64,000 nt of DNA, from contig NZ_CP080203.1 in NCBI RefSeq assembly GCF_020424085.1, positions 1,116,001-1,180,000 of the forward strand, given 5' to 3'. How positions within the stretch are numbered: position 1 is the first letter of the stretch; every line of letters begins with the position of its first letter. This DNA comes from Mycetocola spongiae (GTDB lineage: Bacteria > Actinomycetota > Actinomycetes > Actinomycetales > Microbacteriaceae). Both the position numbers and the translations under genes were made by a program. Below the pieces are notes generated by a model. It was not told the DNA's origin. It saw only the letters and a program-made list of their open reading frames with translations, and searched no databases. Of this stretch, positions 1-64,000 are shown piece by piece.

Positions 1-82
1 CGATGCCTCGATGCTTTTAACCCGAAAAAATGATCCTCGAAGTGTTCCCATTTCCCGACCCCCCGGCGGTATTGAGTGGTGA

Positions 83-123
83 TAAAAAAGAAGGCCGCCA
101 TCTCCGGGTGGAAATGGCGGCCT
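83..123 (-). terminator. Intrinsic terminator of rpsO
   Basis: Two 10-nt arms (92-101 and 114-123) form a perfect stem around a 12-nt loop. On the minus strand the stem is followed by a run of six T (plus-strand A run at 84-89). It lies 25 nt beyond the rpsO stop codon. Confidence 0.9.
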
Positions 124-147
124 GTCCTGCGTCAGAAGGCGCGAAGA

Positions 148-417
148 CTAGCGGCGCAGGCCGAGACGCTCGATGAGCGAACGGTAGCGAGCGATCTCGA
201 CGTCCTGGAGGTAACCCAGGAGACGACGACGCTTACCCACCATGAGCAGCAGTCCACGACGCGAGTGGTGGTCGTGCTTGTGCTCCTTGAGGTGCTCGGT
301 CAGGTCCTTGATGCGGGCGCTCAGGAGAGCAACCTGCACCTCGGGGGATCCGGTGTCACCGGGGTGAGTTGCGTATTCTTCGATGATCGCCTTCTTGGCT
401 TCGTCGGTAATTGCCAT
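148..417 (-). CDS. rpsO: 30S ribosomal protein S15
   Basis: This encodes ribosomal protein S15 (89 residues, the usual length), which binds 16S rRNA in the central domain of the small subunit. The family signature is clear: the N-terminal MAITDEAKK segment, the GDTGSPEVQ loop and the [15 protein letters not shown] helix that contacts rRNA. The frame runs 12 codons further upstream, but the ATG at 417 is chosen because it matches the family start and has a strong AAAGGGGA ribosome site 8 nt before it. It is a monocistronic unit with its own terminator. In many actinomycetes rpsO follows truB-ribF; here those genes lie about 55 kb away. Confidence 0.97.
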
Positions 418-530
418 TTTGGGATCCCCTTTCAATTCGTTGCGCGGTGCCAATCACGGGATGTGTCGGCTCTCTTTATCCGCGGCCGTTTACACGGCAA
501 CCTGTCTACTATAACAGGTCTCCCGGGCAC

Positions 531-1280
531 CTACCCCACCGGGCCGAGGGGATAGCCCTCGAGGCGCGTGATCGGGGCGAGCGTGAGATCGGTCATGATA
601 TGGCTCGCGGAGATCACCTCCAGCACGGGCAGATCCGCCATCGGCGCCATCACGTGCTCAAATAGCTGCAGGCGTGCCGGGCCCGTCCAGGCCCCGGTCA
701 CGGTGACATCGGTGATCTCGGTGCGCACCAGGTCCACCGCATCCAGGCCCCCGGTATAGGGATTGGGGAAGTGCTTCACGGAATACGTGGGCACGGCGAT
801 CTGCGCACGCGCCTCGTCGAGGTCCATCGGCTGCCACTTATAGGCCATCGTGGCGGTGGCCACCCGCTCACTCCCGCGATCCAGGGTGCCGATCAGCGCA
901 CCCTCCTCAACCCGGAGACCGGGGCTACCCGAGACCTTCGGATAGGCGCTGAGCTCGCGGCCGGCCGCGGTGGCGGCGAGGTTATCCAGATACATCGAGT
1001 GCAGGTATTCGCCGCGCTCCCCGCGATAGTGCACCGGGATGACCTGGCCCGATTCCAGATAGGGACCATAACCCTCCACGTCTCCCATCCGCATCACCTC
1101 AAAGCGCACCAGCGGCTCCGGGATCTCCAGCGGCTCGGGCACCACCGCCCGCAGGGCCCGCGGATCGGTGCGATACACGATATTGAAGTACTCGCGATTG
1201 GTGAAACGCACCGGGCGCAGCGGATAGAGCGGTACCGAGAGCGGGGCGGGAAAAGCGAAGGGAACGCGTTCGGGAATCAT
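531..1280 (-). CDS. adc: Acetoacetate decarboxylase family protein
   Basis: A 249-residue protein of the acetoacetate decarboxylase family, which forms a Schiff base with a beta-keto acid and releases CO2 to give a ketone such as acetone. The segment GRELSAYPK aligns with the clostridial enzyme and puts Lys115 in the Schiff-base position. The next residue is Val116, where the clostridial enzyme has a second lysine. Other family blocks are present, including TDVTVTGAWTGPARLQLFEH. The ATG at 1280 has a GGAAGGA ribosome site. It is divergent from a hydroxyacyl-CoA dehydrogenase gene, so both may serve short keto/hydroxy-acid metabolism. The substrate is uncertain. Confidence 0.85.
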   Translation of the reverse strand: MIPERVPFAFPAPLSVPLYPLRPVRFTNREYFNIVYRTDPRALRAVVPEPLEIPEPLVRFEVMRMGDVEGYGPYLESGQVIPVHYRGERGEYLHSMYLDNLAATAAGRELSAYPKVSGSPGLRVEEGALIGTLDRGSERVATATMAYKWQPMDLDEARAQIAVPTYSVKHFPNPYTGGLDAVDLVRTEITDVTVTGAWTGPARLQLFEHVMAPMADLPVLEVISASHIMTDLTLAPITRLEGYPLGPVG

Positions 1281-1414
1281 GGGAATCCTTCCTTCCGACT
1301 CGCATTTTTATACTGACGAGTCTAAAATTTATCCTGTCTACATTGTGTCCCCGAACCCACGGAATCTCAATGCATGGCGTCCCTTCATCCCCATCCGCGA
1401 AGCAGGAGACAACC
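1281..1414. promoter_or_regulatory. Divergent promoter region adc / hydroxyacyl-CoA dehydrogenase
   Basis: The 134-bp gap is AT-rich relative to its surroundings. A TATAAA hexamer on the minus strand (1307-1312) lies about 27 nt before the adc start and could be its -10 element. A directly repeated GTCTA (12-nt gap on the plus strand) sits beside it and could be an operator. No -35 is convincing. Confidence 0.35.
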
Positions 1415-2287
1415 GTGACCTTTAACCTTCCCCAAGACATCCACAACCGCCCCGTCACCGTGATCGGGGCCGGCACACTCGGCCGCCGCATCGCGATGAT
1501 GTTTGCCACCCGCGGCGGCCTGGTCCGGCTCTACGACCTCTCCGCGGAGCAGCGCGAACAGGCTCTGACCTATATCCGGGACACCCTTCCCGCCGTTGTG
1601 GACACCATCGAGGGTGGCCGCGTGGGCACCGTGGACGGGGCCGCGGACCTGACCGAGGCCGTGGCCAATGCCTGGCTGGTGGTGGAGGCCATCCCCGAGC
1701 GGCTGGACCTCAAGACGCAGATCTTTGGCGAGCTCGATCGGATCACCGCGCCCGATACCATCCTCGCGAGCAATTCCTCCTCCTATGCCTCGGCCGAGTT
1801 CATCTCCGAGGTGAGCACCCCGGAGCGCGTGCTTAATGCCCATTTTTATATGCCGCCCCAGCAGAACGCGCTGGACCTGATGTCCAGCGGTCATACCGAC
1901 CGCGGCATCCTGGACCTGCTCCTCGCGGAGCTTCCCGGCTATGGGCTCTTCCCCTTTGAGGCGCGGGCCCAGAGCACGGGCTTTATCTTCAACCGGGTCT
2001 GGGCCGCGGTTAAGCGCGAGGCGCTCGCGGTGGTGGCCGAGGGCGTCACCACCCCGCGGGAATTCGACGCGATGATGAAGGTGAATACCCACTCCCCCGT
2101 GGGCATTTTTGAGCTGATGGACCAGGTGGGACTCGATGTGGTGCTGGATATCGAGGAGCACTATGCCGCCGAAAACCCGCATCTGCCGGAGGGCCCGCGG
2201 CGCATTCTGCGCGAGTATGTTGAGGCCGGAAACCTGGGCAAAAAAACCGGGCAGGGCTTTTATGATTATGCCGAGGCTCCCGCCTAG
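1415..2287 (+). CDS. 3-hydroxyacyl-CoA dehydrogenase family oxidoreductase
   Basis: A 290-residue NAD-dependent 3-hydroxyacyl-CoA dehydrogenase-type enzyme. An N-terminal Rossmann fold shows VIGAGTLGRR (about residues 16-25), ASNSSSYAS carries the catalytic-region serine, and the C-terminal dimerisation domain ends GKKTGQGFYDY, typical of hydroxybutyryl-CoA dehydrogenases. The usual HFFNP block is instead HFYMPPQQNALDL, so the family glutamate 12 residues after the histidine is not in place. GTG at 1415 is chosen because AGGAGA lies 5 nt upstream; an ATG at 1343 has no ribosome site. The true substrate may differ from acetoacetyl-CoA. Confidence 0.8.
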   Translation: MTFNLPQDIHNRPVTVIGAGTLGRRIAMMFATRGGLVRLYDLSAEQREQALTYIRDTLPAVVDTIEGGRVGTVDGAADLTEAVANAWLVVEAIPERLDLKTQIFGELDRITAPDTILASNSSSYASAEFISEVSTPERVLNAHFYMPPQQNALDLMSSGHTDRGILDLLLAELPGYGLFPFEARAQSTGFIFNRVWAAVKREALAVVAEGVTTPREFDAMMKVNTHSPVGIFELMDQVGLDVVLDIEEHYAAENPHLPEGPRRILREYVEAGNLGKKTGQGFYDYAEAPA

Positions 2288-2297
2288 GAACGCATAA

Positions 2298-2336
2298 GGC
2301 GGTGGGGGGGTGCCCCGGGGCACCCCTCCCACCGCC
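2298..2336. terminator. Bidirectional terminator hairpin
   Basis: A GC-rich inverted repeat of about 19 nt per arm (GGCGGTGGGG... with ...CCCTCCCACCGCC) lies between two convergent genes, 11 nt past one stop codon and 11 nt before the other. There is no T tract on either side. Confidence 0.7.
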
Positions 2337-2346
2337 CGGGATTCGC

Positions 2347-3006
2347 CTAGCGCGCGAGCAACTCCCCCAGCGGCACAAATCCGCCGTCGAAGGCCGCATT
2401 GCCCGGCACCTCCGCGGGGGCCTGCACCTCGGGGGCGCGGGCGGCACGCACGGGCGCGGAGCCCAGGAGCCGGGCCGCGAGCTCACCCGCGCCGCGCGCG
2501 ATGCGACTCGGCAGGGTGGCCACGGTATCGGCCTCGCTTCCCCAGTCGGCGGTGGCGGCAAATACAGCGGTGGGCAGCGGATCGGCGTGCAGATAGGTGA
2601 AGATCGGCCGGATCGCATAATCGATCGCGAGCGAGTGCCGCGGGGTACCCGCGGTGGCGCCCAGCAGCACGGGGATGCCGGTCAGCACATCCCGATCCAC
2701 GATATCGAGGAACATTTTAAACAGCCCCGAATAGCTTGTGCTGAAGATCGGCGTCACCGCCACCACCCCATCGGCCTCCGCGAGGGTGGCCATGACCGCG
2801 CGCAGCTCGGGCGATTGCGCGCCGGTGAGCAGCGCGGACAGGATGTCCTGCGCGTGCCGGCGCAGGTCGATCACGTTGATCTCGGTGGCGATATCGCGCT
2901 CGGCCAGAATCTCGGCCGTGCCCCGGGCCAGGGCATCGGCGAGCATCCTCGTGGAGGAGGGCTCGCCGAGCCCGGCCGTGATCACGGCGATACGACGGGT
3001 GTTCAT
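2347..3006 (-). CDS. FMN reductase, CE1759-type
   Basis: A 219-residue NADPH-dependent FMN reductase of the flavodoxin-like fold. It begins RRIAVITAGLGEPSSTRMLAD, with the phosphate-binding SST loop, and contains TPIFSTSYSGLFKMFLD in the flavin site region. It likely supplies reduced FMN to the luciferase-like monooxygenase encoded 2 nt upstream in the same operon; this reductase/monooxygenase pairing is known from corynebacteria (CE1759/CE1758 families). The Ala/Pro-rich C-terminal 45 residues look disordered. The electron donor is inferred from the family. Confidence 0.85.
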   Translation of the reverse strand: MNTRRIAVITAGLGEPSSTRMLADALARGTAEILAERDIATEINVIDLRRHAQDILSALLTGAQSPELRAVMATLAEADGVVAVTPIFSTSYSGLFKMFLDIVDRDVLTGIPVLLGATAGTPRHSLAIDYAIRPIFTYLHADPLPTAVFAATADWGSEADTVATLPSRIARGAGELAARLLGSAPVRAARAPEVQAPAEVPGNAAFDGGFVPLGELLAR

Positions 3007-3008
3007 GA

Positions 3009-4184
3009 CTAGGCTCCTTCCGGGAGGGTCGCGGCACCGGGGGCGATCCCGGTCACGCCAAATCCGGTGTCATAGGCGGCATCGTCCACGGGGGATGCGG
3101 CCCGCGCGGCGCCGCCTCGGGCGGCCAGCAGCGAGGCATGGGTCGGGGCATCCGGCACGTGTGCGGGGCGGCCACTCTCAAATTCCCGGCGCAACACGGG
3201 TACCACCTCGGAGCCAAGCAGGTCCAGCTGCTCCAGCACGGTCTTCAGCGGCAGCCCCGCGTGATCCATCAGGAAGAGCTGGCGCTGGTAGTTTCCATAG
3301 AGTTCACGCTGGCCCGCATAGCGGTCGATGACCTCCTGCGGGGATCCCACGGTGAGCGGGGTCTGCGCGGTGAATTCCTCCATCGAGGGCCCGTGGCCGT
3401 AGACCGGTGCGTTATCAAAATAGGGTCGGAATTCGTTTTTGGCGGCCTGCGAGTCCTTACGCATAAAGACCTGACCACCCACACCCACGATGGCCTGATC
3501 CGCGCTGCCGTGGCCGTAGTGCTCATAGCGCTCGCGGTAGAGGTTGATCATCTGGGCCGTGTGCTCCTGGGGCCAGAAAATATTATTATGGAAAAATCCA
3601 TCGCCATAATAGGCCGCCTGCTCGGCAATCTGGGGGCTGCGGATCGAGCCGTGCCAGACAAACGGCGGCACGCCATCCAGCGGCCGAGGGGTGGACTGGA
3701 ATCCCTGCAGGGGGGTGCGGAACTTCCCCTCCCAGTCCACAAAGTCCTCGCGCCACAGGCGGTGCAGCAGCGCATAGTTTTCGATGGCGAGCGAGATACC
3801 CTCGCGGATATCCTTCCCAAACCAGGGATAAACGGGTCCGGTATTGCCGCGACCCATCATGATGTCCATCCGACCCTCGCTGATGTGCTGGAGCATCGCA
3901 AAGTCCTCCGCGATTTTCACCGGGTCATTGGTGGTGATCAGCGTGGTGGAGGTGGAGAGGATGATGCGCTTGGTCTTGGCCGCGAGATAGCCCAGCATCG
4001 TGGTCGGGCTCGACGGAACAAAGGGAGGGTTATGGTGCTCGCCGGTGGCAAAAACATCCAGGCCCACCTCCTCGGCCTTCTGGGCGATCGTGAGCATGGC
4101 CCGGATGCGTTCGTTTTCGGTGGGGGTTGCGCCGGTCGTGGGGTCGGTGGTGACGTCGCCCACCGAAAAAATGCCAAACTGCAT
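3009..4184 (-). CDS. LLM-class flavin-dependent monooxygenase, CE1758-type
   Basis: A 391-residue luciferase-like (bacterial luciferase superfamily) FMNH2-dependent monooxygenase. Family features are MQFGIFSVGDVTTDPTTG at the N-terminus, TGEHHNPPF in the flavin pocket and the MGRGNTGPVYPWFG loop. It should oxidise an unknown small organic substrate in the cytosol with FMNH2 from the reductase encoded immediately downstream. The ATG at 4184 is preferred because GAGGCG lies 6 nt before it; an in-frame ATG at 4223 has little support. The last 50 residues are Ala-rich and probably flexible. Confidence 0.87.
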   Translation of the reverse strand: MQFGIFSVGDVTTDPTTGATPTENERIRAMLTIAQKAEEVGLDVFATGEHHNPPFVPSSPTTMLGYLAAKTKRIILSTSTTLITTNDPVKIAEDFAMLQHISEGRMDIMMGRGNTGPVYPWFGKDIREGISLAIENYALLHRLWREDFVDWEGKFRTPLQGFQSTPRPLDGVPPFVWHGSIRSPQIAEQAAYYGDGFFHNNIFWPQEHTAQMINLYRERYEHYGHGSADQAIVGVGGQVFMRKDSQAAKNEFRPYFDNAPVYGHGPSMEEFTAQTPLTVGSPQEVIDRYAGQRELYGNYQRQLFLMDHAGLPLKTVLEQLDLLGSEVVPVLRREFESGRPAHVPDAPTHASLLAARGGAARAASPVDDAAYDTGFGVTGIAPGAATLPEGA

Positions 4185-4251
4185 GTTGTCGCCTCTATCC
4201 TCGGGGTCGTATTTTCTATCCATTTGAATAGATATCTAGCATAACCTGTGT

Positions 4252-4272
4252 GGCGGGAGGATTATTCCCGCC
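4252..4272. terminator. Possible hairpin terminator
   Basis: A 7-nt GGCGGGA/TCCCGCC stem with a 7-nt loop lies just past the stop of the MFS gene on the minus strand. No T tract follows, so this is a weak candidate. Confidence 0.35.
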
Positions 4273-4280
4273 CGCCTCGA

Positions 4281-5642
4281 CTATCCCTCCAGCGCGTGTC
4301 CGCGGCGATCCGGCAACCCGATCGATGCCAGCGCCGCGAGGATAAACACCGCGCCAAAAAGCGCAAAGAGCCAGCCGGTGCCCAGCCCCAGGCTCACCAC
4401 CGGCACGATCAGCGGCGCGATGATCGACGCGATCCGGCCAAACCCGGCGGCCCAGCCCGCACCCGTGCCGCGCAGCGCGGTGGGATACAGCTCGGGCGTA
4501 ATCGCATAGAGCGCACCCCAGGCGCCGAGGTTAAAGAAGGACAGCAGCATTCCGGCGGCGATCACCTGCCAGTCCTCGGTGGCCAGGCCAAATGCCCCCG
4601 CGGCACACGCGGAGCCCACCAGGAAAAGGGCGAGCGTGCGATTGCGCCCCCATTTTTCCACGAGCAGCGCGGATACAGCATAACCGGGCAGCTGGGCGAG
4701 CGTCATGATCAGGGTGAATCCAAAGGACTTCACGAGGGAGAACCCCGAGGCCACCAGGATCGTGGGCAGCCAGATAAACGCGCCGTAATAGGAGAAGTTC
4801 ACGCAGAACCAGACGATCCAGAGCGCGATGGTTTGCCGGCGCCGCACCGGGGCGAAGAGCGCGGCGAGGCGCTCCCCCGCGCGCAGGGCGGGTTCGCGCG
4901 GCAACGCTGCCGCGGAGGCCTCCCCCGCGGCATCGAGTTCCGGAAGCGCCGGCGCCGTGATTCCCGCCGAGCGCTCGAAGCGCCGCACGGTATTCTCGGC
5001 CTCCAGATTACGTCCGCGCGATTCCAGGAAGCGCACCGATTCGGGCATTCCAAAGCGGATCACCGCGGCATAAATCGCGGGAATCGCGCCAATCGCGAGC
5101 GCCCAGCGCCAGCCGTTCTCCGAACCGGGAACCACAAAATAGCTAATCAGCGCGGCCCCGAGCCAGCCCACGGCCCAGAAGGCCTCGAGCAGCACCACGA
5201 TCCGGCCGCGGATGCGCGGGGGTGCAAACTCGCTCACCAGCGTCGAGGCCACGGGCAGCTCCGCGCCGAGCCCCAAACCCACGATAAAGCGCAACAGAAT
5301 CAGCACGGCCACCGAGCCCGCGAGTGCCGAGGCCCCGGTGGCGAGGCCAAAGATCAGCAGCGTGGCGGCAAAAATCTGGCGGCGACCAAAGCGGTCCGCG
5401 AGCAGGCCGCCCACACTCGCACCGATTGCCATGCCCAAAAAACCGGCCGAGGCGATCAGGCTCAGCTGGCCCGATCCCAGATCCCAGGACTGCGCGAGGG
5501 CCGCCAGCACAAAGGAGATCATGCCCACGTCCAGCGCATCCAGCGCCCAGCCGGCGCCCGAGCCAAAGAGGAGCTTGCGGTGCTGCCGCGTAAACGGGAG
5601 CCGATCGAGGCGTTCCACGCGGGAGGGGCGGGGGGAGGGCAT
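4281..5642 (-). CDS. MFS transporter (sugar/aromatic acid:H+ symporter-like)
   Basis: A 453-residue 12-helix major facilitator. The loop motif GGLLADRFGRRQIFA between helices 2 and 3 is the MFS signature, and the helix 4-5 segment FIVGLGLGAELPVASTLVSEF resembles the sugar porter / aromatic acid:proton symporter branch. A cytoplasmic loop of about 70 residues separates the two six-helix halves. The ATG at 5642 is preferred because GGGAG lies at proper spacing; an ATG two codons earlier is also possible. It lies between two flavin monooxygenase genes, so it may import their substrate, but this is only inferred from position. Confidence 0.8.
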   Translation of the reverse strand: MPSPRPSRVERLDRLPFTRQHRKLLFGSGAGWALDALDVGMISFVLAALAQSWDLGSGQLSLIASAGFLGMAIGASVGGLLADRFGRRQIFAATLLIFGLATGASALAGSVAVLILLRFIVGLGLGAELPVASTLVSEFAPPRIRGRIVVLLEAFWAVGWLGAALISYFVVPGSENGWRWALAIGAIPAIYAAVIRFGMPESVRFLESRGRNLEAENTVRRFERSAGITAPALPELDAAGEASAAALPREPALRAGERLAALFAPVRRRQTIALWIVWFCVNFSYYGAFIWLPTILVASGFSLVKSFGFTLIMTLAQLPGYAVSALLVEKWGRNRTLALFLVGSACAAGAFGLATEDWQVIAAGMLLSFFNLGAWGALYAITPELYPTALRGTGAGWAAGFGRIASIIAPLIVPVVSLGLGTGWLFALFGAVFILAALASIGLPDRRGHALEG

Positions 5643-5720
5643 ACTCATTCTCCCATTGTGACGCCCGCGGGGAGGCGGCGCCATCGACGCGCGCGCCGCC
5701 GCCGCTCCCCGCCCCGTGGT

Positions 5721-6758
5721 TTAGCCCAGCAGCCGGTCCGAAATCAGCTTCAGGCTGTGGATGCGGGCCGGGGCCTGCCCGGGGGCGGTGGCCGCGTCCT
5801 CGCCCACACCGGGGGAAATCATGACCTCGTCCACGGCGTGCTCGGCGGCAAACTCGCGAATCTTGCCGGCCACAAAATCGCCGTCCCCGATGATCCAGTT
5901 TTGGCGCATGCCCGCGATGATCTCGCGCTCCATATCGCTGAGCTCCTCGGCCGCGGCCTCCTCCACCGTGAGCATCTTGGTCATCGGCTTATTGCTGCGC
6001 AGCCGCGACATCTGCACCAGCTGCGGGAGCGCGCGGGCCTCGGCCTCCTCGGTGGTATCGGCGGCAATGGCGTTAATGGTCATAAACGTGCGCGGGGCGT
6101 CCAAGATATCGGAGGGCTTAAAGCCCGTGCGATATTGCGCCATCGCGGGGGCCGCGTTCATCCCGCCGAAGTGATTGGCAAAAACATAGGGCAGGCCGTT
6201 TTCGGCGGCCAGGCGCGCCGAATAATCGCTGGAGCCCAGCAGCCAGAGCATCGGGACACTCGCGGCCTCGGGGGTGGCTTTCAGCTCGTATTCGCGCCCC
6301 GAGCTGAGCTTCACGGCGATTCCCTCGGGCTGCAAAAGCCCCAGGATTTCGTCCACATACTGCGGGAACTGATTCACATCCGAGGTGGCTCCCGAGCGGT
6401 TGAGCACGGCGGTCACCACGGGGTCACTGCCGGGGGCGCGACCGATGCCGAGGTCTACCCGGCCGGGATAGGCGGCCTCCAGCAGCGCAAACTGTTCGGC
6501 AACCACCAGCGGAGCGTGATTGGGCAGCATCACGCCGCCCGAGCCCACCCGGATACGCTCGGTACGCGCGGCCAGAATACCCGCCAGAATGGCCGGATTG
6601 GTCGAGGCCACCGCGGGCATATTATGATGCTCGGCCACCCAGTAGCGGGTGAACCCGGCGGCATCGGCGAATCGGGCCGTGCCGATACTGGCCTCGAGGG
6701 CCTGAGAGGTGTTTTGTCCGGAACGTACCGAAACGAGATCCAAGATTGACAGCTGCAA
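5721..6758 (-). CDS. LLM-class flavin-dependent oxidoreductase (MsnO8-like)
   Basis: A second luciferase-like monooxygenase, about 345 residues. It begins LQLSILDLVSVRSGQ, then YWVAEHHNMPAVASTNPAIL with the conserved His pair, and GSGGVMLPNHAPLVVAEQFALLEAAYPGRVDLGIGRAPGSD, the hallmark of the MsnO8-like branch. No ATG fits. The TTG at 6758 follows GGGAGG by 10 nt and gives the usual family start; another TTG at 6776 lies upstream of that ribosome site and is less likely. The substrate is unknown. It shares the strand with the MFS and CE1758-type genes downstream. Confidence 0.83.
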   Translation of the reverse strand: MQLSILDLVSVRSGQNTSQALEASIGTARFADAAGFTRYWVAEHHNMPAVASTNPAILAGILAARTERIRVGSGGVMLPNHAPLVVAEQFALLEAAYPGRVDLGIGRAPGSDPVVTAVLNRSGATSDVNQFPQYVDEILGLLQPEGIAVKLSSGREYELKATPEAASVPMLWLLGSSDYSARLAAENGLPYVFANHFGGMNAAPAMAQYRTGFKPSDILDAPRTFMTINAIAADTTEEAEARALPQLVQMSRLRSNKPMTKMLTVEEAAAEELSDMEREIIAGMRQNWIIGDGDFVAGKIREFAAEHAVDEVMISPGVGEDAATAPGQAPARIHSLKLISDRLLG

Positions 6759-6892
6759 GATGTGTATTCCTCCCAAACGAATGGGCGCCGTCGTCGCGGT
6801 GCGGCGGGCCCACCTAATATAAGTTTTTGCGGCGCCCGAACATTCCCGGGCGCTCGGATCTCGGCGCGTTTTTTGCCGTCCCCCGGCGGCAC

Positions 6893-6898
6893 TAGGCT
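6893..6898 (+). promoter_or_regulatory. -10 hexamer TAGGCT, leaderless start
   Basis: TAGGCT lies exactly 6 nt before the ATG at 6905, and there is no ribosome site. This is the spacing expected when transcription starts at the A of the start codon. Confidence 0.6.
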
Positions 6899-6904
6899 CG
6901 TGTC

Positions 6905-8251
6905 ATGCCCGCGGACCATCCCACCCCCTCCCCCGATACCCCCGAACGCACGCACCGCGGGCTCTTTCTGGACCTGGAACCGCTGCGCTATAGCCGCGCG
7001 TTTGCGAAGCTCTGGGCCGGCTCCACGATCACCGGCATCGGCGGGCAAATGACAATCGTGGCGGTGGGGCTGCATATTTACGATCTCACCCGGGATACGT
7101 TTGCCGTGGCGCTGGTGGGGGTATTTGCCCTCGTACCGATGATCGTTTTTGGCCTCTATGGCGGGATGCTGGCCGATGCCGTGGACCGGCGCAAACTGGC
7201 CCTCGCCGCCGCCTCGGTCACCTGGGTCTCCACCGCGATCATCGCCGCGCTGGCCTGGTCGGGTTCGGGCGTGGTCTGGCCCCTCTATGTCCTCACCACG
7301 CTCAACGCGGTGTCCTCTACCGTGGTGGGCACCTCGCGGTCGGCGATCCTGCCGCGGATCCTCCCGGCGCGGCTGCTGCCCGCGGCCTCGGCGCTCGGCG
7401 GGATCAGCGCGGGCGCGGCGGTCACGATTGGGCCGATGCTCGCCGGCGTCCTCGTGGCCACGGTGGGTATCCCGTGGACCTATACCGTGGACCTGGTGCT
7501 GTTTATCGCGGCGTTCTGGGGCATCGCGGCGCTTCCCCCGATTGTGCCCGATGGCGCCACGCGCCGCCTTCCGGGGCTGCGCAGCCTCGTGGACGGCTGG
7601 ACCTTCCTGCGCACCGCCCCCAATGTGCGCTCCTCGTTTCTGATCGATATCATCGCGATGACCTTCGGCCAGCCGCGCGTGATCTTCCCGGCCCTCGGTG
7701 CCGTGCTGCTGGGCGGGGGTGCGCTCACCGTGGGGGTGCTCACCGCGGCCACCGCCGTGGGAATGCTGCTGGGCAGTGTCTTCTCGGGGCCGCTGGGCCG
7801 CGTGCGCTATCACGGGCGGGCCATCGCCTGGGCCGTGGCCGCCTATGGCCTGTGCATCGCGCTATTTGGGGTGGTGATCGCGGTGATCGCCCTGAGCGGG
7901 CTCTCCCGCGTGGGTGACCTCTTTTCCGAGGCCCACCTGCCCGGGCTGATCCTGGCCTCGATTGCGCTGGCCGGATCGGGGGCCGCCGATAACGTGAGCG
8001 CGATTTTCCGCAGCACCATGCTGCAATCCGCGGTGCCGGATGCCGTGCGCGGCCGATTGCAGGGCCTGTTTACGGTGGTGGTCACGGGTGGCCCCCGGCT
8101 CGGCGATCTATATAGCGGCCTGGCCGCGACCGCGCTGATGCTGTGGTTCCCGCCGCTCGCGGGCGGCCTGATCATCATCATCCTCGTGGGCGTGCTTATC
8201 CGGGTGCAGCCCGGATTCCTGCGCTATGACGCCCATAACCCGGTGCCCTAA
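6905..8251 (+). CDS. MFS transporter (EntS/MFS_3-like exporter)
   Basis: A 448-residue major facilitator of the MFS_3 branch that includes enterobactin exporter EntS. A 25-residue polar N-terminus precedes RYSRAFAKLWAGSTITGIGGQM, typical of this branch, and GLYGGMLADAVDRRK is the helix 2-3 motif. The later half carries AADNVSAIFRSTMLQSAVPDAVRGRLQG, also characteristic of EntS-like proteins. It likely exports a siderophore, drug or metabolite; the cargo cannot be told from sequence. It is monocistronic with its own leaderless-type promoter and terminator. Confidence 0.83.
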   Translation: MPADHPTPSPDTPERTHRGLFLDLEPLRYSRAFAKLWAGSTITGIGGQMTIVAVGLHIYDLTRDTFAVALVGVFALVPMIVFGLYGGMLADAVDRRKLALAAASVTWVSTAIIAALAWSGSGVVWPLYVLTTLNAVSSTVVGTSRSAILPRILPARLLPAASALGGISAGAAVTIGPMLAGVLVATVGIPWTYTVDLVLFIAAFWGIAALPPIVPDGATRRLPGLRSLVDGWTFLRTAPNVRSSFLIDIIAMTFGQPRVIFPALGAVLLGGGALTVGVLTAATAVGMLLGSVFSGPLGRVRYHGRAIAWAVAAYGLCIALFGVVIAVIALSGLSRVGDLFSEAHLPGLILASIALAGSGAADNVSAIFRSTMLQSAVPDAVRGRLQGLFTVVVTGGPRLGDLYSGLAATALMLWFPPLAGGLIIIILVGVLIRVQPGFLRYDAHNPVP

Positions 8252-8259
8252 ACCAGAAA

Positions 8260-8295
8260 CGGCGCCGATCCACCCGTGCGGGTGAATCGGCGCCG
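8260..8295. terminator. Bidirectional terminator hairpin
   Basis: A long inverted repeat (CGGCGCCGATCCACCCG with CGGGTGAATCGGCGCCG, two mismatches) lies between convergent genes. Confidence 0.75.
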
Positions 8296-8310
8296 AGGAT
8301 CGGGTGGAAC

Positions 8311-8832
8311 CTATTCGCTCATGATGGCGTGCACGCGGTAACCCTCCAGGCGCTCGCGCCCGGTCATTCCCGCCAGCTCCAGCACCAGGCCAAAGCCCGC
8401 CACCGTATATCCGGCGCGCTCGATCAGCGCCGCCGAGGCCAGGCAGCTTCCGCCGGTGGCCAGGACGTCGTCGAGGATGAGCACGCGACTTCCCTGCGGC
8501 AGCTGCCCGGGACGAATCTCCAGGGCGGCCGTGCCGTATTCCAGCTGATACTCCTGGTGGAGCACCTCGCCGGGGAGTTTGCCCGCCTTGCGCACGGCAA
8601 TCAGCGGTTTATGCGCGGCATAGGCCACGGCCGAGGACAGCAGGAAGCCCCGCGCCTCAACACCGGCCACCGCGTCATACTCGCCCGCGAAGGCCCCGGC
8701 GAGCTCGTCGATCACGGCGCGATAGGCGTCGGCATCGGCAAAAACCGGGGTGAGGTCGCGGAAGAGGATTCCCGGCTTGGGAAAGTCTTGGATGGTGACG
8801 GAGTGTTCCAGCACCAGATCGGCTGCGGACAA
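8311..8832 (-). CDS. apt: Adenine phosphoribosyltransferase
   Basis: A 173-residue adenine phosphoribosyltransferase that salvages adenine to AMP using PRPP. The PRPP-binding loop VLILDDVLATGGS (about residues 114-126) is complete. The N-terminal block FPKPGILFRDLTPVF and the GVEARGFL segment are typical of APT. The start is a TTG 4 nt after the stop of the FKBP gene, so the two genes form an operon and translation is probably coupled. In many actinomycetes apt sits between secDF and relA; here it pairs with an FKBP isomerase gene. Confidence 0.93.
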   Translation of the reverse strand: MSAADLVLEHSVTIQDFPKPGILFRDLTPVFADADAYRAVIDELAGAFAGEYDAVAGVEARGFLLSSAVAYAAHKPLIAVRKAGKLPGEVLHQEYQLEYGTAALEIRPGQLPQGSRVLILDDVLATGGSCLASAALIERAGYTVAGFGLVLELAGMTGRERLEGYRVHAIMSE

Positions 8833-8836
8833 GGGG

Positions 8837-9205
8837 TTACTTCACGCCCAGCAGGTCGATCACGAAGATCAGGGTCTGACCGGAGAGGGGGTGGCCTCCG
8901 CCGGCGGGGCCATAGGCCAGGTGCGGCGGGACGGTGAGCTGGCGACGGCCGCCCACCTTCATGCCGGGGATGCCCTCCTGCCAACCGGAGATCAGGTTGC
9001 GCAGGGGGAAGTTGATGGACTGGCCGCGGCTCCACGAGGAGTCAAACTCCTCGCCGGAGTCATAGGCCACACCGAGGTAGTGTACGTCCACGGTGGAGCT
9101 GGCCTGGGCCTCGTCGCCCTCGCCGATGACGAGGTCAACGACCTCAAGCTCGGTGGGTGCGGGGCCGACGGGTGCGTCGATTTCGGGCTTCGTGTTATTG
9201 GTCAT
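8837..9205 (-). CDS. FKBP-type peptidyl-prolyl cis-trans isomerase
   Basis: A 122-residue single-domain FKBP, predicted to speed proline isomerisation during protein folding. There is no signal peptide or membrane helix, so it is cytosolic. Conserved parts are VDVHYLGVAYDSGEEFDSSW, the core NLISGWQEGIPGMKVGGRR and the terminal HLAYGP...TLIFVIDLLGV. It is the first gene of a two-gene operon with apt. Length and domain fit small bacterial FKBPs. Confidence 0.92.
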   Translation of the reverse strand: MTNNTKPEIDAPVGPAPTELEVVDLVIGEGDEAQASSTVDVHYLGVAYDSGEEFDSSWSRGQSINFPLRNLISGWQEGIPGMKVGGRRQLTVPPHLAYGPAGGGHPLSGQTLIFVIDLLGVK

Positions 9206-9265
9206 GACTCAATCAAACCGCGTCCCGGCCCCCAGGTCAAAAGAACACGTTACGCCAGACGCAAA

Positions 9266-9301
9266 ACCCGGTGTCGGGACCCGCGGGTCCCGACACCGGG
9301 T
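9266..9301 (-). terminator. Terminator of aspA (36-nt perfect palindrome)
   Basis: Positions 9267-9300 form a perfect 34-nt palindrome (CCCGGTGTCGGGACCCG and its complement), extended by one A/T pair. On the minus strand it is followed by TTTT. It lies 15 nt past the aspA stop codon. Confidence 0.85.
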
Positions 9302-9316
9302 CGAGTGTGATGCCGG

Positions 9317-10753
9317 CTAGGCCTGGATGATCGGAATCGACGTGGTGATGGCCTCCATGCCTGACAGGCGCGCGGGCGAGAGCTGCTTGGTGACCTCCTC
9401 GCGGGTCATCAGGTCGGCCTCGACCACCAGGTCGGCGACGCGGCGGCCCGTGAGCAGCGCGGTCTTGGCAAGCGCGGCGGCGGCGGAATAGCCGATGAAC
9501 GGCGTGAGGGCGGTGATCGCACCCACCGAGACACCCACCATCGACTCGAGGCGCTCCTCATTGGCGGTGATGCCGTCGATGCAGTTCACGCGCAGGGTAT
9601 TGCAGGCGCGGGCCATCCACGTGATCGACTGCAGCAGCGAGTGTGCGATGACCGGCTCGAAGGCGTTGAGCTGAAGCTGTCCACCCTCCACGGCCATGGT
9701 CACGGTGACATCGGCGCCCACCACGGAGAAGGCCACCTGGTTAACCACCTCGGGGATCACGGGGTTCACCTTGCCCGGCATGATCGAGGAACCGGCCTGG
9801 CGCGGCGGGAGGTTGATCTCGCCGAAGCCTGCCTGCGGGCCCGAGGAGAGCAGTCGCAGGTCGTTACAGATCTTCGAGAGCTTCACGGCCGAGCGCTTCA
9901 GCGTGCCCGAGAAGGACATAAAGCCACCCACGTCGCTGGTGGCCTCCACCAGGTCGGGGGCGGTCGAGAGCTTCAGGCTGGTGATGTCGTTGAGGTGACG
10001 CACAACGATCGCGGCATAGCGCGGGTCCGCGGTGATGCCGGTGCCGATTGCGGTGGCCCCGAGGTTGATCTCGGCCAGCAGCGGCAGGGTCTCCTGGAGG
10101 CGGTCATAGTCCTCGCCGAGGGTGGTGGCGAAGCCGTGGAACTCCTGGCCGAGGGTCATCGGCACGGCGTCCTGCATCTGGGTGCGTCCCACCTTAAGCA
10201 CGTGGTTGAACTCCACGGACTTGGCGTTAAAGGATCCGCGCAGGGCCTTCAGCTCGGTGAGCAGGGTCTGCAGGGAGAACGCCAGCGCAATCTTAATCGA
10301 CGTGGGATATACGTCGTTGGTGGACTGGCTGCGGTTGGTGTGGTCCAGCGGGGAGATATAGGAATAATCGCCCTTTTCGCGGCCGGCGATTTCGAGGGCG
10401 AGGTTGGTGATGACCTCATTGGCGTTCATATTGGTGGAGGTTCCGGCCCCACCCTGGATCACGCCCACCACAAACTGGTCGTGCAGTTCTCCGTCGAGGA
10501 TGCGCTGACACGCGGCCTCGATATACCGGCCCTTTTCGGTGCTCAGCACACCCAGCTCCACGTTGGCGCGGGCCGCGGCCATCTTCACGGCGGCGAGGCC
10601 GTTCACGAGGTCGGGATATACGGAAATCGGTCGCTTGGTGATATCGAAGTTTTCCAGCGCGCGGGCGGTATGTACCCCCCAGTAGGCGTCGGCCGGAATT
10701 TCTACCGATCCCAGGGAATCGGATTCGGTGCGGGTTGCGGTGTTCTCAGTCAT
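9317..10753 (-). CDS. aspA: Aspartate ammonia-lyase
   Basis: A 478-residue aspartase of the fumarase/aspartase superfamily, converting L-aspartate to fumarate and ammonia in the cytosol. The superfamily signature GSSIMPGKVNP forms the flexible catalytic SS loop. Other active-site blocks are GGAGTSTNMNANEVI and the SQSTNDVYPTS region. The last 20 residues match the aspartase C-terminus rather than fumarase. The frame extends 52 codons upstream without family similarity; the ATG at 10753 follows GAGCGAGG and is chosen. It is monocistronic. Confidence 0.93.
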   Translation of the reverse strand: MTENTATRTESDSLGSVEIPADAYWGVHTARALENFDITKRPISVYPDLVNGLAAVKMAAARANVELGVLSTEKGRYIEAACQRILDGELHDQFVVGVIQGGAGTSTNMNANEVITNLALEIAGREKGDYSYISPLDHTNRSQSTNDVYPTSIKIALAFSLQTLLTELKALRGSFNAKSVEFNHVLKVGRTQMQDAVPMTLGQEFHGFATTLGEDYDRLQETLPLLAEINLGATAIGTGITADPRYAAIVVRHLNDITSLKLSTAPDLVEATSDVGGFMSFSGTLKRSAVKLSKICNDLRLLSSGPQAGFGEINLPPRQAGSSIMPGKVNPVIPEVVNQVAFSVVGADVTVTMAVEGGQLQLNAFEPVIAHSLLQSITWMARACNTLRVNCIDGITANEERLESMVGVSVGAITALTPFIGYSAAAALAKTALLTGRRVADLVVEADLMTREEVTKQLSPARLSGMEAITTSIPIIQA

Positions 10754-10960
10754 TTTTCCTCGCTCTGTAGCTGCGTCGGATTCCATGAGGATATTCACGG
10801 TGGCTCCATTGCCCTTGGTGTTGTGAAAGGGGCTCGTGACAACCATAGTCTCGAAATTTTGATGGCGTTTGGGATCGCCGGAATTGCGTCCGAAATGCCG
10901 GAAATACACCGCTGGGGATGCCTATTGGGCAACCAAAGGATGCCCCCGGACAACTTTCGT

Positions 10961-10998
10961 AAAAAACGCGGCCGGCCTCCCTGGGGAGACCGGCCGCG
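10961..10998 (-). terminator. Terminator of the NCS2 permease gene
   Basis: A 9-nt perfect stem CGCGGCCGG/CCGGCCGCG encloses an inner CTCC/GGAG stem. On the minus strand it is followed by TTTTTT. It lies 18 nt past the stop at 11016. Confidence 0.88.
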
Positions 10999-11015
10999 GA
11001 TGCGGTGCGGTGAGG

Positions 11016-12452
11016 CTAGCCGATCAGCGCCTCGATGGGGCCGCGGGCGAAGTACACGGCAAAGCCGATTGCCACGATCCACAGCAGCGGGCTGATCTGG
11101 CGGATCTTGCCGGCAAACGCGTGCAGGATAACCCAGGAGATGAAGCCCACGCCGATACCGTTGGCGATCGAGTAGGTCATCGGCATCACGGTGATCGTGA
11201 GGAAGACCGGCAGCGCCACCGAGTATTCGGTCCAGTCGATCTCCTTGATCTGCGCGATCATCATGGCACCCACGATGACGAGCATGGCCGAGGCCACCTC
11301 GGAGGGCACGATCTGGGTGAGCGGGGTGAAGAATACGGCGAGCAGGAAGAGCGCACCGGTCACGATATTGGCCAGACCCGTGCGGGCACCCTCGCCGATA
11401 CCGGCACCGGATTCCACAAATACGGTATTCGAGGAGCCCGAGCTCATACCACCGGCGATGGCTCCGACACCCTCAACCACAAGCGCGGACTTCAGGCGGG
11501 GGAAATTGCCCTTGGCATCGGCCAGGCCGGCCTCCTTGGACAGGCCGGTCATGGTGCCCATGGCGTCAAAGAAATTGGAGAATACAAGCGTGAAGACCAC
11601 CATGACTCCGGCGAGCACACCGAGGCGCTCAAATCCGCCGAAGTTGAACTGACCCAGCAGGCCCAGGTCGGGCAGCGCCACGATATTGCCGGTGATCTCG
11701 GGAACCGTGAGGCTCCAGCCGCCGGGGTTCTGGCCGCCGTTGGAGGCACCAATTTTGAAGATGGCCTCGGCGATGATCGCCAGCACGGTGCTCGTGACCA
11801 GGCCGATCAGCAGGGCACCCTTCACGCGGCGGGCCACGAGGATACCGGTGAGCAGCAGGGCGATGATAAACATCACGGTGGGAACGGTGGTGATCGAGCC
11901 GTCCTGGCCGAGGCCAATCGGCGGGGAGGAGAGACCACTGGAGGTCACAAAGCCGGCGTTCACAAAACCGATGAAGGCGATAAACAGGCCGATACCCACG
12001 GAGATGGCAACCTTAAGCTGCACGGGAACGGCGTCGAAGATCATGCGGCGCAGGCCGGTCACGGCCAGCAGCACGATGATAAATCCGTTGATGACCACGA
12101 GGCCCATGGCCTCCTGCCACGTGACCTGGCCCACAACGCTCACGGCGAGGAAGGAGTTAATACCCAGTCCGGCGGCAAAACCGAAGGGAAGTCGGGCGAC
12201 AACACCAAAGAGAATGGTCATGACACCCGCGGTGAGTGCCGTGACGGCACTCACCTGGGCGAAGTCGAGGGCGTTGCCCGCGACATCCTCGTGACCGGCC
12301 AGAATGATCGGGTTCAGCACCACGATATAGGCCATCGTGACGAAGGTGACCAGGCCGCCGCGGATTTCCGCGCCAATGGTCGAGCCCCGCTTCGTGATCT
12401 CAAAAAATGTATCAATTCCGGATTTTACGCTCGGCGCGTTTTCTGAGGCCAC
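11016..12452 (-). CDS. NCS2 family purine permease (AzgA-like)
   Basis: A 478-residue integral membrane protein of the NCS2/AzgA group, which imports hypoxanthine, guanine or adenine by proton symport. Signatures are FFEITKRGSTIGAEIRGGLVTFVTMAYIVVLNP at the N-terminus, GLGINSFLA in helix 3, and SGSSNTVFVESGAGIGEGARTGL in the substrate region. The start is a GTG at 12452 with GAGAGGAG 10 nt before it; a far upstream ATG would overlap the divergent gene. It faces a uracil/xanthine permease gene across about 100 bp. Confidence 0.9.
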   Translation of the reverse strand: MASENAPSVKSGIDTFFEITKRGSTIGAEIRGGLVTFVTMAYIVVLNPIILAGHEDVAGNALDFAQVSAVTALTAGVMTILFGVVARLPFGFAAGLGINSFLAVSVVGQVTWQEAMGLVVINGFIIVLLAVTGLRRMIFDAVPVQLKVAISVGIGLFIAFIGFVNAGFVTSSGLSSPPIGLGQDGSITTVPTVMFIIALLLTGILVARRVKGALLIGLVTSTVLAIIAEAIFKIGASNGGQNPGGWSLTVPEITGNIVALPDLGLLGQFNFGGFERLGVLAGVMVVFTLVFSNFFDAMGTMTGLSKEAGLADAKGNFPRLKSALVVEGVGAIAGGMSSGSSNTVFVESGAGIGEGARTGLANIVTGALFLLAVFFTPLTQIVPSEVASAMLVIVGAMMIAQIKEIDWTEYSVALPVFLTITVMPMTYSIANGIGVGFISWVILHAFAGKIRQISPLLWIVAIGFAVYFARGPIEALIG

Positions 12453-12552
12453 TAGTTGGGCACTCCTCTCAAAAAGTATGTCTGTGAAATAGCATAGAGT
12501 GTCCTCGACTGACTTGACGACTTCAGATTCTGCACTCACAGAAAGTAAATAC
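12453..12552. promoter_or_regulatory. Shared promoter region of divergent nucleobase permeases
   Basis: A 100-bp AT-richer gap lies between two nucleobase permease genes. TATGCT on the minus strand near 12490 and TTGACG on the plus strand near 12515 resemble promoter hexamers, but neither has a convincing partner. No purine riboswitch fold was recognised. Confidence 0.3.
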
Positions 12553-13836
12553 ATGGCCTTACCCTGGACCCTGCACGGCGATGGAAAGAACGTGGGGGCC
12601 CGCGAGATCGTGGCCCCGGGCGAGCGACTGAGCTGGCCCCGCACCATCGGTATTGGTGCCCAGCACGTGGTTGCCATGTTTGGTGCCACCTTCCTGGTGC
12701 CCGTGCTCACCGGATTCTCTCCGAGCACCACCCTGCTGTTCTCGGGAATCGGCACGCTGCTCTTCCTGATCATCACGAAAAATAAGCTGCCCAGCTATCT
12801 GGGTTCCTCGTTTGCGTTTATCGCGCCGATCGGTGCGGCCACCGCGAGCCACGGCCAGGACAGCGCGCTGCTGGGCGTGGTTGTGGTGGGCATCATGCTC
12901 GCCCTGATCGGCCTGCTGGTGAACTGGACCGGGACCGGCTGGATTGACCGCCTGATGCCCCCGGTGGTAGCCGGTTCGATCGTGGCGCTGATCGGTTTTG
13001 CCCTCGGCCCGGCCGCCTGGAATAACACCAAGGAGGCGCCGATCACCGCGCTCATCACGCTTTTTGCCGTGGTGATCTGCTCGGTGATCTTCCGCGGAAT
13101 CCTCGGCCGCCTGGCGATCTTTGTGGGCGTTATCGTGGGTTATGTTTTTGCCGCGCTCCGCGGCGAGATCGACTTCACGGCTTTCCACGAGGCGGACCTA
13201 TTTGGCCTGCCCACGTTTATCACCCCGGCGAACCCGTTTATGGATGCCTCGATCTGGGGCGTGCTGCCCGCGTTCCTGCCCGTGGTGCTGGTGCTGATTG
13301 CCGAGAACGTGGGCCATATTCGTGGTGTGGCGCAGATGGTGGACCAGCCCGAGCTGAATAAGCTCACGGGTCGGGCGCTCTTTGCCGATGGCCTCGCGAC
13401 GATCTTCGCCGGCTCCGGCGGAGGCGCGGCCACCACCACCTATGGCGAGAATATCGGCGTGATGGCCGCGACCCGGATCTATTCCACCGCCGCCTATTGG
13501 GTGGCCGGTATCGCCGCGATCCTGCTCTCGCTCTCCCCCAAGGTGGGTGCGCTGATCGCGACCATTCCCCCGGGCGTGCTTGGCGGTGTCACCACGGCAC
13601 TCTACGGCCTGATCGGCATCATCGGTGTCAAGATCTGGCTGGATAATAAGGTGGACTTCTCGCTGCCCAAGAACCAGTTCACGGCCGCCTCGGCCCTGAT
13701 CATCGGCGTGGGCCAGTACCTCGTGATCGTGGAGGGTGTGGAGTTTAACTCGATCGCCCTCGGCTCGATCGCCGCGATTGTGCTCTATCACCTGATGAAC
13801 GTCATCGCGAAGTGGCGCGGCACCGAGGAGAACTAG
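12553..13836 (+). CDS. Uracil/xanthine permease (UraA/NAT family)
   Basis: A 427-residue nucleobase-ascorbate transporter family permease. It begins MALPWTLHGDGK, then QHVVAMFGATFLVPVLTGFSPSTTLL (helix 1) and the family signature region around LIAENVGHIRGVAQM with the substrate-binding Glu. GSGGGAATTTYGENIG matches the NAT-type helix 10 block. It should import uracil or xanthine with protons. The ATG at 12553 is preferred, with AGAAAG 7 nt upstream; a GTG at 12499 would add 18 non-conserved residues. Confidence 0.92.
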   Translation: MALPWTLHGDGKNVGAREIVAPGERLSWPRTIGIGAQHVVAMFGATFLVPVLTGFSPSTTLLFSGIGTLLFLIITKNKLPSYLGSSFAFIAPIGAATASHGQDSALLGVVVVGIMLALIGLLVNWTGTGWIDRLMPPVVAGSIVALIGFALGPAAWNNTKEAPITALITLFAVVICSVIFRGILGRLAIFVGVIVGYVFAALRGEIDFTAFHEADLFGLPTFITPANPFMDASIWGVLPAFLPVVLVLIAENVGHIRGVAQMVDQPELNKLTGRALFADGLATIFAGSGGGAATTTYGENIGVMAATRIYSTAAYWVAGIAAILLSLSPKVGALIATIPPGVLGGVTTALYGLIGIIGVKIWLDNKVDFSLPKNQFTAASALIIGVGQYLVIVEGVEFNSIALGSIAAIVLYHLMNVIAKWRGTEEN

Positions 13837-13855
13837 TCCCCTCGCAGCGCCCCGC

Positions 13856-13884
13856 GGCCCGCCTCCCCTCCGGAGAGGCGGGCC
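13856..13884 (+). terminator. Hairpin terminator of uracil permease
   Basis: A 9-nt perfect stem GGCCCGCCT/AGGCGGGCC with an 11-nt loop lies 20 nt after the stop codon. There is no T tract. Confidence 0.6.
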
Positions 13885-13936
13885 GTATCGGTAGGATAAG
13901 GAGCGCCATCCGCCATCAAACATCTGGAGAATTCCA

Positions 13937-14254
13937 ATGAGTGAACCCGTAGTTGTTACCGCCCTGTTTATTCCCGTCGAGGGAAAGCTGGACGAGGTCA
14001 TCGCCGCGCTGCGCCCGGCCATTGCCGCCGTGCACGAGGAGGAGGGCTGCGAGCTCTACGCGATTAATCAGCACCCGGACGGCACCGTGCTGATGATCGA
14101 AAAGTGGACCAGCACCGACCTGCTGGATATCCACGGCGCCGGACCGGCTGTGGCCGCGCTGAACGCCTCTCTTGAGGGCCTGCTGGCGCGCCCCGTGGAG
14201 GTCACCCGCCTCGCCCCGATTCCGGCCGGTACGCCCATGCAGGGCGAGCTCTAA
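13937..14254 (+). CDS. Antibiotic biosynthesis monooxygenase (ABM) domain protein
   Basis: A 105-residue single-domain ABM/YgiN-like protein with a dimeric ferredoxin-like fold. It shows ALFIPVEGKLDEVIAALRPAI, the HEEEGCELYAINQHPD strand-turn and MIEKWTSTDLLDIH, which match the family order. Relatives oxidise quinols or aromatic polyketides without cofactor, or act as heme or isomerase enzymes, so the substrate is open. GGAGA lies 7 nt before the ATG. It stands alone between two hairpin terminators. Confidence 0.8.
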   Translation: MSEPVVVTALFIPVEGKLDEVIAALRPAIAAVHEEEGCELYAINQHPDGTVLMIEKWTSTDLLDIHGAGPAVAALNASLEGLLARPVEVTRLAPIPAGTPMQGEL

Positions 14255-14269
14255 AAGCCGCCGCAAAGT

Positions 14270-14314
14270 AAAACGGACGGCCACACTCCCGAGGGAGCGT
14301 GGCCGTCCGTTTTA
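14270..14314. terminator. Bidirectional intrinsic terminator
   Basis: A near-perfect 20-nt stem (AAACGGACGGCCAC... / ...GTGGCCGTCCGTTT) ends in TTTT on both strands. It separates convergent genes. Confidence 0.9.
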
Positions 14315-14324
14315 TCGTGTTCGT

Positions 14325-14663
14325 TTAGCCGCCGTGCAGCGCCGGGACGATCAGATAGATGCCAAAGAGCACAACCGCGGCACACAGGCCAAAGCAGGCA
14401 TAGGCGCCAAAGCGGGCGATGTTTTTCTGCAGCGGGCTCAGCGGGTTTTTCTTGGCCGCCTTCGCCGCGCGCTTCTCCGCCTGCCGAATCTCCGATTTGG
14501 TATACACGGTGATCGCATCGGTGAACTCCGCGGGGATCACCACGGGCACGCGGCCCGCGGCGACCAGCAGGCGCACGCCCGAGGCATAAAGCGTGACCAC
14601 CACGAGGGTTCCGCTGAGCGCGGCGATAAACACGGTCAGGAATGCAATCCAGTCGATGCTCAT
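14325..14663 (-). CDS. Small two-helix membrane protein paired with PiT
   Basis: An unrecognised 112-residue protein with two predicted membrane helices (about residues 5-28 and 85-108). The intervening basic cytoplasmic loop contains KRAAKAAKKNP. Its ATG overlaps the PiT stop codon by 4 nt, so translation is coupled. Small membrane genes next to PiT are common in actinomycetes. It may help phosphate transport, but nothing in its sequence proves that. Confidence 0.75.
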   Translation of the reverse strand: MSIDWIAFLTVFIAALSGTLVVVTLYASGVRLLVAAGRVPVVIPAEFTDAITVYTKSEIRQAEKRAAKAAKKNPLSPLQKNIARFGAYACFGLCAAVVLFGIYLIVPALHGG

Positions 14664-16102
14664 TTGCCGTCCTCCCGGTCTTCCGTGGCCTCTTCGCGGG
14701 CCTTAGCCTCGGCCTTGGCGCGGGCCTTAGCCTCGGCACGGGCCTTGGCCCGCTGCGCCGCCTTAAATTCGGCCTTGACCTCGGCCTTGACCTCGGCGCG
14801 GATCTCCGCGCGCTCCTCGGCCCGGGCGGCCGCCTCCAGCTTGGCTTCCTCCTTGGCCTCGGCCTTGGCCTCCGCCTTTGCCTCGGCGAGTGCCTCCAGC
14901 TTGGCCTCAACCTTTGCGGGGATCTTCTTGGGCTCCACGTCCTCGGGGATGACCACGGCCAGTCCCGATTCGGCCACATCGGCCACGGTGGATTCCACGA
15001 TGGACTCCTTGGTGCGGCGCGACCACAGGTAGATGAACAGCACGGCGCTGAAGCCCACCACGGCGTCAAAAACGATACCGGCGGTGCCGAAGGTCTCCGC
15101 GAGATACGCGGCCCCTCCGCCCACGATCGCGGCGGCGGGAAGCGTCATGAGCCAGCCCATGCCGATCCGGCCGGCGGTGCCCCACTTCACCTTGGACCCG
15201 CGGCGGCCGAGGCCGGAGCCGATGACCGATCCCGAGGCCACCTGGGTGGTGGACAGGGCAAAGCCGAGGTGGCTCGACGCGAGGATCGTGGCGGCGGTGG
15301 AGGTTTCCGCGGCGAAGCCCTGGGCGGGCTTCACCTCGGTCAGGCCACTTCCGAGTGTCGCAATGATGCGCCAGCCACCCACATAGGTGCCCAGGGCGAT
15401 TGCGAGGGCACAGACCAGGATCACCCAGAACTGCGGATTGGTATCGTCCGAGGACTGCGCACCCACGGCCACGAGGGTCAGGGTGATCACACCCATCGTC
15501 TTCTGCGCGTCATTGGTTCCGTGGGCGAGTGCCACCAGCGAGGACGTAAAGATCTGGCCATAGCGGAAACCGGAGCGCCCATCGGGCTTGCCGTCATAGC
15601 GGCGGGTCATCGCATAGACCAGGCGGGTGGCCAGGAAGGCGATGAGCCCCGCGGTAAATGGCGCCAAAATCGCCGGGAGGATCACCTTGGACAGCAGCTG
15701 ACCGCCGTCAATAGAGGTGAATCCGATACCCACGATTGCGGCACCGATCAGGCCACCAAACAGGGCATGCGAGGAGCTGGAGGGAAGACCCAGCAGCCAC
15801 GTGAGCATATTCCAGATGATGGCGCCCAGCAGGCCCGCGAAGATGAGTTCCGGGGATATTGAGACCCCACCCTCGCCCTCGCGAATAATGCCGTGGGAAA
15901 TGGTTTTGGAGACCTCGGTGGAGAGGAAGGCTCCCACCAGGTTCAGGATGGCCGCGAGTGTCACCGCGACCTTTGGCTTCATGGCACCGGTGGCGATGGG
16001 GGTCGCCATTGCATTCGCGGTGTCGTGAAAACCATTGGTGAAGTCGAAAAATAGCGCGAGCGCTATAACAAGAATAACGATGAGGGTTACGTCCACCGGC
16101 AT
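14660..16102 (-). CDS. pitA: Low-affinity inorganic phosphate transporter (PiT family)
   Basis: A 480-residue PiT phosphate permease that moves metal-phosphate with protons. The duplicated family signature is seen twice, as FTNGFHDTANAMATPI (about residues 22-37) and ALAHGTNDAQKTMGVI (about 192-207). The family core ends near residue 360. The remaining roughly 90 residues are a highly charged Ala/Glu/Lys/Arg tail built of EAKA-type repeats, predicted to be one long cytoplasmic helix. This tail is not part of the usual family. ATG at 16102; candidate PHO boxes lie just upstream. Confidence 0.93.
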   Translation of the reverse strand: MPVDVTLIVILVIALALFFDFTNGFHDTANAMATPIATGAMKPKVAVTLAAILNLVGAFLSTEVSKTISHGIIREGEGGVSISPELIFAGLLGAIIWNMLTWLLGLPSSSSHALFGGLIGAAIVGIGFTSIDGGQLLSKVILPAILAPFTAGLIAFLATRLVYAMTRRYDGKPDGRSGFRYGQIFTSSLVALAHGTNDAQKTMGVITLTLVAVGAQSSDDTNPQFWVILVCALAIALGTYVGGWRIIATLGSGLTEVKPAQGFAAETSTAATILASSHLGFALSTTQVASGSVIGSGLGRRGSKVKWGTAGRIGMGWLMTLPAAAIVGGGAAYLAETFGTAGIVFDAVVGFSAVLFIYLWSRRTKESIVESTVADVAESGLAVVIPEDVEPKKIPAKVEAKLEALAEAKAEAKAEAKEEAKLEAAARAEERAEIRAEVKAEVKAEFKAAQRAKARAEAKARAKAEAKAREEATEDREDGK

Positions 16103-16128
16103 TTTTCTCTGAGTCGGGACTCCCCCGC

Positions 16129-16161
16129 GTTCAAAATCAGTTCATCAGGATTTCACGAACA
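16129..16161. promoter_or_regulatory. Candidate PHO box (three 11-nt direct repeats)
   Basis: GTTCAAA (16129), GTTCATC (16140) and TTTCACG (16151) are spaced exactly 11 nt apart, the unit length of actinomycete PhoP boxes (consensus GTTCACC-like). They lie 27-59 bp upstream of the phosphate transporter start and read on the opposite strand. A partly overlapping inverted repeat (16140-16160) is an alternative reading. Confidence 0.45.
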
Positions 16162-16299
16162 TTTTTTGTCTTCGAGGTTGCCATGATTGATGGCCAAGTC
16201 GATACTTCCACCCGATACCCGCGCAGTCAACTCGACATGGGGATTTTGGACGCGCGAAAGCACGAGGATTTTCCCGGTGATTTCGGCGATTCCCGGAAT

Positions 16300-18180
16300 C
16301 TAGCGGCCGCCGACCCCGCCGCCCCCGGAACCACCGCCCGAGAACCCGCCACCGCCCGCGCCGCCACCGCCGCTGCTGCTCGGCGGGGACCAGGATGCGG
16401 CCGAGGTGGCCGAGGTACCAAAGCTGCCGAGGGTCGCGCCAAATACCGCGGCGTTAAACGCGGAGTTGCCGCCATACCAATAGGGTTCCACCGATTCGGT
16501 GACGTAATACTGGGCAAGCACTCCACCCCACTGTTTCTCGACCCGCCAGAGCACCGCGAGCGGAAGCAGCGACTCGTAGAGGTGCAGGACGCGCACCGGG
16601 TCTATCGGGCCGGCCACCTCGATCCGCTCGGCCCCCGCGGGGGATTGCAGAATGCGCAGGCGCTCGCTCTCCGCGACGCTGAGATAAAGCTTCATGCCCT
16701 CCAGATATTCGCGGGTGCGGTGTCCCTCCACCGTGAGCACATCGCGGGGCACGGCCAGCACCGCGATGATCACCAGCGTGAGGATGGTGAGCATAAGCCC
16801 GCCATAAACCCAGCCGTTGCCGGCCATCTCGCCCGAGGCGCGCATCATCACGATCACACTGCCGATCGTGAGGGCAAGACCCAGCAGGATCCACAGCCCC
16901 GCGCGGGGAAGCCCCACCCGCACGGTGAGGCCCTGTTCGCGGGCATCGGAGCGGGCATTCGCGGCGATCTTCTCCACGGCCTGGGTCAGGCGCTTGCTGG
17001 GTTCCTTAATCGCCCGCCGCTTGCCGGGAGCGGGCTTTTTCCCAAAGAGCCCGCGCAGCAGGGCGGCCAGGGGCGCATCCACACCCCGATCGTGGAGATA
17101 TTCCAGCTCAAATTTATTTTTTCCGGGTTTGGTGGAAATATCCACGATCCGAATATTGCCGCGCACCGCAAGATCGATCATGCCGGCCTGGGGAAAGCGC
17201 GTGCTCGCACCGATGAGCTGGGCGCTCACCGCCAGGTCCACGCCCGGCGGCGGCGAGTACTGGGCCACCACGATCCCGTCGCCGACCAGGCCGCGGGTCG
17301 GGCGGCGGCGCGCGGTACTCGCGCCCACCACGGCAAGCACTCCCGTGCCGGCAATGCCCGCGGGCAGCCAGGTAAATACGGGGCGCTCCGCCGCGACCTC
17401 GCCTGGGGTAAATGTCTCGGGACGGAAGCCCACCGCCATTGTGATGTTTTGTCCCGGGGTCAGCACCTGCGGAGCGCTCGCGAATACGGCTCCCTCGGGC
17501 CCGTCCTCGCGGGAGAACTCGCAGCGATCGCGGGAGTCTTGGACGCCCCGATAGCACGCGGCCTCACCGTTAAGCGCGGGGATCAGCTCGGGCTCCACGA
17601 TGATGCTCATCCGCGCATCGCGCACGTCCTGGCGCAGCTGCACGCCGATCGAGTCCCGATAGAACTCATCGGTATCGGTATTGTCAAAATAGCGGGTGAC
17701 ATCCGCCTGGGTATAGGAGATGCGATAGGTCTGAAGACCGTGCACATAATCATCGCCGCCGAGCGAGAGGATGATTTTATCGCTCTCGGAGGTATCCACC
17801 TCATAGGGTACGGGGGCGCCCTGGGCATCGGTGACCGATTCGATCCGGGTCTGCAGGTTCACCCCGAGATAGCCGCGCGGCATCATCCGCACGATGCCGC
17901 GATTTTGATCGTATTCGGGAAAATCAGCCACGAAGGTCTCGGTGGCGGCCAGCGTGGAGTGGCCCGCGGAATCGCGGCCGAGGCGATATTCGCCGCTAAA
18001 CGAGGCAAACTCAAAATCCTCCACCCCGAGCCGGGGCGCGGCCGCCGCGGCGGGCTCCCCCGGGGCGGGCGCCGCCGCCGCGGGCAGCGCCCCGAGGAGG
18101 ACGGCCCCCGCGGCCAGGGCCGCGGCTGCCGCCACCCGATGCATCGGGGGCCTGCGGGGACGAAACTCTCGAACGCTCAT
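16300..18180 (-). CDS. DUF2207-domain membrane protein with Gly-rich tail
   Basis: A 626-residue predicted membrane protein of the DUF2207 family, whose function is unknown. Order: signal peptide (about 14-37), extracytoplasmic beta-rich region with YRISYTQADVTRYF, one membrane helix near residue 270, a basic linker (LFGKKPAPGKRR), two helices near 425-475, a C-terminal soluble region, and a tail of Ser and repeated GGGG ending SGGGSGGGGVGGR. That tail is usual in the family. The ATG at 18180 has TAGTAT 7 nt upstream and no ribosome site, so it is probably leaderless. Confidence 0.82.
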   Translation of the reverse strand: MSVREFRPRRPPMHRVAAAAALAAGAVLLGALPAAAAPAPGEPAAAAAPRLGVEDFEFASFSGEYRLGRDSAGHSTLAATETFVADFPEYDQNRGIVRMMPRGYLGVNLQTRIESVTDAQGAPVPYEVDTSESDKIILSLGGDDYVHGLQTYRISYTQADVTRYFDNTDTDEFYRDSIGVQLRQDVRDARMSIIVEPELIPALNGEAACYRGVQDSRDRCEFSREDGPEGAVFASAPQVLTPGQNITMAVGFRPETFTPGEVAAERPVFTWLPAGIAGTGVLAVVGASTARRRPTRGLVGDGIVVAQYSPPPGVDLAVSAQLIGASTRFPQAGMIDLAVRGNIRIVDISTKPGKNKFELEYLHDRGVDAPLAALLRGLFGKKPAPGKRRAIKEPSKRLTQAVEKIAANARSDAREQGLTVRVGLPRAGLWILLGLALTIGSVIVMMRASGEMAGNGWVYGGLMLTILTLVIIAVLAVPRDVLTVEGHRTREYLEGMKLYLSVAESERLRILQSPAGAERIEVAGPIDPVRVLHLYESLLPLAVLWRVEKQWGGVLAQYYVTESVEPYWYGGNSAFNAAVFGATLGSFGTSATSAASWSPPSSSGGGGAGGGGFSGGGSGGGGVGGR

Positions 18181-18187
18181 GCGCTTA

Positions 18188-18193
18188 ATACTA
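18188..18193 (-). promoter_or_regulatory. -10 hexamer TAGTAT, leaderless start
   Basis: TAGTAT on the minus strand lies 7 nt before the ATG at 18180. Confidence 0.55.
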
Positions 18194-18244
18194 GGAGTGG
18201 ATCGCTATCCGCGGCCGCAAACCGTCCGCGAAAGCCCGCGGGCG

Positions 18245-19084
18245 CTACATTTCCTCGTGGGTATTGGGGTCGCCGCCGAAGAGACGACCATCGATGCGGC
18301 CGAGCGCGGTGATCGCGTCGATCTCGGAGCGCTCAAGCGAGAAGCCCAGGACGTCGAAGTTCTCGGCCTGCCGCTCGGGCGAGGCCGATTTGGGCAGCGG
18401 CACCACCCCGCGCTCGAGGTGCCAGCGCAGCACCACCTGCGCGGGGGTGACCCCGTGGGCCGCGGCGATCTCAACCACCACGGGCTCGTTATAGGGCGCG
18501 GCACGCTTGCCCAGGGGGCTCCAAGCTTCGGTGGCGATGCCGTGCTCACGATGAAACTCGAGGAGCGATTTCTGCGGAAAATACGGGTGCAGCTCCACCT
18601 GGTTGACCGCCGGGAATACGCCGGTCTCGGCAAGCAGGCGGGTCAGGAACTCCTCGGTGAAATTGGATACGCCGATCGAGCCCACGCGGCCCTGATCGCG
18701 CAGCTCCACCATGGCCCGCCAGGAATCGGCATATTTATTCACGCTCGGATTGGGCCAGTGGATCAGGTAGAGGTCGATATGGTCCAGGCCGAGGCGCTCG
18801 AGCGATCCCTCGAAGGAGCGCAGCGTGTTGTCATAGCCGTGATCGCGGCCGGGCAGCTTGGTGGTCACGGTGACCTCGCCGCGGGCGATGCCGGACTCGC
18901 GCAGCCCGCGACCCACCGCCTCCTCGTTCTCATAATTCACCGCGGTATCGATCAGCCGATAGCCTGTGCGCAGCGCGGAGGCCACCGCGGCGGCGCCCTC
19001 CTCGCCCGTGAGCGGATAGGTTCCAAACCCAATGCTGGGGAGCTGATGGCCGTCGTTCAGGGGAATTACCGGATATCGAGTCAT
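18245..19084 (-). CDS. Aldo/keto reductase
   Basis: A 279-residue NADPH-dependent aldo/keto reductase (TIM barrel, AKR5-like). The catalytic tetrad region is visible: GYRLIDTAVNYENEEAVG (Asp and Tyr), VTTKLPG (Lys) and LYLIHWPNP (His). The C-terminal cofactor motif is VPLPKSASPERQAEN. The open frame continues far upstream opposite the next gene, but similarity begins at the ATG at 19084, which has TATCCT 6 nt upstream. It is divergent from the oligopeptidase gene. It likely reduces aldehydes or dicarbonyls; the physiological substrate is unknown. Confidence 0.92.
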   Translation of the reverse strand: MTRYPVIPLNDGHQLPSIGFGTYPLTGEEGAAAVASALRTGYRLIDTAVNYENEEAVGRGLRESGIARGEVTVTTKLPGRDHGYDNTLRSFEGSLERLGLDHIDLYLIHWPNPSVNKYADSWRAMVELRDQGRVGSIGVSNFTEEFLTRLLAETGVFPAVNQVELHPYFPQKSLLEFHREHGIATEAWSPLGKRAAPYNEPVVVEIAAAHGVTPAQVVLRWHLERGVVPLPKSASPERQAENFDVLGFSLERSEIDAITALGRIDGRLFGGDPNTHEEM

Positions 19085-19090
19085 CCCTTG

Positions 19091-19096
19091 AGGATA
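19091..19096 (-). promoter_or_regulatory. -10 hexamer TATCCT, leaderless start
   Basis: TATCCT on the minus strand lies 6 nt before the ATG at 19084. Confidence 0.5.
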
Positions 19097-19171
19097 CGCG
19101 CCCCGCCGCGAGCGCGCCCAAAGTTTCTTTCCGAGTCCGTCCCCGACCGCGCGCGTTTGGCCGCGGCGCGA

Positions 19172-19177
19172 TAGCGT
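19172..19177 (+). promoter_or_regulatory. -10 hexamer TAGCGT, leaderless start
   Basis: TAGCGT lies 6 nt before the ATG at 19184. A GGAG in between is too close to the start to act as a ribosome site. Confidence 0.5.
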
Positions 19178-19183
19178 GGAGTC

Positions 19184-21325
19184 ATGGCTGATCTGACTGC
19201 TCCGCGGGCCGCCCGCGAGCCCCATACCCGCATCCACCACGGCGATACCGTGATCGATAATTATGAGTGGCTCCGGGCCAAGGAGGAGCCGCGGGTGCTG
19301 GAGCATCTCGCGGCGGAAAACGCCTTCACCGAGGCGAGCACCGCGCACCTCGCGCCGCTGCGCGAGACCATCTTTGAGGAGATCCGCTCGCGCACCCTGG
19401 AGACCGATCTCTCGGTTCCCGCGCGCCAGGGCGAGTGGTGGTATTACGCCCGCACGATCGAGGGTGCCCAGTATCCCCTGCAGTGCCGCGCCCCCGTGGC
19501 CGATGCACAAGACTGGATTCCGCCGCTGCTGGAGCCCGGGGTGCCCGTGCCCGGGGAGCAGATCCTGCTGGATGGCAACGCCCTCGCCGAGGGGCACGAG
19601 TTTTTCTCCCTCGGCTCCTTCGATGTGTCCCAGGACGGCCATACGCTGCTCTATGCCGTGGATATCGTGGGCGATGAGCGCTATGTGCTGAGCTTTTTGC
19701 GCCTCGGCGGCCCGGGGCAGTCCCCGCAGCCGCTCCCGGAAACCGTGGAAAACACCTCCGCGGGGGCGTTTTTCTCCGCCGATGGATCGCGCGCCTATTA
19801 CACCACCGTGGACGATTCCTGGCGGCCCGATACGCTGTGGCGGCATACCCTCGCCACCGCCGAGGCGCCGGGCCACGACGAGAAGGTTTTTTATGAACCC
19901 GATGAGAGCTTTTTCCTCGGTGCGGGCCTGACCCGGAGTGGAAAATACGTGGCCATCGCGATTGGCTCCTCGATCACCTCCGAGTGGCACCTGCTGGACG
20001 AGAGTGTGCCCGGCTCCGAGCCGCGCCTGATCTGGCCGCGCACCGAGGGCGTGGAATATGAGGTGGAGCACGCGGTGATCGGCGGCGAGGACCTGCTGCT
20101 GATCGTGCATAATAGCGGTGCCGAAAACTTTGAGCTGGTGGCGGTGCCCGCCGATAACCCGGGAACGGGCCCCGAGAACGCCACGGTGGTACTCCCCCAC
20201 CGCGCGGATGTGCGGCTGGAATCGGTGGACGCCTTTGAGCATTTCCTCGCGATCGACTATCGCCGCGAGGGCCTCACCCGGCTCTCGGTTGTGCCGCTGG
20301 ATGAGCACAGCACGCTGGATACCCTCGCCCCGCGCGAGGTGACCTTCGATGAGCCCCTCTATACCGTGGGCACCGCCGCCAATCCGGAATGGGTGCAGCC
20401 CACGCTGCGGCTCGGCTTCGGCTCCCTGATCACCCCCTCCACGGTTTACGATCTGGACGTGGCCACGGGCACCCTGGTGCTGCTGAAGCGCCAGCCGGTG
20501 CTGGGCGGCTACGACCCGGGCGAATACCAGCAGGCGCGCGAGTGGGCGGTGGCCGAGGACGGCACGCGTATCCCCATTTCGCTGGTGTGGAAGCGCGGGG
20601 CCGCGCGCCCCGGCCCGCTGGAACTCTACGGCTATGGGTCCTATGAGGCCAGCATGGATCCGTCGTTCTCGGTGGCGCGGCTCTCGCTCCTGGACCGCGG
20701 CGTGACGTTTGCGATTGCGCATGTCCGCGGCGGCGGGGAGATGGGCCGGGCCTGGTATGAAAACGGCAAGACCCTCACCAAGAAAAACACGTTTAGCGAT
20801 TTTGTGGCCTGCGCGCGGCACCTGATCGACGCCGGCTATACCACCCCGGAGACCCTCGTGGCCGAGGGCGGCAGCGCGGGCGGCCTGCTGATGGGCGCGG
20901 TGGCGAACCTCGCCCCCGAGCTTTTTGCCGGGATCCTCGCGGCCGTGCCGTTTGTGGATCCGCTCACCTCCATTCTGGATCCCGAGCTGCCGCTCACGGT
21001 GATCGAATGGGACGAGTGGGGCAACCCCCTGGAGGGCGCCGAGGTCTACCGCTATATGAAGGAATACTCGCCCTATGAAAACGTGCGCGAGGGCGTGGAC
21101 TATCCGCGAATCCTCGCGGTGACCAGCCTCAACGATACCCGGGTGCTCTATGTGGAGCCCGCAAAATGGGTCGCGCGGCTGCGCGAGGTGGGCGCCCCGG
21201 TGCTCCTGAAAACCGAGATGGTGGCCGGGCACGGCGGGGTCACCGGCCGCTATAACTCCTGGCGCGAGCGCGCGTTTGAGCTGGCCTGGATCCTCGATGT
21301 GATGGGCCTCGCCGGGCGCCCCTAG
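19184..21325 (+). CDS. ptrB: Oligopeptidase B (S9 prolyl oligopeptidase family)
   Basis: A 713-residue serine peptidase that cleaves short peptides after basic residues. The N-terminal two thirds form the beta-propeller (starting HTRIHHGDTVIDNYEWLR). The C-terminal alpha/beta hydrolase domain has the nucleophile GGSAGGLLMG (about residues 563-572), the catalytic Asp in NDTRVLYVEP and His in GHGGVTGRY. The oligopeptidase B-type block AHVRGGGEMGRAWYENG is also present. It is probably cytosolic, with no signal peptide. Its stop codon shares a CTAG palindrome with the convergent LysE gene. Confidence 0.93.
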   Translation: MADLTAPRAAREPHTRIHHGDTVIDNYEWLRAKEEPRVLEHLAAENAFTEASTAHLAPLRETIFEEIRSRTLETDLSVPARQGEWWYYARTIEGAQYPLQCRAPVADAQDWIPPLLEPGVPVPGEQILLDGNALAEGHEFFSLGSFDVSQDGHTLLYAVDIVGDERYVLSFLRLGGPGQSPQPLPETVENTSAGAFFSADGSRAYYTTVDDSWRPDTLWRHTLATAEAPGHDEKVFYEPDESFFLGAGLTRSGKYVAIAIGSSITSEWHLLDESVPGSEPRLIWPRTEGVEYEVEHAVIGGEDLLLIVHNSGAENFELVAVPADNPGTGPENATVVLPHRADVRLESVDAFEHFLAIDYRREGLTRLSVVPLDEHSTLDTLAPREVTFDEPLYTVGTAANPEWVQPTLRLGFGSLITPSTVYDLDVATGTLVLLKRQPVLGGYDPGEYQQAREWAVAEDGTRIPISLVWKRGAARPGPLELYGYGSYEASMDPSFSVARLSLLDRGVTFAIAHVRGGGEMGRAWYENGKTLTKKNTFSDFVACARHLIDAGYTTPETLVAEGGSAGGLLMGAVANLAPELFAGILAAVPFVDPLTSILDPELPLTVIEWDEWGNPLEGAEVYRYMKEYSPYENVREGVDYPRILAVTSLNDTRVLYVEPAKWVARLREVGAPVLLKTEMVAGHGGVTGRYNSWRERAFELAWILDVMGLAGRP

Positions 21326-21972
21326 GCGAGGGCCACGATGACCTGTTCGCCGGCCAGCACGGTGGCGATCAGGATCATCAGGGTGCCCGAGGCCAGGCTC
21401 ACGCGGCGAAAAACGCGGGGCCTGGCCGCGAGCACCCGCACCGAGAAGAGCGCGAGTGCCGAGTAGACCAGCGCGGTATTCACCAGCATGATGACGCCCA
21501 GCGTGGCCGCCTGCACGCCCACGGGCCAGGGGGCCGCGGCGCTGATGAACTGCGGGATCAGCGAGACATAAACGAGGATCACCTTGGGGTTAAGCCCACT
21601 GGTACCAAAGCCGCGGGTGAGCACGGAGCGCATGCTGGGGCGGGCCAGGGCCTCGGCATCGGGATCGGTCACGGCCGGCCCGGGCAGGCCCGAGGGCAGG
21701 TTGCGCAGCGTGGCGATTCCGAGCCAGAGCAGATAGCCGGCCCCGATCAGGGTCAGCACGCTGAGGGCCCCCGGGATGAGGGAGAGCGCGAGGCTCAGCC
21801 CGGCCGCGGCCAAGAGCGTATGGCCGAGGTGCCCCAGCAGCAGGCCCGCCACCGCGAGCAGGGCATCGCGCCGCGAGCGGCTATGCGAGAAGATATAGGC
21901 CCAATCGGCCCCGGGGGTGAATACCAGCGCGAGGCTGACCAGAAAAAATGCGCCGAGCAGTTGCTCGTTCAT
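21322..21972 (-). CDS. LysE/RhtB family amino-acid exporter
   Basis: A 216-residue membrane exporter of the LysE/RhtB family, with about six helices. The family motif FTPGADWAYIFSHSRSRRDALLAVAGLLLGHL near the N-terminus and GTSGLNPKVILVYVSLIPQFI in the middle are clear. It likely removes excess amino acid or homoserine-lactone-like compounds. The ATG at 21972 gives the typical length; a TTG at 22014 would add 14 residues. The divergent Lrp-type regulator is the usual partner of such exporters and probably controls it. Confidence 0.85.
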   Translation of the reverse strand: MNEQLLGAFFLVSLALVFTPGADWAYIFSHSRSRRDALLAVAGLLLGHLGHTLLAAAGLSLALSLIPGALSVLTLIGAGYLLWLGIATLRNLPSGLPGPAVTDPDAEALARPSMRSVLTRGFGTSGLNPKVILVYVSLIPQFISAAAPWPVGVQAATLGVIMLVNTALVYSALALFSVRVLAARPRVFRRVSLASGTLMILIATVLAGEQVIVALA

Positions 21973-22041
21973 CGGGGCTGCCCGTGCCCGCCGCGTATAT
22001 CCATCATCATCCAACCCCGTATCTATTAGGGCAAGAATATC

Positions 22042-22075
22042 GCCAAATTACCCGGGGTTTCTTTCTAAACTTGGC
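22042..22075. promoter_or_regulatory. Candidate Lrp operator (inverted repeat)
   Basis: GCCAAATT (22042-22049) and AAACTTGGC (22067-22075) form an interrupted inverted repeat in the AT-rich gap between the exporter and the Lrp regulator. Confidence 0.35.
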
Positions 22076-22096
22076 CGAATTTCCGCCGTTTCCCGG

Positions 22097-22102
22097 TAGA
22101 AT
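22097..22102 (+). promoter_or_regulatory. -10 hexamer TAGAAT, leaderless start
   Basis: TAGAAT lies 7 nt before the ATG at 22110, and no ribosome site is seen. Confidence 0.6.
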
Positions 22103-22109
22103 CTTGCGC

Positions 22110-22580
22110 ATGGACGAGATTGATTGGCAGATTCTTGCCGAGCTACAGGAGGATGGCCGGCTGAGCATCACCGATCTGGCCGCGCGCGTGGGGCTCAGCG
22201 TCTCGCCGTGCCATCGCCGGGTGCGGGCACTGGAGGAAACGGGCGTGATCCGCGGCTATCGCGCGGTGCCCGATCCGGCCGCCGCGGGCTTCGGTTTTGA
22301 GGCCGTGGTTTTTGTCTATATGGCACGCACCGATAAGGACACCGTGGTGGACCTGGAGTCCCGCCTCGCCGCGATACCCGAGATCATCGAGGCCGAACGT
22401 CTCTTTGGGGAACCCGATTTTTTGCTGCGCATCGTCACCGCGAGCCTGGAAACCTATCAGGCGCTCTATGACGAGGTGCTCACCGCCCTGCCGGGCGTGG
22501 AAAAGGTGCGCTCCACCATCGTGATGCGCCACGTCGTGGCCGAGCGCGGCCTCCCGGCCCGCCCGCGCCAGGCTCCATAA
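22110..22580 (+). CDS. Lrp/AsnC family transcriptional regulator
   Basis: A 156-residue Lrp/AsnC regulator. The N-terminal winged helix-turn-helix is MDEIDWQILAELQEDGRLS followed by LAARVGLSVSPCHRRVRALEETGVI. The C-terminal RAM domain (from about residue 65) carries the ligand-binding and oligomerisation core, including ERLFGEPDFLLRIV. It senses an amino acid and probably controls the divergent LysE-type exporter. The frame runs upstream, but the ATG at 22110 starts at the conserved first residues and follows a TAGAAT hexamer. Confidence 0.92.
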   Translation: MDEIDWQILAELQEDGRLSITDLAARVGLSVSPCHRRVRALEETGVIRGYRAVPDPAAAGFGFEAVVFVYMARTDKDTVVDLESRLAAIPEIIEAERLFGEPDFLLRIVTASLETYQALYDEVLTALPGVEKVRSTIVMRHVVAERGLPARPRQAP

Positions 22581-22700
22581 TCGGCCAGTCTCGGCGGCTT
22601 TCTTTACCCGAAACCCGGCGCCCCCTAGCCTAAATACACACCCCAAACGGGTGTCGTGGGAGCGTGCTCTCATGCCACAACCTCAACGGAGATGTTGTTT

Positions 22701-23402
22701 ATGGATACGGGTTCAATCCAGATACGCCGCGGCGATCGGGCGGGTAGTTCGCGCCCCCGGTACCCCGTGCCGAGCCGGTCCGGCTGGGCGGCACCGCTGG
22801 GACTCTGCCTGGTTGCGACCCTCCTGCTGACGGGCTGCGGGTCGCCCGAAAAACCCCTTACCGCCGCGTCCAATCCGGGCTCAATTGCCAATCTGCCCGT
22901 CTTTGAGGGGCACTGGGCGGAGGATTTTTCCTATCAGTACCGGACGGCACTCTCGGATGACCACCGGCGTGCACTCGCCGATGGAAAAATCAGCGAGGCC
23001 GAATTCGCCGAGGTACAAGACGAGTATCTCGAGTGTGTGCGCGCCACGGGAATCAGGATCACGCCGGATGAGTACGGAGGGGGTGCAAGCTATACGGCTC
23101 CCGCGGGGATGGGTACCGGCACCGCCAACGAGATTGAAACCCGGTGTTCGCACAGCAGCGGGGAGAGCACCATTGGTGCTTTATATCAAGGGACAATGAG
23201 AAACCCGGAGAACCTTGATAACTCACGGATCGTGGCCCAGTGCCTCGTGGATCGCGGTCTTGTAGAGAAAGGCTATAACGCCTCAAGGTACGACGCGCAA
23301 CCGGTGGTCTACGACGATCTAATCGACCAAAACATCGATAATTTCAAGCGCGCCGATGAGTGTATTCGGGACCCGCTGGGGATACTCGCCGCGCACGAAT
23401 AA
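22701..23402 (+). CDS. Bacteriocin-island lipoprotein 1
   Basis: An unrecognised 233-residue predicted lipoprotein. A 28-residue basic n-region precedes a hydrophobic stretch and lipobox LLTGC (Cys46). The secreted part has four cysteines in YLEC, ETRC, AQCLVDRG and DECIRDPLGIL contexts, probably forming two disulfides. Residues from about 68 to the end are closely related to the lipoprotein encoded at 23801-24463, with the same length and no net indels. ACGGAGAT lies 7 nt before the ATG. It is the first gene of the lactococcin-972-like island; a surface immunity or accessory role is possible but unproven. Confidence 0.75.
   Translation: MDTGSIQIRRGDRAGSSRPRYPVPSRSGWAAPLGLCLVATLLLTGCGSPEKPLTAASNPGSIANLPVFEGHWAEDFSYQYRTALSDDHRRALADGKISEAEFAEVQDEYLECVRATGIRITPDEYGGGASYTAPAGMGTGTANEIETRCSHSSGESTIGALYQGTMRNPENLDNSRIVAQCLVDRGLVEKGYNASRYDAQPVVYDDLIDQNIDNFKRADECIRDPLGILAAHE
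22902..23402 (+). repeat. Tandem duplication, copy 1
   Basis: This 501-nt stretch matches 23963-24463 codon for codon with a constant offset of 1061 nt. Long near-identical runs occur at both ends, for example around 22965-23010 and 23296-23395. Confidence 0.8.
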
Positions 23403-23418
23403 CTGCCTGAGCGGGCGG

Positions 23419-23440
23419 GGTGCCCGTCATCTGGGGCACC
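23419..23440 (+). terminator. Weak hairpin after lipoprotein 1
   Basis: A 7-nt stem GGTGCCC/GGGCACC with an 8-nt loop lies 16 nt past the stop codon. There is no T tract. Confidence 0.35.
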
Positions 23441-23636
23441 ACCCACACCCATAATATGCGGACGTTTTGCTCCGCGAGCGGCGCCCTTCTTGTCATCAAT
23501 TTCGCACAGTTTGCGCCAGCATCTCCCTCGATAGGTCCCACCACTCGTCTCGCCCGATAGGTTTACCCATACCCCGAACGGGGAGGGGGCGGATATTCCG
23601 GAGCCTCCTCCTTTATGGAAATCAACGGAGATTAAC

Positions 23637-23801
23637 ATGACACAAGAACCGTTGGCCACGGCCAGGTCACATGATGCCCGGGCCTGCAACGGGCAGATCC
23701 GGTGTGCACGCGCAGACTTCGGGACCCGAGGCAAGACGGCCAACGCCACCCGCTACGGTTCCACCCCGCGCGGCAATACAGCGTACTGGGACAAAAAATA
23801 G
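23637..23801 (+). CDS. 54-residue ORF fused or coupled to lipoprotein 2
   Basis: An ATG at 23637 has the best ribosome site here (AACGGAGA, as at lipoprotein 1) and opens a 54-codon frame ending AAA AAA TAG. The TAG overlaps by one base the GTG that opens the lipoprotein 2 frame. The product is basic, with no recognised domain. Readings: a leader peptide that couples translation; the 5' part of lipoprotein 2 after a frameshift at the A6 run (a -1 shift fuses the frames); or a programmed slip. Expression is not proven. Confidence 0.4.
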   Translation: MTQEPLATARSHDARACNGQIRCARADFGTRGKTANATRYGSTPRGNTAYWDKK

Positions 23802-24463
23802 TGTTTGGGAAACAGATCAGAGCTATCCCCAGGCGATGGCGCCACGTCAGTTATGTTGCACCGATATTGGCCGTGGGGCTCCTGAGCATGAGCTCGTGCG
23901 CCTCCATGCCGCCGGGTTCCTCCGCGGGGCAGCAGCCGCGGGAGCCGATCAACGAACCAAAGTTTGAGGGGCCCTGGGCCGCGGAATTTGAGGATGCCTA
24001 TCGGACGGCGCTCTCCGAGGATCACCGGCGTGCACTCGCCGATGGGGTAGTCAGCGAGGCCGAATTCGCCGAGGTCCAAAACGACTTTCTCGAGTGCATG
24101 CGCGCCACGGGGATCAGCATTACCGCCGATAATCCCGGCGGCGGCTATGACTACACCGTACCCGCCGGCATGGGCGGCGATACCTCCCAGGAGATCGATA
24201 TTCGGTGTGCACATGAGAGCGGTGAGAGTACGGTCGGCGCGCTATATCACGCAATAGGTAAAAATCCGGAGAACCTCGATGAAGCAAAGATTCTGGCCCA
24301 GTGCCTCGTGGATCGTGGCCTGGTGGAGAAGGGCTATAACGCCGCAAGATATAACAGCCAGCCGGTGGTCTACGACGATCTGATCGATCAAAATATCGAT
24401 AATTTCAAGCGCACCGATGAGTGTATTCAGGACCCGCTGGGGATACTCGCCGCGCGGGAGTAG
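23801..24463 (+). CDS. Bacteriocin-island lipoprotein 2
   Basis: An unrecognised 220-residue predicted lipoprotein, paralogous to the one at 22701-23402. The N-terminus has RRWRHVSYVAPILAVGLLSMSSC, a basic region, hydrophobic core and lipobox-like SMSSC (Cys33). The mature part keeps the four cysteines (FLEC, DIRC, AQCLVDRG, DECIQDPLGIL). The start is unsure: this frame has no good ribosome site, and GTG 23801 is chosen because a strongly initiated upstream ORF ends exactly there. An upstream GTG at 23702 is the alternative. The product probably sits on the outer face of the membrane; function is unknown. Confidence 0.65.
   Translation: MFGKQIRAIPRRWRHVSYVAPILAVGLLSMSSCASMPPGSSAGQQPREPINEPKFEGPWAAEFEDAYRTALSEDHRRALADGVVSEAEFAEVQNDFLECMRATGISITADNPGGGYDYTVPAGMGGDTSQEIDIRCAHESGESTVGALYHAIGKNPENLDEAKILAQCLVDRGLVEKGYNAARYNSQPVVYDDLIDQNIDNFKRTDECIQDPLGILAARE
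23963..24463 (+). repeat. Tandem duplication, copy 2
   Basis: Second copy of the 501-nt unit at 22902-23402, offset 1061 nt, with no net insertion or deletion. Confidence 0.8.
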
Positions 24464-24765
24464 CCGTGGGGGCGGGTAGATACCGCCCCAGGACACGCTG
24501 CCAATACCGCCACCGAGAGGAACCCGCAGTGTCTTATTGGCTGCCCGGTGGCTGTGATCGATCGCCGCCTGAAACCTCATCCGAGGGATCCTCACGAGGC
24601 GGAACCGCACCCGCGCCCCGGCAGGTTTGGGTCCGAGGCTGAGAGTTGCGGCCCCGACACTTCCCCGGCCAACAGCAGTCGTCTACCATAGCCCAAAATA
24701 CCCCCAAATGCGGGGCGCGGGGGCAGTGCCCATCCGTTCATATCTCGTGATGAATCGAGGAAATT
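24464..24765 (+). other. 302-bp leader region of the bacteriocin gene
   Basis: No credible gene is seen. It holds a 7-nt stem hairpin GGGGCGG/CCGCCCC at 24469-24489, just after the lipoprotein 2 stop, and is relatively rich in CCC and GGG runs. The last 15 nt supply GAGGAAATT as a ribosome site. A promoter for the bacteriocin gene probably lies here, but no clear pair of hexamers was found. Confidence 0.4.
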
Positions 24766-25083
24766 ATGCAGAAAATACTCGCCGGAACCGTGATCGCACT
24801 CGTCGGTTCCGCCACCATCCTGGGCATCGCGGCGCCCGCATCCGCTCTCCACTCGGAGGACGCCGGCGGCGGTACGTTCGAATATGGCGTCGAGAAATTT
24901 GGCGGTAATACGTGGATCTCAAAGTCCAATTATTGGCATCCCTCGAAGAAGCATCGTTCAACCGCCTGCTACGCGTATACCCACTGCCGTCGATCGGCCG
25001 ATGCCGGGCCCGGTGACTGGGCGGAGGCGGGAATCATCTTTGGGGGCGAGGCCGGCGCACGCGCGTACTGGTACGTATACTAA
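24766..25083 (+). CDS. Lactococcin 972 family bacteriocin precursor
   Basis: A 105-residue secreted peptide precursor. A Sec signal peptide (MQKILAG, hydrophobic core, cleavage after APASA at residue 27) is followed by a mature part of about 78 residues. It matches the lactococcin 972 pattern: a Gly-rich start GGGTFEYGV, SNYWHPSKKHRSTA, then DWAEA and an aromatic end ARAYWYVY. Lactococcin 972 blocks septum formation by binding lipid II. Two cysteines (68 and 74) are unusual because lactococcin 972 has none. GAGGAAATT precedes the ATG. Export-type ABC genes follow downstream. Confidence 0.85.
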   Translation: MQKILAGTVIALVGSATILGIAAPASALHSEDAGGGTFEYGVEKFGGNTWISKSNYWHPSKKHRSTACYAYTHCRRSADAGPGDWAEAGIIFGGEAGARAYWYVY

Positions 25084-25179
25084 CCGCCCGCCCCTGACCG
25101 CACCGAGGTCCCCCGAGCGCGCATCATCCCGTACCGCCCCGAGGCGGGAAAAAGGAACCACCCGGAAGAGAGAAGAATC

Positions 25180-25800
25180 ATGACCCATCGCGGCGCCGCT
25201 GTGCTGATGCTTCCCGTATATATGATCCTCGGGGGTTGCTCCCCGCATTCCACGCCGGAGTCCTCCTCGGTGATGCCGGAGGTGCACGAGTCCACAATCC
25301 CGGAGTTCGGCGGCCCCTATGCCGCGGAATACCGCGAGGCCTATCGCACGCTGAGATCCGAGGATGGGCGCGCCATCATCGCGGATGAGAACATCACCGA
25401 GGCCGAATATGCCGAGATGGTCTCCGCCTATGGTGCCTGCCTGAGATCCTTTGGAATTCGGTTCCGAGGCTATAACCCCGATTTCTCCCACGATTATGAC
25501 CTGCCCGAGGGCGAGCGTCATGAGGACGGGGAAAATCAGCTCAACGAGTGCGCCGCGCGCACGGGCGAGCGGGAGATCAACTACCTCTATTCCAGTGCCC
25601 TGAAAAACCCCGATCATCTGGACCGCGGAACGCTTGAGGTTGCCTGTTTCATCCGGGAGGGCCTGGTCTCCCCCGACTACACGGTAAACCAGTGGCAAAA
25701 AGACAATTTATCCCGGGAATTTCCGATCATCAGATCGGATAAAAGCGCGGCGGATCTCGATAGATGCCGGCGGGATCCCCTTGGCATCATGCCCCGCTAG
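25180..25800 (+). CDS. Bacteriocin-island lipoprotein 3
   Basis: A 206-residue predicted lipoprotein with a short signal and lipobox MILGGC (Cys20). It is a distant paralog of the two lipoproteins upstream of the bacteriocin gene. The order YREAYRTL, ADENITEAEY, GACLRSFGI, LNECAART, VACFIREGLV and DRCRRDPLGI matches theirs, including all four mature cysteines. It lies 96 bp after the bacteriocin gene with a GAGAGAAG ribosome site, and 46 bp before the exporter genes. It uses more AGA and AT-ending codons than its neighbours. Immunity or accessory function is inferred from position only. Confidence 0.72.
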   Translation: MTHRGAAVLMLPVYMILGGCSPHSTPESSSVMPEVHESTIPEFGGPYAAEYREAYRTLRSEDGRAIIADENITEAEYAEMVSAYGACLRSFGIRFRGYNPDFSHDYDLPEGERHEDGENQLNECAARTGEREINYLYSSALKNPDHLDRGTLEVACFIREGLVSPDYTVNQWQKDNLSREFPIIRSDKSAADLDRCRRDPLGIMPR

Positions 25801-25846
25801 GCCCGTCCCGAAAAGAACCATCCCCGCACCGTTTTAAGGAACCACG

Positions 25847-26926
25847 ATGAACCCCACCCCCGATCGATCCGCGCGCAAACCCGGGTTTCGTCTTGCCCCC
25901 GCCGGGATACTGACCCTCGCGGCGGTACTCCTGCTCGCACTGGGTGCGGGCGGGGCCGCGCTCTGGCTGCCATCCGCGACCCCCGAATCGCTCACGGCGG
26001 CCTCCGCCGCCCCGAGCATCGCGGTGAGCGAGCGCGAGTTTTGGGATGAATACCCCGTGGAGCTGATCCCGGTGCGCGGACCCGATACCACGCTGATCTC
26101 CACGGCCAGCGGCAGAATCACCCGCTTCGAGTGCGGGGCTGGCACCACCCTGGTCTCCGGCAGCGCCGCACTGTTTGTGGACGGCAGCCCCGTGATCGCC
26201 CTGGCCACCTCGATACCGCTCTGGCGCGATCTGGTGGTGGGCGACCGTGGCACCGACGTGCAGGCGGTGCAAACCGAACTGGCCCGCCTCGGCCAAGCCG
26301 TGCGCATCAGCGGCACCCTGGATACCGCCACCCTGCGGGCACTCGGTGCCCTCTATACCGCCGCGGGAGAGAGGAGCACGCCCCCGGAATCCGTGGAACT
26401 GGCGCGCATCCTGTGGCTGCCGCGCGCCGCTACCCTGCTCAGTTCCTGCGCGCTGGGTACCGGATCGATGCTCACCTCCGGCGAGGCCCTCGCCGTGAGC
26501 ACCGGCACGCTGTCCTCGGTATCGCTGACCGTGACCCCCACCGAACTCCTTCCCGGACCCCATAACATCGTGCTCGACTCCGTATCCGTTCCCCTCCCCG
26601 AGGAGGGCACCATTACCGAACCAGAATCGCTGGCGCTGATCGAATCTACCCGCGCCTATCGTGCGCTCCTGGCCGATACCGAATCCGAAGCCCAGCCGCT
26701 GAACGCCAAGCTGCGACTGGCCGATGCCCTCCTCGCCGCCGTGGTCCCACCCGGCTCCGTTTATGACCTGGACGGGCAGCGCGGTTGTGTCCTGACCGAG
26801 GGCACGCCGCTGCCCGTGCGCATCCTGGGTTCCCGCCTCGGCCAAACCCTCGTTTATCCCGAGGGCGAGGCCCCGAGCCCCGGCAGCGTGGACCTGCGTC
26901 CCGAGGGGCGAACCGCGTGTCGCTAA
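25847..26926 (+). CDS. Membrane-anchored adaptor with peptidoglycan-binding domain
   Basis: A 359-residue protein with one N-terminal membrane helix (about residues 18-42) and an extracytoplasmic body. In the middle, DRGTDVQAVQTELARLGQAV...GTLDTATLRAL is a peptidoglycan_binding_1-type repeat. The rest resembles the adaptor proteins that accompany MacB-like ABC transporters in actinomycetes. AAGGAACC precedes the ATG. The next gene starts inside its 3' end, so adaptor, ATPase and permease form one unit. It likely links the bacteriocin ABC transporter to the cell wall. Confidence 0.77.
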   Translation: MNPTPDRSARKPGFRLAPAGILTLAAVLLLALGAGGAALWLPSATPESLTAASAAPSIAVSEREFWDEYPVELIPVRGPDTTLISTASGRITRFECGAGTTLVSGSAALFVDGSPVIALATSIPLWRDLVVGDRGTDVQAVQTELARLGQAVRISGTLDTATLRALGALYTAAGERSTPPESVELARILWLPRAATLLSSCALGTGSMLTSGEALAVSTGTLSSVSLTVTPTELLPGPHNIVLDSVSVPLPEEGTITEPESLALIESTRAYRALLADTESEAQPLNAKLRLADALLAAVVPPGSVYDLDGQRGCVLTEGTPLPVRILGSRLGQTLVYPEGEAPSPGSVDLRPEGRTACR

Positions 26927-27531
26927 TCCTGCACGGAATCGGGCACCGTTTTCCCGATTCCCCCTGGCTCTTCCGCGGGCTGGATATCACCCTTCACCCG
27001 GGCAGCACCTACGCGCTGACCGGTCCCTCCGGCTCCGGAAAAAGCACCCTCCTCGGGATCCTGGCCGGCTGGGTGGAGCCCGCCGAGGGTCGACTCGAAC
27101 GCGGTGAGGACACCACCATCGGCTGGATTTTCCAGAACCCCCACGGCGTTGCCCGGCGCAGCGCCGCCGATCATGTAGCCCTGCCGCTCCTGGCACGCGG
27201 GCTCTCACCGCGCGCCGCCGACGCACGCGCCCGCGAACTCCTCGACCGGGTGGGGCTTCGTGACCGCGCCGACCGGCTCTTCCGCGAACTCTCCGGCGGC
27301 GAGGCCCAGCGGCTCATGCTCGCCCGCGGCATCGCCTCGCGCCCCGCCCTCCTGCTCGTGGACGAGCCCACAGCGCAGCTCGACCGCGTCACCGCGGGCA
27401 CCGTGAACGCCGCGCTGGCCGCCACCGCCGATGAACATACCATCGTGATAGTGGCCACCCATGACGCCCATACCCGGGATGCCTGCGATGCACAGATAAA
27501 CCTCGAGACCGGTGTGGAGGGCGAGGCATGA
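26917..27531 (+). CDS. ABC transporter ATP-binding protein (bacteriocin island)
   Basis: A 204-residue ATPase of the LolD/MacB type. Walker A is GPSGSGKST, the Q-loop IFQNP, the signature LSGGEAQRL, Walker B LLLVDEPTAQLD and the H-loop VATHD. GTG 26917 is chosen because GAGGGGCG lies 6 nt upstream and similarity begins there. It overlaps the adaptor gene by 10 nt and the permease gene by 4 nt. It probably powers export of, or immunity to, the lactococcin-972-like peptide; such ABC systems flank lcn972-type genes. Confidence 0.9.
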   Translation: MSLILHGIGHRFPDSPWLFRGLDITLHPGSTYALTGPSGSGKSTLLGILAGWVEPAEGRLERGEDTTIGWIFQNPHGVARRSAADHVALPLLARGLSPRAADARARELLDRVGLRDRADRLFRELSGGEAQRLMLARGIASRPALLLVDEPTAQLDRVTAGTVNAALAATADEHTIVIVATHDAHTRDACDAQINLETGVEGEA

Positions 27532-28592
27532 TGCGCGCCCGCGCCACCTGGCGCGAGGCAGCCCGCAATATCTGGTCGGGCACCACCCGCGCCACCGGTT
27601 TTGGGTTAACCCTCTCCGCGCTCATCGCCGGACTACTGCTGGCCGATCTGGGCACCGTGCGCCAGATCACCGGCGAGTCCGAGGCCTTTGCCTCCGCGGG
27701 AGCCGCCACCCTGATTATGACCGCCGAGGGGCGCGTCGCCGGAGCCGCGTGTGAGGCCCTGAACGCCGTGCCCGGGGTGCGGGCGGCGGGAGCGCTGCGG
27801 GCGCTGCCCGATCCGCTCCGGCTCACGCTCCTCCCGCAGGCCCCGCTACCCCAGTTTGAGTTCAGCGCGGGCTTCCCCGCGCTGCTCCGGGCCGATGTCA
27901 CCGCCTCCGGAGGTGCCCTCCTCTCGAGCGAGACCGCGCAATCCCTGGGCGTGGGCCCGGGCGATACCGTCGGGGCGGGAGAGGAACAGCTAATCGTGCG
28001 CGGCAGCTTCGACTATCCCGAGGACGGCAGGCGGGCGGGGCTCGGTTATGCGGTGCTCCTCGGCTCCGATCGCGACGCCCCCTATGACGAATGCTGGGTG
28101 GATTCCTGGCCACAGGTGCCCGATCTGCGCGGGCTGCTCCTGCTCACCGCGGCCCCGGGCGAGAAGCCCCCCGTGGTGGCCCAGCTCAACTCCCGGCTCG
28201 GCGAGTCCTTCGACGGCGCCCAAAAATTCGAGGACCGGCTGACCCGCTGGGCCGCACCGCTCGCCGGGGTGCTGGGCCTGAGCCTGGGATTCATTGCGAT
28301 CCGGATTCGGCGGCTGGAATTGGCCTCCGCCCTGCACGCCCGCGTCCCCCGAGCCTCACTGGCCACGGGCGCGCTGCTGGAAACGGCGTCCTGGGCGCTG
28401 ACCGCGCCGATCATCGGGCTCGCCCTCACCGCGCTGCTCGCCCGCTCATTCTCCGCGGAGGACGCCGGATCGATCCTCCTCCTCGGGGCGAGAATCGCCG
28501 TGCTCGCGGGCCTGGGGGCGCTACTCGGCGCGCTCCTCTCGCTGCTGCTGGTGCGCGAAAAACACCTATTCCGCTATTTTAGAGAGCGGTAG
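27528..28592 (+). CDS. ABC transporter permease (MacB-like, bacteriocin island)
   Basis: A 354-residue permease. One N-terminal helix (about residues 22-44) is followed by a large extracytoplasmic domain of about 210 residues and three C-terminal helices (about 248-268, 285-310, 320-345). This is the FtsX/MacB topology. It starts in an ATGA overlap with the ATPase gene. The family usually extrudes or pulls substrates from the membrane rather than importing. It is the last gene of the bacteriocin island; a convergent amino-acid ABC importer follows. Confidence 0.85.
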   Translation: MMRARATWREAARNIWSGTTRATGFGLTLSALIAGLLLADLGTVRQITGESEAFASAGAATLIMTAEGRVAGAACEALNAVPGVRAAGALRALPDPLRLTLLPQAPLPQFEFSAGFPALLRADVTASGGALLSSETAQSLGVGPGDTVGAGEEQLIVRGSFDYPEDGRRAGLGYAVLLGSDRDAPYDECWVDSWPQVPDLRGLLLLTAAPGEKPPVVAQLNSRLGESFDGAQKFEDRLTRWAAPLAGVLGLSLGFIAIRIRRLELASALHARVPRASLATGALLETASWALTAPIIGLALTALLARSFSAEDAGSILLLGARIAVLAGLGALLGALLSLLLVREKHLFRYFRER

Positions 28593-28606
28593 CGGGCCGT
28601 GCCCGC
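28592..28606. terminator. Short hairpin between convergent genes
   Basis: A 6-nt stem GCGGGC/GCCCGC with a 3-nt loop fills most of the 20-nt gap between convergent genes. There is no T tract. Confidence 0.3.
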
Positions 28607-28612
28607 GTGCAC

Positions 28613-29371
28613 CTAACCCGCGTTTAACCGGGAGAGGAACACGCGGGTGGCCTCCTGCTGCGGGGCATCAAAGATCTGCTCGGGCGGACCCTGCTCCACG
28701 ATGCGGCCGTGCTCCAGGAAAATCACCCGATCGGCCACGCGCCGGGCGAAGGACATCTCATGGGTGGCCATCACGATGGTGCTGCCCGCGCGCTTCAGAT
28801 CCTGCACGAGGTCCAGCACCTCCCCCACCAGCTGCGGGTCCAGGGCGCTGGTGATCTCGTCCAGGAGCAGGAGCTCCGGGTTGGTGGAGATCGCGCGCAC
28901 AATCGCGACGCGCTGCTGCTGCCCACCCGAGAGGCGATCGGGGAAATCCTTGGCCTTCGCGGCCAGGCCGATCCGTTCCAACAGCTCCATGCCGCGGGCC
29001 TCCGCGGCGGCGCGCGGGACACCCTGAACCTTGCGCGCGGCCAGGGTCACGTTATCCAGCACGTTCAGGTGCGGGAACAGGTTATAGTGCTGAAAAACCA
29101 CGCCGATGCGGGCGCGCACGGCATCCACCTTCACGCGGGGATCGGAGATATCCTGCTCCTGCAGAAAAATCTGGCCGTCGTCGATGCGCTCCAGCAGGTT
29201 GATGGTTTTGAGCAGCGTGGACTTGCCCGAACCGCTCGCGCCAATCAGCACCACCACCTCGTGCCGGGCCACCTCCAGATCCACTCCGCGCAACACCGTG
29301 GTCTCGCCGAAGCTTTTCACCACGTTTTTTACGCGCAGGACAATATCGCCCGCGGGGGTCGGGGTACTCAA
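28613..29371 (-). CDS. Amino-acid ABC transporter ATP-binding protein
   Basis: A 252-residue ATPase of the polar amino-acid uptake group (GlnQ/HisP type). It has Walker A GASGSGKST, Q-loop VFQHYNLFPHL (typical of this group), signature LSGGQQQRV, Walker B LLLLDEITSALD and H-loop MATHE. The TTG at 29371 overlaps the permease stop (TTGA) and is preferred to a longer frame. It is the third gene of a binding protein-permease-ATPase operon. Confidence 0.92.
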   Translation of the reverse strand: MSTPTPAGDIVLRVKNVVKSFGETTVLRGVDLEVARHEVVVLIGASGSGKSTLLKTINLLERIDDGQIFLQEQDISDPRVKVDAVRARIGVVFQHYNLFPHLNVLDNVTLAARKVQGVPRAAAEARGMELLERIGLAAKAKDFPDRLSGGQQQRVAIVRAISTNPELLLLDEITSALDPQLVGEVLDLVQDLKRAGSTIVMATHEMSFARRVADRVIFLEHGRIVEQGPPEQIFDAPQQEATRVFLSRLNAG

Positions 29372-30222
29372 ATCTGACCACCAATCTGCTCGCGCTTCTG
29401 GGCGCGGGCGGTATACCAATCGGTGAGGCGAATCATCGGGAGACTCATCAGGATAAACAGCAGTCCGGCCACCACATAGGGCGTGAAGCTATAGGTCGAG
29501 GCCACCTGGATCTGCGCCGCGCGCACGGCATCCACCGCACCCAGCACCGAGATCAGGCCCACATCCTTCTGAATAGACACAAAATCGTTCATCAGGGCGG
29601 GGGTGACCTTGCGCACCGCCTGCGGCATGACCACAAGGCGCAGGGTCTTTGCGTGGCTCAGCCCGAGCGAGCGTGCGGCCATCCGCTGCGAGGGATTCAC
29701 GGCCTCGATACCCGCGCGCAGCACCTCGGAGACATAGGCGGAATAGGTGAGGATCAGCGCCAGCGATCCCCAAAACTCCACGGGCATCCGCGGCAAAAAG
29801 TCCAGCCCGGGCAGGCCAAAGCCCACCAGATACAGCACCAGAATCAGCGGAATACCGCGGAAAATATCGGTATAGCCCGCGGCCAAAACCCGCAGCGGGA
29901 AAAATACCGGGCCGCGCAGCGTGCGGATCACCGCAAGCAGCGTGGCACCAATCGCAATGCCAATCGAGGCAAAAAACAGCACCCGAATATTCAGCCACAG
30001 CCCGTTAAGAACCGCGGGAAATGACGCCACAAAAACGTCCCAGTTAAAGAACGACCGCTGAACCTCGGCCCAGCCGTCGGTATTAATCACGGCGAACCAC
30101 ACCACCACCGCAAACACCACGGTTGACACCATGCTGATCAGGACGGAGCGGATATTCTGGGTGCGTCGGAACGCGCGCCGTTCCAGCTCGATGGCGCTCG
30201 GAGACGTGGTATCTACACTCAT
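29368..30222 (-). CDS. Amino-acid ABC transporter permease
   Basis: A 284-residue membrane permease of the His/Glu/Gln/Arg/opine family. After a first helix (about residues 30-50) come the typical block LNGLWLNIRVLFFASIGIAIGATLLAVIRT and the EAA loop (EAVNPSQRMAARSLGLSHAKTLRLVVMPQA). It is probably a homodimeric channel for a polar amino acid. It lies 10 nt after the binding-protein gene and overlaps the ATPase gene. Confidence 0.92.
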   Translation of the reverse strand: MSVDTTSPSAIELERRAFRRTQNIRSVLISMVSTVVFAVVVWFAVINTDGWAEVQRSFFNWDVFVASFPAVLNGLWLNIRVLFFASIGIAIGATLLAVIRTLRGPVFFPLRVLAAGYTDIFRGIPLILVLYLVGFGLPGLDFLPRMPVEFWGSLALILTYSAYVSEVLRAGIEAVNPSQRMAARSLGLSHAKTLRLVVMPQAVRKVTPALMNDFVSIQKDVGLISVLGAVDAVRAAQIQVASTYSFTPYVVAGLLFILMSLPMIRLTDWYTARAQKREQIGGQI

Positions 30223-30232
30223 CGGAGTGCGA

Positions 30233-31081
30233 TTACTTCAGGATCGGAGTGTTACCCGCATCGGCCATCCACTCGGTGGCGATCTTCTCCAGGGTGCCAT
30301 CGGCGCGCAGTGCGTCCAGGGCTTCGGAGACGGGGGTGGTCAGCGGGGACTTCTTCGGCAGGACAATCGAGAGCTCATCGCCATCGGTGGCGCCGCCCAG
30401 CAGGCCCACAATCAGGCCGTTATCCTCGAGCTGATCGCCGACCACATAAAACGCCACGGGGGTGTCCACCACAATCGCGTCGATCTGGCCGGTCTTCAGG
30501 GCCATCACGGCATCCTCATTGGTGTTAAACGGGGAGACTCCGGCGGCGGGCTTGATGATGTCCTCCGCGGCGCTATAGCTCGTGGAGCCCACGGTCACGC
30601 CGATCCGCAGATCGCGCAGGTCGGCGAGCGAGGTGGCCCCCTCGGCGGCGCTGCCCTCGGTGGTCACCACGGCCTGGCCGGTGGTGTAATACGGGGTGGA
30701 GAAGTCCACGGCGTTCCGACGCTCATCGGTCGCGGTGTACTGCTGCATGTTCAGGTCCCAGTCCTTCGGGCCCGGCGCGATGGCCGATTCGAAGCTGGTG
30801 CGGGTCCACACCACGTCCTCCTTGGCGAAGCCGAGCTTCTCGGCCACGGCATAGGCCACGGCGGACTCGAGGCCCTTACCATTGGAAGGATCGTTATCGA
30901 TGATCCAGGGGAAATATCCCGGGTCTCCCGTGGCCACCGTGAGCTTACCCGCGGTGACGGTGTCCAGCCCGGTATCGGAACCACCCTCGGCGGCAGGCGT
31001 GGAGCTGCAGCCGCTCAGAACCAGGGCGGTGGCGGCCACGGTCGCGAGGATCGTGGCACGCAAAACAGAAATACGGGACAT
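30233..31081 (-). CDS. Amino-acid ABC transporter substrate-binding lipoprotein
   Basis: A 282-residue family-3 solute-binding lipoprotein. The signal ends in lipobox LVLSGC at about residue 27. The mature part shows TAGKLTVATGDPGYFPWI, the hinge strands and LRDLRIGVTVGSTSY. It binds an amino acid outside the membrane and passes it to the permease encoded next. The ATG at 31081 is preferred over an in-frame start 15 codons upstream because it directly precedes the basic n-region MSRISVLR and GAAAGG lies upstream. The ligand is unknown. Confidence 0.9.
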   Translation of the reverse strand: MSRISVLRATILATVAATALVLSGCSSTPAAEGGSDTGLDTVTAGKLTVATGDPGYFPWIIDNDPSNGKGLESAVAYAVAEKLGFAKEDVVWTRTSFESAIAPGPKDWDLNMQQYTATDERRNAVDFSTPYYTTGQAVVTTEGSAAEGATSLADLRDLRIGVTVGSTSYSAAEDIIKPAAGVSPFNTNEDAVMALKTGQIDAIVVDTPVAFYVVGDQLEDNGLIVGLLGGATDGDELSIVLPKKSPLTTPVSEALDALRADGTLEKIATEWMADAGNTPILK

Positions 31082-31167
31082 GGGGAATGTACCTTTCGGG
31101 AACGTAAGAAGTCTCGACGCAATCATAGCGCCGCGTGAAGAAACGTGTTATTTTGTGACGTTTGGAG

Positions 31168-31647
31168 TCATTTTTCGAGCTGCCAGTCCTCGAAGCTAAA
31201 ACCGGGTGACACGACGCAGCTCACGAGCGTCTCCTCGGCCGCGGGAAGCGTGCGCTGCCATACCCCCGCGGGCACCAGCAGCTGAAGGACCTGCCCCGCC
31301 TCCAGGTCCGGGCCCAGCCGGATGCTCTCGGCGATGTCGGGATGCTCGCCCGTGCCGCCAAGCTCCAGGGTCAGCGTGCCCGGGCCGTGCCAGAGCCAGA
31401 TCTCATCGGAGACGACCTTATGCCACAGCGATTGCTCCCCCACGGGCAACAGAAAATGGATCAGGGTGGCCGCGGGACGCACCCCGCCCGCGGTATCCAC
31501 GGGAGTGCCGCCCGTCCAGGTGCGGCGATACCAGCCGCCCTCGGGATGCGGCGCAAGATCAAGCAGCCGCGCCCGCTCGGGCACATCCAGCCACTCGATA
31601 TGGGCGCCGTCCACGGTGGTGCGCTCGGCGCGCAGCGGTTCAGTCAT
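31168..31647 (-). CDS. Cupin, DUF985 family
   Basis: A 159-residue single-domain cupin (DUF985/cupin_5). It has LAPHPEGGWYRRTW near the start, HFLLPVGEQSLWHKVVSDEIWLWHGPGTL in the first cupin motif, and the end VSPGFSFEDWQL, all family hallmarks. A metal-dependent isomerase or lyase role is possible; the family is uncharacterised. It overlaps the amidohydrolase gene by 8 nt and so ends a three-gene operon. Confidence 0.87.
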   Translation of the reverse strand: MTEPLRAERTTVDGAHIEWLDVPERARLLDLAPHPEGGWYRRTWTGGTPVDTAGGVRPAATLIHFLLPVGEQSLWHKVVSDEIWLWHGPGTLTLELGGTGEHPDIAESIRLGPDLEAGQVLQLLVPAGVWQRTLPAAEETLVSCVVSPGFSFEDWQLEK

Positions 31648-32959
31648 TGGAGTTCTCCTCGGAGGTTAGGTCCCAGGCCGGGGCGCTAAAGCGGACGCGG
31701 CCGGCGATCACGGTGGCCACGCAGGTTCCCTCGCCGGCCTCCACCAGCTGGGCCAGGCCATCGTTTTCGGCGGTCACCGGAATATCAAAAAACGCCAGAT
31801 CGGCGAGCGCCCCCACCGCGAGGTGGCCAAAGCGGCGCGGCCCCACGTTAAAGCCCATCGCCGCGGCGCCGCCGAGCGTGGCGGCGGAAAAGAGCCGGGC
31901 ATGCAGGTTGGCGGCGTGATAGCCCTGATCGCGCGCGATCCGGTAGAGCAGCGCCACATCGGCCATCAGGTCCAGCGAGGGTGAGGATGCGAGCGAGTCG
32001 GTGCCCACCGAGACCTGGTTGCCCTCCTGAAGATACGCGGCCACGGGCGGCATTTCCAGGCCGATGGTGCGGTTGGAGCGCGGGCAGAGGGCCACCGCGG
32101 TGCCGCGCAGGCGCAGCAGTTCCCGGTCGGCCTCGTCCACGTATACACCGTGGGCGATATGGCAATCGGGGCCGAGCACACCGAGGTGATCCACAAACTG
32201 GGTGGAGCTGACGCCGATGCCCTTGCGGCGCAGATCGCGGAAGCTGCCCGCGCCGAGCTGGGACCAGCCGTCGTGCGGGGCGGATTCGCCGCGTTCGATT
32301 CGGGATTCGGCGAGATGAATATGCAGGCGCAGGCCGTTTTGGCGCACAATATCGGGGATGTCCAGGAGCGGCTGAATATCCAAGGAATAGGGGGCGTGCG
32401 GGGATACACCCGCGCCCGGGGTATGCGGGATGCGGTGCATCTCATCGCGCACGCGGTCGCGCCCGTGGGTGCCCCAACCCTCGTTATCCCAGCCCATGAC
32501 CTCCCAGTAGGCGATGCCGTGCAGGTTGGCATCGTGCAGCGCGTCCAGCGCGCCGGCATCGGTCACGACATCCGCGGCGGCCGAGGTGCCCGTGGCGATG
32601 GCCAGGCGCGCGCCGGTCGCGGCATGCACACCCCAGTCATCACCCTGCCGGTCATATACCTCGTCGAAGGACTCCCCCCAGTCCTCAAAGCCGTCATAGC
32701 TGCCGAGGGCCACCTCGCCCATGCCCGAATATTGCAGGTGGGTATGGGCGTTCACGAGGCCCGGGCTGAGGATGCCGGGCCAGTGCCGCTCGCGGAACTC
32801 CACGCCCCGCTCGCGCAGCGCCCCCACCACCCACTCGCGCTCGCCCACGTGCAGGATGCGATCGCCCAGCACGGCCACCGCCCCGTCGTGGATGCGCGGC
32901 GCGGTAATCGGGAGTACAAGATCGGCGGAGTAGACGATGATCGCCGGTGTTCCGTTCAC
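31640..32959 (-). CDS. Amidohydrolase, deaminase type (SAH/MTA deaminase-like)
   Basis: A 439-residue metal-dependent hydrolase of the SsnA/TrzA/MtaD group that deaminates nucleobases or nucleosides. Metal and catalytic motifs are complete: NAHTHLQ, HIHLAESRIE, IAHGVYVDE and GTDSLASS. GTG 32959 overlaps the stop of the upstream SAHH-like gene by 4 nt and has AAAGGAC 8 nt before it. Pairing with an SAHH-like protein suggests it deaminates S-adenosylhomocysteine or a related 5'-thioadenosine, but the exact substrate is inferred. Confidence 0.8.
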   Translation of the reverse strand: MNGTPAIIVYSADLVLPITAPRIHDGAVAVLGDRILHVGEREWVVGALRERGVEFRERHWPGILSPGLVNAHTHLQYSGMGEVALGSYDGFEDWGESFDEVYDRQGDDWGVHAATGARLAIATGTSAAADVVTDAGALDALHDANLHGIAYWEVMGWDNEGWGTHGRDRVRDEMHRIPHTPGAGVSPHAPYSLDIQPLLDIPDIVRQNGLRLHIHLAESRIERGESAPHDGWSQLGAGSFRDLRRKGIGVSSTQFVDHLGVLGPDCHIAHGVYVDEADRELLRLRGTAVALCPRSNRTIGLEMPPVAAYLQEGNQVSVGTDSLASSPSLDLMADVALLYRIARDQGYHAANLHARLFSAATLGGAAAMGFNVGPRRFGHLAVGALADLAFFDIPVTAENDGLAQLVEAGEGTCVATVIAGRVRFSAPAWDLTSEENSND

Positions 32960-34662
32960 GGGGTGTTGTCCTTTGAGATGCTGAAGCGGGTATGGGTCCA
33001 CGCGGCCACGGATTCGCGCTGGCGCGCGCTGGCCCGGTCGAGGGGAAGATTCTGGGCCGCCAGATAGGCCGCGGCCACGGCGTCATCGGCGGCGCGCGAG
33101 AGCGGATGCACTCCCGGGGCGAGGGGCGCGCCCGTGTGCAGCTGGGCGAGGGCGGAGAGCTGCACGCCGAAGGAGAGGTCCATGATCTCCACGGGGTTGC
33201 CCTCCCCCGCCGTATAGTTCACGCCGTCCCCGCCGGCCAGGAGGTTCAGCCACGGGCCGCCCGGGAGACGCAGAATCTCGTGCTGTTCGGCGTGGGGTTC
33301 GCGGCGGGCGCCGGCCGCGCGGGCATCCGCGAGGGCGATCTCCTCGTCCACGCCCCCGGCCACCGCGAGGTAGGTGCCGTCGGCGCAGGCGGAAAGCACG
33401 TCCAGCGGGAGGGTATTTTTGATGCCGGTGGCCGAGACGATCAGCTCGTTTCGCCCGGCCTCCGCGGCGAGCGCACCAAGCGCAAGGCCGTCATAGGTGG
33501 CCTCGGCGGCCCGCACCGGGTCCACCTCGCTGATCGTGACGATCGCGCCGAGCCCGGTGAGGAAGCGGGCGACGCCGCGCCCCACCGGCCCATAGCCGAT
33601 CACGAGCGCGCGGGTTCCCGCAAACGGGATGCCCGGGCGCTCGCGCGCCAGGAGCTCCAGGATCGCAAATACGCTGGACTGGCCGGTGCCATGCGCGTTA
33701 TCAAACAGGGTTTTGCACCGGGCATCGTTCACCGCGATCACGGGAACCCGGAGCTCTCCGGCCTCGGCCATGACCCGCAGCGGCCGCAGGCCACTCGTGG
33801 TTTCCTCGGCCGCACCGCGCAGCGTGGCGAGGATATTCGGACGGTCGGTATGCGCGAGCCGGATCAGGTTGGAGCCGTCGTCGATGAGATAGTCGGGGGC
33901 CTCGTCCAGCAGTTCCAGGGCCGCCGCGCGCTCCTGTTCCGGGGTGGAGCCGGGCCGGGCCAGCACGCGCACCCCGGCGGCGGCAAGCGCAAGCGCCACC
34001 TCGGGATCGGTCTCGTTACCGGGGGCAAATACGCTCACGGTGGCGCCGGCCTCGCGCAGGGCGAGGGCAAGCACCGCGGTTTTGGGTTCCAGGATCAGGC
34101 ACAGGCCGAGGTGTATTCCGGCCAGCCCCGAGCCCGCCCCCAGCGCGCGGGCGAGATCCCGGGTGACCGGCATATGCTCGCGGGCCCAGGCGATCCGGCG
34201 GCGGCCCGCATCCGCGGCGGCCTCGGGAACGGCGGCGGGTTCGCTCAGCAGCAGGATATCCCCGCCGCCCGCGGTGTGGCGGGTGAGTTCGGGGCGCGGC
34301 CGGTCCACGGGCTCGCCCCAGGCACGGCGGTCGAGGCCGGGAGTGGCGGTATCCGCGGCCGCGTCGATCACGATCGTCTCGGGGGCGATTCCGGCCAGGT
34401 CGGCGGGGGTCGCGGCGGGCAGGCCCTCCCCGCTGAGGAAAAGATAGCGTGCCCCGGGTCCGGGGCTCACGCGCGAGCCCAGCGCGCGCAGCCGCTCGGT
34501 GAGCAGCGCGGCGATCGGCCCGTGTCCGTGCACCTCGGAGACGGTGCCGGCCAGCAGGAGGTTTCCGGCGCGGGCGGTGCGCGCGAGGAGGGTCTCCACG
34601 TGTACCGGGAGGGCGTCTGCCTCGCGGGGTGTTTCGGGGAGCGGGTGTGGGGGTCTGGGCAC
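32956..34662 (-). CDS. Divergent S-adenosylhomocysteinase-like protein
   Basis: A 568-residue relative of S-adenosyl-L-homocysteine hydrolase. About 165 N-terminal residues have no clear match. The core has AGIHLGLCLILEPKTAVL, LIDDGSNL, AEETTSGLRPL, VNDARCKTLFDN (catalytic Lys and the Asp-Asn pair kept), and the NAD site GYGPVGRGVARFL. The usual HMTVET adenosine-pocket segment is altered and lengthened, and the C-terminal HYRY tail is missing. Substrate specificity therefore probably differs. It is a GTG start with TATCAT 6 nt upstream, first gene of an operon with a deaminase-type amidohydrolase. Confidence 0.75.
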   Translation of the reverse strand: MPRPPHPLPETPREADALPVHVETLLARTARAGNLLLAGTVSEVHGHGPIAALLTERLRALGSRVSPGPGARYLFLSGEGLPAATPADLAGIAPETIVIDAAADTATPGLDRRAWGEPVDRPRPELTRHTAGGGDILLLSEPAAVPEAAADAGRRRIAWAREHMPVTRDLARALGAGSGLAGIHLGLCLILEPKTAVLALALREAGATVSVFAPGNETDPEVALALAAAGVRVLARPGSTPEQERAAALELLDEAPDYLIDDGSNLIRLAHTDRPNILATLRGAAEETTSGLRPLRVMAEAGELRVPVIAVNDARCKTLFDNAHGTGQSSVFAILELLARERPGIPFAGTRALVIGYGPVGRGVARFLTGLGAIVTISEVDPVRAAEATYDGLALGALAAEAGRNELIVSATGIKNTLPLDVLSACADGTYLAVAGGVDEEIALADARAAGARREPHAEQHEILRLPGGPWLNLLAGGDGVNYTAGEGNPVEIMDLSFGVQLSALAQLHTGAPLAPGVHPLSRAADDAVAAAYLAAQNLPLDRASARQRESVAAWTHTRFSISKDNTP

Positions 34663-34668
34663 CCCCTC

Positions 34669-34674
34669 ATGATA
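34669..34674 (-). promoter_or_regulatory. -10 hexamer TATCAT, leaderless start
   Basis: TATCAT on the minus strand lies 6 nt before the GTG at 34662. Confidence 0.5.
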
Positions 34675-34710
34675 TCGGCCGTGGGGGTGGCCTGCCGCGG
34701 CCGGGAGCGC

Positions 34711-35442
34711 TTAGGCGCGGGGGCTGTCGCCGAGGAAGCCGCGCAGCAGCGCCTCGGTTCCGGCGAGGTGATCCGCGCAGGCGCGGCGGGCCGCCTCGGA
34801 ATCGCCGCTGAGGATGGCGTCCACGATCCCCCGATGCTGCCGGTTGGAGTGCTCCAGGTTGGTTTCGATCATCGGGATAAAGTCCAGCAGGGCGCTGATC
34901 CGGGAGCGGGCGTCGAGGACCGCGGCGGTGAGGGAGGGCGAGCCGGAGAGCTCGGCAATCGCGATATGGAAGCGGGCATCGCGCGGGCGAAAGCCCTCGC
35001 GATCGGCCGCGGTGACCTCCTCGAGCGTGGCCAGCAGGTGGGCGCGCTCGGATGCGGTGAGCGTGGCCTGCGCGGCGAGCGCGGCGGCCTCGGGTTCCAC
35101 CACGCGCCGGAAAATGAGCACATCGCGAATCTCGCCGGATTCGGGACCCTCGCCCTCGCCCGCACCGCGCGGAACCCGTTCGGCCACGCTGGTTCCGCCG
35201 TAGCGTCCGCGCTGAACCACCACAAAGCCGGCCTTTTGTAATTCGGCGAGCGCATCGCGCAGCGTGGCCCGGGAGATGCCGAGGCTCTCCGCGAGTTCCC
35301 GCTCGGGGGGCAGGCGCGAGCCCGCGGGAAATACACCGAGCCTAATTCCCTGCAGGAGCCGCTCGATGGTCTCCTCAAACGCGTTCCCCTGCCGCACCGG
35401 GCGCAGGAGCGGCCGGCCGGAGTTGAACTCGTTGATATCCAT
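34711..35442 (-). CDS. GntR family regulator (FadR/FCD subfamily)
   Basis: A 243-residue regulator. The N-terminal GntR winged helix is LPPERELAESLGISRATLRDALAELQKAGFV. The C-terminal FCD helical domain has the metal/effector residues in DARFHIAIAE, NRQHRGIVDAI and CADHLAG. It is divergent from the ethanolamine-type operon and likely represses it, responding to a carboxylate or amino compound. The ATG at 35442 is chosen because TACGGT lies 6 nt upstream (leaderless pattern); an ATG 18 nt earlier is also in frame. Confidence 0.9.
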   Translation of the reverse strand: MDINEFNSGRPLLRPVRQGNAFEETIERLLQGIRLGVFPAGSRLPPERELAESLGISRATLRDALAELQKAGFVVVQRGRYGGTSVAERVPRGAGEGEGPESGEIRDVLIFRRVVEPEAAALAAQATLTASERAHLLATLEEVTAADREGFRPRDARFHIAIAELSGSPSLTAAVLDARSRISALLDFIPMIETNLEHSNRQHRGIVDAILSGDSEAARRACADHLAGTEALLRGFLGDSPRA

Positions 35443-35448
35443 AGGGTC

Positions 35449-35454
35449 ACCGTA
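35449..35454 (-). promoter_or_regulatory. -10 hexamer TACGGT, leaderless start
   Basis: TACGGT on the minus strand lies 6 nt before the ATG at 35442 and decides that start. Confidence 0.45.
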
Positions 35455-35585
35455 GCGCATCCCGCCCGGACCAAAGCGGACATTTCAGGCCATTAACCCT
35501 CCCGCGTCGGGACACAACCACCGCCGGGTCCCGCGGGTTTCTCCGCGACTTACGCGCCCCCGAGCGGGTGAATTCAAATTAACCC

Positions 35586-35613
35586 TTGACCCCACGGCAC
35601 GGGTGGGTAAGAC
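35586..35613 (+). promoter_or_regulatory. Promoter of ethanolamine-type operon
   Basis: TTGACC (35586-35591) and TAAGAC (35608-35613) are spaced 16 nt apart, about 90 nt upstream of the permease start. Confidence 0.55.
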
Positions 35614-35629
35614 TAGCCAACACAACGAT

Positions 35630-35645
35630 GGTCTGAAATCAGTCC
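35630..35645 (+). promoter_or_regulatory. Candidate GntR operator
   Basis: GGTCTGAAATCAGTCC is an inverted repeat (GG.CTGA / TCAG.CC around AA). It starts 16 nt after the -10 hexamer, a position where a bound repressor would block transcription. The divergent FCD-type regulator is the likely binder. Confidence 0.5.
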
Positions 35646-35700
35646 TTTAAAAATAACCGCATAACCCACCCGTAACGATCTTCGAAAGAAGGCTTCCGGC

Positions 35701-37179
35701 ATGAAAAATTCGCGCAAAGACGCTCGAAAAGCTGGCACCGGTACATCCTCCCCCTCCACCCCCGGCGCGGCCGAGAGCACGGCCGGCTATCTCGCCCACC
35801 GCCAGCTCAAACGCGGCGCCGCCGGCTGGATCCTGCTCGCCGGACTCGGCGTGGCCTATACCATCTCCGGCGATTTCTCGGGCTGGAACCTCGGCCTGGC
35901 CCAGGGCGGCTGGGGTGGCCTCCTGATCGCATTCCTCCTCATGGGCACAATGTATGCCTGCATGGTGTTTGGCCTCGCCGAGATGTCCTCCACCCTCCCC
36001 ACCGCGGGTGCCGGTTATGGCTTCGCCCGGCGCGCACTCGGCCCGCTCGGCGGGTTTGCCACGGGCCTCGCGGTCCTGATCGAATACGCCGTGGCCCCCG
36101 CCGCGATCGCCACGTTTATCGGCGGCTATATCGAGGCGCTGGGCCTCTTTGGGATGACCAACTCCTGGCCCGTCTATCTGGTGACCTATGTGATCTTTGT
36201 GGGCATCCATATCCGCGGCGTGGGCGAGGCGCTGAAGCTGATGTTTGTGATCACGGCCATCGCCGTGGTCGCGCTGATCGCCGTGGTGATTGGTCTCATC
36301 CCGCATTTTGATCCCGGCAACCTCTTTGACATCGTGCCCAATGACGCGGTGGGTGCCAGCGCTTTCCTCCCTATGGGCTTTGCCGGGGTCATGGGTTGCC
36401 TGGTCTTTGGCATCTGGTTTTTTCTCGCCGTGGAGGGTGTGCCGCTCGCCGCCGAGGAAACCGCCAATCCCAAAAAGGACATGCCGCGCGCGATCATCGT
36501 GGCGATGGCGGTGCTTTTTGTCTCGGGCGCGTTTATGCTGGTGCTGGTTCCCGGGGCGGCCGGTGCCCAGCTGATCGGCGGCTCCGATAATCCGCTGCCC
36601 GAGGCCCTCCGCCACGTATACGGCCAGAATTCCTGGCTCGCCGGATTTGTGAATTATGCGGGCCTGGCCGGCCTGGTCGCGAGCTTCTTCTCGATCATCT
36701 ACGCCTATTCCCGGCAGCTATTTGCCCTGTCCCGCGCGGGCTATCTGCCGCGCTGGCTCTCCCTCACCGGCAAGCGCCGCACCCCCTATCTGGCCCTGAT
36801 TGTTCCCGGCACGATTGGCTTTGCGCTTGCGGCCCTCACCGGAAACGGCGGGCTCCTGATGAACGTGGCGGTATTTGGCGCCACGGTGTCCTATGTGCTG
36901 CTGAATCTCTCGCATATTGTGCTGCGCGTGCGCGAACCCAATCTGGAGCGCGGCTATCGCACCCCCGGGGGAATCTTCACCACCTCGCTGGCCCTGCTGC
37001 TGGCGGCCGTCGCTGTCTGCGCCACGTTTGTGGTGGATGTCACGGCCGCCGGGGTCACCGCCGGAATCTTCCTGCTGGGCCTCGCCTATTACTGGTTCTA
37101 TAGCCGCCATCACATCGTGGGTGGCGCGCCCGAGGAGGAGTTCTCCCTCCTCGAAGAGGCCGAGAGGGAGCTCGGCTAG
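35701..37179 (+). CDS. eat: Ethanolamine permease (APC family, Eat-like)
   Basis: A 492-residue APC-superfamily permease with about 12 helices. It matches ethanolamine permeases: YLAHRQLKRGAAGWILLAG, then YTISGDFSGWNLGLAQGG, TAGAGYGFARRALGP and FFLAVEGVPLAAEETANPKKDMPR. It should import ethanolamine or a similar amine. AAGAAGG lies 9 nt before the ATG. It leads a five-gene operon with a glutamine-synthetase-like ligase, a gamma-glutamyl hydrolase, an aldehyde dehydrogenase and an SDR, which makes ethanolamine the best substrate guess. Confidence 0.87.
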   Translation: MKNSRKDARKAGTGTSSPSTPGAAESTAGYLAHRQLKRGAAGWILLAGLGVAYTISGDFSGWNLGLAQGGWGGLLIAFLLMGTMYACMVFGLAEMSSTLPTAGAGYGFARRALGPLGGFATGLAVLIEYAVAPAAIATFIGGYIEALGLFGMTNSWPVYLVTYVIFVGIHIRGVGEALKLMFVITAIAVVALIAVVIGLIPHFDPGNLFDIVPNDAVGASAFLPMGFAGVMGCLVFGIWFFLAVEGVPLAAEETANPKKDMPRAIIVAMAVLFVSGAFMLVLVPGAAGAQLIGGSDNPLPEALRHVYGQNSWLAGFVNYAGLAGLVASFFSIIYAYSRQLFALSRAGYLPRWLSLTGKRRTPYLALIVPGTIGFALAALTGNGGLLMNVAVFGATVSYVLLNLSHIVLRVREPNLERGYRTPGGIFTTSLALLLAAVAVCATFVVDVTAAGVTAGIFLLGLAYYWFYSRHHIVGGAPEEEFSLLEEAERELG

Positions 37180-37221
37180 TCATTCCCGGTTTTTCTGTTC
37201 CCGCTATTTGAGAGGTACAAC

Positions 37222-38598
37222 ATGTCAACTCTAGAATTCCCCCGCCGCGGAAAACTCACCCTGGACGAGCTCCGGGCGGCGGTGATCTCGGGCAGCATCG
37301 ACACGGTCGTCGTGGCCATCACCGATCACCTGGGCCGGCTCCAGGGCAAGCGCTGCGGGGCCCGCTCCTTCCTCGAGGATGTGGCCGAGCAGGGCGCCGA
37401 GGGCTGCAATTATCTGCTCGCCGTGGACGTGGAAAATACCACCATCGAGGGCTATGGCATCTCCTCCTGGGCCAATGGCTATGGCGACCTGGTGATGAAA
37501 CCCGATTTTGATACCCTGCACGTGGTGCCCTGGCTGCCGGGCACCGCGATGGTGCAGTGCGATGTGCAGTGGCTCGACGGCTCCCCCGTGCGCCCCTCGC
37601 CCCGGCAGGTACTGCGCCACCAGATCGACCGCCTGGAGGCCCTCGGCTATCGCGCGCATCTGGCCACCGAGCTGGAGTTTTTACTCTTCGACGATACCTA
37701 TGAGCAGGCCTGGGACCGCGGCTATGCGGGGCTGACCCCCGCCAGCCGCTATAACATCGACTACTCGCTGCTGGCCACCAGCCGCCTGGAACCCGTGTTG
37801 CGCGATATCCGCAACGGCATGGAGGGCGCGGGCATGGTGGTGGAATCCTCCAAGGGCGAGTGTAATGACGGCCAGCAGGAGATCACGTTCCGCTATGCCG
37901 ATGCGCTGCGCGCGTGCGATGGCCATGTCACCTATAAAAACGGCGCCAAGGAGATCGCCGCCCAGCACGGCAAATCCATCACCTATATGGCCAAATTTAA
38001 TGAGCGCGAGGGAAACTCCTGCCATATCCACTTCAGCCTGACCGATCTGGAGGGAAATCCCGTTCTGGCCGGCGAGGGCGAGCACGGCTTCTCCCCCGTG
38101 ATGGAACGCCTCGTGGCCGGACAGATCGCCGCCCTGCGCGAACTGACCTATTTTGTGGCCCCCACGATCAACTCCTATAAGCGCTTTGTGGAGGGCAGTT
38201 TTGCCCCCACCGCAATCGCCTGGGGCATCGATAACCGCTCCTGCGCGCTGCGCATCGTGGGCCACGGCGCGGGCCTGCGCGTGGAAAACCGGGTGGGCGG
38301 GGGCGATGTGAACCCCTACCTCGCGGCCGCCGCGCTGATCGCCGCGACCATTCACGGGCTCGAAAATAACCTGCCGCTGCCGCCCGTGACCGAGGGCAAT
38401 GCCTATGAGGGTGGGGCGCAGCGCCTGCCCACCACGCTGCGCGATTCCCGCGACCTGCTGGCCGGCAGCGCGCTGGCCCGCGCCGCGTTCGGCGATGACG
38501 TGGTGGATCACTATGTTCATACCGCCGATGTGGAGCTGGGCGCCTTCGAGTCCGCCATCACCGATTGGGAGCGCCGCCGTGGCTTCGAACGCCTCTAA
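37222..38598 (+). CDS. Glutamine synthetase-like ligase (gamma-glutamylethanolamide synthetase type)
   Basis: A 458-residue glutamine synthetase family ligase. It has ATELEFLLFDD, GECNDGQQEITFRYADAL, AKFNEREGNSCHIHFSL, NSYKRFVEGSFAPTAIAWGIDNRSCALRI and NRVGGGDVNPYLAAAALI, matching the GlnA3/GlnA4 branch of actinomycetes rather than housekeeping GlnA. S. coelicolor GlnA4 joins glutamate to ethanolamine; the adjacent ethanolamine permease suggests the same here, ATP-dependent and cytosolic. Putrescine is the alternative substrate. GAGAGGT precedes the ATG, and the next gene starts 20 nt inside its 3' end. Confidence 0.87.
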   Translation: MSTLEFPRRGKLTLDELRAAVISGSIDTVVVAITDHLGRLQGKRCGARSFLEDVAEQGAEGCNYLLAVDVENTTIEGYGISSWANGYGDLVMKPDFDTLHVVPWLPGTAMVQCDVQWLDGSPVRPSPRQVLRHQIDRLEALGYRAHLATELEFLLFDDTYEQAWDRGYAGLTPASRYNIDYSLLATSRLEPVLRDIRNGMEGAGMVVESSKGECNDGQQEITFRYADALRACDGHVTYKNGAKEIAAQHGKSITYMAKFNEREGNSCHIHFSLTDLEGNPVLAGEGEHGFSPVMERLVAGQIAALRELTYFVAPTINSYKRFVEGSFAPTAIAWGIDNRSCALRIVGHGAGLRVENRVGGGDVNPYLAAAALIAATIHGLENNLPLPPVTEGNAYEGGAQRLPTTLRDSRDLLAGSALARAAFGDDVVDHYVHTADVELGAFESAITDWERRRGFERL

Positions 38599-39331
38599 AT
38601 CCCGGCCGCTGATCGGCGTCACCACCTATCTGCAGCGGGCCTCCTGGGGAGACTGGGACGGCGAGGCGGCCCTGCTGCCCGCCACCTATCTGCGCACGGT
38701 GGAGGCCGCGGGTGGCTATCCGGTGATGCTCCCTCCCCTGGGCACCGAGGTATCCGTGCTGGATATGCTGGACGGCCTGATCGTGGCCGGGGGAACCGAT
38801 GTGGATCCCGCAACCTACGGGCACGACCGGCATGAACTCACCCAGCCGCAGCCCGACCGCGATACCCACGATCTGGCGCTCACCTCCGCGGCGCTCGCGC
38901 GCGGGCTCCCCCTGTTTGCGATCTGCCGCGGCGCGCAGATCCTCAACGTGGCCGGCGGCGGCACGCTGCATCAACACATTCCCGATATCCTGCCCGGCAG
39001 CGATTATCGGGTGGCCCCCGGGGTATTCACCGATGTGGAGTTTTCGACCACCCCCGGCTCCCGCGCCGCCGCGATTCTGGGCGACCGGGCCGCGGCCCCC
39101 GCCTATCACCATCAGTCCATCGCCGAGCTGGCCCCCGGGCTGACCGTGAGTGCGCGCGCCGCCGACGGCACGATCGAGGCCGTGGAAACCACGGATACCT
39201 CCTGGGTCCTCGGTGTGCAATTTCATCCCGAACAAAACCCGGCGGATGCGCGGCTCTTTGAGGCCTTTGTGGAGGCCGCCGCGCTCCACCACTCCCGGCG
39301 CGTCCCCTCCGTAGAAAGGAACCACCCATGA
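38579..39331 (+). CDS. Class-I glutamine amidotransferase, gamma-glutamyl hydrolase (PuuD-like)
   Basis: A 250-residue PuuD-like gamma-glutamyl hydrolase. The nucleophile is in [16 protein letters not shown] (Cys), with catalytic His-Glu in [26 protein letters not shown] is typical of the family. It likely frees glutamate from the oxidised gamma-glutamyl intermediate. GTG 38579 has GGGAG 7 nt upstream and overlaps the ligase gene by 20 nt; it overlaps the next gene by ATGA. Order and overlap strongly suggest one pathway. Confidence 0.88.
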
Positions 39332-40689
39332 ACGGCGATCTCATCGCGGTCCTCAACCCCGCCACCGAGGAGGTTGTGACCCAGATCCGGCTGGCCGATC
39401 TGGCCGATACGGATCGGGCCATTGCCCGCGCCGAGGCTGCCTATGCCGGCTGGCGCACGGTGGCCCCCGCCGATCGCGCGGCCCTGCTGCGGGCCTTCGC
39501 CGCGGCCGTGGACGCCGATCTCGAAAACCTCGCGCGGCTGGAGGTGGCCGGGGCCGGCCATACCATCGGCAATGCGCGCTGGGAGGCCGGCAATGTGCGC
39601 GATGTATTGGAATATTATTCCGCCGCACCCGAGCGCAATTTTGGTCGGCAGATCCCGGTGGCGGGTGGCATTAACGTGACCTTCCAGGAGAGCCTCGGGG
39701 TCGTGGGCATCATCGTGCCGTGGAATTTCCCGATGCCGATCGCCGGCTGGGGTTTTGCCCCGGCCCTCGCGGCGGGCAATACCGTGGTGCTCAAGCCCGC
39801 GGAGCTCACCCCGCTCACGGCGATCCGGCTCGGGGAGCTCGCGCTGGAGGCGGGGATTCCCGAGGGTGTTTTCCAGGTGCTGCCGGGCAAGGGCTCGGTT
39901 GTGGGCAATCGTTTTGTGACCCATCCGGCGGTGCGCAAGGTGGTATTCACCGGGTCCACCGCGGTGGGCACCCGGATCATGGCCGGCTGCGCCGAACAGG
40001 TCAAGGCCGTCACGCTGGAACTGGGCGGCAAGAGCGCGAATATCATCTTTGACGATGCCGATCTGGAGCTCGCGGCCGCCGCGGCCCCCGGCGGCGCATT
40101 TGATAACGCCGGCCAGGACTGTTGCGCGCGCTCCCGAATCCTGGTGCAGCGCGGGGCCTATGAACGCTTCATGGAGCTGCTGGAACCCGCGGTGCGCGAG
40201 TTTTCGGTGGGCGATCCGCTGGATGAAAATACCGCGATGGGCCCGCTCATCTCGCGCTCGCAGTGGGAGACGGTGTCCTCCTTTGTGCCGGATGACACCG
40301 AGGTGGCGTTCCGCGGGAGCGCCCCGAGCGGCCCCGGCCACTGGTTTGCCCCCACCGTGCTCACCCCGGGCATACACTCGCGGGCCTGGCGCGAGGAGAT
40401 CTTTGGCCCCGTGGTCTCGGTGGTGCCCTTTAGCGATGAGGCCGAGGCTATCGCGCTGGCCAATGACTCCGATTATGGCCTGTCCGGGTCGATCTGGTCC
40501 CGGGATATCGGCCGCGCCCTGCGCACGGCGCGCGGCGTGGAATCGGGAAACCTCTCGGTGAACTCGCACTCCTCGGTGCGCTATTCCACGCCCTTTGGTG
40601 GCTTCAAAAAATCCGGGCTGGGCCGCGAGCTGGGGCCCGATGCGCTGGATGCCTTCACCGAAACCAAAAACGTATTTATTGCCCTCTAA
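39328..40689 (+). CDS. Aldehyde dehydrogenase family protein
   Basis: A 453-residue NAD(P)-dependent aldehyde dehydrogenase. It shows [31 protein letters not shown] (cofactor site), the general-base Glu in [13 protein letters not shown] and the catalytic Cys in [14 protein letters not shown]. In this operon it should oxidise gamma-glutamyl-aminoacetaldehyde to the acid. It starts within an ATGA overlap with the hydrolase gene. It resembles PuuC/AldH-type and betaine-aldehyde-type enzymes, so the substrate is inferred from context. Confidence 0.92.
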
Positions 40690-40713
40690 CCCCCGAGAAA
40701 TCAAGGAACTATC

Positions 40714-41493
40714 ATGACAAACATCATCTCTAACCGTCTTGAGGGACGCAGCGCCGTGATCACCGGAGGGGCCAGCGGAATCGGCCTGGCCACCGCGCGC
40801 CGGCTCGCCGCCGAGGGCGCCCACGTGGTCATCGCCGATATCGATCCCGCCTCGGGCGAGCGGGCCGCCGCCGAGGTGGGTGGCATCTTTGTGCGCGTGG
40901 ATGTGACCAATGAGGAGGAGGTAAAAAACCTCTACCAGGTCACATTTGATACCTATGGCAGCGTGGATATCGCGTTTAATAACGCGGGAATCTCCCCCGC
41001 CGATGACGCCTCAATCCTGGAAACCGGCATCGACGCGTGGCGGCGAGTGCAGGATGTGAACCTCACCTCGGTGTACTACTGCTGCAAATATGCGCTGCCG
41101 TTTATGCAGCGCCAGGGCAAGGGCTCGATCATTAATACCGCATCGTTTGTGGCGGTCATGGGGGCGGCCACCTCGCAGATCTCCTATAGCGCCTCCAAGG
41201 GCGGCGTGCTCGCGATGAGCCGCGAGCTGGGCGTGGAATTTGCCCGCCAGGGTATCCGCGTGAACGCGCTCTGCCCGGGACCGGTGAATACCCCGCTACT
41301 CAAGGAGCTTTTTGCCAAGGACCCCGAGAAGGCGGCCCGTCGGCTTGTGCATATCCCGCTGGGCCGCTTCGCCGAGCCCGAGGAGCTGGCCGCCGCCGTG
41401 GCGTTCCTCGCGAGCGATGACTCCTCGTTTATGACCGCCAATACCTTCCTGGTGGACGGCGGCATCTCCGGGGCCTACGTGACCCCGCAATAG
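40714..41493 (+). CDS. SDR family oxidoreductase
   Basis: A 259-residue classical short-chain dehydrogenase. It has the cofactor motif TGGASGIGLA, NNAG at the central strand, the Ser of INTASF and catalytic YSASKGG, ending FLVDGGISGAYV. In this operon it is the best candidate for oxidising the hydroxyl of gamma-glutamylethanolamide to the aldehyde, a step that otherwise has no enzyme here. A role in another reaction is not excluded. AAGGAACT lies 5 nt before the ATG. Confidence 0.9.
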   Translation: MTNIISNRLEGRSAVITGGASGIGLATARRLAAEGAHVVIADIDPASGERAAAEVGGIFVRVDVTNEEEVKNLYQVTFDTYGSVDIAFNNAGISPADDASILETGIDAWRRVQDVNLTSVYYCCKYALPFMQRQGKGSIINTASFVAVMGAATSQISYSASKGGVLAMSRELGVEFARQGIRVNALCPGPVNTPLLKELFAKDPEKAARRLVHIPLGRFAEPEELAAAVAFLASDDSSFMTANTFLVDGGISGAYVTPQ

Positions 41494-41504
41494 GGCGCAG
41501 AAAA

Positions 41505-41542
41505 GGGCCCCCGATCGATCTGCTGGGATCGATCGGGGGCCC
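41505..41542. terminator. Bidirectional intrinsic terminator
   Basis: A perfect 16-nt stem (GGGCCCCCGATCGATC and its complement) with a 6-nt loop separates convergent genes. On the minus strand TTTT follows directly. Confidence 0.92.
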
Positions 41543-41557
41543 CGTGGTTTTCCGGGT

Positions 41558-42586
41558 TTAGCCGAAGAGGACCGCCGCCTCGTCATAGCGCTCCTGGGGG
41601 ACGGTCTTCAGCCCGCCGAGGGCCTCGGCGAAGGGAACGCGCACGATATCGGTGCCGCGCAGCGCCACCATCGTGCCCCATTCGCGGTCCATGACCGAGT
41701 CGATTGCCGCCATGCCGAGGCGGGTAGCGAGCACGCGGTCATAGGCGCTCGGGACGCCGCCGCGCTGGAGGTGGCCGAGCACCGTGGCGCGGGACTCGAT
41801 GCCGGTGCGCTGCTCGATGATCGGGGCGAGGACATCCGCGATTCCGCCCAGGCGCGGACGATTAAAGGCGTCCAGGCCCTTCTCGGAGTGCGGGGTCTCC
41901 ATAGTGTCCAGGGTGAAGCCCTCGGAGACCACGATCATCGGCGCGCGGCCACGATCATTGGCCGAGTTGACCCATTCCAGGATCTGCTCCATCGATTTGG
42001 GCTGCTCGGGGATGAGGATGCCGTGGGCACCCGCGGCCATACCCGCGTGCAGGGCGATCCAGCCCACGTGACGGCCCATGACCTCCACAACCATGCAGCG
42101 GCGATGCGAATCGCCCGTGGTGCGCAGCCGGTCGATGGCCTCGGTGGCGATCTCCACCGCCGTATTAAAACCAAACGAATAATCGGTGGCATCGAGGTCG
42201 TTATCGATGGTCTTCGGGACGCCCACAATATTCAGGCCGGCATCGGTCAGGCGGCGGGCCGCGGCCAGCGTGCCCTCTCCGCCGATCGCGATCAGCGCGT
42301 CCATGCCCAGCCGGTTCATCGTGGCCTGGACGTTTTCGGGACCGCCGTGCGGGCCGTCGAAGGGATTGGTACGGCTGGTACCCAGTACCGTTCCGCCCTG
42401 TTTGGAGAGTCCGCGGACCTCGTGGCGGCTCAGCGGCATGGTCAGTCCCTCGACCACGCCCTTCCAGCCATCGCGAATTCCCACAAACTCCTGGTTATAA
42501 ACCGCGGTTCCCTTCAGCACAACACCGCGAATAACGGCATTGAGTCCGGGGCAGTCTCCACCGCTGGTGAGCACACCTATTCTCAT
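41558..42586 (-). CDS. pfkA: 6-phosphofructokinase
   Basis: A 342-residue phosphofructokinase that makes fructose 1,6-bisphosphate in glycolysis. It begins MRIGVLTSGGDCPGLNAVIRG. The phosphoryl-donor loop is GGEGTLAA, with Gly at the position that is Asp in PPi-dependent enzymes, so ATP is predicted as donor. The next motif is PKTIDND, with the Lys often seen in PPi enzymes: the mixed pattern of the actinobacterial group. EVMGRHVGW and EGF follow as expected. Confidence 0.93.
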   Translation of the reverse strand: MRIGVLTSGGDCPGLNAVIRGVVLKGTAVYNQEFVGIRDGWKGVVEGLTMPLSRHEVRGLSKQGGTVLGTSRTNPFDGPHGGPENVQATMNRLGMDALIAIGGEGTLAAARRLTDAGLNIVGVPKTIDNDLDATDYSFGFNTAVEIATEAIDRLRTTGDSHRRCMVVEVMGRHVGWIALHAGMAAGAHGILIPEQPKSMEQILEWVNSANDRGRAPMIVVSEGFTLDTMETPHSEKGLDAFNRPRLGGIADVLAPIIEQRTGIESRATVLGHLQRGGVPSAYDRVLATRLGMAAIDSVMDREWGTMVALRGTDIVRVPFAEALGGLKTVPQERYDEAAVLFG

Positions 42587-42723
42587 GAATAACTTCCTTT
42601 TGCGCGCAAAACGGCGATAGCGGGGTTCGCGCTACCGTCTTCAGTGAAGAATATCTTGTAACGGGTGCCACAGGATAATGCGCTGGCGGATTGGGAATCT
42701 GTGCACCCCGCGCCGGGAGCGCG

Positions 42724-42729
42724 TAGAAT
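42724..42729 (+). promoter_or_regulatory. -10 hexamer TAGAAT, leaderless start
   Basis: TAGAAT lies 6 nt before the ATG at 42736. Confidence 0.6.
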
Positions 42730-42735
42730 CGCGGC

Positions 42736-42993
42736 ATGGACTACGTACCCGCAGAAGGCAGCATCACCATGTTCTCCACCACGTGGTGTGGCTATTGCCA
42801 GCGACTCAAGACCCAGCTTGGCAAGGCCGGTATCGGCTATACCGAGATTAATATCGAGGAGACCCCGGGCACCGCGGAACTCGTTGCGAGCCTCAACGGC
42901 GGCAACCAGACCGTTCCCACGCTCATCTTCCCCGATGGCAGCTCCGCCACCAATCCCTCCCTGATCGAGGTCAAGAACCGCCTCGGACTCTAG
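42736..42993 (+). CDS. Mycoredoxin/glutaredoxin family protein
   Basis: An 85-residue thioredoxin-fold protein of the mycoredoxin type. The active site is TTWCGYCQRLK (Cys18-Gly-Tyr-Cys21), followed by the cis-Pro motif QTVPTLIFPDG and NPS near the end. It likely reduces mycothiol-mixed disulfides in the cytosol of this actinomycete. It is monocistronic and probably leaderless. Length and motif order match mycoredoxin-1. Confidence 0.93.
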   Translation: MDYVPAEGSITMFSTTWCGYCQRLKTQLGKAGIGYTEINIEETPGTAELVASLNGGNQTVPTLIFPDGSSATNPSLIEVKNRLGL

Positions 42994-43015
42994 GCTGCCG
43001 GTCCCGCCGCGGGCA

Positions 43016-43045
43016 TTGCCGGGCGGGCCAATCCTGGTTTAGAGT
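43016..43045 (+). promoter_or_regulatory. Candidate promoter upstream of the reverse transcriptase
   Basis: TTGCCG (43016-43021) and TAGAGT (43040-43045), spaced 18 nt, would start a transcript near 43052, about 235 nt before the chosen reverse transcriptase start. Confidence 0.4.
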
Positions 43046-43110
43046 GGGGCCCGAGTGGCGGGTTTTCTCCGGCGCGGTGAGGCGGGTGATCCACATCATG
43101 GTGACATCCT

Positions 43111-43129
43111 CCCCGGGGTTACCCCGGGG
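43111..43129 (+). repeat. Inverted repeat, 9-nt arms, 1-nt spacer
   Basis: CCCCGGGGT and ACCCCGGGG face each other around a single T; each arm also holds a CCCCGGGG palindrome. Confidence 0.6.
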
Positions 43130-43155
43130 CACGCAGTCCGAGCTATTATCCACGC

Positions 43156-43196
43156 CTCGGGTGCCCCGCAGCGCTTCGCGCAGCCCGGCATCCGAG
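43156..43196 (+). repeat. 10-bp stem with 21-nt loop
   Basis: CTCGGGTGCC (43156-43165) pairs fully with GGCATCCGAG (43187-43196) in RNA, with one G-U pair. The loop contains a smaller AGCGCTTCGCG self-pairing element. Confidence 0.5.
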
Positions 43197-43286
43197 ACCA
43201 GTGCAGGGTCACCGCCCGGCGGGCCCGCCGCTTCCCCCTCCCCCGGGGCGCGGATACTCGCGCGCCGCCCCGCCGCCGATCTTGGG

Positions 43287-44612
43287 ATGATTTCCTCCGC
43301 GCTCGCCCACGGCTTTTTGGCCGCGAGCACCGAGGCCGATTGGGCGCGCGCCCCGCTGATCGCGGCGGGTTCGGCCGTGCTCGGGGCGCGCCGGCGCTGG
43401 TTGCCCGCGCTTGTGGACGATGTCCTGCGGGCCTTTCCCCGGCCGCCGCTGCGCGGGCTGCGGGAGCTGCGCGAATGGATAGCCTCCGCGCCGGGCCCGA
43501 TCGCGGCCGTCGAGGCCGCCGCGGAGCGCGGCCGGCCGCTGCGCCTCGCGCGGCATCCGGTCTATCACGAGCCCGGCGCCGCCCCCGGGGGCATGCCCGC
43601 GAATCCCGCGGAGCTCGCCGCGCTATGCTCGATCGCCCCCGGACAGCTGGAGTGGTTCGCCGATACGCGGCTCTGGAATCGGCGGCTTTCCGGCGACCAG
43701 CATAGGCTCGAGCACTATCGCTATCGATGGCTCGAACGCCCGGGGCGCGTACCGCGGCTGCTGGAAATTCCGGGCGAACGCCTGCGGGCGGTGCAGCGTT
43801 CCGTGCTGGATTGCGTGCTGGCCGAGCTGCCCGTGCATCCCGCGGCCCACGGTTTTGTTCCGGGACGCGATGCGCGCTCGGGAGCCGCCGCGCATACCGG
43901 GCGCGACGTGGTGATCGGACTGGACCTAAGAACATTTTTTGCGCGCGTGGGCTATCCGCAGATTCTCCGGGTGCTGCGCGCGGCGGGCCATACCGAGGCG
44001 GTTGCCACGCTGATCGCGGGGCTGTCCACCCATGCCGTGCCGCCGCGCATCCTGCGGGAGATGCCGCCGGGCGGCAGCCCCGAGGAACGCTTTGCGCTCC
44101 GCCGGGCCCTCGCGGCGCGCCACCTGCCTCAGGGCGCCCCCACCTCCCCGGCCCTGGCCAATCTGGTCAGTGCCGGGCTGGATCGCCGCCTCGCCGGCTG
44201 GGCGCAAAAATTTGGTGCTACCTATACCCGCTATGCCGATGATCTCACCTTCAGCGGCGACCGCGCCCTGCGCTCGCGCGCGACCCGCTTTATCCGCGGC
44301 GTGGACCTGATCATCGCGGAGGAGGGGCACGCCCTGAACCCGCGCAAGACCCGGGTTCAGCCCGCCGCCATCAGCCAGCGCGTGACCGGAATCGTGGTAA
44401 ATCGGCACCCCAATTTGCCGCGCCGCGAATACGATCTCCTGCGCGCGATCCTGCATAATTGCGCGCTGCACGGCCCCGCGTCTCAAAACCGCGCGGGCCA
44501 CCCGGATTTCCGGGCTCACCTGCGCGGGCGCATCGGCTGGGCCGCCGCGCTCAACCCCGACCGGGAGGCGGCGCTCACCGCCGCCTTTAACCGGATCGAC
44601 TGGGACCGCTAA
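43287..44612 (+). CDS. Retron-type reverse transcriptase with N-terminal extension
   Basis: A reverse transcriptase of about 441 residues. The polymerase palm has the catalytic YADDLTFSG, HLPQGAPTSPALANL and DLRTFF (first Asp). Retron-like features are HGFVPGRDARSGAAAH (near the NAxxH position) and RVTGIVVNRHPNLPR (VTG motif), then LRAILHN and a C-terminal HLRGRIGWAAALNP. About 115 residues precede the palm, including VLGARRRWLPALVDDVL, as in long myxobacterial retron enzymes. ATG 43287 is chosen where similarity begins; 43098 (with GGTGAT upstream) is the alternative, giving 504 residues. No effector gene is adjacent. Confidence 0.82.
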   Translation: MISSALAHGFLAASTEADWARAPLIAAGSAVLGARRRWLPALVDDVLRAFPRPPLRGLRELREWIASAPGPIAAVEAAAERGRPLRLARHPVYHEPGAAPGGMPANPAELAALCSIAPGQLEWFADTRLWNRRLSGDQHRLEHYRYRWLERPGRVPRLLEIPGERLRAVQRSVLDCVLAELPVHPAAHGFVPGRDARSGAAAHTGRDVVIGLDLRTFFARVGYPQILRVLRAAGHTEAVATLIAGLSTHAVPPRILREMPPGGSPEERFALRRALAARHLPQGAPTSPALANLVSAGLDRRLAGWAQKFGATYTRYADDLTFSGDRALRSRATRFIRGVDLIIAEEGHALNPRKTRVQPAAISQRVTGIVVNRHPNLPRREYDLLRAILHNCALHGPASQNRAGHPDFRAHLRGRIGWAAALNPDREAALTAAFNRIDWDR

Positions 44613-45005
44613 TTAGCGGCGGGACCCGCCGCTGCGCCGATCGGTCTCATCGCGCACCTTAATAAATACCCCCGCGGCCGCCAAAAACAGCGGCACGGTC
44701 ATCGTGATAATAAACAGGATGCCCGGGTCGATCGTAAACGGCCACGTGGGCAGCGGGAAGATCGGGTTATAGAACAGCACCACGGGCACCAGGCCGATCA
44801 GCCAGAGCGGCTTCTCGGCCTTCACCGCGAAGACGGCCATGATCGCCACGAGGATGCTCACGATAAACCGCACGATGAAGTAAAGATCGTTATCCAGCAG
44901 CGCCACGGTGGCCATCAGAATCACGGCCGACAGCAGCCCGGGGGCCAGGGCCGGACGGGTGAAGTCCGGCACCTGGGATCCGCGGGCGGGGGTGTTTTTG
45001 GCCAT
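44613..45005 (-). CDS. Small four-helix membrane protein
   Basis: An unrecognised 130-residue integral membrane protein with about four helices (roughly residues 20-37, 42-60, 67-82 and 94-115) and a basic C-terminus. The segment VLFYNPIFPLPTWPFTIDPG between helices 3 and 4 resembles small uncharacterised membrane families such as DUF6804, but I am not sure of the match. AGGAG precedes the ATG. It lies 2 nt after the SNF2 helicase gene in one operon. Confidence 0.7.
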   Translation of the reverse strand: MAKNTPARGSQVPDFTRPALAPGLLSAVILMATVALLDNDLYFIVRFIVSILVAIMAVFAVKAEKPLWLIGLVPVVLFYNPIFPLPTWPFTIDPGILFIITMTVPLFLAAAGVFIKVRDETDRRSGGSRR

Positions 45006-45007
45006 GC

Positions 45008-47209
45008 CTACTCCTCGATTGCGTCGCGCAGCAGCGAGATCAGCGCATTCAGCTGCACCGAATCGCTGGACTCCACGGCCTGATCGCTGCCGTCCAGCGC
45101 GCGCGCCGCGAGGCCCTGCTTGGAATCGATCAGCTCGGCGATCTTGGAGTCGATCGTATGGGCGGCGATGATGCGCCACGCGGTGACCGGCTCGGCCTGA
45201 CCGATGCGGTGCACGCGGTCGATGGCCTGGGTCTGCTCGGCGGCGGTCCAGCTCAGTTCCGCAAGCACCACGTTGGAGGAGGCCTGAAGGTTCAGGCCCA
45301 CGCCCGCGGCGGTGAGTGAACAGACCGCGACCGAGACGCCCGGATCGTTGTTAAAGGCGTCGATGGCCTCCTGGCGCGCCGGGGTGGACTGGTCTCCGCG
45401 GATCGAGACGGTGCGCAGGCCGCGGCCCGCAAGCACCTGCTCGGCGGTATCCATCACGTCGATATGCTTCGCGAAGAACACCACCTTGCCCACCGAGTGG
45501 GCAAGCTGCGCGGTATAGTCGGCGGCCAGCACGGCCTTGGCCTGACCGATGCGGCGCACCATCGTAAAGACGTTCTCGCCGCCGCCGGCGGCCTTGGACT
45601 CGTCCAGCTCACCCTGGGCCACGAGGCGCATGATGTCCAGATCGGGACCCACGGGTCGGCTCTCGCGGTCGGGGCGGGCCGCGATGATGCGGTTATATTT
45701 GGCGAGCAGGCGCTGGCCCAGCTCGCGCTCGGCATCGCGGATCGAGCGGCCGAGGTCATCGTCCAGCTCCACGGGGATATCGGCAACCATCTTGCTGGGC
45801 AGGTCCTTGGCCACGTCGATCTTCTTGCGGCGGACGATACCCATCTCGATCACGGCCTCGCGGGCCTCGGGATAAAACGCGGGCTCGGCGGGCGTGAGGC
45901 CGTTTTCCTCCAGCTTGCGCATCAGCTCGGGCCCGGGCTTATCACCCGTGGTCCAGCCGAGGAACTGCCAGATGGCGTTAAAGTCCTCCACGTCGTTGAT
46001 CAGCGGCGTCCCCGTGAGCGCCATCAGCAGCGGCTTGCCACCGGGCGCTGTGCGCCGGATGCGCTGGGCGAGCGAGAGCACATGCTGCGAACGCTGCGAG
46101 TGCAGGTTCTTAATAAAGTGGGCCTCGTCCACCACCATGCCGCGGAAGCCCAGCGTGCTCAGCCAGGCGAGGTGGCGATCCAGGACCTCATAATTCACGA
46201 TAAACACATCGGCGAAGGCGTCGATATCGCGGCCATCGCCGTGGATCACGGTGGCGCGGCGGCCGGGCGTCCAGCGCTCAACCTCGCGGGCCCAGTTCAT
46301 CTTGACCACATTGGGCACCACCACCAGCAGCGGATACGCCCCCGCGACCGAGGCGGCCAGCAGCGATTGTGCGGTCTTTCCCAGTCCGGGCTCATCGGCC
46401 AGCAGGAAGCTGCGGTGGCCGCGGTTCACGGCCTCCACAAAACGCGCCTGGTGGCGCATGATCTCGCGGCCGGGGGGTGCCAGGCGGTCGATCTTCGGTG
46501 CCTCCGGCAGGGGCATGCACGCGGATGAACCGCCCGAGCCCATCTCAAAGGACTTATACAGCGGCCCCATCAGCTCCCAGCTGTCCAGGCGGCCGCGCGA
46601 GGCGGGCTCGGCGGAAACCGGGGTGGTATCGGGGGCGAGGAACGGATTGGAACGCAGCCGGGCCTTCACCGAGACCGGGAGGACCTGCTTCTGCGAGAGC
46701 TCGGCGGGGATGATCTGCTCGGGCGCGGGCGCCTGGGTCGTGATGATCAGTTCCTCGGGGCTGAGCTCGGCACCGGATTCCAGCAGCCAATCGCGGCGCA
46801 TCTTCTGGGCCACGGGGTTGGTGGCCGAATCGGCCTCCAGCAGCGTGATCAGAGAGGTATCGCGCGCGGCGGTCTTGGCGAGGATCGTGGCCACACCGTC
46901 GAGGCGCTTCAGCAGCTCGGCCTTGCTCGACTCGCTCAGCTCGGTGGAGCCCTTTACCCGGGCCCGCTCCTCGCGCACGAGGAACGCAATGACCTGGAAC
47001 TTGGTGCGGTTGGTCGGCCCCACCTTGCCCTTTTGGGCCTTGGCCTCGACCTCGCGCACCTTGCGGGCGAGGATCGGGATGATGGGGGCTTCCTCGTCGT
47101 GACGAGACGCGGCGTTACGCGGGGCCGATTTACGGTTCGACGAACCCCGCGATGACGCGTTGCGATTCGACGATCGGCCCGATGAACGGCGTTGACCGGT
47201 GTTCGGCAT
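45008..47209 (-). CDS. SNF2 family DEAD/DEAH-box helicase
   Basis: A 733-residue SNF2-type DNA translocase. The first 40 residues are Ser/Arg/Asn-rich and disordered; about 200 residues of unknown helical sequence follow. The motor has Walker A ADEPGLGKTAQ, motif II VVDEAHFIKN, ALTGTP (motif III), then helicase C with GVGLNLQASSNVVLAELSW and QAIDRVHRIGQ. This resembles SMARCAL1/HepA-type proteins acting in DNA repair or transcription recycling. AGGAGGAG precedes the ATG at 47209. It heads a two-gene operon with a small membrane protein. Confidence 0.9.
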   Translation of the reverse strand: MPNTGQRRSSGRSSNRNASSRGSSNRKSAPRNAASRHDEEAPIIPILARKVREVEAKAQKGKVGPTNRTKFQVIAFLVREERARVKGSTELSESSKAELLKRLDGVATILAKTAARDTSLITLLEADSATNPVAQKMRRDWLLESGAELSPEELIITTQAPAPEQIIPAELSQKQVLPVSVKARLRSNPFLAPDTTPVSAEPASRGRLDSWELMGPLYKSFEMGSGGSSACMPLPEAPKIDRLAPPGREIMRHQARFVEAVNRGHRSFLLADEPGLGKTAQSLLAASVAGAYPLLVVVPNVVKMNWAREVERWTPGRRATVIHGDGRDIDAFADVFIVNYEVLDRHLAWLSTLGFRGMVVDEAHFIKNLHSQRSQHVLSLAQRIRRTAPGGKPLLMALTGTPLINDVEDFNAIWQFLGWTTGDKPGPELMRKLEENGLTPAEPAFYPEAREAVIEMGIVRRKKIDVAKDLPSKMVADIPVELDDDLGRSIRDAERELGQRLLAKYNRIIAARPDRESRPVGPDLDIMRLVAQGELDESKAAGGGENVFTMVRRIGQAKAVLAADYTAQLAHSVGKVVFFAKHIDVMDTAEQVLAGRGLRTVSIRGDQSTPARQEAIDAFNNDPGVSVAVCSLTAAGVGLNLQASSNVVLAELSWTAAEQTQAIDRVHRIGQAEPVTAWRIIAAHTIDSKIAELIDSKQGLAARALDGSDQAVESSDSVQLNALISLLRDAIEE

Positions 47210-47481
47210 GCTCCTCCTGAGCGCTCGAGTGCCCAGCCGATTCGGCTGGATTCGAAACTGCGGCCGGCGCTGTGCGTGGAGTGTGTTGGGCCGCCGTCGA
47301 GTGGATTCACCGCGTGCCAAACACCCGGAGCACAAGGCGGGCGCGGGTTCATTGTACGACACCGCGGGCCGCCCTCACGAAAACCCGCGCGGAGTTTCTT
47401 GACGCGCGCGTCGCGTGGCGGCCGCGGAACGGCCGCTATTTGCCTCCGCCACGCCCGGTCGATTTTCCAGAACGAGTGTCA

Positions 47482-47487
47482 TAAAAT
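47482..47487 (+). promoter_or_regulatory. -10 hexamer TAAAAT, leaderless start
   Basis: TAAAAT lies 6 nt before the ATG at 47494. The rest of the 284-bp divergent gap (47210-47493) shows no gene. Confidence 0.55.
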
Positions 47488-47493
47488 TGGGGA

Positions 47494-48861
47494 ATGAGCA
47501 CCCCGATCCCCCGCGTCCCCGCCCCCGAGGCGGCGGTCGAACGCTTCCGCAGCCTGCTGCGCCTGCCCACCGTGTCCCGCGATGATGAATCGCTGATCGA
47601 GTGGGAACACTTTGATGCGTTTATCACCCTCATCGCCGAGCTTTATCCCGAGGTGCACCGCACGCTGAGCCTGGAAAAAATCGACGGCTATTCGCTGCTC
47701 TTTCGCTGGCCCGGCGCCGTGGCCGAGAATCCCACCGTGCTGATGGGCCACTATGACGTGGTTTCGGTAAATACCGGCGCGGAGGATATCCCGTGGACCC
47801 ATCCGCCGTTTGCCGCCGAGATCACCGGCGAGGGTGAGGAGCGAGTGCTGTGGGGCCGCGGCACCCTCGACGATAAGGGTGCCGTGGTGGCGATCCTGGA
47901 GGCCGTGGAGGCCGAGATCCTCGCGGGCCATACGCCCGAACGTGATCTTTATCTGAGCTTTGGCCATAACGAGGAGACGTTTGGTTCGGGGGCGGCCCAC
48001 GTGGTGGATGTCCTCGCCTCCCGCGGCATCACCCCGGGGCTGGTCCTGGATGAGGGCGGCGCGGTGGTGGCCGGGCCGCTGCCGGGCATGACCCGCCAGG
48101 TCGCCGTGGTGGGCACCACCGAGAAGGGCATCGCCACCATTGTGCTGAGCGTGAAGCAGGAGGGCGGACACGCCTCGACCCCGCCGCGGGTGCCCGCCAC
48201 CGCGCGCCTGGCCGCGGCGATCACCGCCGTGAATAGCCATCCTTTCCCGGGCCGCATGGCCGCCCCCGCGGTGGAGCTGCTGCGCACGCTGGGCCCGCAC
48301 TCCGCCGCGCCGCTGCCGTTTATCGCTCGGCATATCGACCGGCTGAAGCCCGTGATCACCCGGATCCTGCCGCGCCTCGGCGCCGAGACCGCCGCGCTGG
48401 TGCGCACCACCACCGTGGTGACACAGCTCTCGGGGGCCTCCGCGGCCAACGCACTGCCCGAGCGGGCCACCGCGACGCTGAACGTGCGCATTGCCGTGGG
48501 CTCCTCCGTGGCCGGTACCGTCCGCTATCTGCGCCGGGTAATCGGCGATCCTCGTGTGGATATCGAGGTGCGCGAGGCCTCCGAACCCTCGCCCGTGTCC
48601 CCGAGCAGCGGGCCGGCCTGGGAGCGGATCACCGCCGCACTGGGGGTGGCCGTACCCGATGCCCTGGTGACCCCGTATGTGATGCTCGCGGCGAGCGACG
48701 CGCGCCACTTCGCGCGCATTTCGAAGTATGTTTATCGCGCCACACCATTCCGGATGACACTCGAGGAGCGCGCGGGCCTGCACGCCGTAAACGAGCGGAT
48801 TCGGGTACACACCTGGCTCGAGGGCATCGCGTTTTATCGGTCGCTGGTACACAGCTCCTAG
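47494..48861 (+). CDS. M20 family metallopeptidase
   Basis: A 455-residue zinc peptidase of the M20/M25/M40 family. Metal-ligand motifs are MGHYDVVSV (His, Asp), WGRGTLDDKG (bridging Asp) and GHNEETFGSGAAH (catalytic Glu-Glu). The dimerisation domain starts near KGIATIVLSVKQEGGHAS. It resembles carboxypeptidase PM20D1/CPS-like enzymes that act on N-acyl amino acids or dipeptides. There is no signal peptide, so it is probably cytosolic. It is monocistronic with a leaderless-type promoter. Confidence 0.9.
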   Translation: MSTPIPRVPAPEAAVERFRSLLRLPTVSRDDESLIEWEHFDAFITLIAELYPEVHRTLSLEKIDGYSLLFRWPGAVAENPTVLMGHYDVVSVNTGAEDIPWTHPPFAAEITGEGEERVLWGRGTLDDKGAVVAILEAVEAEILAGHTPERDLYLSFGHNEETFGSGAAHVVDVLASRGITPGLVLDEGGAVVAGPLPGMTRQVAVVGTTEKGIATIVLSVKQEGGHASTPPRVPATARLAAAITAVNSHPFPGRMAAPAVELLRTLGPHSAAPLPFIARHIDRLKPVITRILPRLGAETAALVRTTTVVTQLSGASAANALPERATATLNVRIAVGSSVAGTVRYLRRVIGDPRVDIEVREASEPSPVSPSSGPAWERITAALGVAVPDALVTPYVMLAASDARHFARISKYVYRATPFRMTLEERAGLHAVNERIRVHTWLEGIAFYRSLVHSS

Positions 48862-48906
48862 CGAACGCAGGGGGTGCACCCCGCCGGGCGCACCCCCGTC
48901 CTCGCC

Positions 48907-48912
48907 TACACT
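48907..48912 (+). promoter_or_regulatory. -10 hexamer TACACT, leaderless start
   Basis: TACACT lies 6 nt before the GTG at 48919; no ribosome site is visible. Confidence 0.6.
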
Positions 48913-48918
48913 GGTTCC

Positions 48919-49773
48919 GTGAATACTTACGACTTAGCCCCGGCCCGCGTCGATTCCGTGACACTCACGAACGGCCGGGCCCTGGGATACGCCGAGTTTG
49001 GTTCCCCCGAGGGAACCCCCGTCCTCTTTATTGCCGGGGCCGCGACCGGCCGCCTGATGCACTTCGGCGGTGAGCTGCTCCGGGATCGGGATATTCGCCT
49101 CATCACCTTTGACCGACCGGGCCTCGGCTCCTCCGCTCCCGTGGCCGAAAAAACCCTGCGCGGGGTGGCCGAGGACGTGCGCGAGCTGCTCGCCGCGCTG
49201 GGCCTGGGCACCGTGGCGGCCGTGGCCAATTCCCAGGGTGCGCCGTTTGGCCTGGCCCTCGCCGCCGCCGGGGTGGTGTCCTCGCTCACGCTGGTATCGC
49301 CCGCCGATGAGCTGGCCCATCCCGCGCTCGCGCCGCTGCTGCCCGCACCCCTGGCCGACCTGGTCGCGGATGTGGCGGAGGATCCCGCGGGCTCGCTCGC
49401 GCGCTTCTCCTCGTTTACGGGAGAGGATATCTGGGCGCTCACGCTGGGCAGCGTGGACCCCTCCGATGAGGAGGTTTATGCCGACCCCGCGTTCCGGGCG
49501 CTCTATCGGCGCGCGCTGGACGAGGCCCTGAGCCCGGGCAGCGCGGGTTATGCCTCCGATACGCTGCTCGCATTCTCGCGCTGGAACCTGCCGCTGGAAT
49601 CGATCACGGTGCCCGTGAGCATCTGGTTTGGCGACCGCGATACGGTGCACTCCCCCGATCTGGGCCTCTCGCTCGCGGGCCGCATCCCCACCGCCACCCG
49701 GCATATCGTGGACGGCGTGGGAGGCTCGCTGCTCTGGGCCGAGCCCGGGCTTTTCCTCGGCTTCCTCGACTAA
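48919..49773 (+). CDS. Alpha/beta hydrolase
   Basis: A 284-residue alpha/beta-hydrolase-fold protein. The oxyanion/strand region is TPVLFIAGAATGR and the second conserved segment is TFDRPGLGSSAP. The nucleophile elbow is VANSQGAPFG, with Ser in an N-S-Q-G context instead of the usual G-x-S-x-G. A late GDRD segment may carry the acid. The usual C-terminal His is not obvious. Substrate is unknown. The stop codon overlaps the convergent gene by 4 nt. Confidence 0.8.
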   Translation: MNTYDLAPARVDSVTLTNGRALGYAEFGSPEGTPVLFIAGAATGRLMHFGGELLRDRDIRLITFDRPGLGSSAPVAEKTLRGVAEDVRELLAALGLGTVAAVANSQGAPFGLALAAAGVVSSLTLVSPADELAHPALAPLLPAPLADLVADVAEDPAGSLARFSSFTGEDIWALTLGSVDPSDEEVYADPAFRALYRRALDEALSPGSAGYASDTLLAFSRWNLPLESITVPVSIWFGDRDTVHSPDLGLSLAGRIPTATRHIVDGVGGSLLWAEPGLFLGFLD

Positions 49774-50387
49774 CCGCGCGCCGCCCAGTCCCGGAGCACA
49801 AGCCGATGCCGCTCGGCCTCGACCCGGGCCTCGGCATCGGCCCGGCCGGGCGCGGCCAGATAGCGCACCGTCTCCCAGACCGGGGAGATAAGCAGCCAGA
49901 TCACGGTGACCTTGAGCGCCAGCTCCACGCCGCCCCAGAGCGCGCCGGTGCGGGCCTCATCCCCCACGATCAGCTGGATTCCCAGCACCACCGCGGCGGC
50001 AATGGCCAGGACCAGCAGCATCCGCGACCACTCCCGCCACTCATAGCCCACCCGGCCGCGTCCGCGCGAGGGCCGCTTGGCCGGCGGGGGCCCGTCGGCA
50101 AGGCGGTGCGCGGCCCAGGCGTCCACGCGCGAGACGATCGAGTGGCCAAAAACCACGGTGATCCCCAGATAGAGCGCCCCTAGCCCGTGCGCCCAATCGG
50201 CGGTCCCGCCCGCGAGGAGATCCCCGCAGATGAGCGCAAGCAGGAGCACGTCCAGGAGCGGCACACACAGTAAAAGGAGCGTCGAGGCCCGCGGCGCGCG
50301 GCAGAGATAGCGCACGGCCAGCCCGCCGGCGAGCATTATCCAAAATCCGATCTCGCAGGCCAGAATGCCCACCGCAATAAGGTTCAT
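49770..50387 (-). CDS. Conserved membrane protein of unknown function
   Basis: A 205-residue membrane protein with about five helices (roughly residues 3-25, 37-57, 68-88, 128-148 and 160-180), and a basic Pro-rich loop PPPAKRPSRGRGRVGYEWREW between helices 3 and 4. The segment VFGHSIVSRVDAWAAHR resembles a small bacterial membrane family of unknown role. It is not confidently named. The start at ATG 50387 gives a typical first helix. It lies divergent from a two-component sensor kinase, so a sensing partner role is possible. Confidence 0.65.
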   Translation of the reverse strand: MNLIAVGILACEIGFWIMLAGGLAVRYLCRAPRASTLLLLCVPLLDVLLLALICGDLLAGGTADWAHGLGALYLGITVVFGHSIVSRVDAWAAHRLADGPPPAKRPSRGRGRVGYEWREWSRMLLVLAIAAAVVLGIQLIVGDEARTGALWGGVELALKVTVIWLLISPVWETVRYLAAPGRADAEARVEAERHRLVLRDWAARG

Positions 50388-50503
50388 CCGCCCAGTCTCG
50401 GGCGCGGCCCGACCCGGCACATCGGCCACGGGGTGCGCATGAGTCTGCGACCTTTGGGGGATCTCCGCCGCGGGAGCGCGGACAAGATGACAGAATATCC
50501 GGC

Positions 50504-51610
50504 ATGGACACGGTGCAACCGATAAAACGACGGGGCCTCGGCGATCCCTGGATAGCCGTGCTGTTTTTACTCGCGGGCATCGCCTTCCGGCCCGCTGAGG
50601 CCGCTCCCTGGCCCTATTTTGCGCTGCTGCTCCTGGCCTGCGCCGCGGCGGGGCTGCGCTCCTCGCGCCCCGCGCTGGCGCTCGGGATGGGGCTCCCCGC
50701 CGCGGCCGCCGCAATGATCGGCGGCCCCAATCTGGTGCTGATCACCCTCGGCATGGATCTGGTCTATTCCGCGATCCTCTACGGCGGCGCGCGGCTGCGC
50801 CTGGTCACGCTTATTCTGAGCGGTGCCGGGGCGCTGGGCTCCGGGGTGCTGGTCCTGCTGCTCACCCGCGATCCCCTCGGCGCCGGGCAGACCCTGCTGC
50901 AGGTCGGCGCGCTCCTGCTGCTGCCGCTGAGCTGGGGATGGATGATGCATACCCGGGACCTGCGGATCATCGCCGAGCGCGAGCACGGCCGCGAGGCGCT
51001 GCGCCTGGCCGAGCTGGAACGCGCGGCGCGCGAGGCCGAGCATCGCGCCGAGACCGCGCGCGATCTACACGATCTGGTGGCCAATCAGGTCGCAATCATC
51101 ACCCTGCATAGCGAGGCCGCCGCGCTGCGCCTGGCCGCCGGCCATCCGGTGAGCGAGCGCACCCTGAGCGAGATTTCCACGGCGGGAACCCTCGCCCTCG
51201 GGCGGCTGGGCGAGATGATCGCGCTGCTCGGTGAGGCCACACCCGCTGCCCCGGGCGTCGAGTGGATCGATGACCCCCGGCTTGCCGTTCCCGCGCCCGT
51301 GCGTGCCGCCTGGGAGGCGCTCCTCGGGCAGCTCTCCCCCGATCAGCGCACGCAGGCCGGGCGCCTCCTGGGCGAGGCCACCGCAAATGCGCTGCGGCAC
51401 GGCCACTCCCCGCGCGTGAGCATCCACGGCGCCACGGTGCGGCTGGAAAATCGAATCCCGGATTCCAATACCATCTCGGGCGACGGGCGCGGCCTGAAGA
51501 ATATGCGCGAGCGCGCCGCGCGGCTGGGCGGCGAGCTCTCTGTGGGGCCCGGCACAACGGACGGGACGTGGCTCTGCGCGCTGACCCTTCCGCGGCGAAG
51601 GGAGGGCTGA
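50504..51610 (+). CDS. Two-component sensor histidine kinase (HisKA_3)
   Basis: A 368-residue NarL-group sensor kinase. The N-terminal half holds about five membrane helices with short loops. A coiled linker (LRLAELERAAREAEHRAETARD) leads to the phospho-acceptor block RDLHDLVANQVAIITLHSEAA. The HATPase part includes ATANALRHGHSP (N box) and SGDGRGLKNMRERAARLGG (G box). The signal is unknown; it may sense envelope state through its membrane part. It is followed 2 nt later by its response regulator. The upstream -10-like hexamer is CAGAAT. Confidence 0.9.
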   Translation: MDTVQPIKRRGLGDPWIAVLFLLAGIAFRPAEAAPWPYFALLLLACAAAGLRSSRPALALGMGLPAAAAAMIGGPNLVLITLGMDLVYSAILYGGARLRLVTLILSGAGALGSGVLVLLLTRDPLGAGQTLLQVGALLLLPLSWGWMMHTRDLRIIAEREHGREALRLAELERAAREAEHRAETARDLHDLVANQVAIITLHSEAAALRLAAGHPVSERTLSEISTAGTLALGRLGEMIALLGEATPAAPGVEWIDDPRLAVPAPVRAAWEALLGQLSPDQRTQAGRLLGEATANALRHGHSPRVSIHGATVRLENRIPDSNTISGDGRGLKNMRERAARLGGELSVGPGTTDGTWLCALTLPRRREG

Positions 51611-51611
51611 G

Positions 51612-52262
51612 ATGAGCATCGCGGTGCTGCTGGTGGACGATCACGGGGCCATCCGATCGGGCCTGCGCCTGATCCTGGAGACCCATCCGGATCTGCGGGT
51701 TGTGGGCGAGGCCGGCGATGGCGCGAGTGCCCTCGCGATGACCCGCGCGCTCGAGCCCGATGTGGTGCTGATGGATATTCGCATGCCCGGGCGCGACGGC
51801 ATCTGGGCCACCGCCCGGATCGTGGCGGAAACGCGCTCGCGGGTGCTGATCCTGAGCACGTTTGGCCTGGACGAGCCGGTATCCGCCGCGCTGCTGGCGG
51901 GCGCTACCGGGTTCCTTCAAAAATCGGTATCCGGGCCCGAGCTGATCGCCGCGGTACTCAAGACCGCGCGCGGCGAGGCCGTGCTCTCCCCCGAGGTCAC
52001 GGCCACGGTCATCCGCGGCTTCCGGGCCCTGGCCGAGCGTCCCCCGGCCCCCGAGCCACCGAGCGGCCTGACCCCGCGCGAACGCGAGGTGCTCCTCGCG
52101 CTGGGCGGCGGGCTCAGCAATGCCGCGATTGCCCGCGAGCTGGGCATCAGCGAGGCCACCGTGAAGACCCATCTCACCGCGATTTATGCCAAGACCGGAA
52201 GCGCCAGTCGGGTCGAGGCGGCACTGCTGGGGTTGGGCCTCGGTGGCGTGGGCGGTCGCTAA
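51612..52262 (+). CDS. LuxR/NarL family response regulator
   Basis: A 216-residue response regulator. The receiver domain (about residues 1-120) has VLLVDDHGAIRSGL, the phospho-acceptor Asp in VVLMDIRMPGRDG and the Lys in FLQKSVSG. The C-terminal LuxR helix-turn-helix is LTPREREVLLALGGGLSNAAIARELGISEATVKTHLTAIYAKTGSASRVE. It is the partner of the kinase encoded just upstream. Its stop codon overlaps the convergent deacetylase gene by 4 nt. Confidence 0.93.
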   Translation: MSIAVLLVDDHGAIRSGLRLILETHPDLRVVGEAGDGASALAMTRALEPDVVLMDIRMPGRDGIWATARIVAETRSRVLILSTFGLDEPVSAALLAGATGFLQKSVSGPELIAAVLKTARGEAVLSPEVTATVIRGFRALAERPPAPEPPSGLTPREREVLLALGGGLSNAAIARELGISEATVKTHLTAIYAKTGSASRVEAALLGLGLGGVGGR

Positions 52263-53764
52263 TCGCGGCGCTGGAAATAGCTGCTGCCGGGCGTGGTGGG
52301 CCCGAGCAGCTGGGAGACCGTGACGAGGGTGAAGCCGCGCTCGCGTAACCCGGCGATGATCCCGGGGGCCGCGGCCACGCTGGTCTCGTGGATATCGTGC
52401 ATCAGGATGATCGCGCCGGGCTTGGCGCCGTCCAGCGCGCGCCGCGTGGTCTCCTCCACGCTGTGATTGCGCCAGTCCTCGGTATCCACGTTCCAGATAA
52501 TCGCCGCGGCACCCTGCTGCCGGAAAACCTCGGAGACACCCTCGTTAATCGCCCCATAGGGCGGGCGCACCAGCGTGGGCCGCGGTACACCCGCGCGCTC
52601 GATGGCATCGGCCGTATCGCTCAGCTCCCCCGCGATCTGTTCCGCGGAGAGTTTCCGCAGATCCGGGTGGGTCCAGGTATGGCCGCCGATCTCGTGCCCC
52701 TCGGCATGGGCCCGGGCGAGTGTCTGCGGTTTTTGTGCCGCGTTTTTCCCGACCATAAAAAACGTGGCCGGGGCGCCGGCCTCGGCCAGTTCGTCCAGGA
52801 GCTTGCCGGTGTCCTTGCCGGGCCCGTCGTCATAGGTGAGCGCCACGCAGCGGGCCACGGCGCAGTCCACGGGGGCGGCCGGGGGTGCGGGCGCCCGGGT
52901 GGGCTCGGGCGTGGGGCTTTCGGGGAGGCCCGCAAACGGCACCCCGGACATCGCCTGTACGCGCAGCGCGCGGCCCGCGGGGCTGAGCAGGGCGTCCACG
53001 TGATCCGCGGCCAGGCGCATCGCCGGACGCCCCTCGCTATGCGGGGTATAGACCAGCTCGGGTAGGGTCACGATCAGGGAGCCATCGGGTTCGATCACGG
53101 TATCGCGGAAGAGTTCGCGCGGCGGCTCGGCCGGAAGCGTGGCCCCGGGCGAGGCCGAGGGGGTGCCCGCGTCGGCCTCCAGCAGCTGGCCGCCGAGGCG
53201 CAGCCCGCGCCGGATCTCCTCGGCCGCGGTCCGGCGGCCCTCCTCGCTCAGCACGTCCTCGCCCGGGATGACCTCGCCGGTGTCCAGCCGGGCGTGGAAC
53301 GTGGCGGAGAATCCGATGCCATTGGCGCCGCCCGCATAGCGATAGCCGATCAGGCGCTCCACCAGGTTATTGGCGCGGGCCGAGGCGATCTCCCAACCGA
53401 TGTTGAGCTCCCGGGAATTACCCGCGGGTGCCGCCTCGGAATCGTATTCGGCGCGCTGGGCGTCCACGAAGGAGTGGATCAGATCGGAGAGCTGCGGCAC
53501 GCTGCTGCTGGTGACATAGGACACCGAGCGCTGATCCTGCTGATCCGAGGTGGAGGACTGGATCAAATCAAGATTGGCGATGGACCCCTCGGGCAGCGGC
53601 TCGGGCGCGTCGACCCGGGTGGCCCAGGAGGACTCGGGCGAGGCGGAGGGCGTGGCCGGGGATCCCTCCGGGGAATTGAGGGCAAACCACCAGACTCCCC
53701 CGCCCAGGATCAGGGCAATCGCGATCAGGATCGGGAGAAATATGCGGGTGAATCTGCGGGACAC
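52259..53764 (-). CDS. Membrane-anchored polysaccharide deacetylase
   Basis: A 501-residue NodB-family deacetylase. The first about 30 residues form a basic n-region and one membrane helix. A linker and a domain of about 200 residues follow (DUF3298/RsiV-like, with ANNLVERLIGYRYAGGANG). The C-terminal NodB domain has ALTYDDGP, HTWTHPDL, VRPPYGAINEG, NVDTEDW and ILMHDIHE, a full set of metal and catalytic residues. It likely removes acetyl groups from peptidoglycan or wall polymer outside the cell. The GTG start has TAGTTT 6 nt upstream. Confidence 0.9.
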   Translation of the reverse strand: MSRRFTRIFLPILIAIALILGGGVWWFALNSPEGSPATPSASPESSWATRVDAPEPLPEGSIANLDLIQSSTSDQQDQRSVSYVTSSSVPQLSDLIHSFVDAQRAEYDSEAAPAGNSRELNIGWEIASARANNLVERLIGYRYAGGANGIGFSATFHARLDTGEVIPGEDVLSEEGRRTAAEEIRRGLRLGGQLLEADAGTPSASPGATLPAEPPRELFRDTVIEPDGSLIVTLPELVYTPHSEGRPAMRLAADHVDALLSPAGRALRVQAMSGVPFAGLPESPTPEPTRAPAPPAAPVDCAVARCVALTYDDGPGKDTGKLLDELAEAGAPATFFMVGKNAAQKPQTLARAHAEGHEIGGHTWTHPDLRKLSAEQIAGELSDTADAIERAGVPRPTLVRPPYGAINEGVSEVFRQQGAAAIIWNVDTEDWRNHSVEETTRRALDGAKPGAIILMHDIHETSVAAAPGIIAGLRERGFTLVTVSQLLGPTTPGSSYFQRRD

Positions 53765-53770
53765 GGGGAG

Positions 53771-53776
53771 AAACTA
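53771..53776 (-). promoter_or_regulatory. -10 hexamer TAGTTT, leaderless start
   Basis: TAGTTT on the minus strand lies 6 nt before the GTG at 53764. Confidence 0.5.
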
Positions 53777-53789
53777 GCCTCTCGGAATA

Positions 53790-53813
53790 CAAAAAGCCGG
53801 GCGGGGGCCCGAC
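53790..53813 (-). terminator. Intrinsic terminator downstream of the MFS gene
   Basis: On the minus strand GTCGGGC/GCCCGGC forms a 7-nt stem (one G-T pair) with a C loop, followed by TTTTT. It lies about 67 nt past the MFS stop codon. Confidence 0.75.
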
Positions 53814-53879
53814 GTAAATCCACGCTAGCAGGCACAGATAACGGTTCGGCCACGGCCCGGCATCGATCCGATAACCGCG

Positions 53880-55085
53880 CTAGGCGCCGTCCTCGATAAA
53901 CACCGGGCGCGAGGCCACGGCCCCCGCCACGATCACGATCACACCGGTGAGGGCGAGCCCCAGCAGCGGCACGGTCCAGCCCCCGGTGCCCTCGTGCAGC
54001 AGACCCACCAGGATCGGGCCGGGCGCGGCCACGATATAGCCGGGCCCCTGCACAAAACCGCTCAGGGCAATCGCGCCCACATGGGTGCGGGTGCGCTTAT
54101 TAATCAGCGTAAGCGCGAGCGGGAAGAGCAGCGGCCCGCTGCCCACGATGATCACCCAGACCAGCATCGGCACGGAGGGCAAAAACAGCATCCCGGTATA
54201 GCCGATGATGATACACAGCCCGCCCAGCCAGACCATCGGGGCCACCGAGCGCAGCCGCACCGCAAGCATCGGCACCAGGAGCGCCGCGGGCAGCCCCATG
54301 AAGCCAAATACCGCGAGCAGCGTGCCACCCTCGTGCGGGTCCATCCCGGCGAGATCGCGCGCAATCGTGGGCAGCCAGGCGAACATCGAATAGGCGTTAA
54401 TCGAGGATGTCGCAAAGATCACGGTCACGGCCCAGGTCATCGGCGAGCGGATCAGCCGATGCTCCAGCGCCGCCTCGGGCTCCTCGATCTCCGCCGCCGG
54501 TCCGCGCCGGGCATTGCCCAGCAGCGCAAGCCACGGCACCATCGCCATGATCGCCACGAGCGCCCAGCCGCCGAGCGAGACCCGCCAGCCCAGGCCCTCG
54601 GCCACGGGCACCGCGAGCAGCGGCGGCAAAAACGTCGAAAACGAAATTGTAGTGACATAGATCGTGGTGACCAGACCCACCCGGTCCGGGAAGTATTTTT
54701 TCACCAGCGCGGGCATCAACACATTGCCCGCGCCCAGCCCGGCACAGGCCAGCGCGGTACCCAGCAGGATGATGCCCGAGTTTGGGGCGGCCGAGCGCAC
54801 GATCAGGCCCGCGGCGATCAGCGCCAGCACACCCACCATCGTGGGCTCCAGCCGGAAGCGGCGCACCACCGCGGGGGTCATGACCGCGAGGGCGGCAAAA
54901 CACACGGGAGGCATCGAGCCGAGGATGCCAATCACCAGCGAGGATAACGGCACCTCCCGGGTCACCAGATCGATGATGGGAGAGAGCGAGGCCACGGCGG
55001 AGCGCAGCGTGGCCGCGGCAAAAATAATGCCGAGGAGCGCGAGTGTGCGCCCGGCCCACAGGGCGCGGGTATCCGAGGAAACCAC
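53880..55085 (-). CDS. MFS transporter (CynX/NimT-like)
   Basis: A 401-residue 12-helix major facilitator. The N-terminus LGIIFAAATLRSAVASLSPIIDLVTREVPLSS matches the cyanate permease CynX / nitroimidazole NimT branch. The middle loop is EIEEPEAALEHRLIRSPMTW. Substrates of this branch include cyanate and drugs; the cargo here is unknown. It starts with GTG 5 nt after the ribF stop, so it may be cotranscribed with ribF. Confidence 0.83.
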   Translation of the reverse strand: MVSSDTRALWAGRTLALLGIIFAAATLRSAVASLSPIIDLVTREVPLSSLVIGILGSMPPVCFAALAVMTPAVVRRFRLEPTMVGVLALIAAGLIVRSAAPNSGIILLGTALACAGLGAGNVLMPALVKKYFPDRVGLVTTIYVTTISFSTFLPPLLAVPVAEGLGWRVSLGGWALVAIMAMVPWLALLGNARRGPAAEIEEPEAALEHRLIRSPMTWAVTVIFATSSINAYSMFAWLPTIARDLAGMDPHEGGTLLAVFGFMGLPAALLVPMLAVRLRSVAPMVWLGGLCIIIGYTGMLFLPSVPMLVWVIIVGSGPLLFPLALTLINKRTRTHVGAIALSGFVQGPGYIVAAPGPILVGLLHEGTGGWTVPLLGLALTGVIVIVAGAVASRPVFIEDGA

Positions 55086-55090
55086 GGCGG

Positions 55091-56038
55091 CTAGGCCGCG
55101 GGATTCTTGGCGTCGAGAATCTCGTTCACGGCGTCCACATCGCGGTGCATCTGCGCGATCAGCGGCCCCACGCCCTCATAGGCGACCATGCCGCGCACCC
55201 GCTCCACAAAGTCCAGTTCCACCTCGGCATCGTAGAGGTCAATATCCTGCCCCGGGAGGAAGGCCTCAACCTGCTTTTGTGGCACGCCCTCAAAGGTGGG
55301 GTTATTCCCCACCGAGATCGCCGCACGATAGCGGTTCTCGCCGTGTCGCAGCCAGCCAGCATAGATGCCATCGGCGGGGATATACCCCGTGGACTCGGGC
55401 GAGAGATTGGCGGTGGGAAAGCCCAGTTCGCGGCCGCGCTTGGCGCCGTGCACCACGATTCCGCGCATGCTGGGATAGTGTCCCAGCAGCACCGAGGCCA
55501 GGTCCACGCGGCCCTCGGAGAGCAGTTCGCGGATCCAGGTGGAGGATAGGCGGCGGTTTTCGCGCGGCACCACATCGTCGATCGCGATCACGTCAAAGCC
55601 CTCCGCCTTGCCCTGCTCGGTGAGCGTGGCCACGCTGCCCGCGCCGCCGCGGCCATAGCGGAAGTCCTCGCCCACCAGCACCACCTTGGCGTCGAGGGTA
55701 TTGCACAGGATGGCGCGCACAAAGGTCTCGGGTTCCAGGGCCGCCATCAGGCGATCGAAGGTGAGGACCAGCACGGCATCCACCCCGGTCTCCTCCAGCA
55801 GGTCCAGCTTCTGCCGGGTGCCCACAAGCGCCAGCGGGGCCTTGCCCGGGGCGAGCGTTTCGAGCGGATGCCGGTCGAAGGTCACCACGACCGAGCGCAG
55901 CCCGCGCGCATCGGCGATGGCCCGCAGGCCCGAGATCACGGCGCGATGGCCGGCATGCACACCATCAAATTTGCCGATGGTAACGGCGGAGGCACCAAAG
56001 TCGAGCGGAATCTGCTCAACATCGGTGAAGACAATCAT
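55091..56038 (-). CDS. ribF: Bifunctional riboflavin kinase / FAD synthetase
   Basis: A 315-residue bifunctional enzyme making FMN and then FAD. The N-terminal adenylyltransferase domain shows VTIGKFDGVHAGHRAVI and STWIRELL. The C-terminal flavokinase domain has GFPTANLSPESTGYIPADGIYAGW. The ATG at 56038 overlaps the upstream gene stop (ATGA). It lies in an operon downstream of truB, separated by two small membrane protein genes, and in many actinomycetes the two are direct neighbours. Confidence 0.95.
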   Translation of the reverse strand: MIVFTDVEQIPLDFGASAVTIGKFDGVHAGHRAVISGLRAIADARGLRSVVVTFDRHPLETLAPGKAPLALVGTRQKLDLLEETGVDAVLVLTFDRLMAALEPETFVRAILCNTLDAKVVLVGEDFRYGRGGAGSVATLTEQGKAEGFDVIAIDDVVPRENRRLSSTWIRELLSEGRVDLASVLLGHYPSMRGIVVHGAKRGRELGFPTANLSPESTGYIPADGIYAGWLRHGENRYRAAISVGNNPTFEGVPQKQVEAFLPGQDIDLYDAEVELDFVERVRGMVAYEGVGPLIAQMHRDVDAVNEILDAKNPAA

Positions 56039-56463
56039 GCCCGGGCCCCGCGCGCACGCCACAGCCAGAACAGGCCGAGGGCGGGCAGGACCAGGGGGAT
56101 ATAAACATAGCCGCTGCCGAAGTGCGACCAGACGGTATCGTGCGGGAAGAGCTCGGGATCAAATACGCTCAGCAGGCCCACGATCAGCACACCGGCCATC
56201 TCGAAGCCGATGGTGATCCAGGCGATGCGACGCCAGGCGACACCCGGCGCGATCAGCGCGATGGTGGCCAGGATATAGACAACGGCGGCCAGGGCCGAGA
56301 GCGAATAGGCCAGCGGGGCCTCGTCGAAGCGGCTCAGGATCTGCGAGACCGACCTTCCGGTCGCGGCGAGTGCGAGGATGCCGTAGACGGCCACCAGAAC
56401 GCGCCCCACGCCGCCGATGCGGGCGGGGCTCTCCGTGGTCGGGGTCGAACCGTTTTTTGTCAT
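56035..56463 (-). CDS. Small membrane protein between truB and ribF
   Basis: An unrecognised 142-residue membrane protein with four predicted helices (about residues 22-42, 53-73, 82-100 and 112-133) after a polar 18-residue N-terminus. The chosen ATG at 56463 has AGGGAA just upstream. It overlaps ribF by 4 nt. Position in the truB-ribF operon suggests a conserved local gene but gives no function. Confidence 0.7.
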   Translation of the reverse strand: MTKNGSTPTTESPARIGGVGRVLVAVYGILALAATGRSVSQILSRFDEAPLAYSLSALAAVVYILATIALIAPGVAWRRIAWITIGFEMAGVLIVGLLSVFDPELFPHDTVWSHFGSGYVYIPLVLPALGLFWLWRARGARA

Positions 56464-56492
56464 TTCCCTGTAATTCTCCGTGATGCGAGGGG

Positions 56493-56864
56493 TTATCCGA
56501 TGACCGGAGTTACCCAGATATAGTGCATTCGATACACCATGACGGCGATGGCGAGGCAGGCCACACCCACAATCACGGTGCTCCAACGGCTGCGATCCAA
56601 TAGTCCCCACAGTACCGCGAGGGCGGGCAAAAGAACCGCCGAAATCAGGTATGCGTAAAACTCCGGAACAAAGCCAAGATTCTGATTGCCGGTGGCGGGG
56701 GCCACGATGGCCACCACCAGCTGCACGATGATCAGCAGCTGCACGAGTGCCGCGCCGCCGAGGGTCAGGTCGCTGGGTTTGCGGCCGATCAGGCCCAGCA
56801 CCACACACAGCACGCCCGCGAGTGTGGCCACACAGATCTGCAGGATGGTAAACCAGGCGATCAC
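56493..56864 (-). CDS. Small membrane protein downstream of truB
   Basis: A 123-residue membrane protein with about four helices and very short loops, ending MVYRMHYIWVTPVIG. It starts with GTG overlapping the truB stop (GTGA), so it is translationally coupled to truB. I do not recognise the family. Confidence 0.72.
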   Translation of the reverse strand: MIAWFTILQICVATLAGVLCVVLGLIGRKPSDLTLGGAALVQLLIIVQLVVAIVAPATGNQNLGFVPEFYAYLISAVLLPALAVLWGLLDRSRWSTVIVGVACLAIAVMVYRMHYIWVTPVIG

Positions 56865-57787
56865 GACTGCGCGGGTCCTTCCGGGCTGTCCTCGGCCGCG
56901 GCATCGGTGGGGAAGTTCACGATGCAGCGGGCGGTTGTGGAGCCGGCCGAGACCAGCCCAATCAGGCGTCCCCCGGGGGCCAGCGCGGCGATCGGGCCCG
57001 AGGTCTCGGGGAAACCCTCCAGGCCGATCCTTTTGCCGTGGCCCAGGTCCACCGCGCGCTGGGCGTCGAGGGTGACCGTGGGGAAAAGCATCGCGGCGGC
57101 CGAGGCCGAGGCGATCAGCTGTTGCGCGGGGGCCAGGTCCTCAAGGCTCGCGGCATCGCCCACCATAAACGGCCCGATCCGCGTGCGCCGCAGCGCGCTG
57201 AGATGCCCGCCCACGCCCAGGCCCGCACCCAGATCGCGCGCGAGGGCACGAATATAGGTTCCGGTGGAGCATTCCACGCGCACATCGAGTTCGATCCGGT
57301 CCTCGCCGCGGCGCGTCTCCAGGACCTCAAAGGCGGAGATTGTGACCGGGCGGGATTTCAGTTCCACGGTCTCGCCCGCACGCACCCGGGCATAGGCGCG
57401 TTCGCCGTTGACCTTAATCGCGCTGACCGAGCTGGGAACCTGCAAAATATCGCCGCTGAGGGCGGTGATGCCCGCGGCAATCGCGGCCTCGGTGACCGCT
57501 GAAATCGCGGCGGGAGAGGCCACGGTGAGGGTCTCACCCTCGGCGTCATCGGTGGTGGTATCGGCGCCAAGCACAATCGTGGCCGTGTACTCCTTATCCA
57601 GGCCCACCACATAGGTGAGGAGGCGCGTGGCGGAGTTCAGCCCAAGAATCAGCAGGCCCGTGGCCATCGGGTCGAGGGTGCCGGCATGGCCCACCTTGCG
57701 GGTACCGGCCAGGCGGCGGGTGCGCGCCACCACATCATGACTTGTCATTCCGCCCGGTTTATCCACCAGGACGATTCCTGAACTCAT
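56861..57787 (-). CDS. truB: tRNA pseudouridine(55) synthase
   Basis: A 308-residue TruB that converts U55 to pseudouridine in the T loop of tRNAs. The catalytic motif is GHAGTLDPMATGLL with the nucleophile Asp. The start SSGIVLVDKPGGMTSHDVV and the block STGTYIRALARDLG are typical. GAGGAGAA precedes the ATG. It leads an operon with two small membrane genes, ribF and perhaps the MFS gene. Confidence 0.96.
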   Translation of the reverse strand: MSSGIVLVDKPGGMTSHDVVARTRRLAGTRKVGHAGTLDPMATGLLILGLNSATRLLTYVVGLDKEYTATIVLGADTTTDDAEGETLTVASPAAISAVTEAAIAAGITALSGDILQVPSSVSAIKVNGERAYARVRAGETVELKSRPVTISAFEVLETRRGEDRIELDVRVECSTGTYIRALARDLGAGLGVGGHLSALRRTRIGPFMVGDAASLEDLAPAQQLIASASAAAMLFPTVTLDAQRAVDLGHGKRIGLEGFPETSGPIAALAPGGRLIGLVSAGSTTARCIVNFPTDAAAEDSPEGPAQS

Positions 57788-57854
57788 CCGATTCTCCTCG
57801 CCTGAACGCTCAATTACCTATCCTCCCACAGGGAAATACCCGGCCATAACCGCC

Positions 57855-57860
57855 TAGGCT
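57855..57860 (+). promoter_or_regulatory. -10 hexamer TAGGCT, leaderless start
   Basis: TAGGCT lies 7 nt before the ATG at 57868. GGGAGGG in between is too close to the ATG to serve as a ribosome site. Confidence 0.55.
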
Positions 57861-57867
57861 GGGAGGG

Positions 57868-58740
57868 ATGACCTCCACCGACCTGTCCCGCCCCCTGATC
57901 GACTGGTTTGCGCAAAACGGCCGGCCCCTGCCCTGGCGCGAACCGGGTTTCCCCGCCTGGGGCACCCTGGTTTCCGAGTTTATGCTTCAGCAGACCCCGG
58001 TCGCGCGCGTCATTCCGCGCCTGGCCGAGTGGTTGGAGCGCTGGCCCACCCCCGCACACCTGGCCGCCGAGCCCTCGGGTGAGGCCGTGCGGGCCTGGTC
58101 CAATCTGGGCTATCCGCGGCGCGCACTCTGGCTGCACCGCGCGGCCGTGCAGATCGTGGAGGAACACGGCGGGCTTGTGCCGCGGGACGTGCCCACGCTG
58201 CTGGGGCTCACCGGGGTGGGCGACTATACGGCGCGGGCCGTGGCGGTTTTTGCCTTTGGCGACAGGCATCCGGTCGTTGATACCAATGGCCGACGTGTGA
58301 TCGCGCGGGCAGTGCACGGCCAGGCCGAACCCGCGCCGCCCGCGGCCGCCCGCGACCTCGCCGATATGGAGGCGCTGCTGCCGGTGGATCGGGAGGAGGC
58401 CCGCGCGTTTAACGTGGCGATCATGGAGCTAGGTCAGGTGGTGTGTACCGCGCGTTCCCCGCTCTGCGAGGAGTGCCCGCTGCGCGCGCAGTGCGCGTGG
58501 AAGCTCGCGGGTTCCCCCGAATATTTTGGCCCGAAAAAAACCGTGCAGGCCACGTTTGCCGGCAGCGATCGGCAGGTGCGCGGGCTCATCCTGCGCGAGC
58601 TGCGCGCCGCGCATATCCCGGTAACCGAGGCCGAGATCGAGGGGGTCTGGCCCGAGAGCGCCCAGCGCGAGCGGGCGCTGGCCGGGCTGCTGGGCGATGG
58701 CCTCGCGGTGGCCGTGGACGGCGGCTATACGCTGCCCTAA
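57868..58740 (+). CDS. mutY: A/G-specific adenine glycosylase
   Basis: A 290-residue MutY that removes adenine mispaired with 8-oxoguanine. The active-site helix is VSEFMLQQTPVARVIPR (Glu), the helix-hairpin-helix LTGVGDYTARAVAVFAFG, and the catalytic Asp lies in VVDTNGRRV. Four cysteines in CTARSPLCEECPLRAQC bind a 4Fe-4S cluster. The C-terminal NUDIX-like recognition domain is absent or very short, as in many actinomycete MutYs. Confidence 0.95.
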   Translation: MTSTDLSRPLIDWFAQNGRPLPWREPGFPAWGTLVSEFMLQQTPVARVIPRLAEWLERWPTPAHLAAEPSGEAVRAWSNLGYPRRALWLHRAAVQIVEEHGGLVPRDVPTLLGLTGVGDYTARAVAVFAFGDRHPVVDTNGRRVIARAVHGQAEPAPPAAARDLADMEALLPVDREEARAFNVAIMELGQVVCTARSPLCEECPLRAQCAWKLAGSPEYFGPKKTVQATFAGSDRQVRGLILRELRAAHIPVTEAEIEGVWPESAQRERALAGLLGDGLAVAVDGGYTLP

Positions 58741-58758
58741 CCCGGCCGGATTCGCGGC

Positions 58759-58764
58759 TAAACT
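58759..58764 (+). promoter_or_regulatory. -10 hexamer TAAACT, leaderless start
   Basis: TAAACT lies 6 nt before the ATG at 58771. Confidence 0.5.
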
Positions 58765-58770
58765 GGGGGA

Positions 58771-59292
58771 ATGAGCGATTCAACCCCGTCCCCCGAATTC
58801 ACCCCCGAGGACTCCTTCGAGGAGTTTTTGCCGGAGGAGGCCCAGGCCGCATTTAACGTGGTCTCCGATTCCGAGCCGGAGCTCGCCGTGGAGGGTGTGC
58901 TGCCGCCGCTCTTTGTGGCCGAATACCTGTATACGGAAGACCTCGAGGCCACCCTCGCCGCGCACCGTCCCGAGGAGGGCCTGGAGCTCAGCGGCGCCGA
59001 GAAGGTTCCCGGCTGGTTCTTCCAGGTCACCGCCAATGAGAGTGTGCTCTCCGAGGATGCCGAGATTTCCTTCGCCGAGGATATCGAATATGTCACGGTG
59101 TTTAACGGCGCCGATGAGGACTCCCTGGCCGCCGCGGTGGCCCAGGTGATCCAGGCCCTGATCGGCGAGATCGGCCCGCGCGCCACCGAGTTTATTGCGC
59201 ACAGCATCTCGGGCTCGGTGCAGGAGTTTGACCGCCAATTCGCGGGGGCCTTTGACCTGCGCGTGGGTGCGCCCGAGCTGCTGGCCGAATAG
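58771..59292 (+). CDS. Acidic protein of unknown function
   Basis: A 173-residue soluble protein that I do not recognise. It is strongly acidic (EFTPEDSFEEFLPEEA near the start, then SVLSEDAEISFAEDIEY), with few basic residues. The last 70 residues look helical with a regular hydrophobic pattern. There is no signal peptide or membrane helix. Codon use and context look native. It stands alone 30 bp after mutY. Confidence 0.7.
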   Translation: MSDSTPSPEFTPEDSFEEFLPEEAQAAFNVVSDSEPELAVEGVLPPLFVAEYLYTEDLEATLAAHRPEEGLELSGAEKVPGWFFQVTANESVLSEDAEISFAEDIEYVTVFNGADEDSLAAAVAQVIQALIGEIGPRATEFIAHSISGSVQEFDRQFAGAFDLRVGAPELLAE

Positions 59293-59315
59293 CCCGCCGC
59301 CGCGGGCCGGCGGGC

Positions 59316-59987
59316 CTAGAGAATCCGCCGGTCCACGGCCCAGCGCGTGAGCTCATGGCGATTGGAGAGTTGCAGCTTGCGCAGCACCGAGGACACGTGC
59401 GATTCCACGGTTTTAATCGAGATAAAGAGGTCGGCGGCGACCTCCTTATAGCTATAGCCGCGGGCGATCAGCCGCATCACCTCCAGTTCGCGCGCCGAGA
59501 GCTTATCCAGCTCATCGTCCACCTGGGCCACCGCGGCGGTGCCAAAGGCATCCAGTACAAAGCCGGCCAGGCGCGGCGAAAATGCCGCATCCCCCGCGGC
59601 CACGCGGCGCACGGCATCGGAGATTTCCGCGCCCGAGATGGTTTTGGTGACATAGCCGCGCGCGCCCGCCCGGATCACGGTGACCACGTCCTCGGCGGCA
59701 TCCGAGACGCTGAGCGCGAGGAAGCGGGTCTCGCCCAGCAGCGCGGCGCAGCCCGCGATCACCTCGGCGCCGCCTCCCCCGCGGCCGCCCGGCAGGTGCA
59801 CGTCCAGGAGCACCACGGCGGGCCGATGCTCGTGGATCGCGGCGATGGCCTGCTCCACGGTGGCCGCCTCGGCCACCACGTCGATATCGGCGTCGAGGTC
59901 GGAGCGCAGGCCCGAGCGGAAGATGGCGTGGTCATCCACCACCACAACGCGCAGCGCGGGGGTGGGGGACGCGGTATTCATACTCAT
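59316..59987 (-). CDS. LuxR/NarL family response regulator (LiaR-like)
   Basis: A 223-residue response regulator. The receiver shows RVVVVDDHAIFRSGLR, the phospho-acceptor Asp in VVLLDVHLPGG and the Lys in YVTKTISG. The C-terminal LuxR helix-turn-helix is LSARELEVMRLIARGYSYKEVAADLFISIKTVESHVSSVLRKL. ATG 59987 lies in an ATGA overlap with the kinase gene. It is the output of the PspC-kinase module that likely controls the divergent PspC genes. Confidence 0.92.
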   Translation of the reverse strand: MSMNTASPTPALRVVVVDDHAIFRSGLRSDLDADIDVVAEAATVEQAIAAIHEHRPAVVLLDVHLPGGRGGGGAEVIAGCAALLGETRFLALSVSDAAEDVVTVIRAGARGYVTKTISGAEISDAVRRVAAGDAAFSPRLAGFVLDAFGTAAVAQVDDELDKLSARELEVMRLIARGYSYKEVAADLFISIKTVESHVSSVLRKLQLSNRHELTRWAVDRRIL

Positions 59988-61357
59988 GGCTGGGCTGTTG
60001 CCTCCTCGGCATAGGTCATGATCAGCGCAACCTCGGTGCCGTTTCCGGTATTGCGAATGCGGGCGGAGCCGCCGTGGCGTTCCATCCGCCCGATGAGTGA
60101 TTCTCGCACACCCAGCCGGTCGGCCGGGATCGTGTCCGGATCAAAGCCCGGACCGCGGTCGCGAATAAATAGTTCCGCGCGGCCGGGGGTGCACTCCAGA
60201 TATACGGAGATCGGGCCCCCCGCATGCCGCGCGGCATTCTGGATGGCCTCGCGCGCGGCCTGGAGCAGCGGGTCCAAGCGCTCGTTCATATCGGCATCTC
60301 CCACCGTGACAAATTCCACGGGATGCCCGTGGGCGTCCTCGATCTCGGCCCCGATGCGGCGCAGGAGATCGGCGAGCTTGCCGGTATTATGCTCCCGGTC
60401 GCGATGCAGCCACTCGCGCAGCTCGCGCTCCTGGGCGCGCGCCAGGCGCAATACATCGGATTCGTTCGCGGCGCGATTTTGGATCAGGGCGAGGGTTTGC
60501 AGCACCGAATCGTGCAGGTGCGCCGCGATATCGGCGCGCTCGGCCTCGCGGGCGCGCGCCGAGCGCTCCCGACCCAGCTCGCGCCAGTATTTATAGGCCC
60601 ACGGGGCCACCACGAGGGCCAGCCCGATCAGGATGGCGAGCGTGGCCAGGAGCGATTGCCACATCAGTTCAAAGCCGGTGAGCGCCCCCAGCAGGGAGAA
60701 GATTCCGATGGCCACCAGGGTGAGGCCACCCGCGAGGCGCAGGAAACCGAGGGAGCCCGTGCCGCGCGCGGCCATATCGCGGCGGGATTCATCCAGCTGG
60801 ATCCAGGACAGCACGGCACCCGCGGCGATGGCCAGCAGCGGCACCCAGGTCTGCCAGGAAATATTAACGCCGAGCAGCTGGAGCACCACGGCCAGGCCGG
60901 CCAGCAGCAGGGCCGCGCCGATGGCAGCCTCGCGCAGGCCCGGGCGGGAGAACAGGCCGGCCCGGGGCGGGGTGGCGCGGGGCGGGGCCTCGGGATCGGG
61001 CCCCGGGCCCGCGGTTGCGCCCGCGGGGGCCTTCGCCGCGGGCTCGGCCGGAGCGGCGCCGGTTGCGGGGGGCCGCGGTGTCCCGGGCCGCGTCGCGAGC
61101 CACGGGGCCACGTTGCGGGCAAAGTTTTCGGCGACATTTCGCGGGTCAAATGAGCGACTCTCCTCGCGCTGCGCATCCTCGGCGCTGGGAACCAGGAGCC
61201 AGAGCCAGGCGTAGAGGATCGCGCCCGCACCGCCGAAGAGGATTCCCGCGGCCATGATCACCCGCACCGTGCCCACGCGCATCCCCAGGTGTTGGGCGAG
61301 GCCCGCGCAGACACCCGCGATGACGCGGTCGGCGGAGCGAATAAGGGGAGGGCGCAT
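59984..61357 (-). CDS. PspC-fused sensor histidine kinase
   Basis: A 457-residue sensor kinase. A PspC domain is at the N-terminus (RSADRVIAGVCAGLAQHLGMRVGTVRVIM), then a Pro/Ala-rich linker, four membrane helices (roughly 150-260) and the phospho-acceptor block RADIAAHLHDSVLQTLALIQNRA. The ATPase part includes EAIQNAARHAGG (N box) and IRDRGPGFDP. PspC-kinase fusions are typical of actinomycetes and respond to envelope stress. The long frame continues upstream, but PspC starts at ATG 61357. It is divergent from PspC membrane genes. Confidence 0.9.
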   Translation of the reverse strand: MRPPLIRSADRVIAGVCAGLAQHLGMRVGTVRVIMAAGILFGGAGAILYAWLWLLVPSAEDAQREESRSFDPRNVAENFARNVAPWLATRPGTPRPPATGAAPAEPAAKAPAGATAGPGPDPEAPPRATPPRAGLFSRPGLREAAIGAALLLAGLAVVLQLLGVNISWQTWVPLLAIAAGAVLSWIQLDESRRDMAARGTGSLGFLRLAGGLTLVAIGIFSLLGALTGFELMWQSLLATLAILIGLALVVAPWAYKYWRELGRERSARAREAERADIAAHLHDSVLQTLALIQNRAANESDVLRLARAQERELREWLHRDREHNTGKLADLLRRIGAEIEDAHGHPVEFVTVGDADMNERLDPLLQAAREAIQNAARHAGGPISVYLECTPGRAELFIRDRGPGFDPDTIPADRLGVRESLIGRMERHGGSARIRNTGNGTEVALIMTYAEEATAQP

Positions 61358-61459
61358 GACTCCATATAAGCACGGGTGGCCACCCCCGGGGTCCCCCGGA
61401 GCATAACCTCGGGGTAGGTTCAGGGTGGACCCCGATGGTGGCCGGGTCTGGCCGAGTGA

Positions 61460-61465
61460 CAGGAT
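61460..61465 (+). promoter_or_regulatory. -10 hexamer CAGGAT, leaderless start
   Basis: CAGGAT lies 6 nt before the ATG at 61472, in the 114-bp gap to the divergent kinase. Confidence 0.4.
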
Positions 61466-61471
61466 CGAGTT

Positions 61472-63040
61472 ATGACAGAAAACAGTAGCGGCGGCCAGGG
61501 CCCCGCCCCGCAGGCTCCGCAGAACTTCCTGAGCTGGGTGCGCGGCCTGGGTATCGTCCGCGGCGAGGACCGCTGGGTGGCCGGTGTGGCCGCGGGAATC
61601 GCCACCCGCACGGGCCTGGATCCGCTCCTGGTGCGCGGAATCCTCGTGGTACTCACCATGTTCTCCGGCCTCGGCCTGGTGTTTTATGGCCTCGCCTGGG
61701 CCCTGCTGCCCGCGCGCGATGGCCGCATCGCCGTGGAGGAGGTGGGCCGCGGACACTGGTCCGGGGGCATGACCGGCGCCACGATCACCGTGCTGCTGGG
61801 CCTGATGCCTCGGTTCTTTGACTGGTCCGGAAACCGCTATGGCCTGGGCTCGCTGCTGTGGACCATGATCGGGATCGGCGCGATTGTGCTGGTGATCTGG
61901 ATGATTATTCGCTCGGCCCGGGGCCGCTCCACAACCCCTCCTTCTTCCGGCGCCCCCTATGGTTATGCGCCGGGCTATACCCCGCCGGGCGCGCCCGCCC
62001 CCGGATTCCCCCCGGCCGCGCCCGCCGCCGGTGCCCCGGGAGGCGCGGGCTATCCCGCAGCCCCGTTTGCCCCGGCCGCTCCCGAGGCCCCGCACGCCTC
62101 CGCCCCCGCGGGCGGTGAGACGATCCCCGAACCCTCCCCCGAGGCCGACACGGAGGCCCCCGCGGAGGCCGCCACGGAGGCGGCGAGCGCCCCCGGTCCC
62201 GGGTCGGAGCCCGCGGAGCACACGGCGATCATCGAGCCCGCTCCGGGCGATACCACCGCCTATCCCACCACCGCACTTCCCCACGCCTTCGGCTCCACCG
62301 CCCCCACGGAGGCCTATCCCCCGTCCGGTTTTATCGGCGCTGCGCCGAGCATGCCGCCGGGGTCCGTTCCGCCCGCGGGCCCGGGCCTTCCCGTTTCCGC
62401 GACCGCGGCCCCCTATGCCCCGCCGCGCAAGCCGCGCCGCCGCACCGCCTCGGGCGGCGCGATTATCCTGATCCTGGGAGCGGCCCTGCTTGCGGGCGGA
62501 ACCATGGTGGCCCTGGACTTTACCGGCGTCCTCGACCTCGGACGCAATACCGTTCCGGCCGCGATCGCGAGTGCCCTGGCGATTCTCGCGCTGGGCATCA
62601 TCGGCCTGGGCCTGTCCGGCCGCCGCTCCGGTTTTCTCGGCTTTGCCGCCACGGTCGCGATTATCGCCTGCCTGTTCACGGGCATGAACGGCCAGCAGGC
62701 GCGCTGGGGTGTGGTGAGCCAGCCCTCGTTTAGCGAGACCACGGTGGAGGGGGCGCAGCGGGGCTATTCCTTTATCGCCGCCGATGGCACCGTGGACCTG
62801 AGTGCCCTGCGCGTGTCCCGCCGCGATATCCCCGTGGAGGTGCCCGTGACCTCGGTGATGTCCGATGTCACCGTGATCGTGCCGCGCTCCCTGACCGTAA
62901 AGGTGGAATCGCGGGTGCTCCTCGGCCGCAGCCTGCAGGAGAACTCACTGCTCGCCGAGGGGGGCCGCACGCCCGATCTGATCCTCACGCTCAGCGGCAC
63001 CATGAGCTCCATCACCGTTACCGATAAGCACGAGGACTAA
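61472..63040 (+). CDS. PspC-domain membrane protein with LiaF-like C-terminus
   Basis: A 522-residue membrane protein. The PspC block is RGEDRWVAGVAAGIATRTGLDPLLVRGILVVLTM (about 30-70), followed by helices near 110-150 and a Pro/Ala-rich linker of about 150 residues. Then come three helices and a C-terminal beta region with repeated PVEVPVTSVMSDVTVIVPRSLTVKVESR, like the LiaF toast-rack end. It probably inhibits or signals to the divergent kinase under envelope stress. It heads an operon with two small genes. Confidence 0.87.
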   Translation: MTENSSGGQGPAPQAPQNFLSWVRGLGIVRGEDRWVAGVAAGIATRTGLDPLLVRGILVVLTMFSGLGLVFYGLAWALLPARDGRIAVEEVGRGHWSGGMTGATITVLLGLMPRFFDWSGNRYGLGSLLWTMIGIGAIVLVIWMIIRSARGRSTTPPSSGAPYGYAPGYTPPGAPAPGFPPAAPAAGAPGGAGYPAAPFAPAAPEAPHASAPAGGETIPEPSPEADTEAPAEAATEAASAPGPGSEPAEHTAIIEPAPGDTTAYPTTALPHAFGSTAPTEAYPPSGFIGAAPSMPPGSVPPAGPGLPVSATAAPYAPPRKPRRRTASGGAIILILGAALLAGGTMVALDFTGVLDLGRNTVPAAIASALAILALGIIGLGLSGRRSGFLGFAATVAIIACLFTGMNGQQARWGVVSQPSFSETTVEGAQRGYSFIAADGTVDLSALRVSRRDIPVEVPVTSVMSDVTVIVPRSLTVKVESRVLLGRSLQENSLLAEGGRTPDLILTLSGTMSSITVTDKHED

Positions 63041-63044
63041 TACC

Positions 63045-63278
63045 ATGAGCACCGAATATCGCACCGGGCCCAGCGCCCCGACCATCGTCTGGGGCCTGAT
63101 CGCCCTCACCGTGTCCCTCCTGGTCCTCTCGCGGCTGATCTGGGGGATCTCCTTTGACCCAACCCAGGTGGTCATCGCCGTGTTGCTCGGCTCGGGCGCG
63201 CTCCTCCTCATCGCCGGCAGTATCACGCTGCTGCGCGGCTCCCACCGAAAGGACTCCACCGATGAATCGCTTCTATGA
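63045..63278 (+). CDS. Small two-helix membrane protein
   Basis: A 77-residue protein with two predicted helices (about residues 13-33 and 40-62) and polar ends. No family is recognised. It begins 4 nt after the PspC gene and overlaps the next PspC gene by 17 nt, so it belongs to the envelope-stress operon. Confidence 0.75.
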   Translation: MSTEYRTGPSAPTIVWGLIALTVSLLVLSRLIWGISFDPTQVVIAVLLGSGALLLIAGSITLLRGSHRKDSTDESLL

Positions 63279-63513
63279 CACGCTTCGCCGCTCCCCCATT
63301 CGCCGCGGTCCCTCCCGGGTATTTGGTGGTCTTTGCGGGGGAATCGCCGAAAAATTCGGGTGGAATCCCGCGGTGGTGCGCATTATCACGCTGATCCTGT
63401 TCCTCCTGCCCGTGATCGGGCTGGGGCTCTATCTGGTGCTCTGGCTGCTGATCCCGCTACAGAATGGCTCGATTATCCTGGAGCGGATAACGTCGTCAAA
63501 TGGTCGAGATTAA
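63262..63513 (+). CDS. Short PspC-domain protein
   Basis: An 83-residue protein that is almost only a PspC domain: GPSRVFGGLCGGIAEKFGWNPAVVRIITLILFLLPVIGLGLYLVLWLLIP. The ATG at 63262 has AAGGA 8 nt upstream and lies inside the 3' end of the previous gene. It is the third PspC copy in this region and probably acts with the kinase and the long PspC protein. Confidence 0.88.
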   Translation: MNRFYDTLRRSPIRRGPSRVFGGLCGGIAEKFGWNPAVVRIITLILFLLPVIGLGLYLVLWLLIPLQNGSIILERITSSNGRD

Positions 63514-63585
63514 TCGTTGTTTGCGCGGATCTTGGTAGGTTGGGACTCATCTTTGTGACCGCCAACCGATCGGATTTCCCGCATC

Positions 63586-64000
63586 ATGACAGACACTCGC
63601 GTCCCCGCCCTCGATATTCGGGGGCTCGCCAAACGATTTGGTGACAAGATCGCCGTGAACGGCATCAATCTCTCCATCCCCAGCGGCTCGCTTTATGGCC
63701 TCGTGGGCCCCAATGGCGCCGGTAAAACCACCACGCTCTCGATGGCCACGGGCCTGCTGCGTCCCGAGTTTGGCCAGGCATTCATCTACGGCGTGGACGT
63801 CTGGGAGAACCCGCTTGAGGCCAAAAAGCTGGTGGGGATCCTCGCGGATGGGGTGAAGCTTTTTGACCGGCTGACCGGCGAGCAGCTGGTCACCTATAAC
63901 GGCCTGCTCTCGGGCCTGGATGCCGAGACCGTGGCCCGGCGCACCACCGATCTGCTGACGCTGCTGGACCTGCACCAGGCCGGGAGCACCCTGGTGGTGG
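63586..64000 (+). CDS. ABC transporter ATP-binding protein (3' end outside window)
   Basis: A partial gene with 138 codons visible; it runs off the window end. The N-terminal nucleotide-binding domain is clear: LDIRGLAKRFGDKIAVNGINLSIPSGSLYGLVGPNGAGKTTTLSMATGLLRPEFGQ with Walker A GPNGAGKTT. The Q-loop region is altered (LVGILADGVKLFDRL), as in exporters of the CcmA/YbhF group. Signature and Walker B are not yet reached. A role in export of an unknown substrate is likely. Confidence 0.85.
   Translation, partial: MTDTRVPALDIRGLAKRFGDKIAVNGINLSIPSGSLYGLVGPNGAGKTTTLSMATGLLRPEFGQAFIYGVDVWENPLEAKKLVGILADGVKLFDRLTGEQLVTYNGLLSGLDAETVARRTTDLLTLLDLHQAGSTLVV

Follow-up and report, generated by a model that had tools for sequence, protein, structure and literature searches.

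In the classical lactococcin 972 (lcn972) operon, lcn972-orf2-orf3 (pBL1; scbABC), a Sec-secreted precursor of the PF09683/TIGR01653 type is followed by an ABC unit. The available text of PMC4055356 names orf2-orf3 as the immunity genes and reports that the whole cluster confers immunity in L. lactis, and the available part of PMC11796350 describes the immunity and transport roles of the partner genes as presumed, experimental data lacking. A tested example of an immunity lipoprotein working with an ABC transporter is the pair of NisI and NisFEG (PMC8538875). MacAB and other membrane-fusion ABC pumps combine a membrane-fusion-type adaptor, an FtsE/LolD-like ATPase and a MacB-like permease. The locus described here, from a 64,000-nt stretch of Mycetocola spongiae DNA (the window), shares features with all of these. 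Among the papers listed by a literature search, the accessible text held no recognised description of a lipoprotein-adaptor-pump bacteriocin cassette.

Organization of the locus

The initial annotation described an lcn972-type precursor with three related lipoproteins, followed by an adaptor, ATPase and permease in tight overlap, an arrangement confirmed by PF09683/TIGR01653, by protein identities and by the coordinates (Table 1). The intact precursor scores 39.3 bits against PF09683 (cut-off 22) and 38.0 bits against TIGR01653 (cut-off 32.1), so that curated cut-offs assign the predicted peptide to the lcn972 bacteriocin family; no other PF09683 match at E 0.001 was found in the 3.2 Mb genome. 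Alongside the A/B identity given in Table 1, lipoproteins A and C are 30% identical, the three being genuine paralogues. The start of A is uncertain, at 22701 or a later in-frame codon, and that of the ATPase was picked by us as the GTG at 26917. The adaptor and ATPase genes overlap by 10 bases, the ATPase and permease genes by 4.

Table 1. Features of the locus (window coordinates)
Feature	Position	Strand	Remark
Lipoprotein A, lipobox LTGC, probable orphan immunity paralogue	22701..23402	+	
Decayed lcn972 precursor reduced to its C-terminal half and lacking a signal peptide	23637..23801	+	profile match
Lipoprotein B, likely GTG start, lipobox SSC	23801..24463	+	63% identical to A
Lactococcin-972-type secreted precursor: signal peptide, GGGTFEYGV, C-terminal AYW	24766..25083	+	
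Lipoprotein C	25180..25800	+	position as in relatives' cassettes (precursor-lipoprotein-adaptor)
Membrane-fusion-type adaptor, PG-binding-like segment between its two halves	25847..26926	+	
ABC ATPase	26917..27531	+	ABC_tran match
MacB/FtsX-like permease, membrane helices by eye: one N-terminal, three C-terminal	27528..28592	+	

A decayed second precursor, which the initial annotation did not mention, ends at lipoprotein B, whose likely GTG start overlaps its stop by one base. With a profile built without window sequences it scores 23.7 bits, with a domain E of 3e-6 across 1259 six-frame segments, and among 85 loci such a second lcn972 copy, here a remnant, was seen only at this one. Lipoproteins A and B appear to be immunity paralogues that are now orphans.

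"Precursor plus ABC unit", the initial annotation's summary of lcn972 clusters, describes the classical operon, from which the locus differs. It lacks orf2 (TIGR01654, ~650-740 aa in class-I relatives) and has a lipoprotein, an adaptor and a 354-aa permease. At E 1, TIGR01654 gave no row for the permease or any other non-ATPase window protein, while class-I relatives matched it in 5 of 8 cases tested, all under the curated cut-off. For the window ATPase, TIGR03608 is the sixth best family (112 bits, cut-off 254.85); it is the best family for the two class-I ATPases tested, also under the cut-off. Judged by sequence, the locus does not belong to the classical lcn972 operons of three genes.

The pump

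The ATPase matches ABC_tran with an E of 6.5e-28, and the permease reaches 14.8 bits against MacB_PCD, below the cut-off of 27. The adaptor scores 13.8 bits against PG_binding_1, below the cut-off of 23; in a relative's adaptor (L089), PG_binding_3 is above its cut-off. In Foldseek, the adaptor model (pLDDT 91.2) matched CusB best (E 2.6e-10), then MexA and later MacA, with a probability of 1.00 for the top rows. TM-scores by query length are only 0.19-0.33 among the best 50 rows listed, hence the likeness is one of domains and not of the whole arrangement. The model predicts a membrane-fusion adaptor fold, and the PG-binding-like segment makes it plausible that the adaptor ties the exporter to the wall, as first suggested. 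Compared with MacAB pumps, the window permease is short and below the MacB_PCD cut-off, a dedicated lipoprotein is present, and the PG-binding-like segment would replace the hairpin of the Gram-negative proteins. A plasmid search with the L089 adaptor returned matches in 8 records, covering 22-28% of the query; plasmid-borne relatives were rejected because the matches are limited to the region around this segment.

The lipoprotein family

Across 46 members, no Pfam or NCBIfam family gave a credible match (best chance-level E 0.0018). Their alignment contains four near-invariant cysteines, in 46, 46, 46 and 45 of the 46 members, and a lipobox-like motif in 40 rows, five of the other six being trimmed or shifted at that point. 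The proteins are thus predicted to be lipid-anchored at the cell surface. Although the structure is predicted confidently (pLDDT 91.5), no convincing fold match was found in the PDB (lowest E of 1.9 in Foldseek, highest Z of 5.2 across 57 residues in VIA), and the best E was 0.36 against a viral library and 0.32 in a PDB sequence search. A known fold was rejected on these weak matches, a missing match being no proof of a new fold.

NisI with NisFEG and SpaI with SpaFEG resemble the window system in placing a surface lipoprotein and an ABC transporter beside a peptide that acts on a cell wall precursor, a target which for the window peptide is suggested by its family, defined functionally by lipid II binding and a block of septation. 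They differ in that the window pump is MacB-like with an adaptor, and the lipoprotein has no NisI/SpaI sequence or fold match among the matches listed, which does not exclude kinship. No thioredoxin-like entry appears among the Foldseek/VIA matches listed either, and no lanthionine machinery among the seven window genes.

Distribution among related genomes

In 299 genomes of the window organism's taxonomic family, 40 PF09683 places were found, 23 with the lipoprotein, 15 with the classical large membrane protein and ATPase, and 2 with neither or unresolved. Seen from the lipoprotein, the 45 family loci include 23 with lcn972, 15 with another small secreted peptide and 7 without a recognised peptide; the adjacency of a secreted peptide at 38 of the 45 was partly judged by eye, and ten weak matches (E 4.4e-5 to 9.5e-4) were left out. 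An adaptor profile gave 33 strong matches in the same genomes (at least 298 bits; the next has 100). The lipoprotein lies within the cassette at 32 of these, and the exception (G108) has an lcn972-lipoprotein pair on another contig.

Peptide and pump both adjoin the lipoprotein at 31 of the 45 loci (19 lcn972, 12 other). The lcn972-lipoprotein pairs of L066, L068 and L074 have no adjoining pump, pumps being located elsewhere in these genomes (L101, L088 and L149), and L099 combines such a pair, its precursor broken, with a genome lacking an adaptor match. At L110, L111 and L117, peptide-lipoprotein pairs lack this pump and are followed by a different ABC exporter-like gene. Lipoproteins without a recognised peptide occur at L100, L102, L103 and L114, as does lipoprotein A of the window.

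At the level of the order, a lipoprotein match adjoins 3 of 16 PF09683 places (one of the other 13, G442, sits at a contig end). Outside the family, a peptide was recognised at 6 and none at 14 of 20 lipoprotein loci, the regions fetched from among the order matches. L177 and L179 carry arrays of three to four lipoproteins without the pump. For the initial annotation, homologues mostly lying apart from bacteriocin genes would have refuted its reading. By that yardstick, with 3 of 16 PF09683 places in the order and 15 family loci with other peptides, specificity for lcn972 was rejected. An association with secreted peptides as a broader class holds up, although only 6 of the 20 order loci have a recognised peptide. 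What stands of the proposed new immunity or accessory family is an undescribed, bacteriocin-linked surface family, which the data support, with immunity as the best reading of its role.

Peptides encoded beside the lipoprotein

The non-lcn972 peptides of the family loci, called with a home-made signal-peptide rule, form at least three families without sequence kinship to lcn972. Under a fixed rule, a small secreted ORF lies upstream at 15 of the 17 non-lcn972 loci and at 24 of 186 control genes (Fisher p 1.4e-10), a background to which probably false calls at L101, L102 and L103 are added; the same rule fires at 19 of 21 lcn972 loci and 2 of 5 lone lipoproteins. Profile comparison between the new families and lcn972 gave probabilities of at most 0.5%; when the new families were compared with one another, the highest value was 8.2%. 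Together with the 43 of 85 loci having no lcn972 match at E 0.01, this led us to reject the view that they are diverged lcn972 peptides. Grouping L110/L111 with the C3 family is weak, and they were kept separate because a C3 model built without them missed them; its six weak matches, with E between 0.0029 and 0.0075, were treated as noise. The match of the L117 peptide to histone-like p6 (Pfam; 19.9 bits, cut-off 25) was taken as chance.

Co-divergence of peptide and lipoprotein

Peptide types group together on the lipoprotein tree, where lcn972 type changes 2 times against 14.3 when shuffled (0 of 500 shuffles as low), and peptide type changes 8 times, against 11 on both the adaptor and permease trees; shuffled-label tests do not control for near copies. 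Among 19 lcn972 cassettes, identity to the peptide correlates at 0.42 for the lipoprotein, 0.29 for the adaptor, 0.18 for the ATPase and 0.21 for the permease. Given the adaptor, the partial correlation is 0.36 for the lipoprotein (1 of 2000 permutations) and 0.01 each for ATPase and permease, the cassettes being related and the adaptor only a proxy for ancestry. Lipoprotein divergence thus tracks peptide divergence, whereas that of the ATPase and permease does not once the adaptor is held. GC content differs between the peptide/lipoprotein half (60-62%) and the pump half (69-72%), but as evidence this is weak, since flanking GC varies too.

A candidate immunity cassette and its alternatives

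We consider it probable that the locus is a modular bacteriocin cassette, in which a NisI-like immunity lipoprotein works with a MacAB-like expulsion pump. The lcn972-type peptide, presumably toxic, would leave the cell via Sec secretion. Lipoprotein C, at the membrane's outer surface, would bind it and so shield the maker's cell-wall precursor, and the adaptor, ATPase and permease, as an ABC pump with a wall-facing adaptor, would expel it from membrane or wall as NisFEG does. Peptide and lipoprotein would evolve as a single swappable module and the pump as a second one, also serving other secreted peptides, while lipoproteins A and B may be immunity paralogues retained after their own precursors decayed or vanished. 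A wider proposal, which could well fall either way and is offered tentatively, is that this lipoprotein family and the wall-anchored pump protect makers of at least four unrelated Sec-secreted peptide families (lcn972, C3, CG, X) across one order, with peptide-lipoprotein pairs exchanged on a shared pump and immunity arrays made up of orphan lipoproteins.

Alternatively, the lipoprotein could be a maturation or export accessory: folding or oxidation of the cysteine-bearing peptide would take place on it outside the membrane, and it would then pass the peptide to the adaptor and pump for transit through the wall. Its position beside peptide and pump at most family loci, its four conserved cysteines and the title of PDB entry 9qgy, a lipoprotein bound to MacAB-TolC, fit this role. 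However, the peptides have Sec-type signals, lcn972-like bacteriocins are thought to be independent of a dedicated secretion system (PMC11796350, accessible part), and lipoproteins persist where no peptide is recognised, which makes the accessory role rather unlikely.

BceAB-like modules sense and detoxify peptides. Such a module, directed against competitors' peptides and with the adjoining secreted peptides as decoys or signals, would fit the lipoprotein arrays that in L175, L179 and L188, as read by eye, adjoin response-regulator-like genes, and the 7 family and 14 order loci without a recognised peptide. It appears improbable in view of peptide-lipoprotein co-divergence independent of the pump, the own peptide at 38 of 45 family loci and the status of lcn972 as an established bacteriocin (PMC4055356, available text). 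That three lipoproteins of unrelated function lie by coincidence near a bacteriocin gene is scarcely credible, even counting weak lipoprotein-profile matches not tied to any peptide gene, since the PF09683 and adaptor surveys (23 of 40 places, 32 of 33 cassettes) reject a chance neighbourhood.

Co-divergence singles out one small lipoprotein as the cognate partner of the peptide, so that immunity becomes testable with one gene. The family flags secreted peptides that bear cysteines and lack a credible family match, and can therefore be used to find candidate antimicrobials; if the wider proposal is true, it would be a hook for new bacteriocins. One C3 peptide scores 18.3 bits against JUQZ-1 (cut-off 40) across residues 1-64, a span that takes in the signal peptide, and is regarded as a lead.

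Two architectures around lactococcin 972 precursors

Among 299 genomes of the taxonomic family, the lactococcin 972 (lcn972) precursor model PF09683 matches at 40 places in 32 genomes. At 15 of these places, a membrane protein of 645-737 aa follows the precursor together with an ATPase-like frame that contains a Walker A motif, the arrangement of the classical lcn972 operon; in this type of locus, TIGR01654 matches were found in five of the eight tested and TIGR03608 was the best family for both ATPases tested, all below the curated cut-offs. At 23 of the 40 places, a lipoprotein adjoins the precursor. The window has this lipoprotein-type architecture, named here class II, apart from the classical operon. 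One locus (L062) shows neither lipoprotein nor classical partners beside its PF09683 gene, and another (L072), with a stop within that gene, was assigned to neither kind.

Lipoprotein matches occur in 43 of the 299 family genomes (E 1e-3), 60/297 of the order and 7/198 of the phylum (E 1e-5), the window's own genome being counted each time. A distant genome of the phylum, G636 (L210, L217), holds 14 weak matches. Scanning 46 members against Pfam/NCBIfam at E 0.01 gave no credible family, the six member matches, to five unrelated families, being at chance level (best E 0.0018). Apart from the lipobox, the alignment has four conserved cysteines, present in 46, 46, 46 and 45 of 46 rows. The structure model is mostly helical (mean pLDDT 91.5), and no match seen in structure searches with it was convincing.

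The island of M. spongiae

The initial annotation described seven genes comprising an lcn972-type precursor, three related lipoproteins and an adaptor, ABC ATPase and MacB-like permease in tight overlap, and their positions were confirmed, as was the overlap of the final three genes. The precursor passes both curated models and is the sole PF09683 match of the genome at E 0.001, while the lipoproteins are indeed paralogues (63% and 30% identity). In addition, an lcn972 profile from 37 relatives, window sequences excluded, detected a decayed precursor (23.7 bits, domain E 3e-6) in which only the family's C-terminal half is retained, without signal peptide or GGG-W half. The window is alone among 85 loci searched in having a second, separate remnant of lcn972, the split matches in L061 and L072 being one gene each. 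On the lipoprotein tree, A and B branch together, apart from C; both therefore probably protect against other peptides.

Features of the island and of one related locus
Feature	Position	Strand
Lipoprotein A	22701-23402 (start uncertain)	
Decayed lcn972 precursor	23637-23801	
Lipoprotein B	23801-24463	
lcn972 precursor	24766-25083	
Lipoprotein C	25180-25800	
Adaptor, with PG-binding-like segment	25847-26926	+
ABC ATPase	26917-27531	+
MacB/FtsX-like permease	27528-28592	+
C3 peptide gene of relative L107	L107:7592-7924	

The flanking amino-acid transporter operon is conserved in three congeners, none of which has a lipoprotein match beside it; hence the location of the island is variable. No genes from the island's other flank were detected next to this operon, and the LysE-like gene has matches elsewhere of only 34-36% identity.

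Cassette composition

Adaptor matches in the family are bimodal, with 33 at 298 bits or more and the next at 100. Thirty-two of the 33 sit in a lipoprotein-bearing cassette, and in the exception (G108) lcn972 and the lipoprotein are paired on a different contig (L074). The 45 family lipoprotein loci comprise lcn972 with pump parts (19) or without pump (4), another peptide with pump (12, including L152 with a diverged pump) or without this pump (3), pump with no peptide recognised (L101, L112) and lipoprotein alone (L100, L102, L103, L114 and the fragment L113). For three of the four pump-less lcn972 loci, a pump lies elsewhere in the genome; the fourth, L099 (G215), has a broken precursor and no adaptor match in its genome. 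L064, one of the 19 lcn972 loci with pump parts, has a split permease and no recognised ATPase; its genome holds another cassette with all parts (L089). The order is inverted (adaptor-ATPase-permease-peptide-lipoprotein) in L150 and L151, both among the 32, and likewise in L118. L194 is also inverted, with the lipoprotein after the permease, and L118 and L194 have two lipoproteins each. In L110, L111 and L117, a secreted peptide and lipoprotein precede a different ABC exporter replacing the adaptor pump (ABC_membrane + ABC_tran in L110 and L117, the two tested).

Peptides other than lcn972

At non-lcn972 loci, a small secreted protein is usually encoded by the gene adjoining that of the lipoprotein: a fixed rule found one at 15/17 loci versus 24/186 control genes, missing L112 and L117 (the L117 peptide was seen by eye). 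It also fires at 19/21 lcn972 loci and 2/5 lone lipoproteins. Matches in L101, L102 and L103 were judged false by eye, leaving 14/17 non-lcn972 loci. By our own grouping, C3 comprises six rows (one from the order) and the L107 fragment, CG comprises five (two from the order) and X two, with L115, L152 and L190 each alone. L110 and L111, near copies of each other, were first placed in C3 and are now kept apart. A genome search with C3 gave six matches below E 1e-6, all adjoining a lipoprotein, five being rows of the model itself. The L107 gene has its C-terminal half in another frame, through either a frameshift or a sequencing error. For the peptides scanned against Pfam/NCBIfam, nothing scored above cut-off (best E 7.5e-4), profile comparisons revealed no kinship with lcn972, and the portions of the literature examined contain no report of activity for these cassette peptides.

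Two modules and a proposed mechanism

Peptide types cluster on the lipoprotein tree (88 rows, quick method, 32/85 inner branches weak), with 9 changes versus 17.8 when shuffled (43 labelled rows, L110/L111 carrying the C3 label). For 35 complete cassettes, 8 changes are needed on the lipoprotein tree versus 11 on both the adaptor and permease trees. Across 19 lcn972 cassettes, whose relatedness is controlled only in part in these statistics, peptide identity correlates with that of the lipoprotein at 0.42, adaptor 0.29, ATPase 0.18 and permease 0.21, and the pump parts correlate among themselves at 0.63-0.74. When adaptor identity is held constant, the lipoprotein retains 0.36 (a value reached in 1/2000 permutations), and the coefficients of ATPase and permease drop to 0.01. 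Hence peptide and lipoprotein form one module and the three pump genes another. GC content in the window splits similarly, and varies in the flanks too.

The lipoprotein co-varies with the peptide, occurs with peptide alone and persists without it, behaviour that, for a surface lipoprotein, looks like that of an immunity protein. Domain-level matches relate the adaptor model to membrane-fusion proteins, and the adaptor has a PG-binding-like segment that seems to replace the long hairpin; a PG-binding family, PG_binding_3, passes its cut-off in the relative L089 (26.8 versus 24.6), and the window's PG-binding score stays under cut-off. In the case of nisin, full immunity was reported only when the lipoprotein NisI and the pump NisFEG were both present (PMC8538875). 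From these features and this precedent, we infer that the lipoprotein would capture the peptide and the pump would expel it.

In the order, pump genes are present in 17/20 lipoprotein regions fetched (absent from L177, L179 and L193). A peptide was recognised in six, of which L181 and L182 have lcn972 and L180, L184, L190 and L191 have other peptides, and the remaining 14 gave no trusted peptide. L175, L176, L177, L179 and L188 contain arrays of 3-4 lipoproteins, some without pump, with no peptide recognised. These are possibly immunity arrays; by eye, some lie beside response-regulator-like genes.
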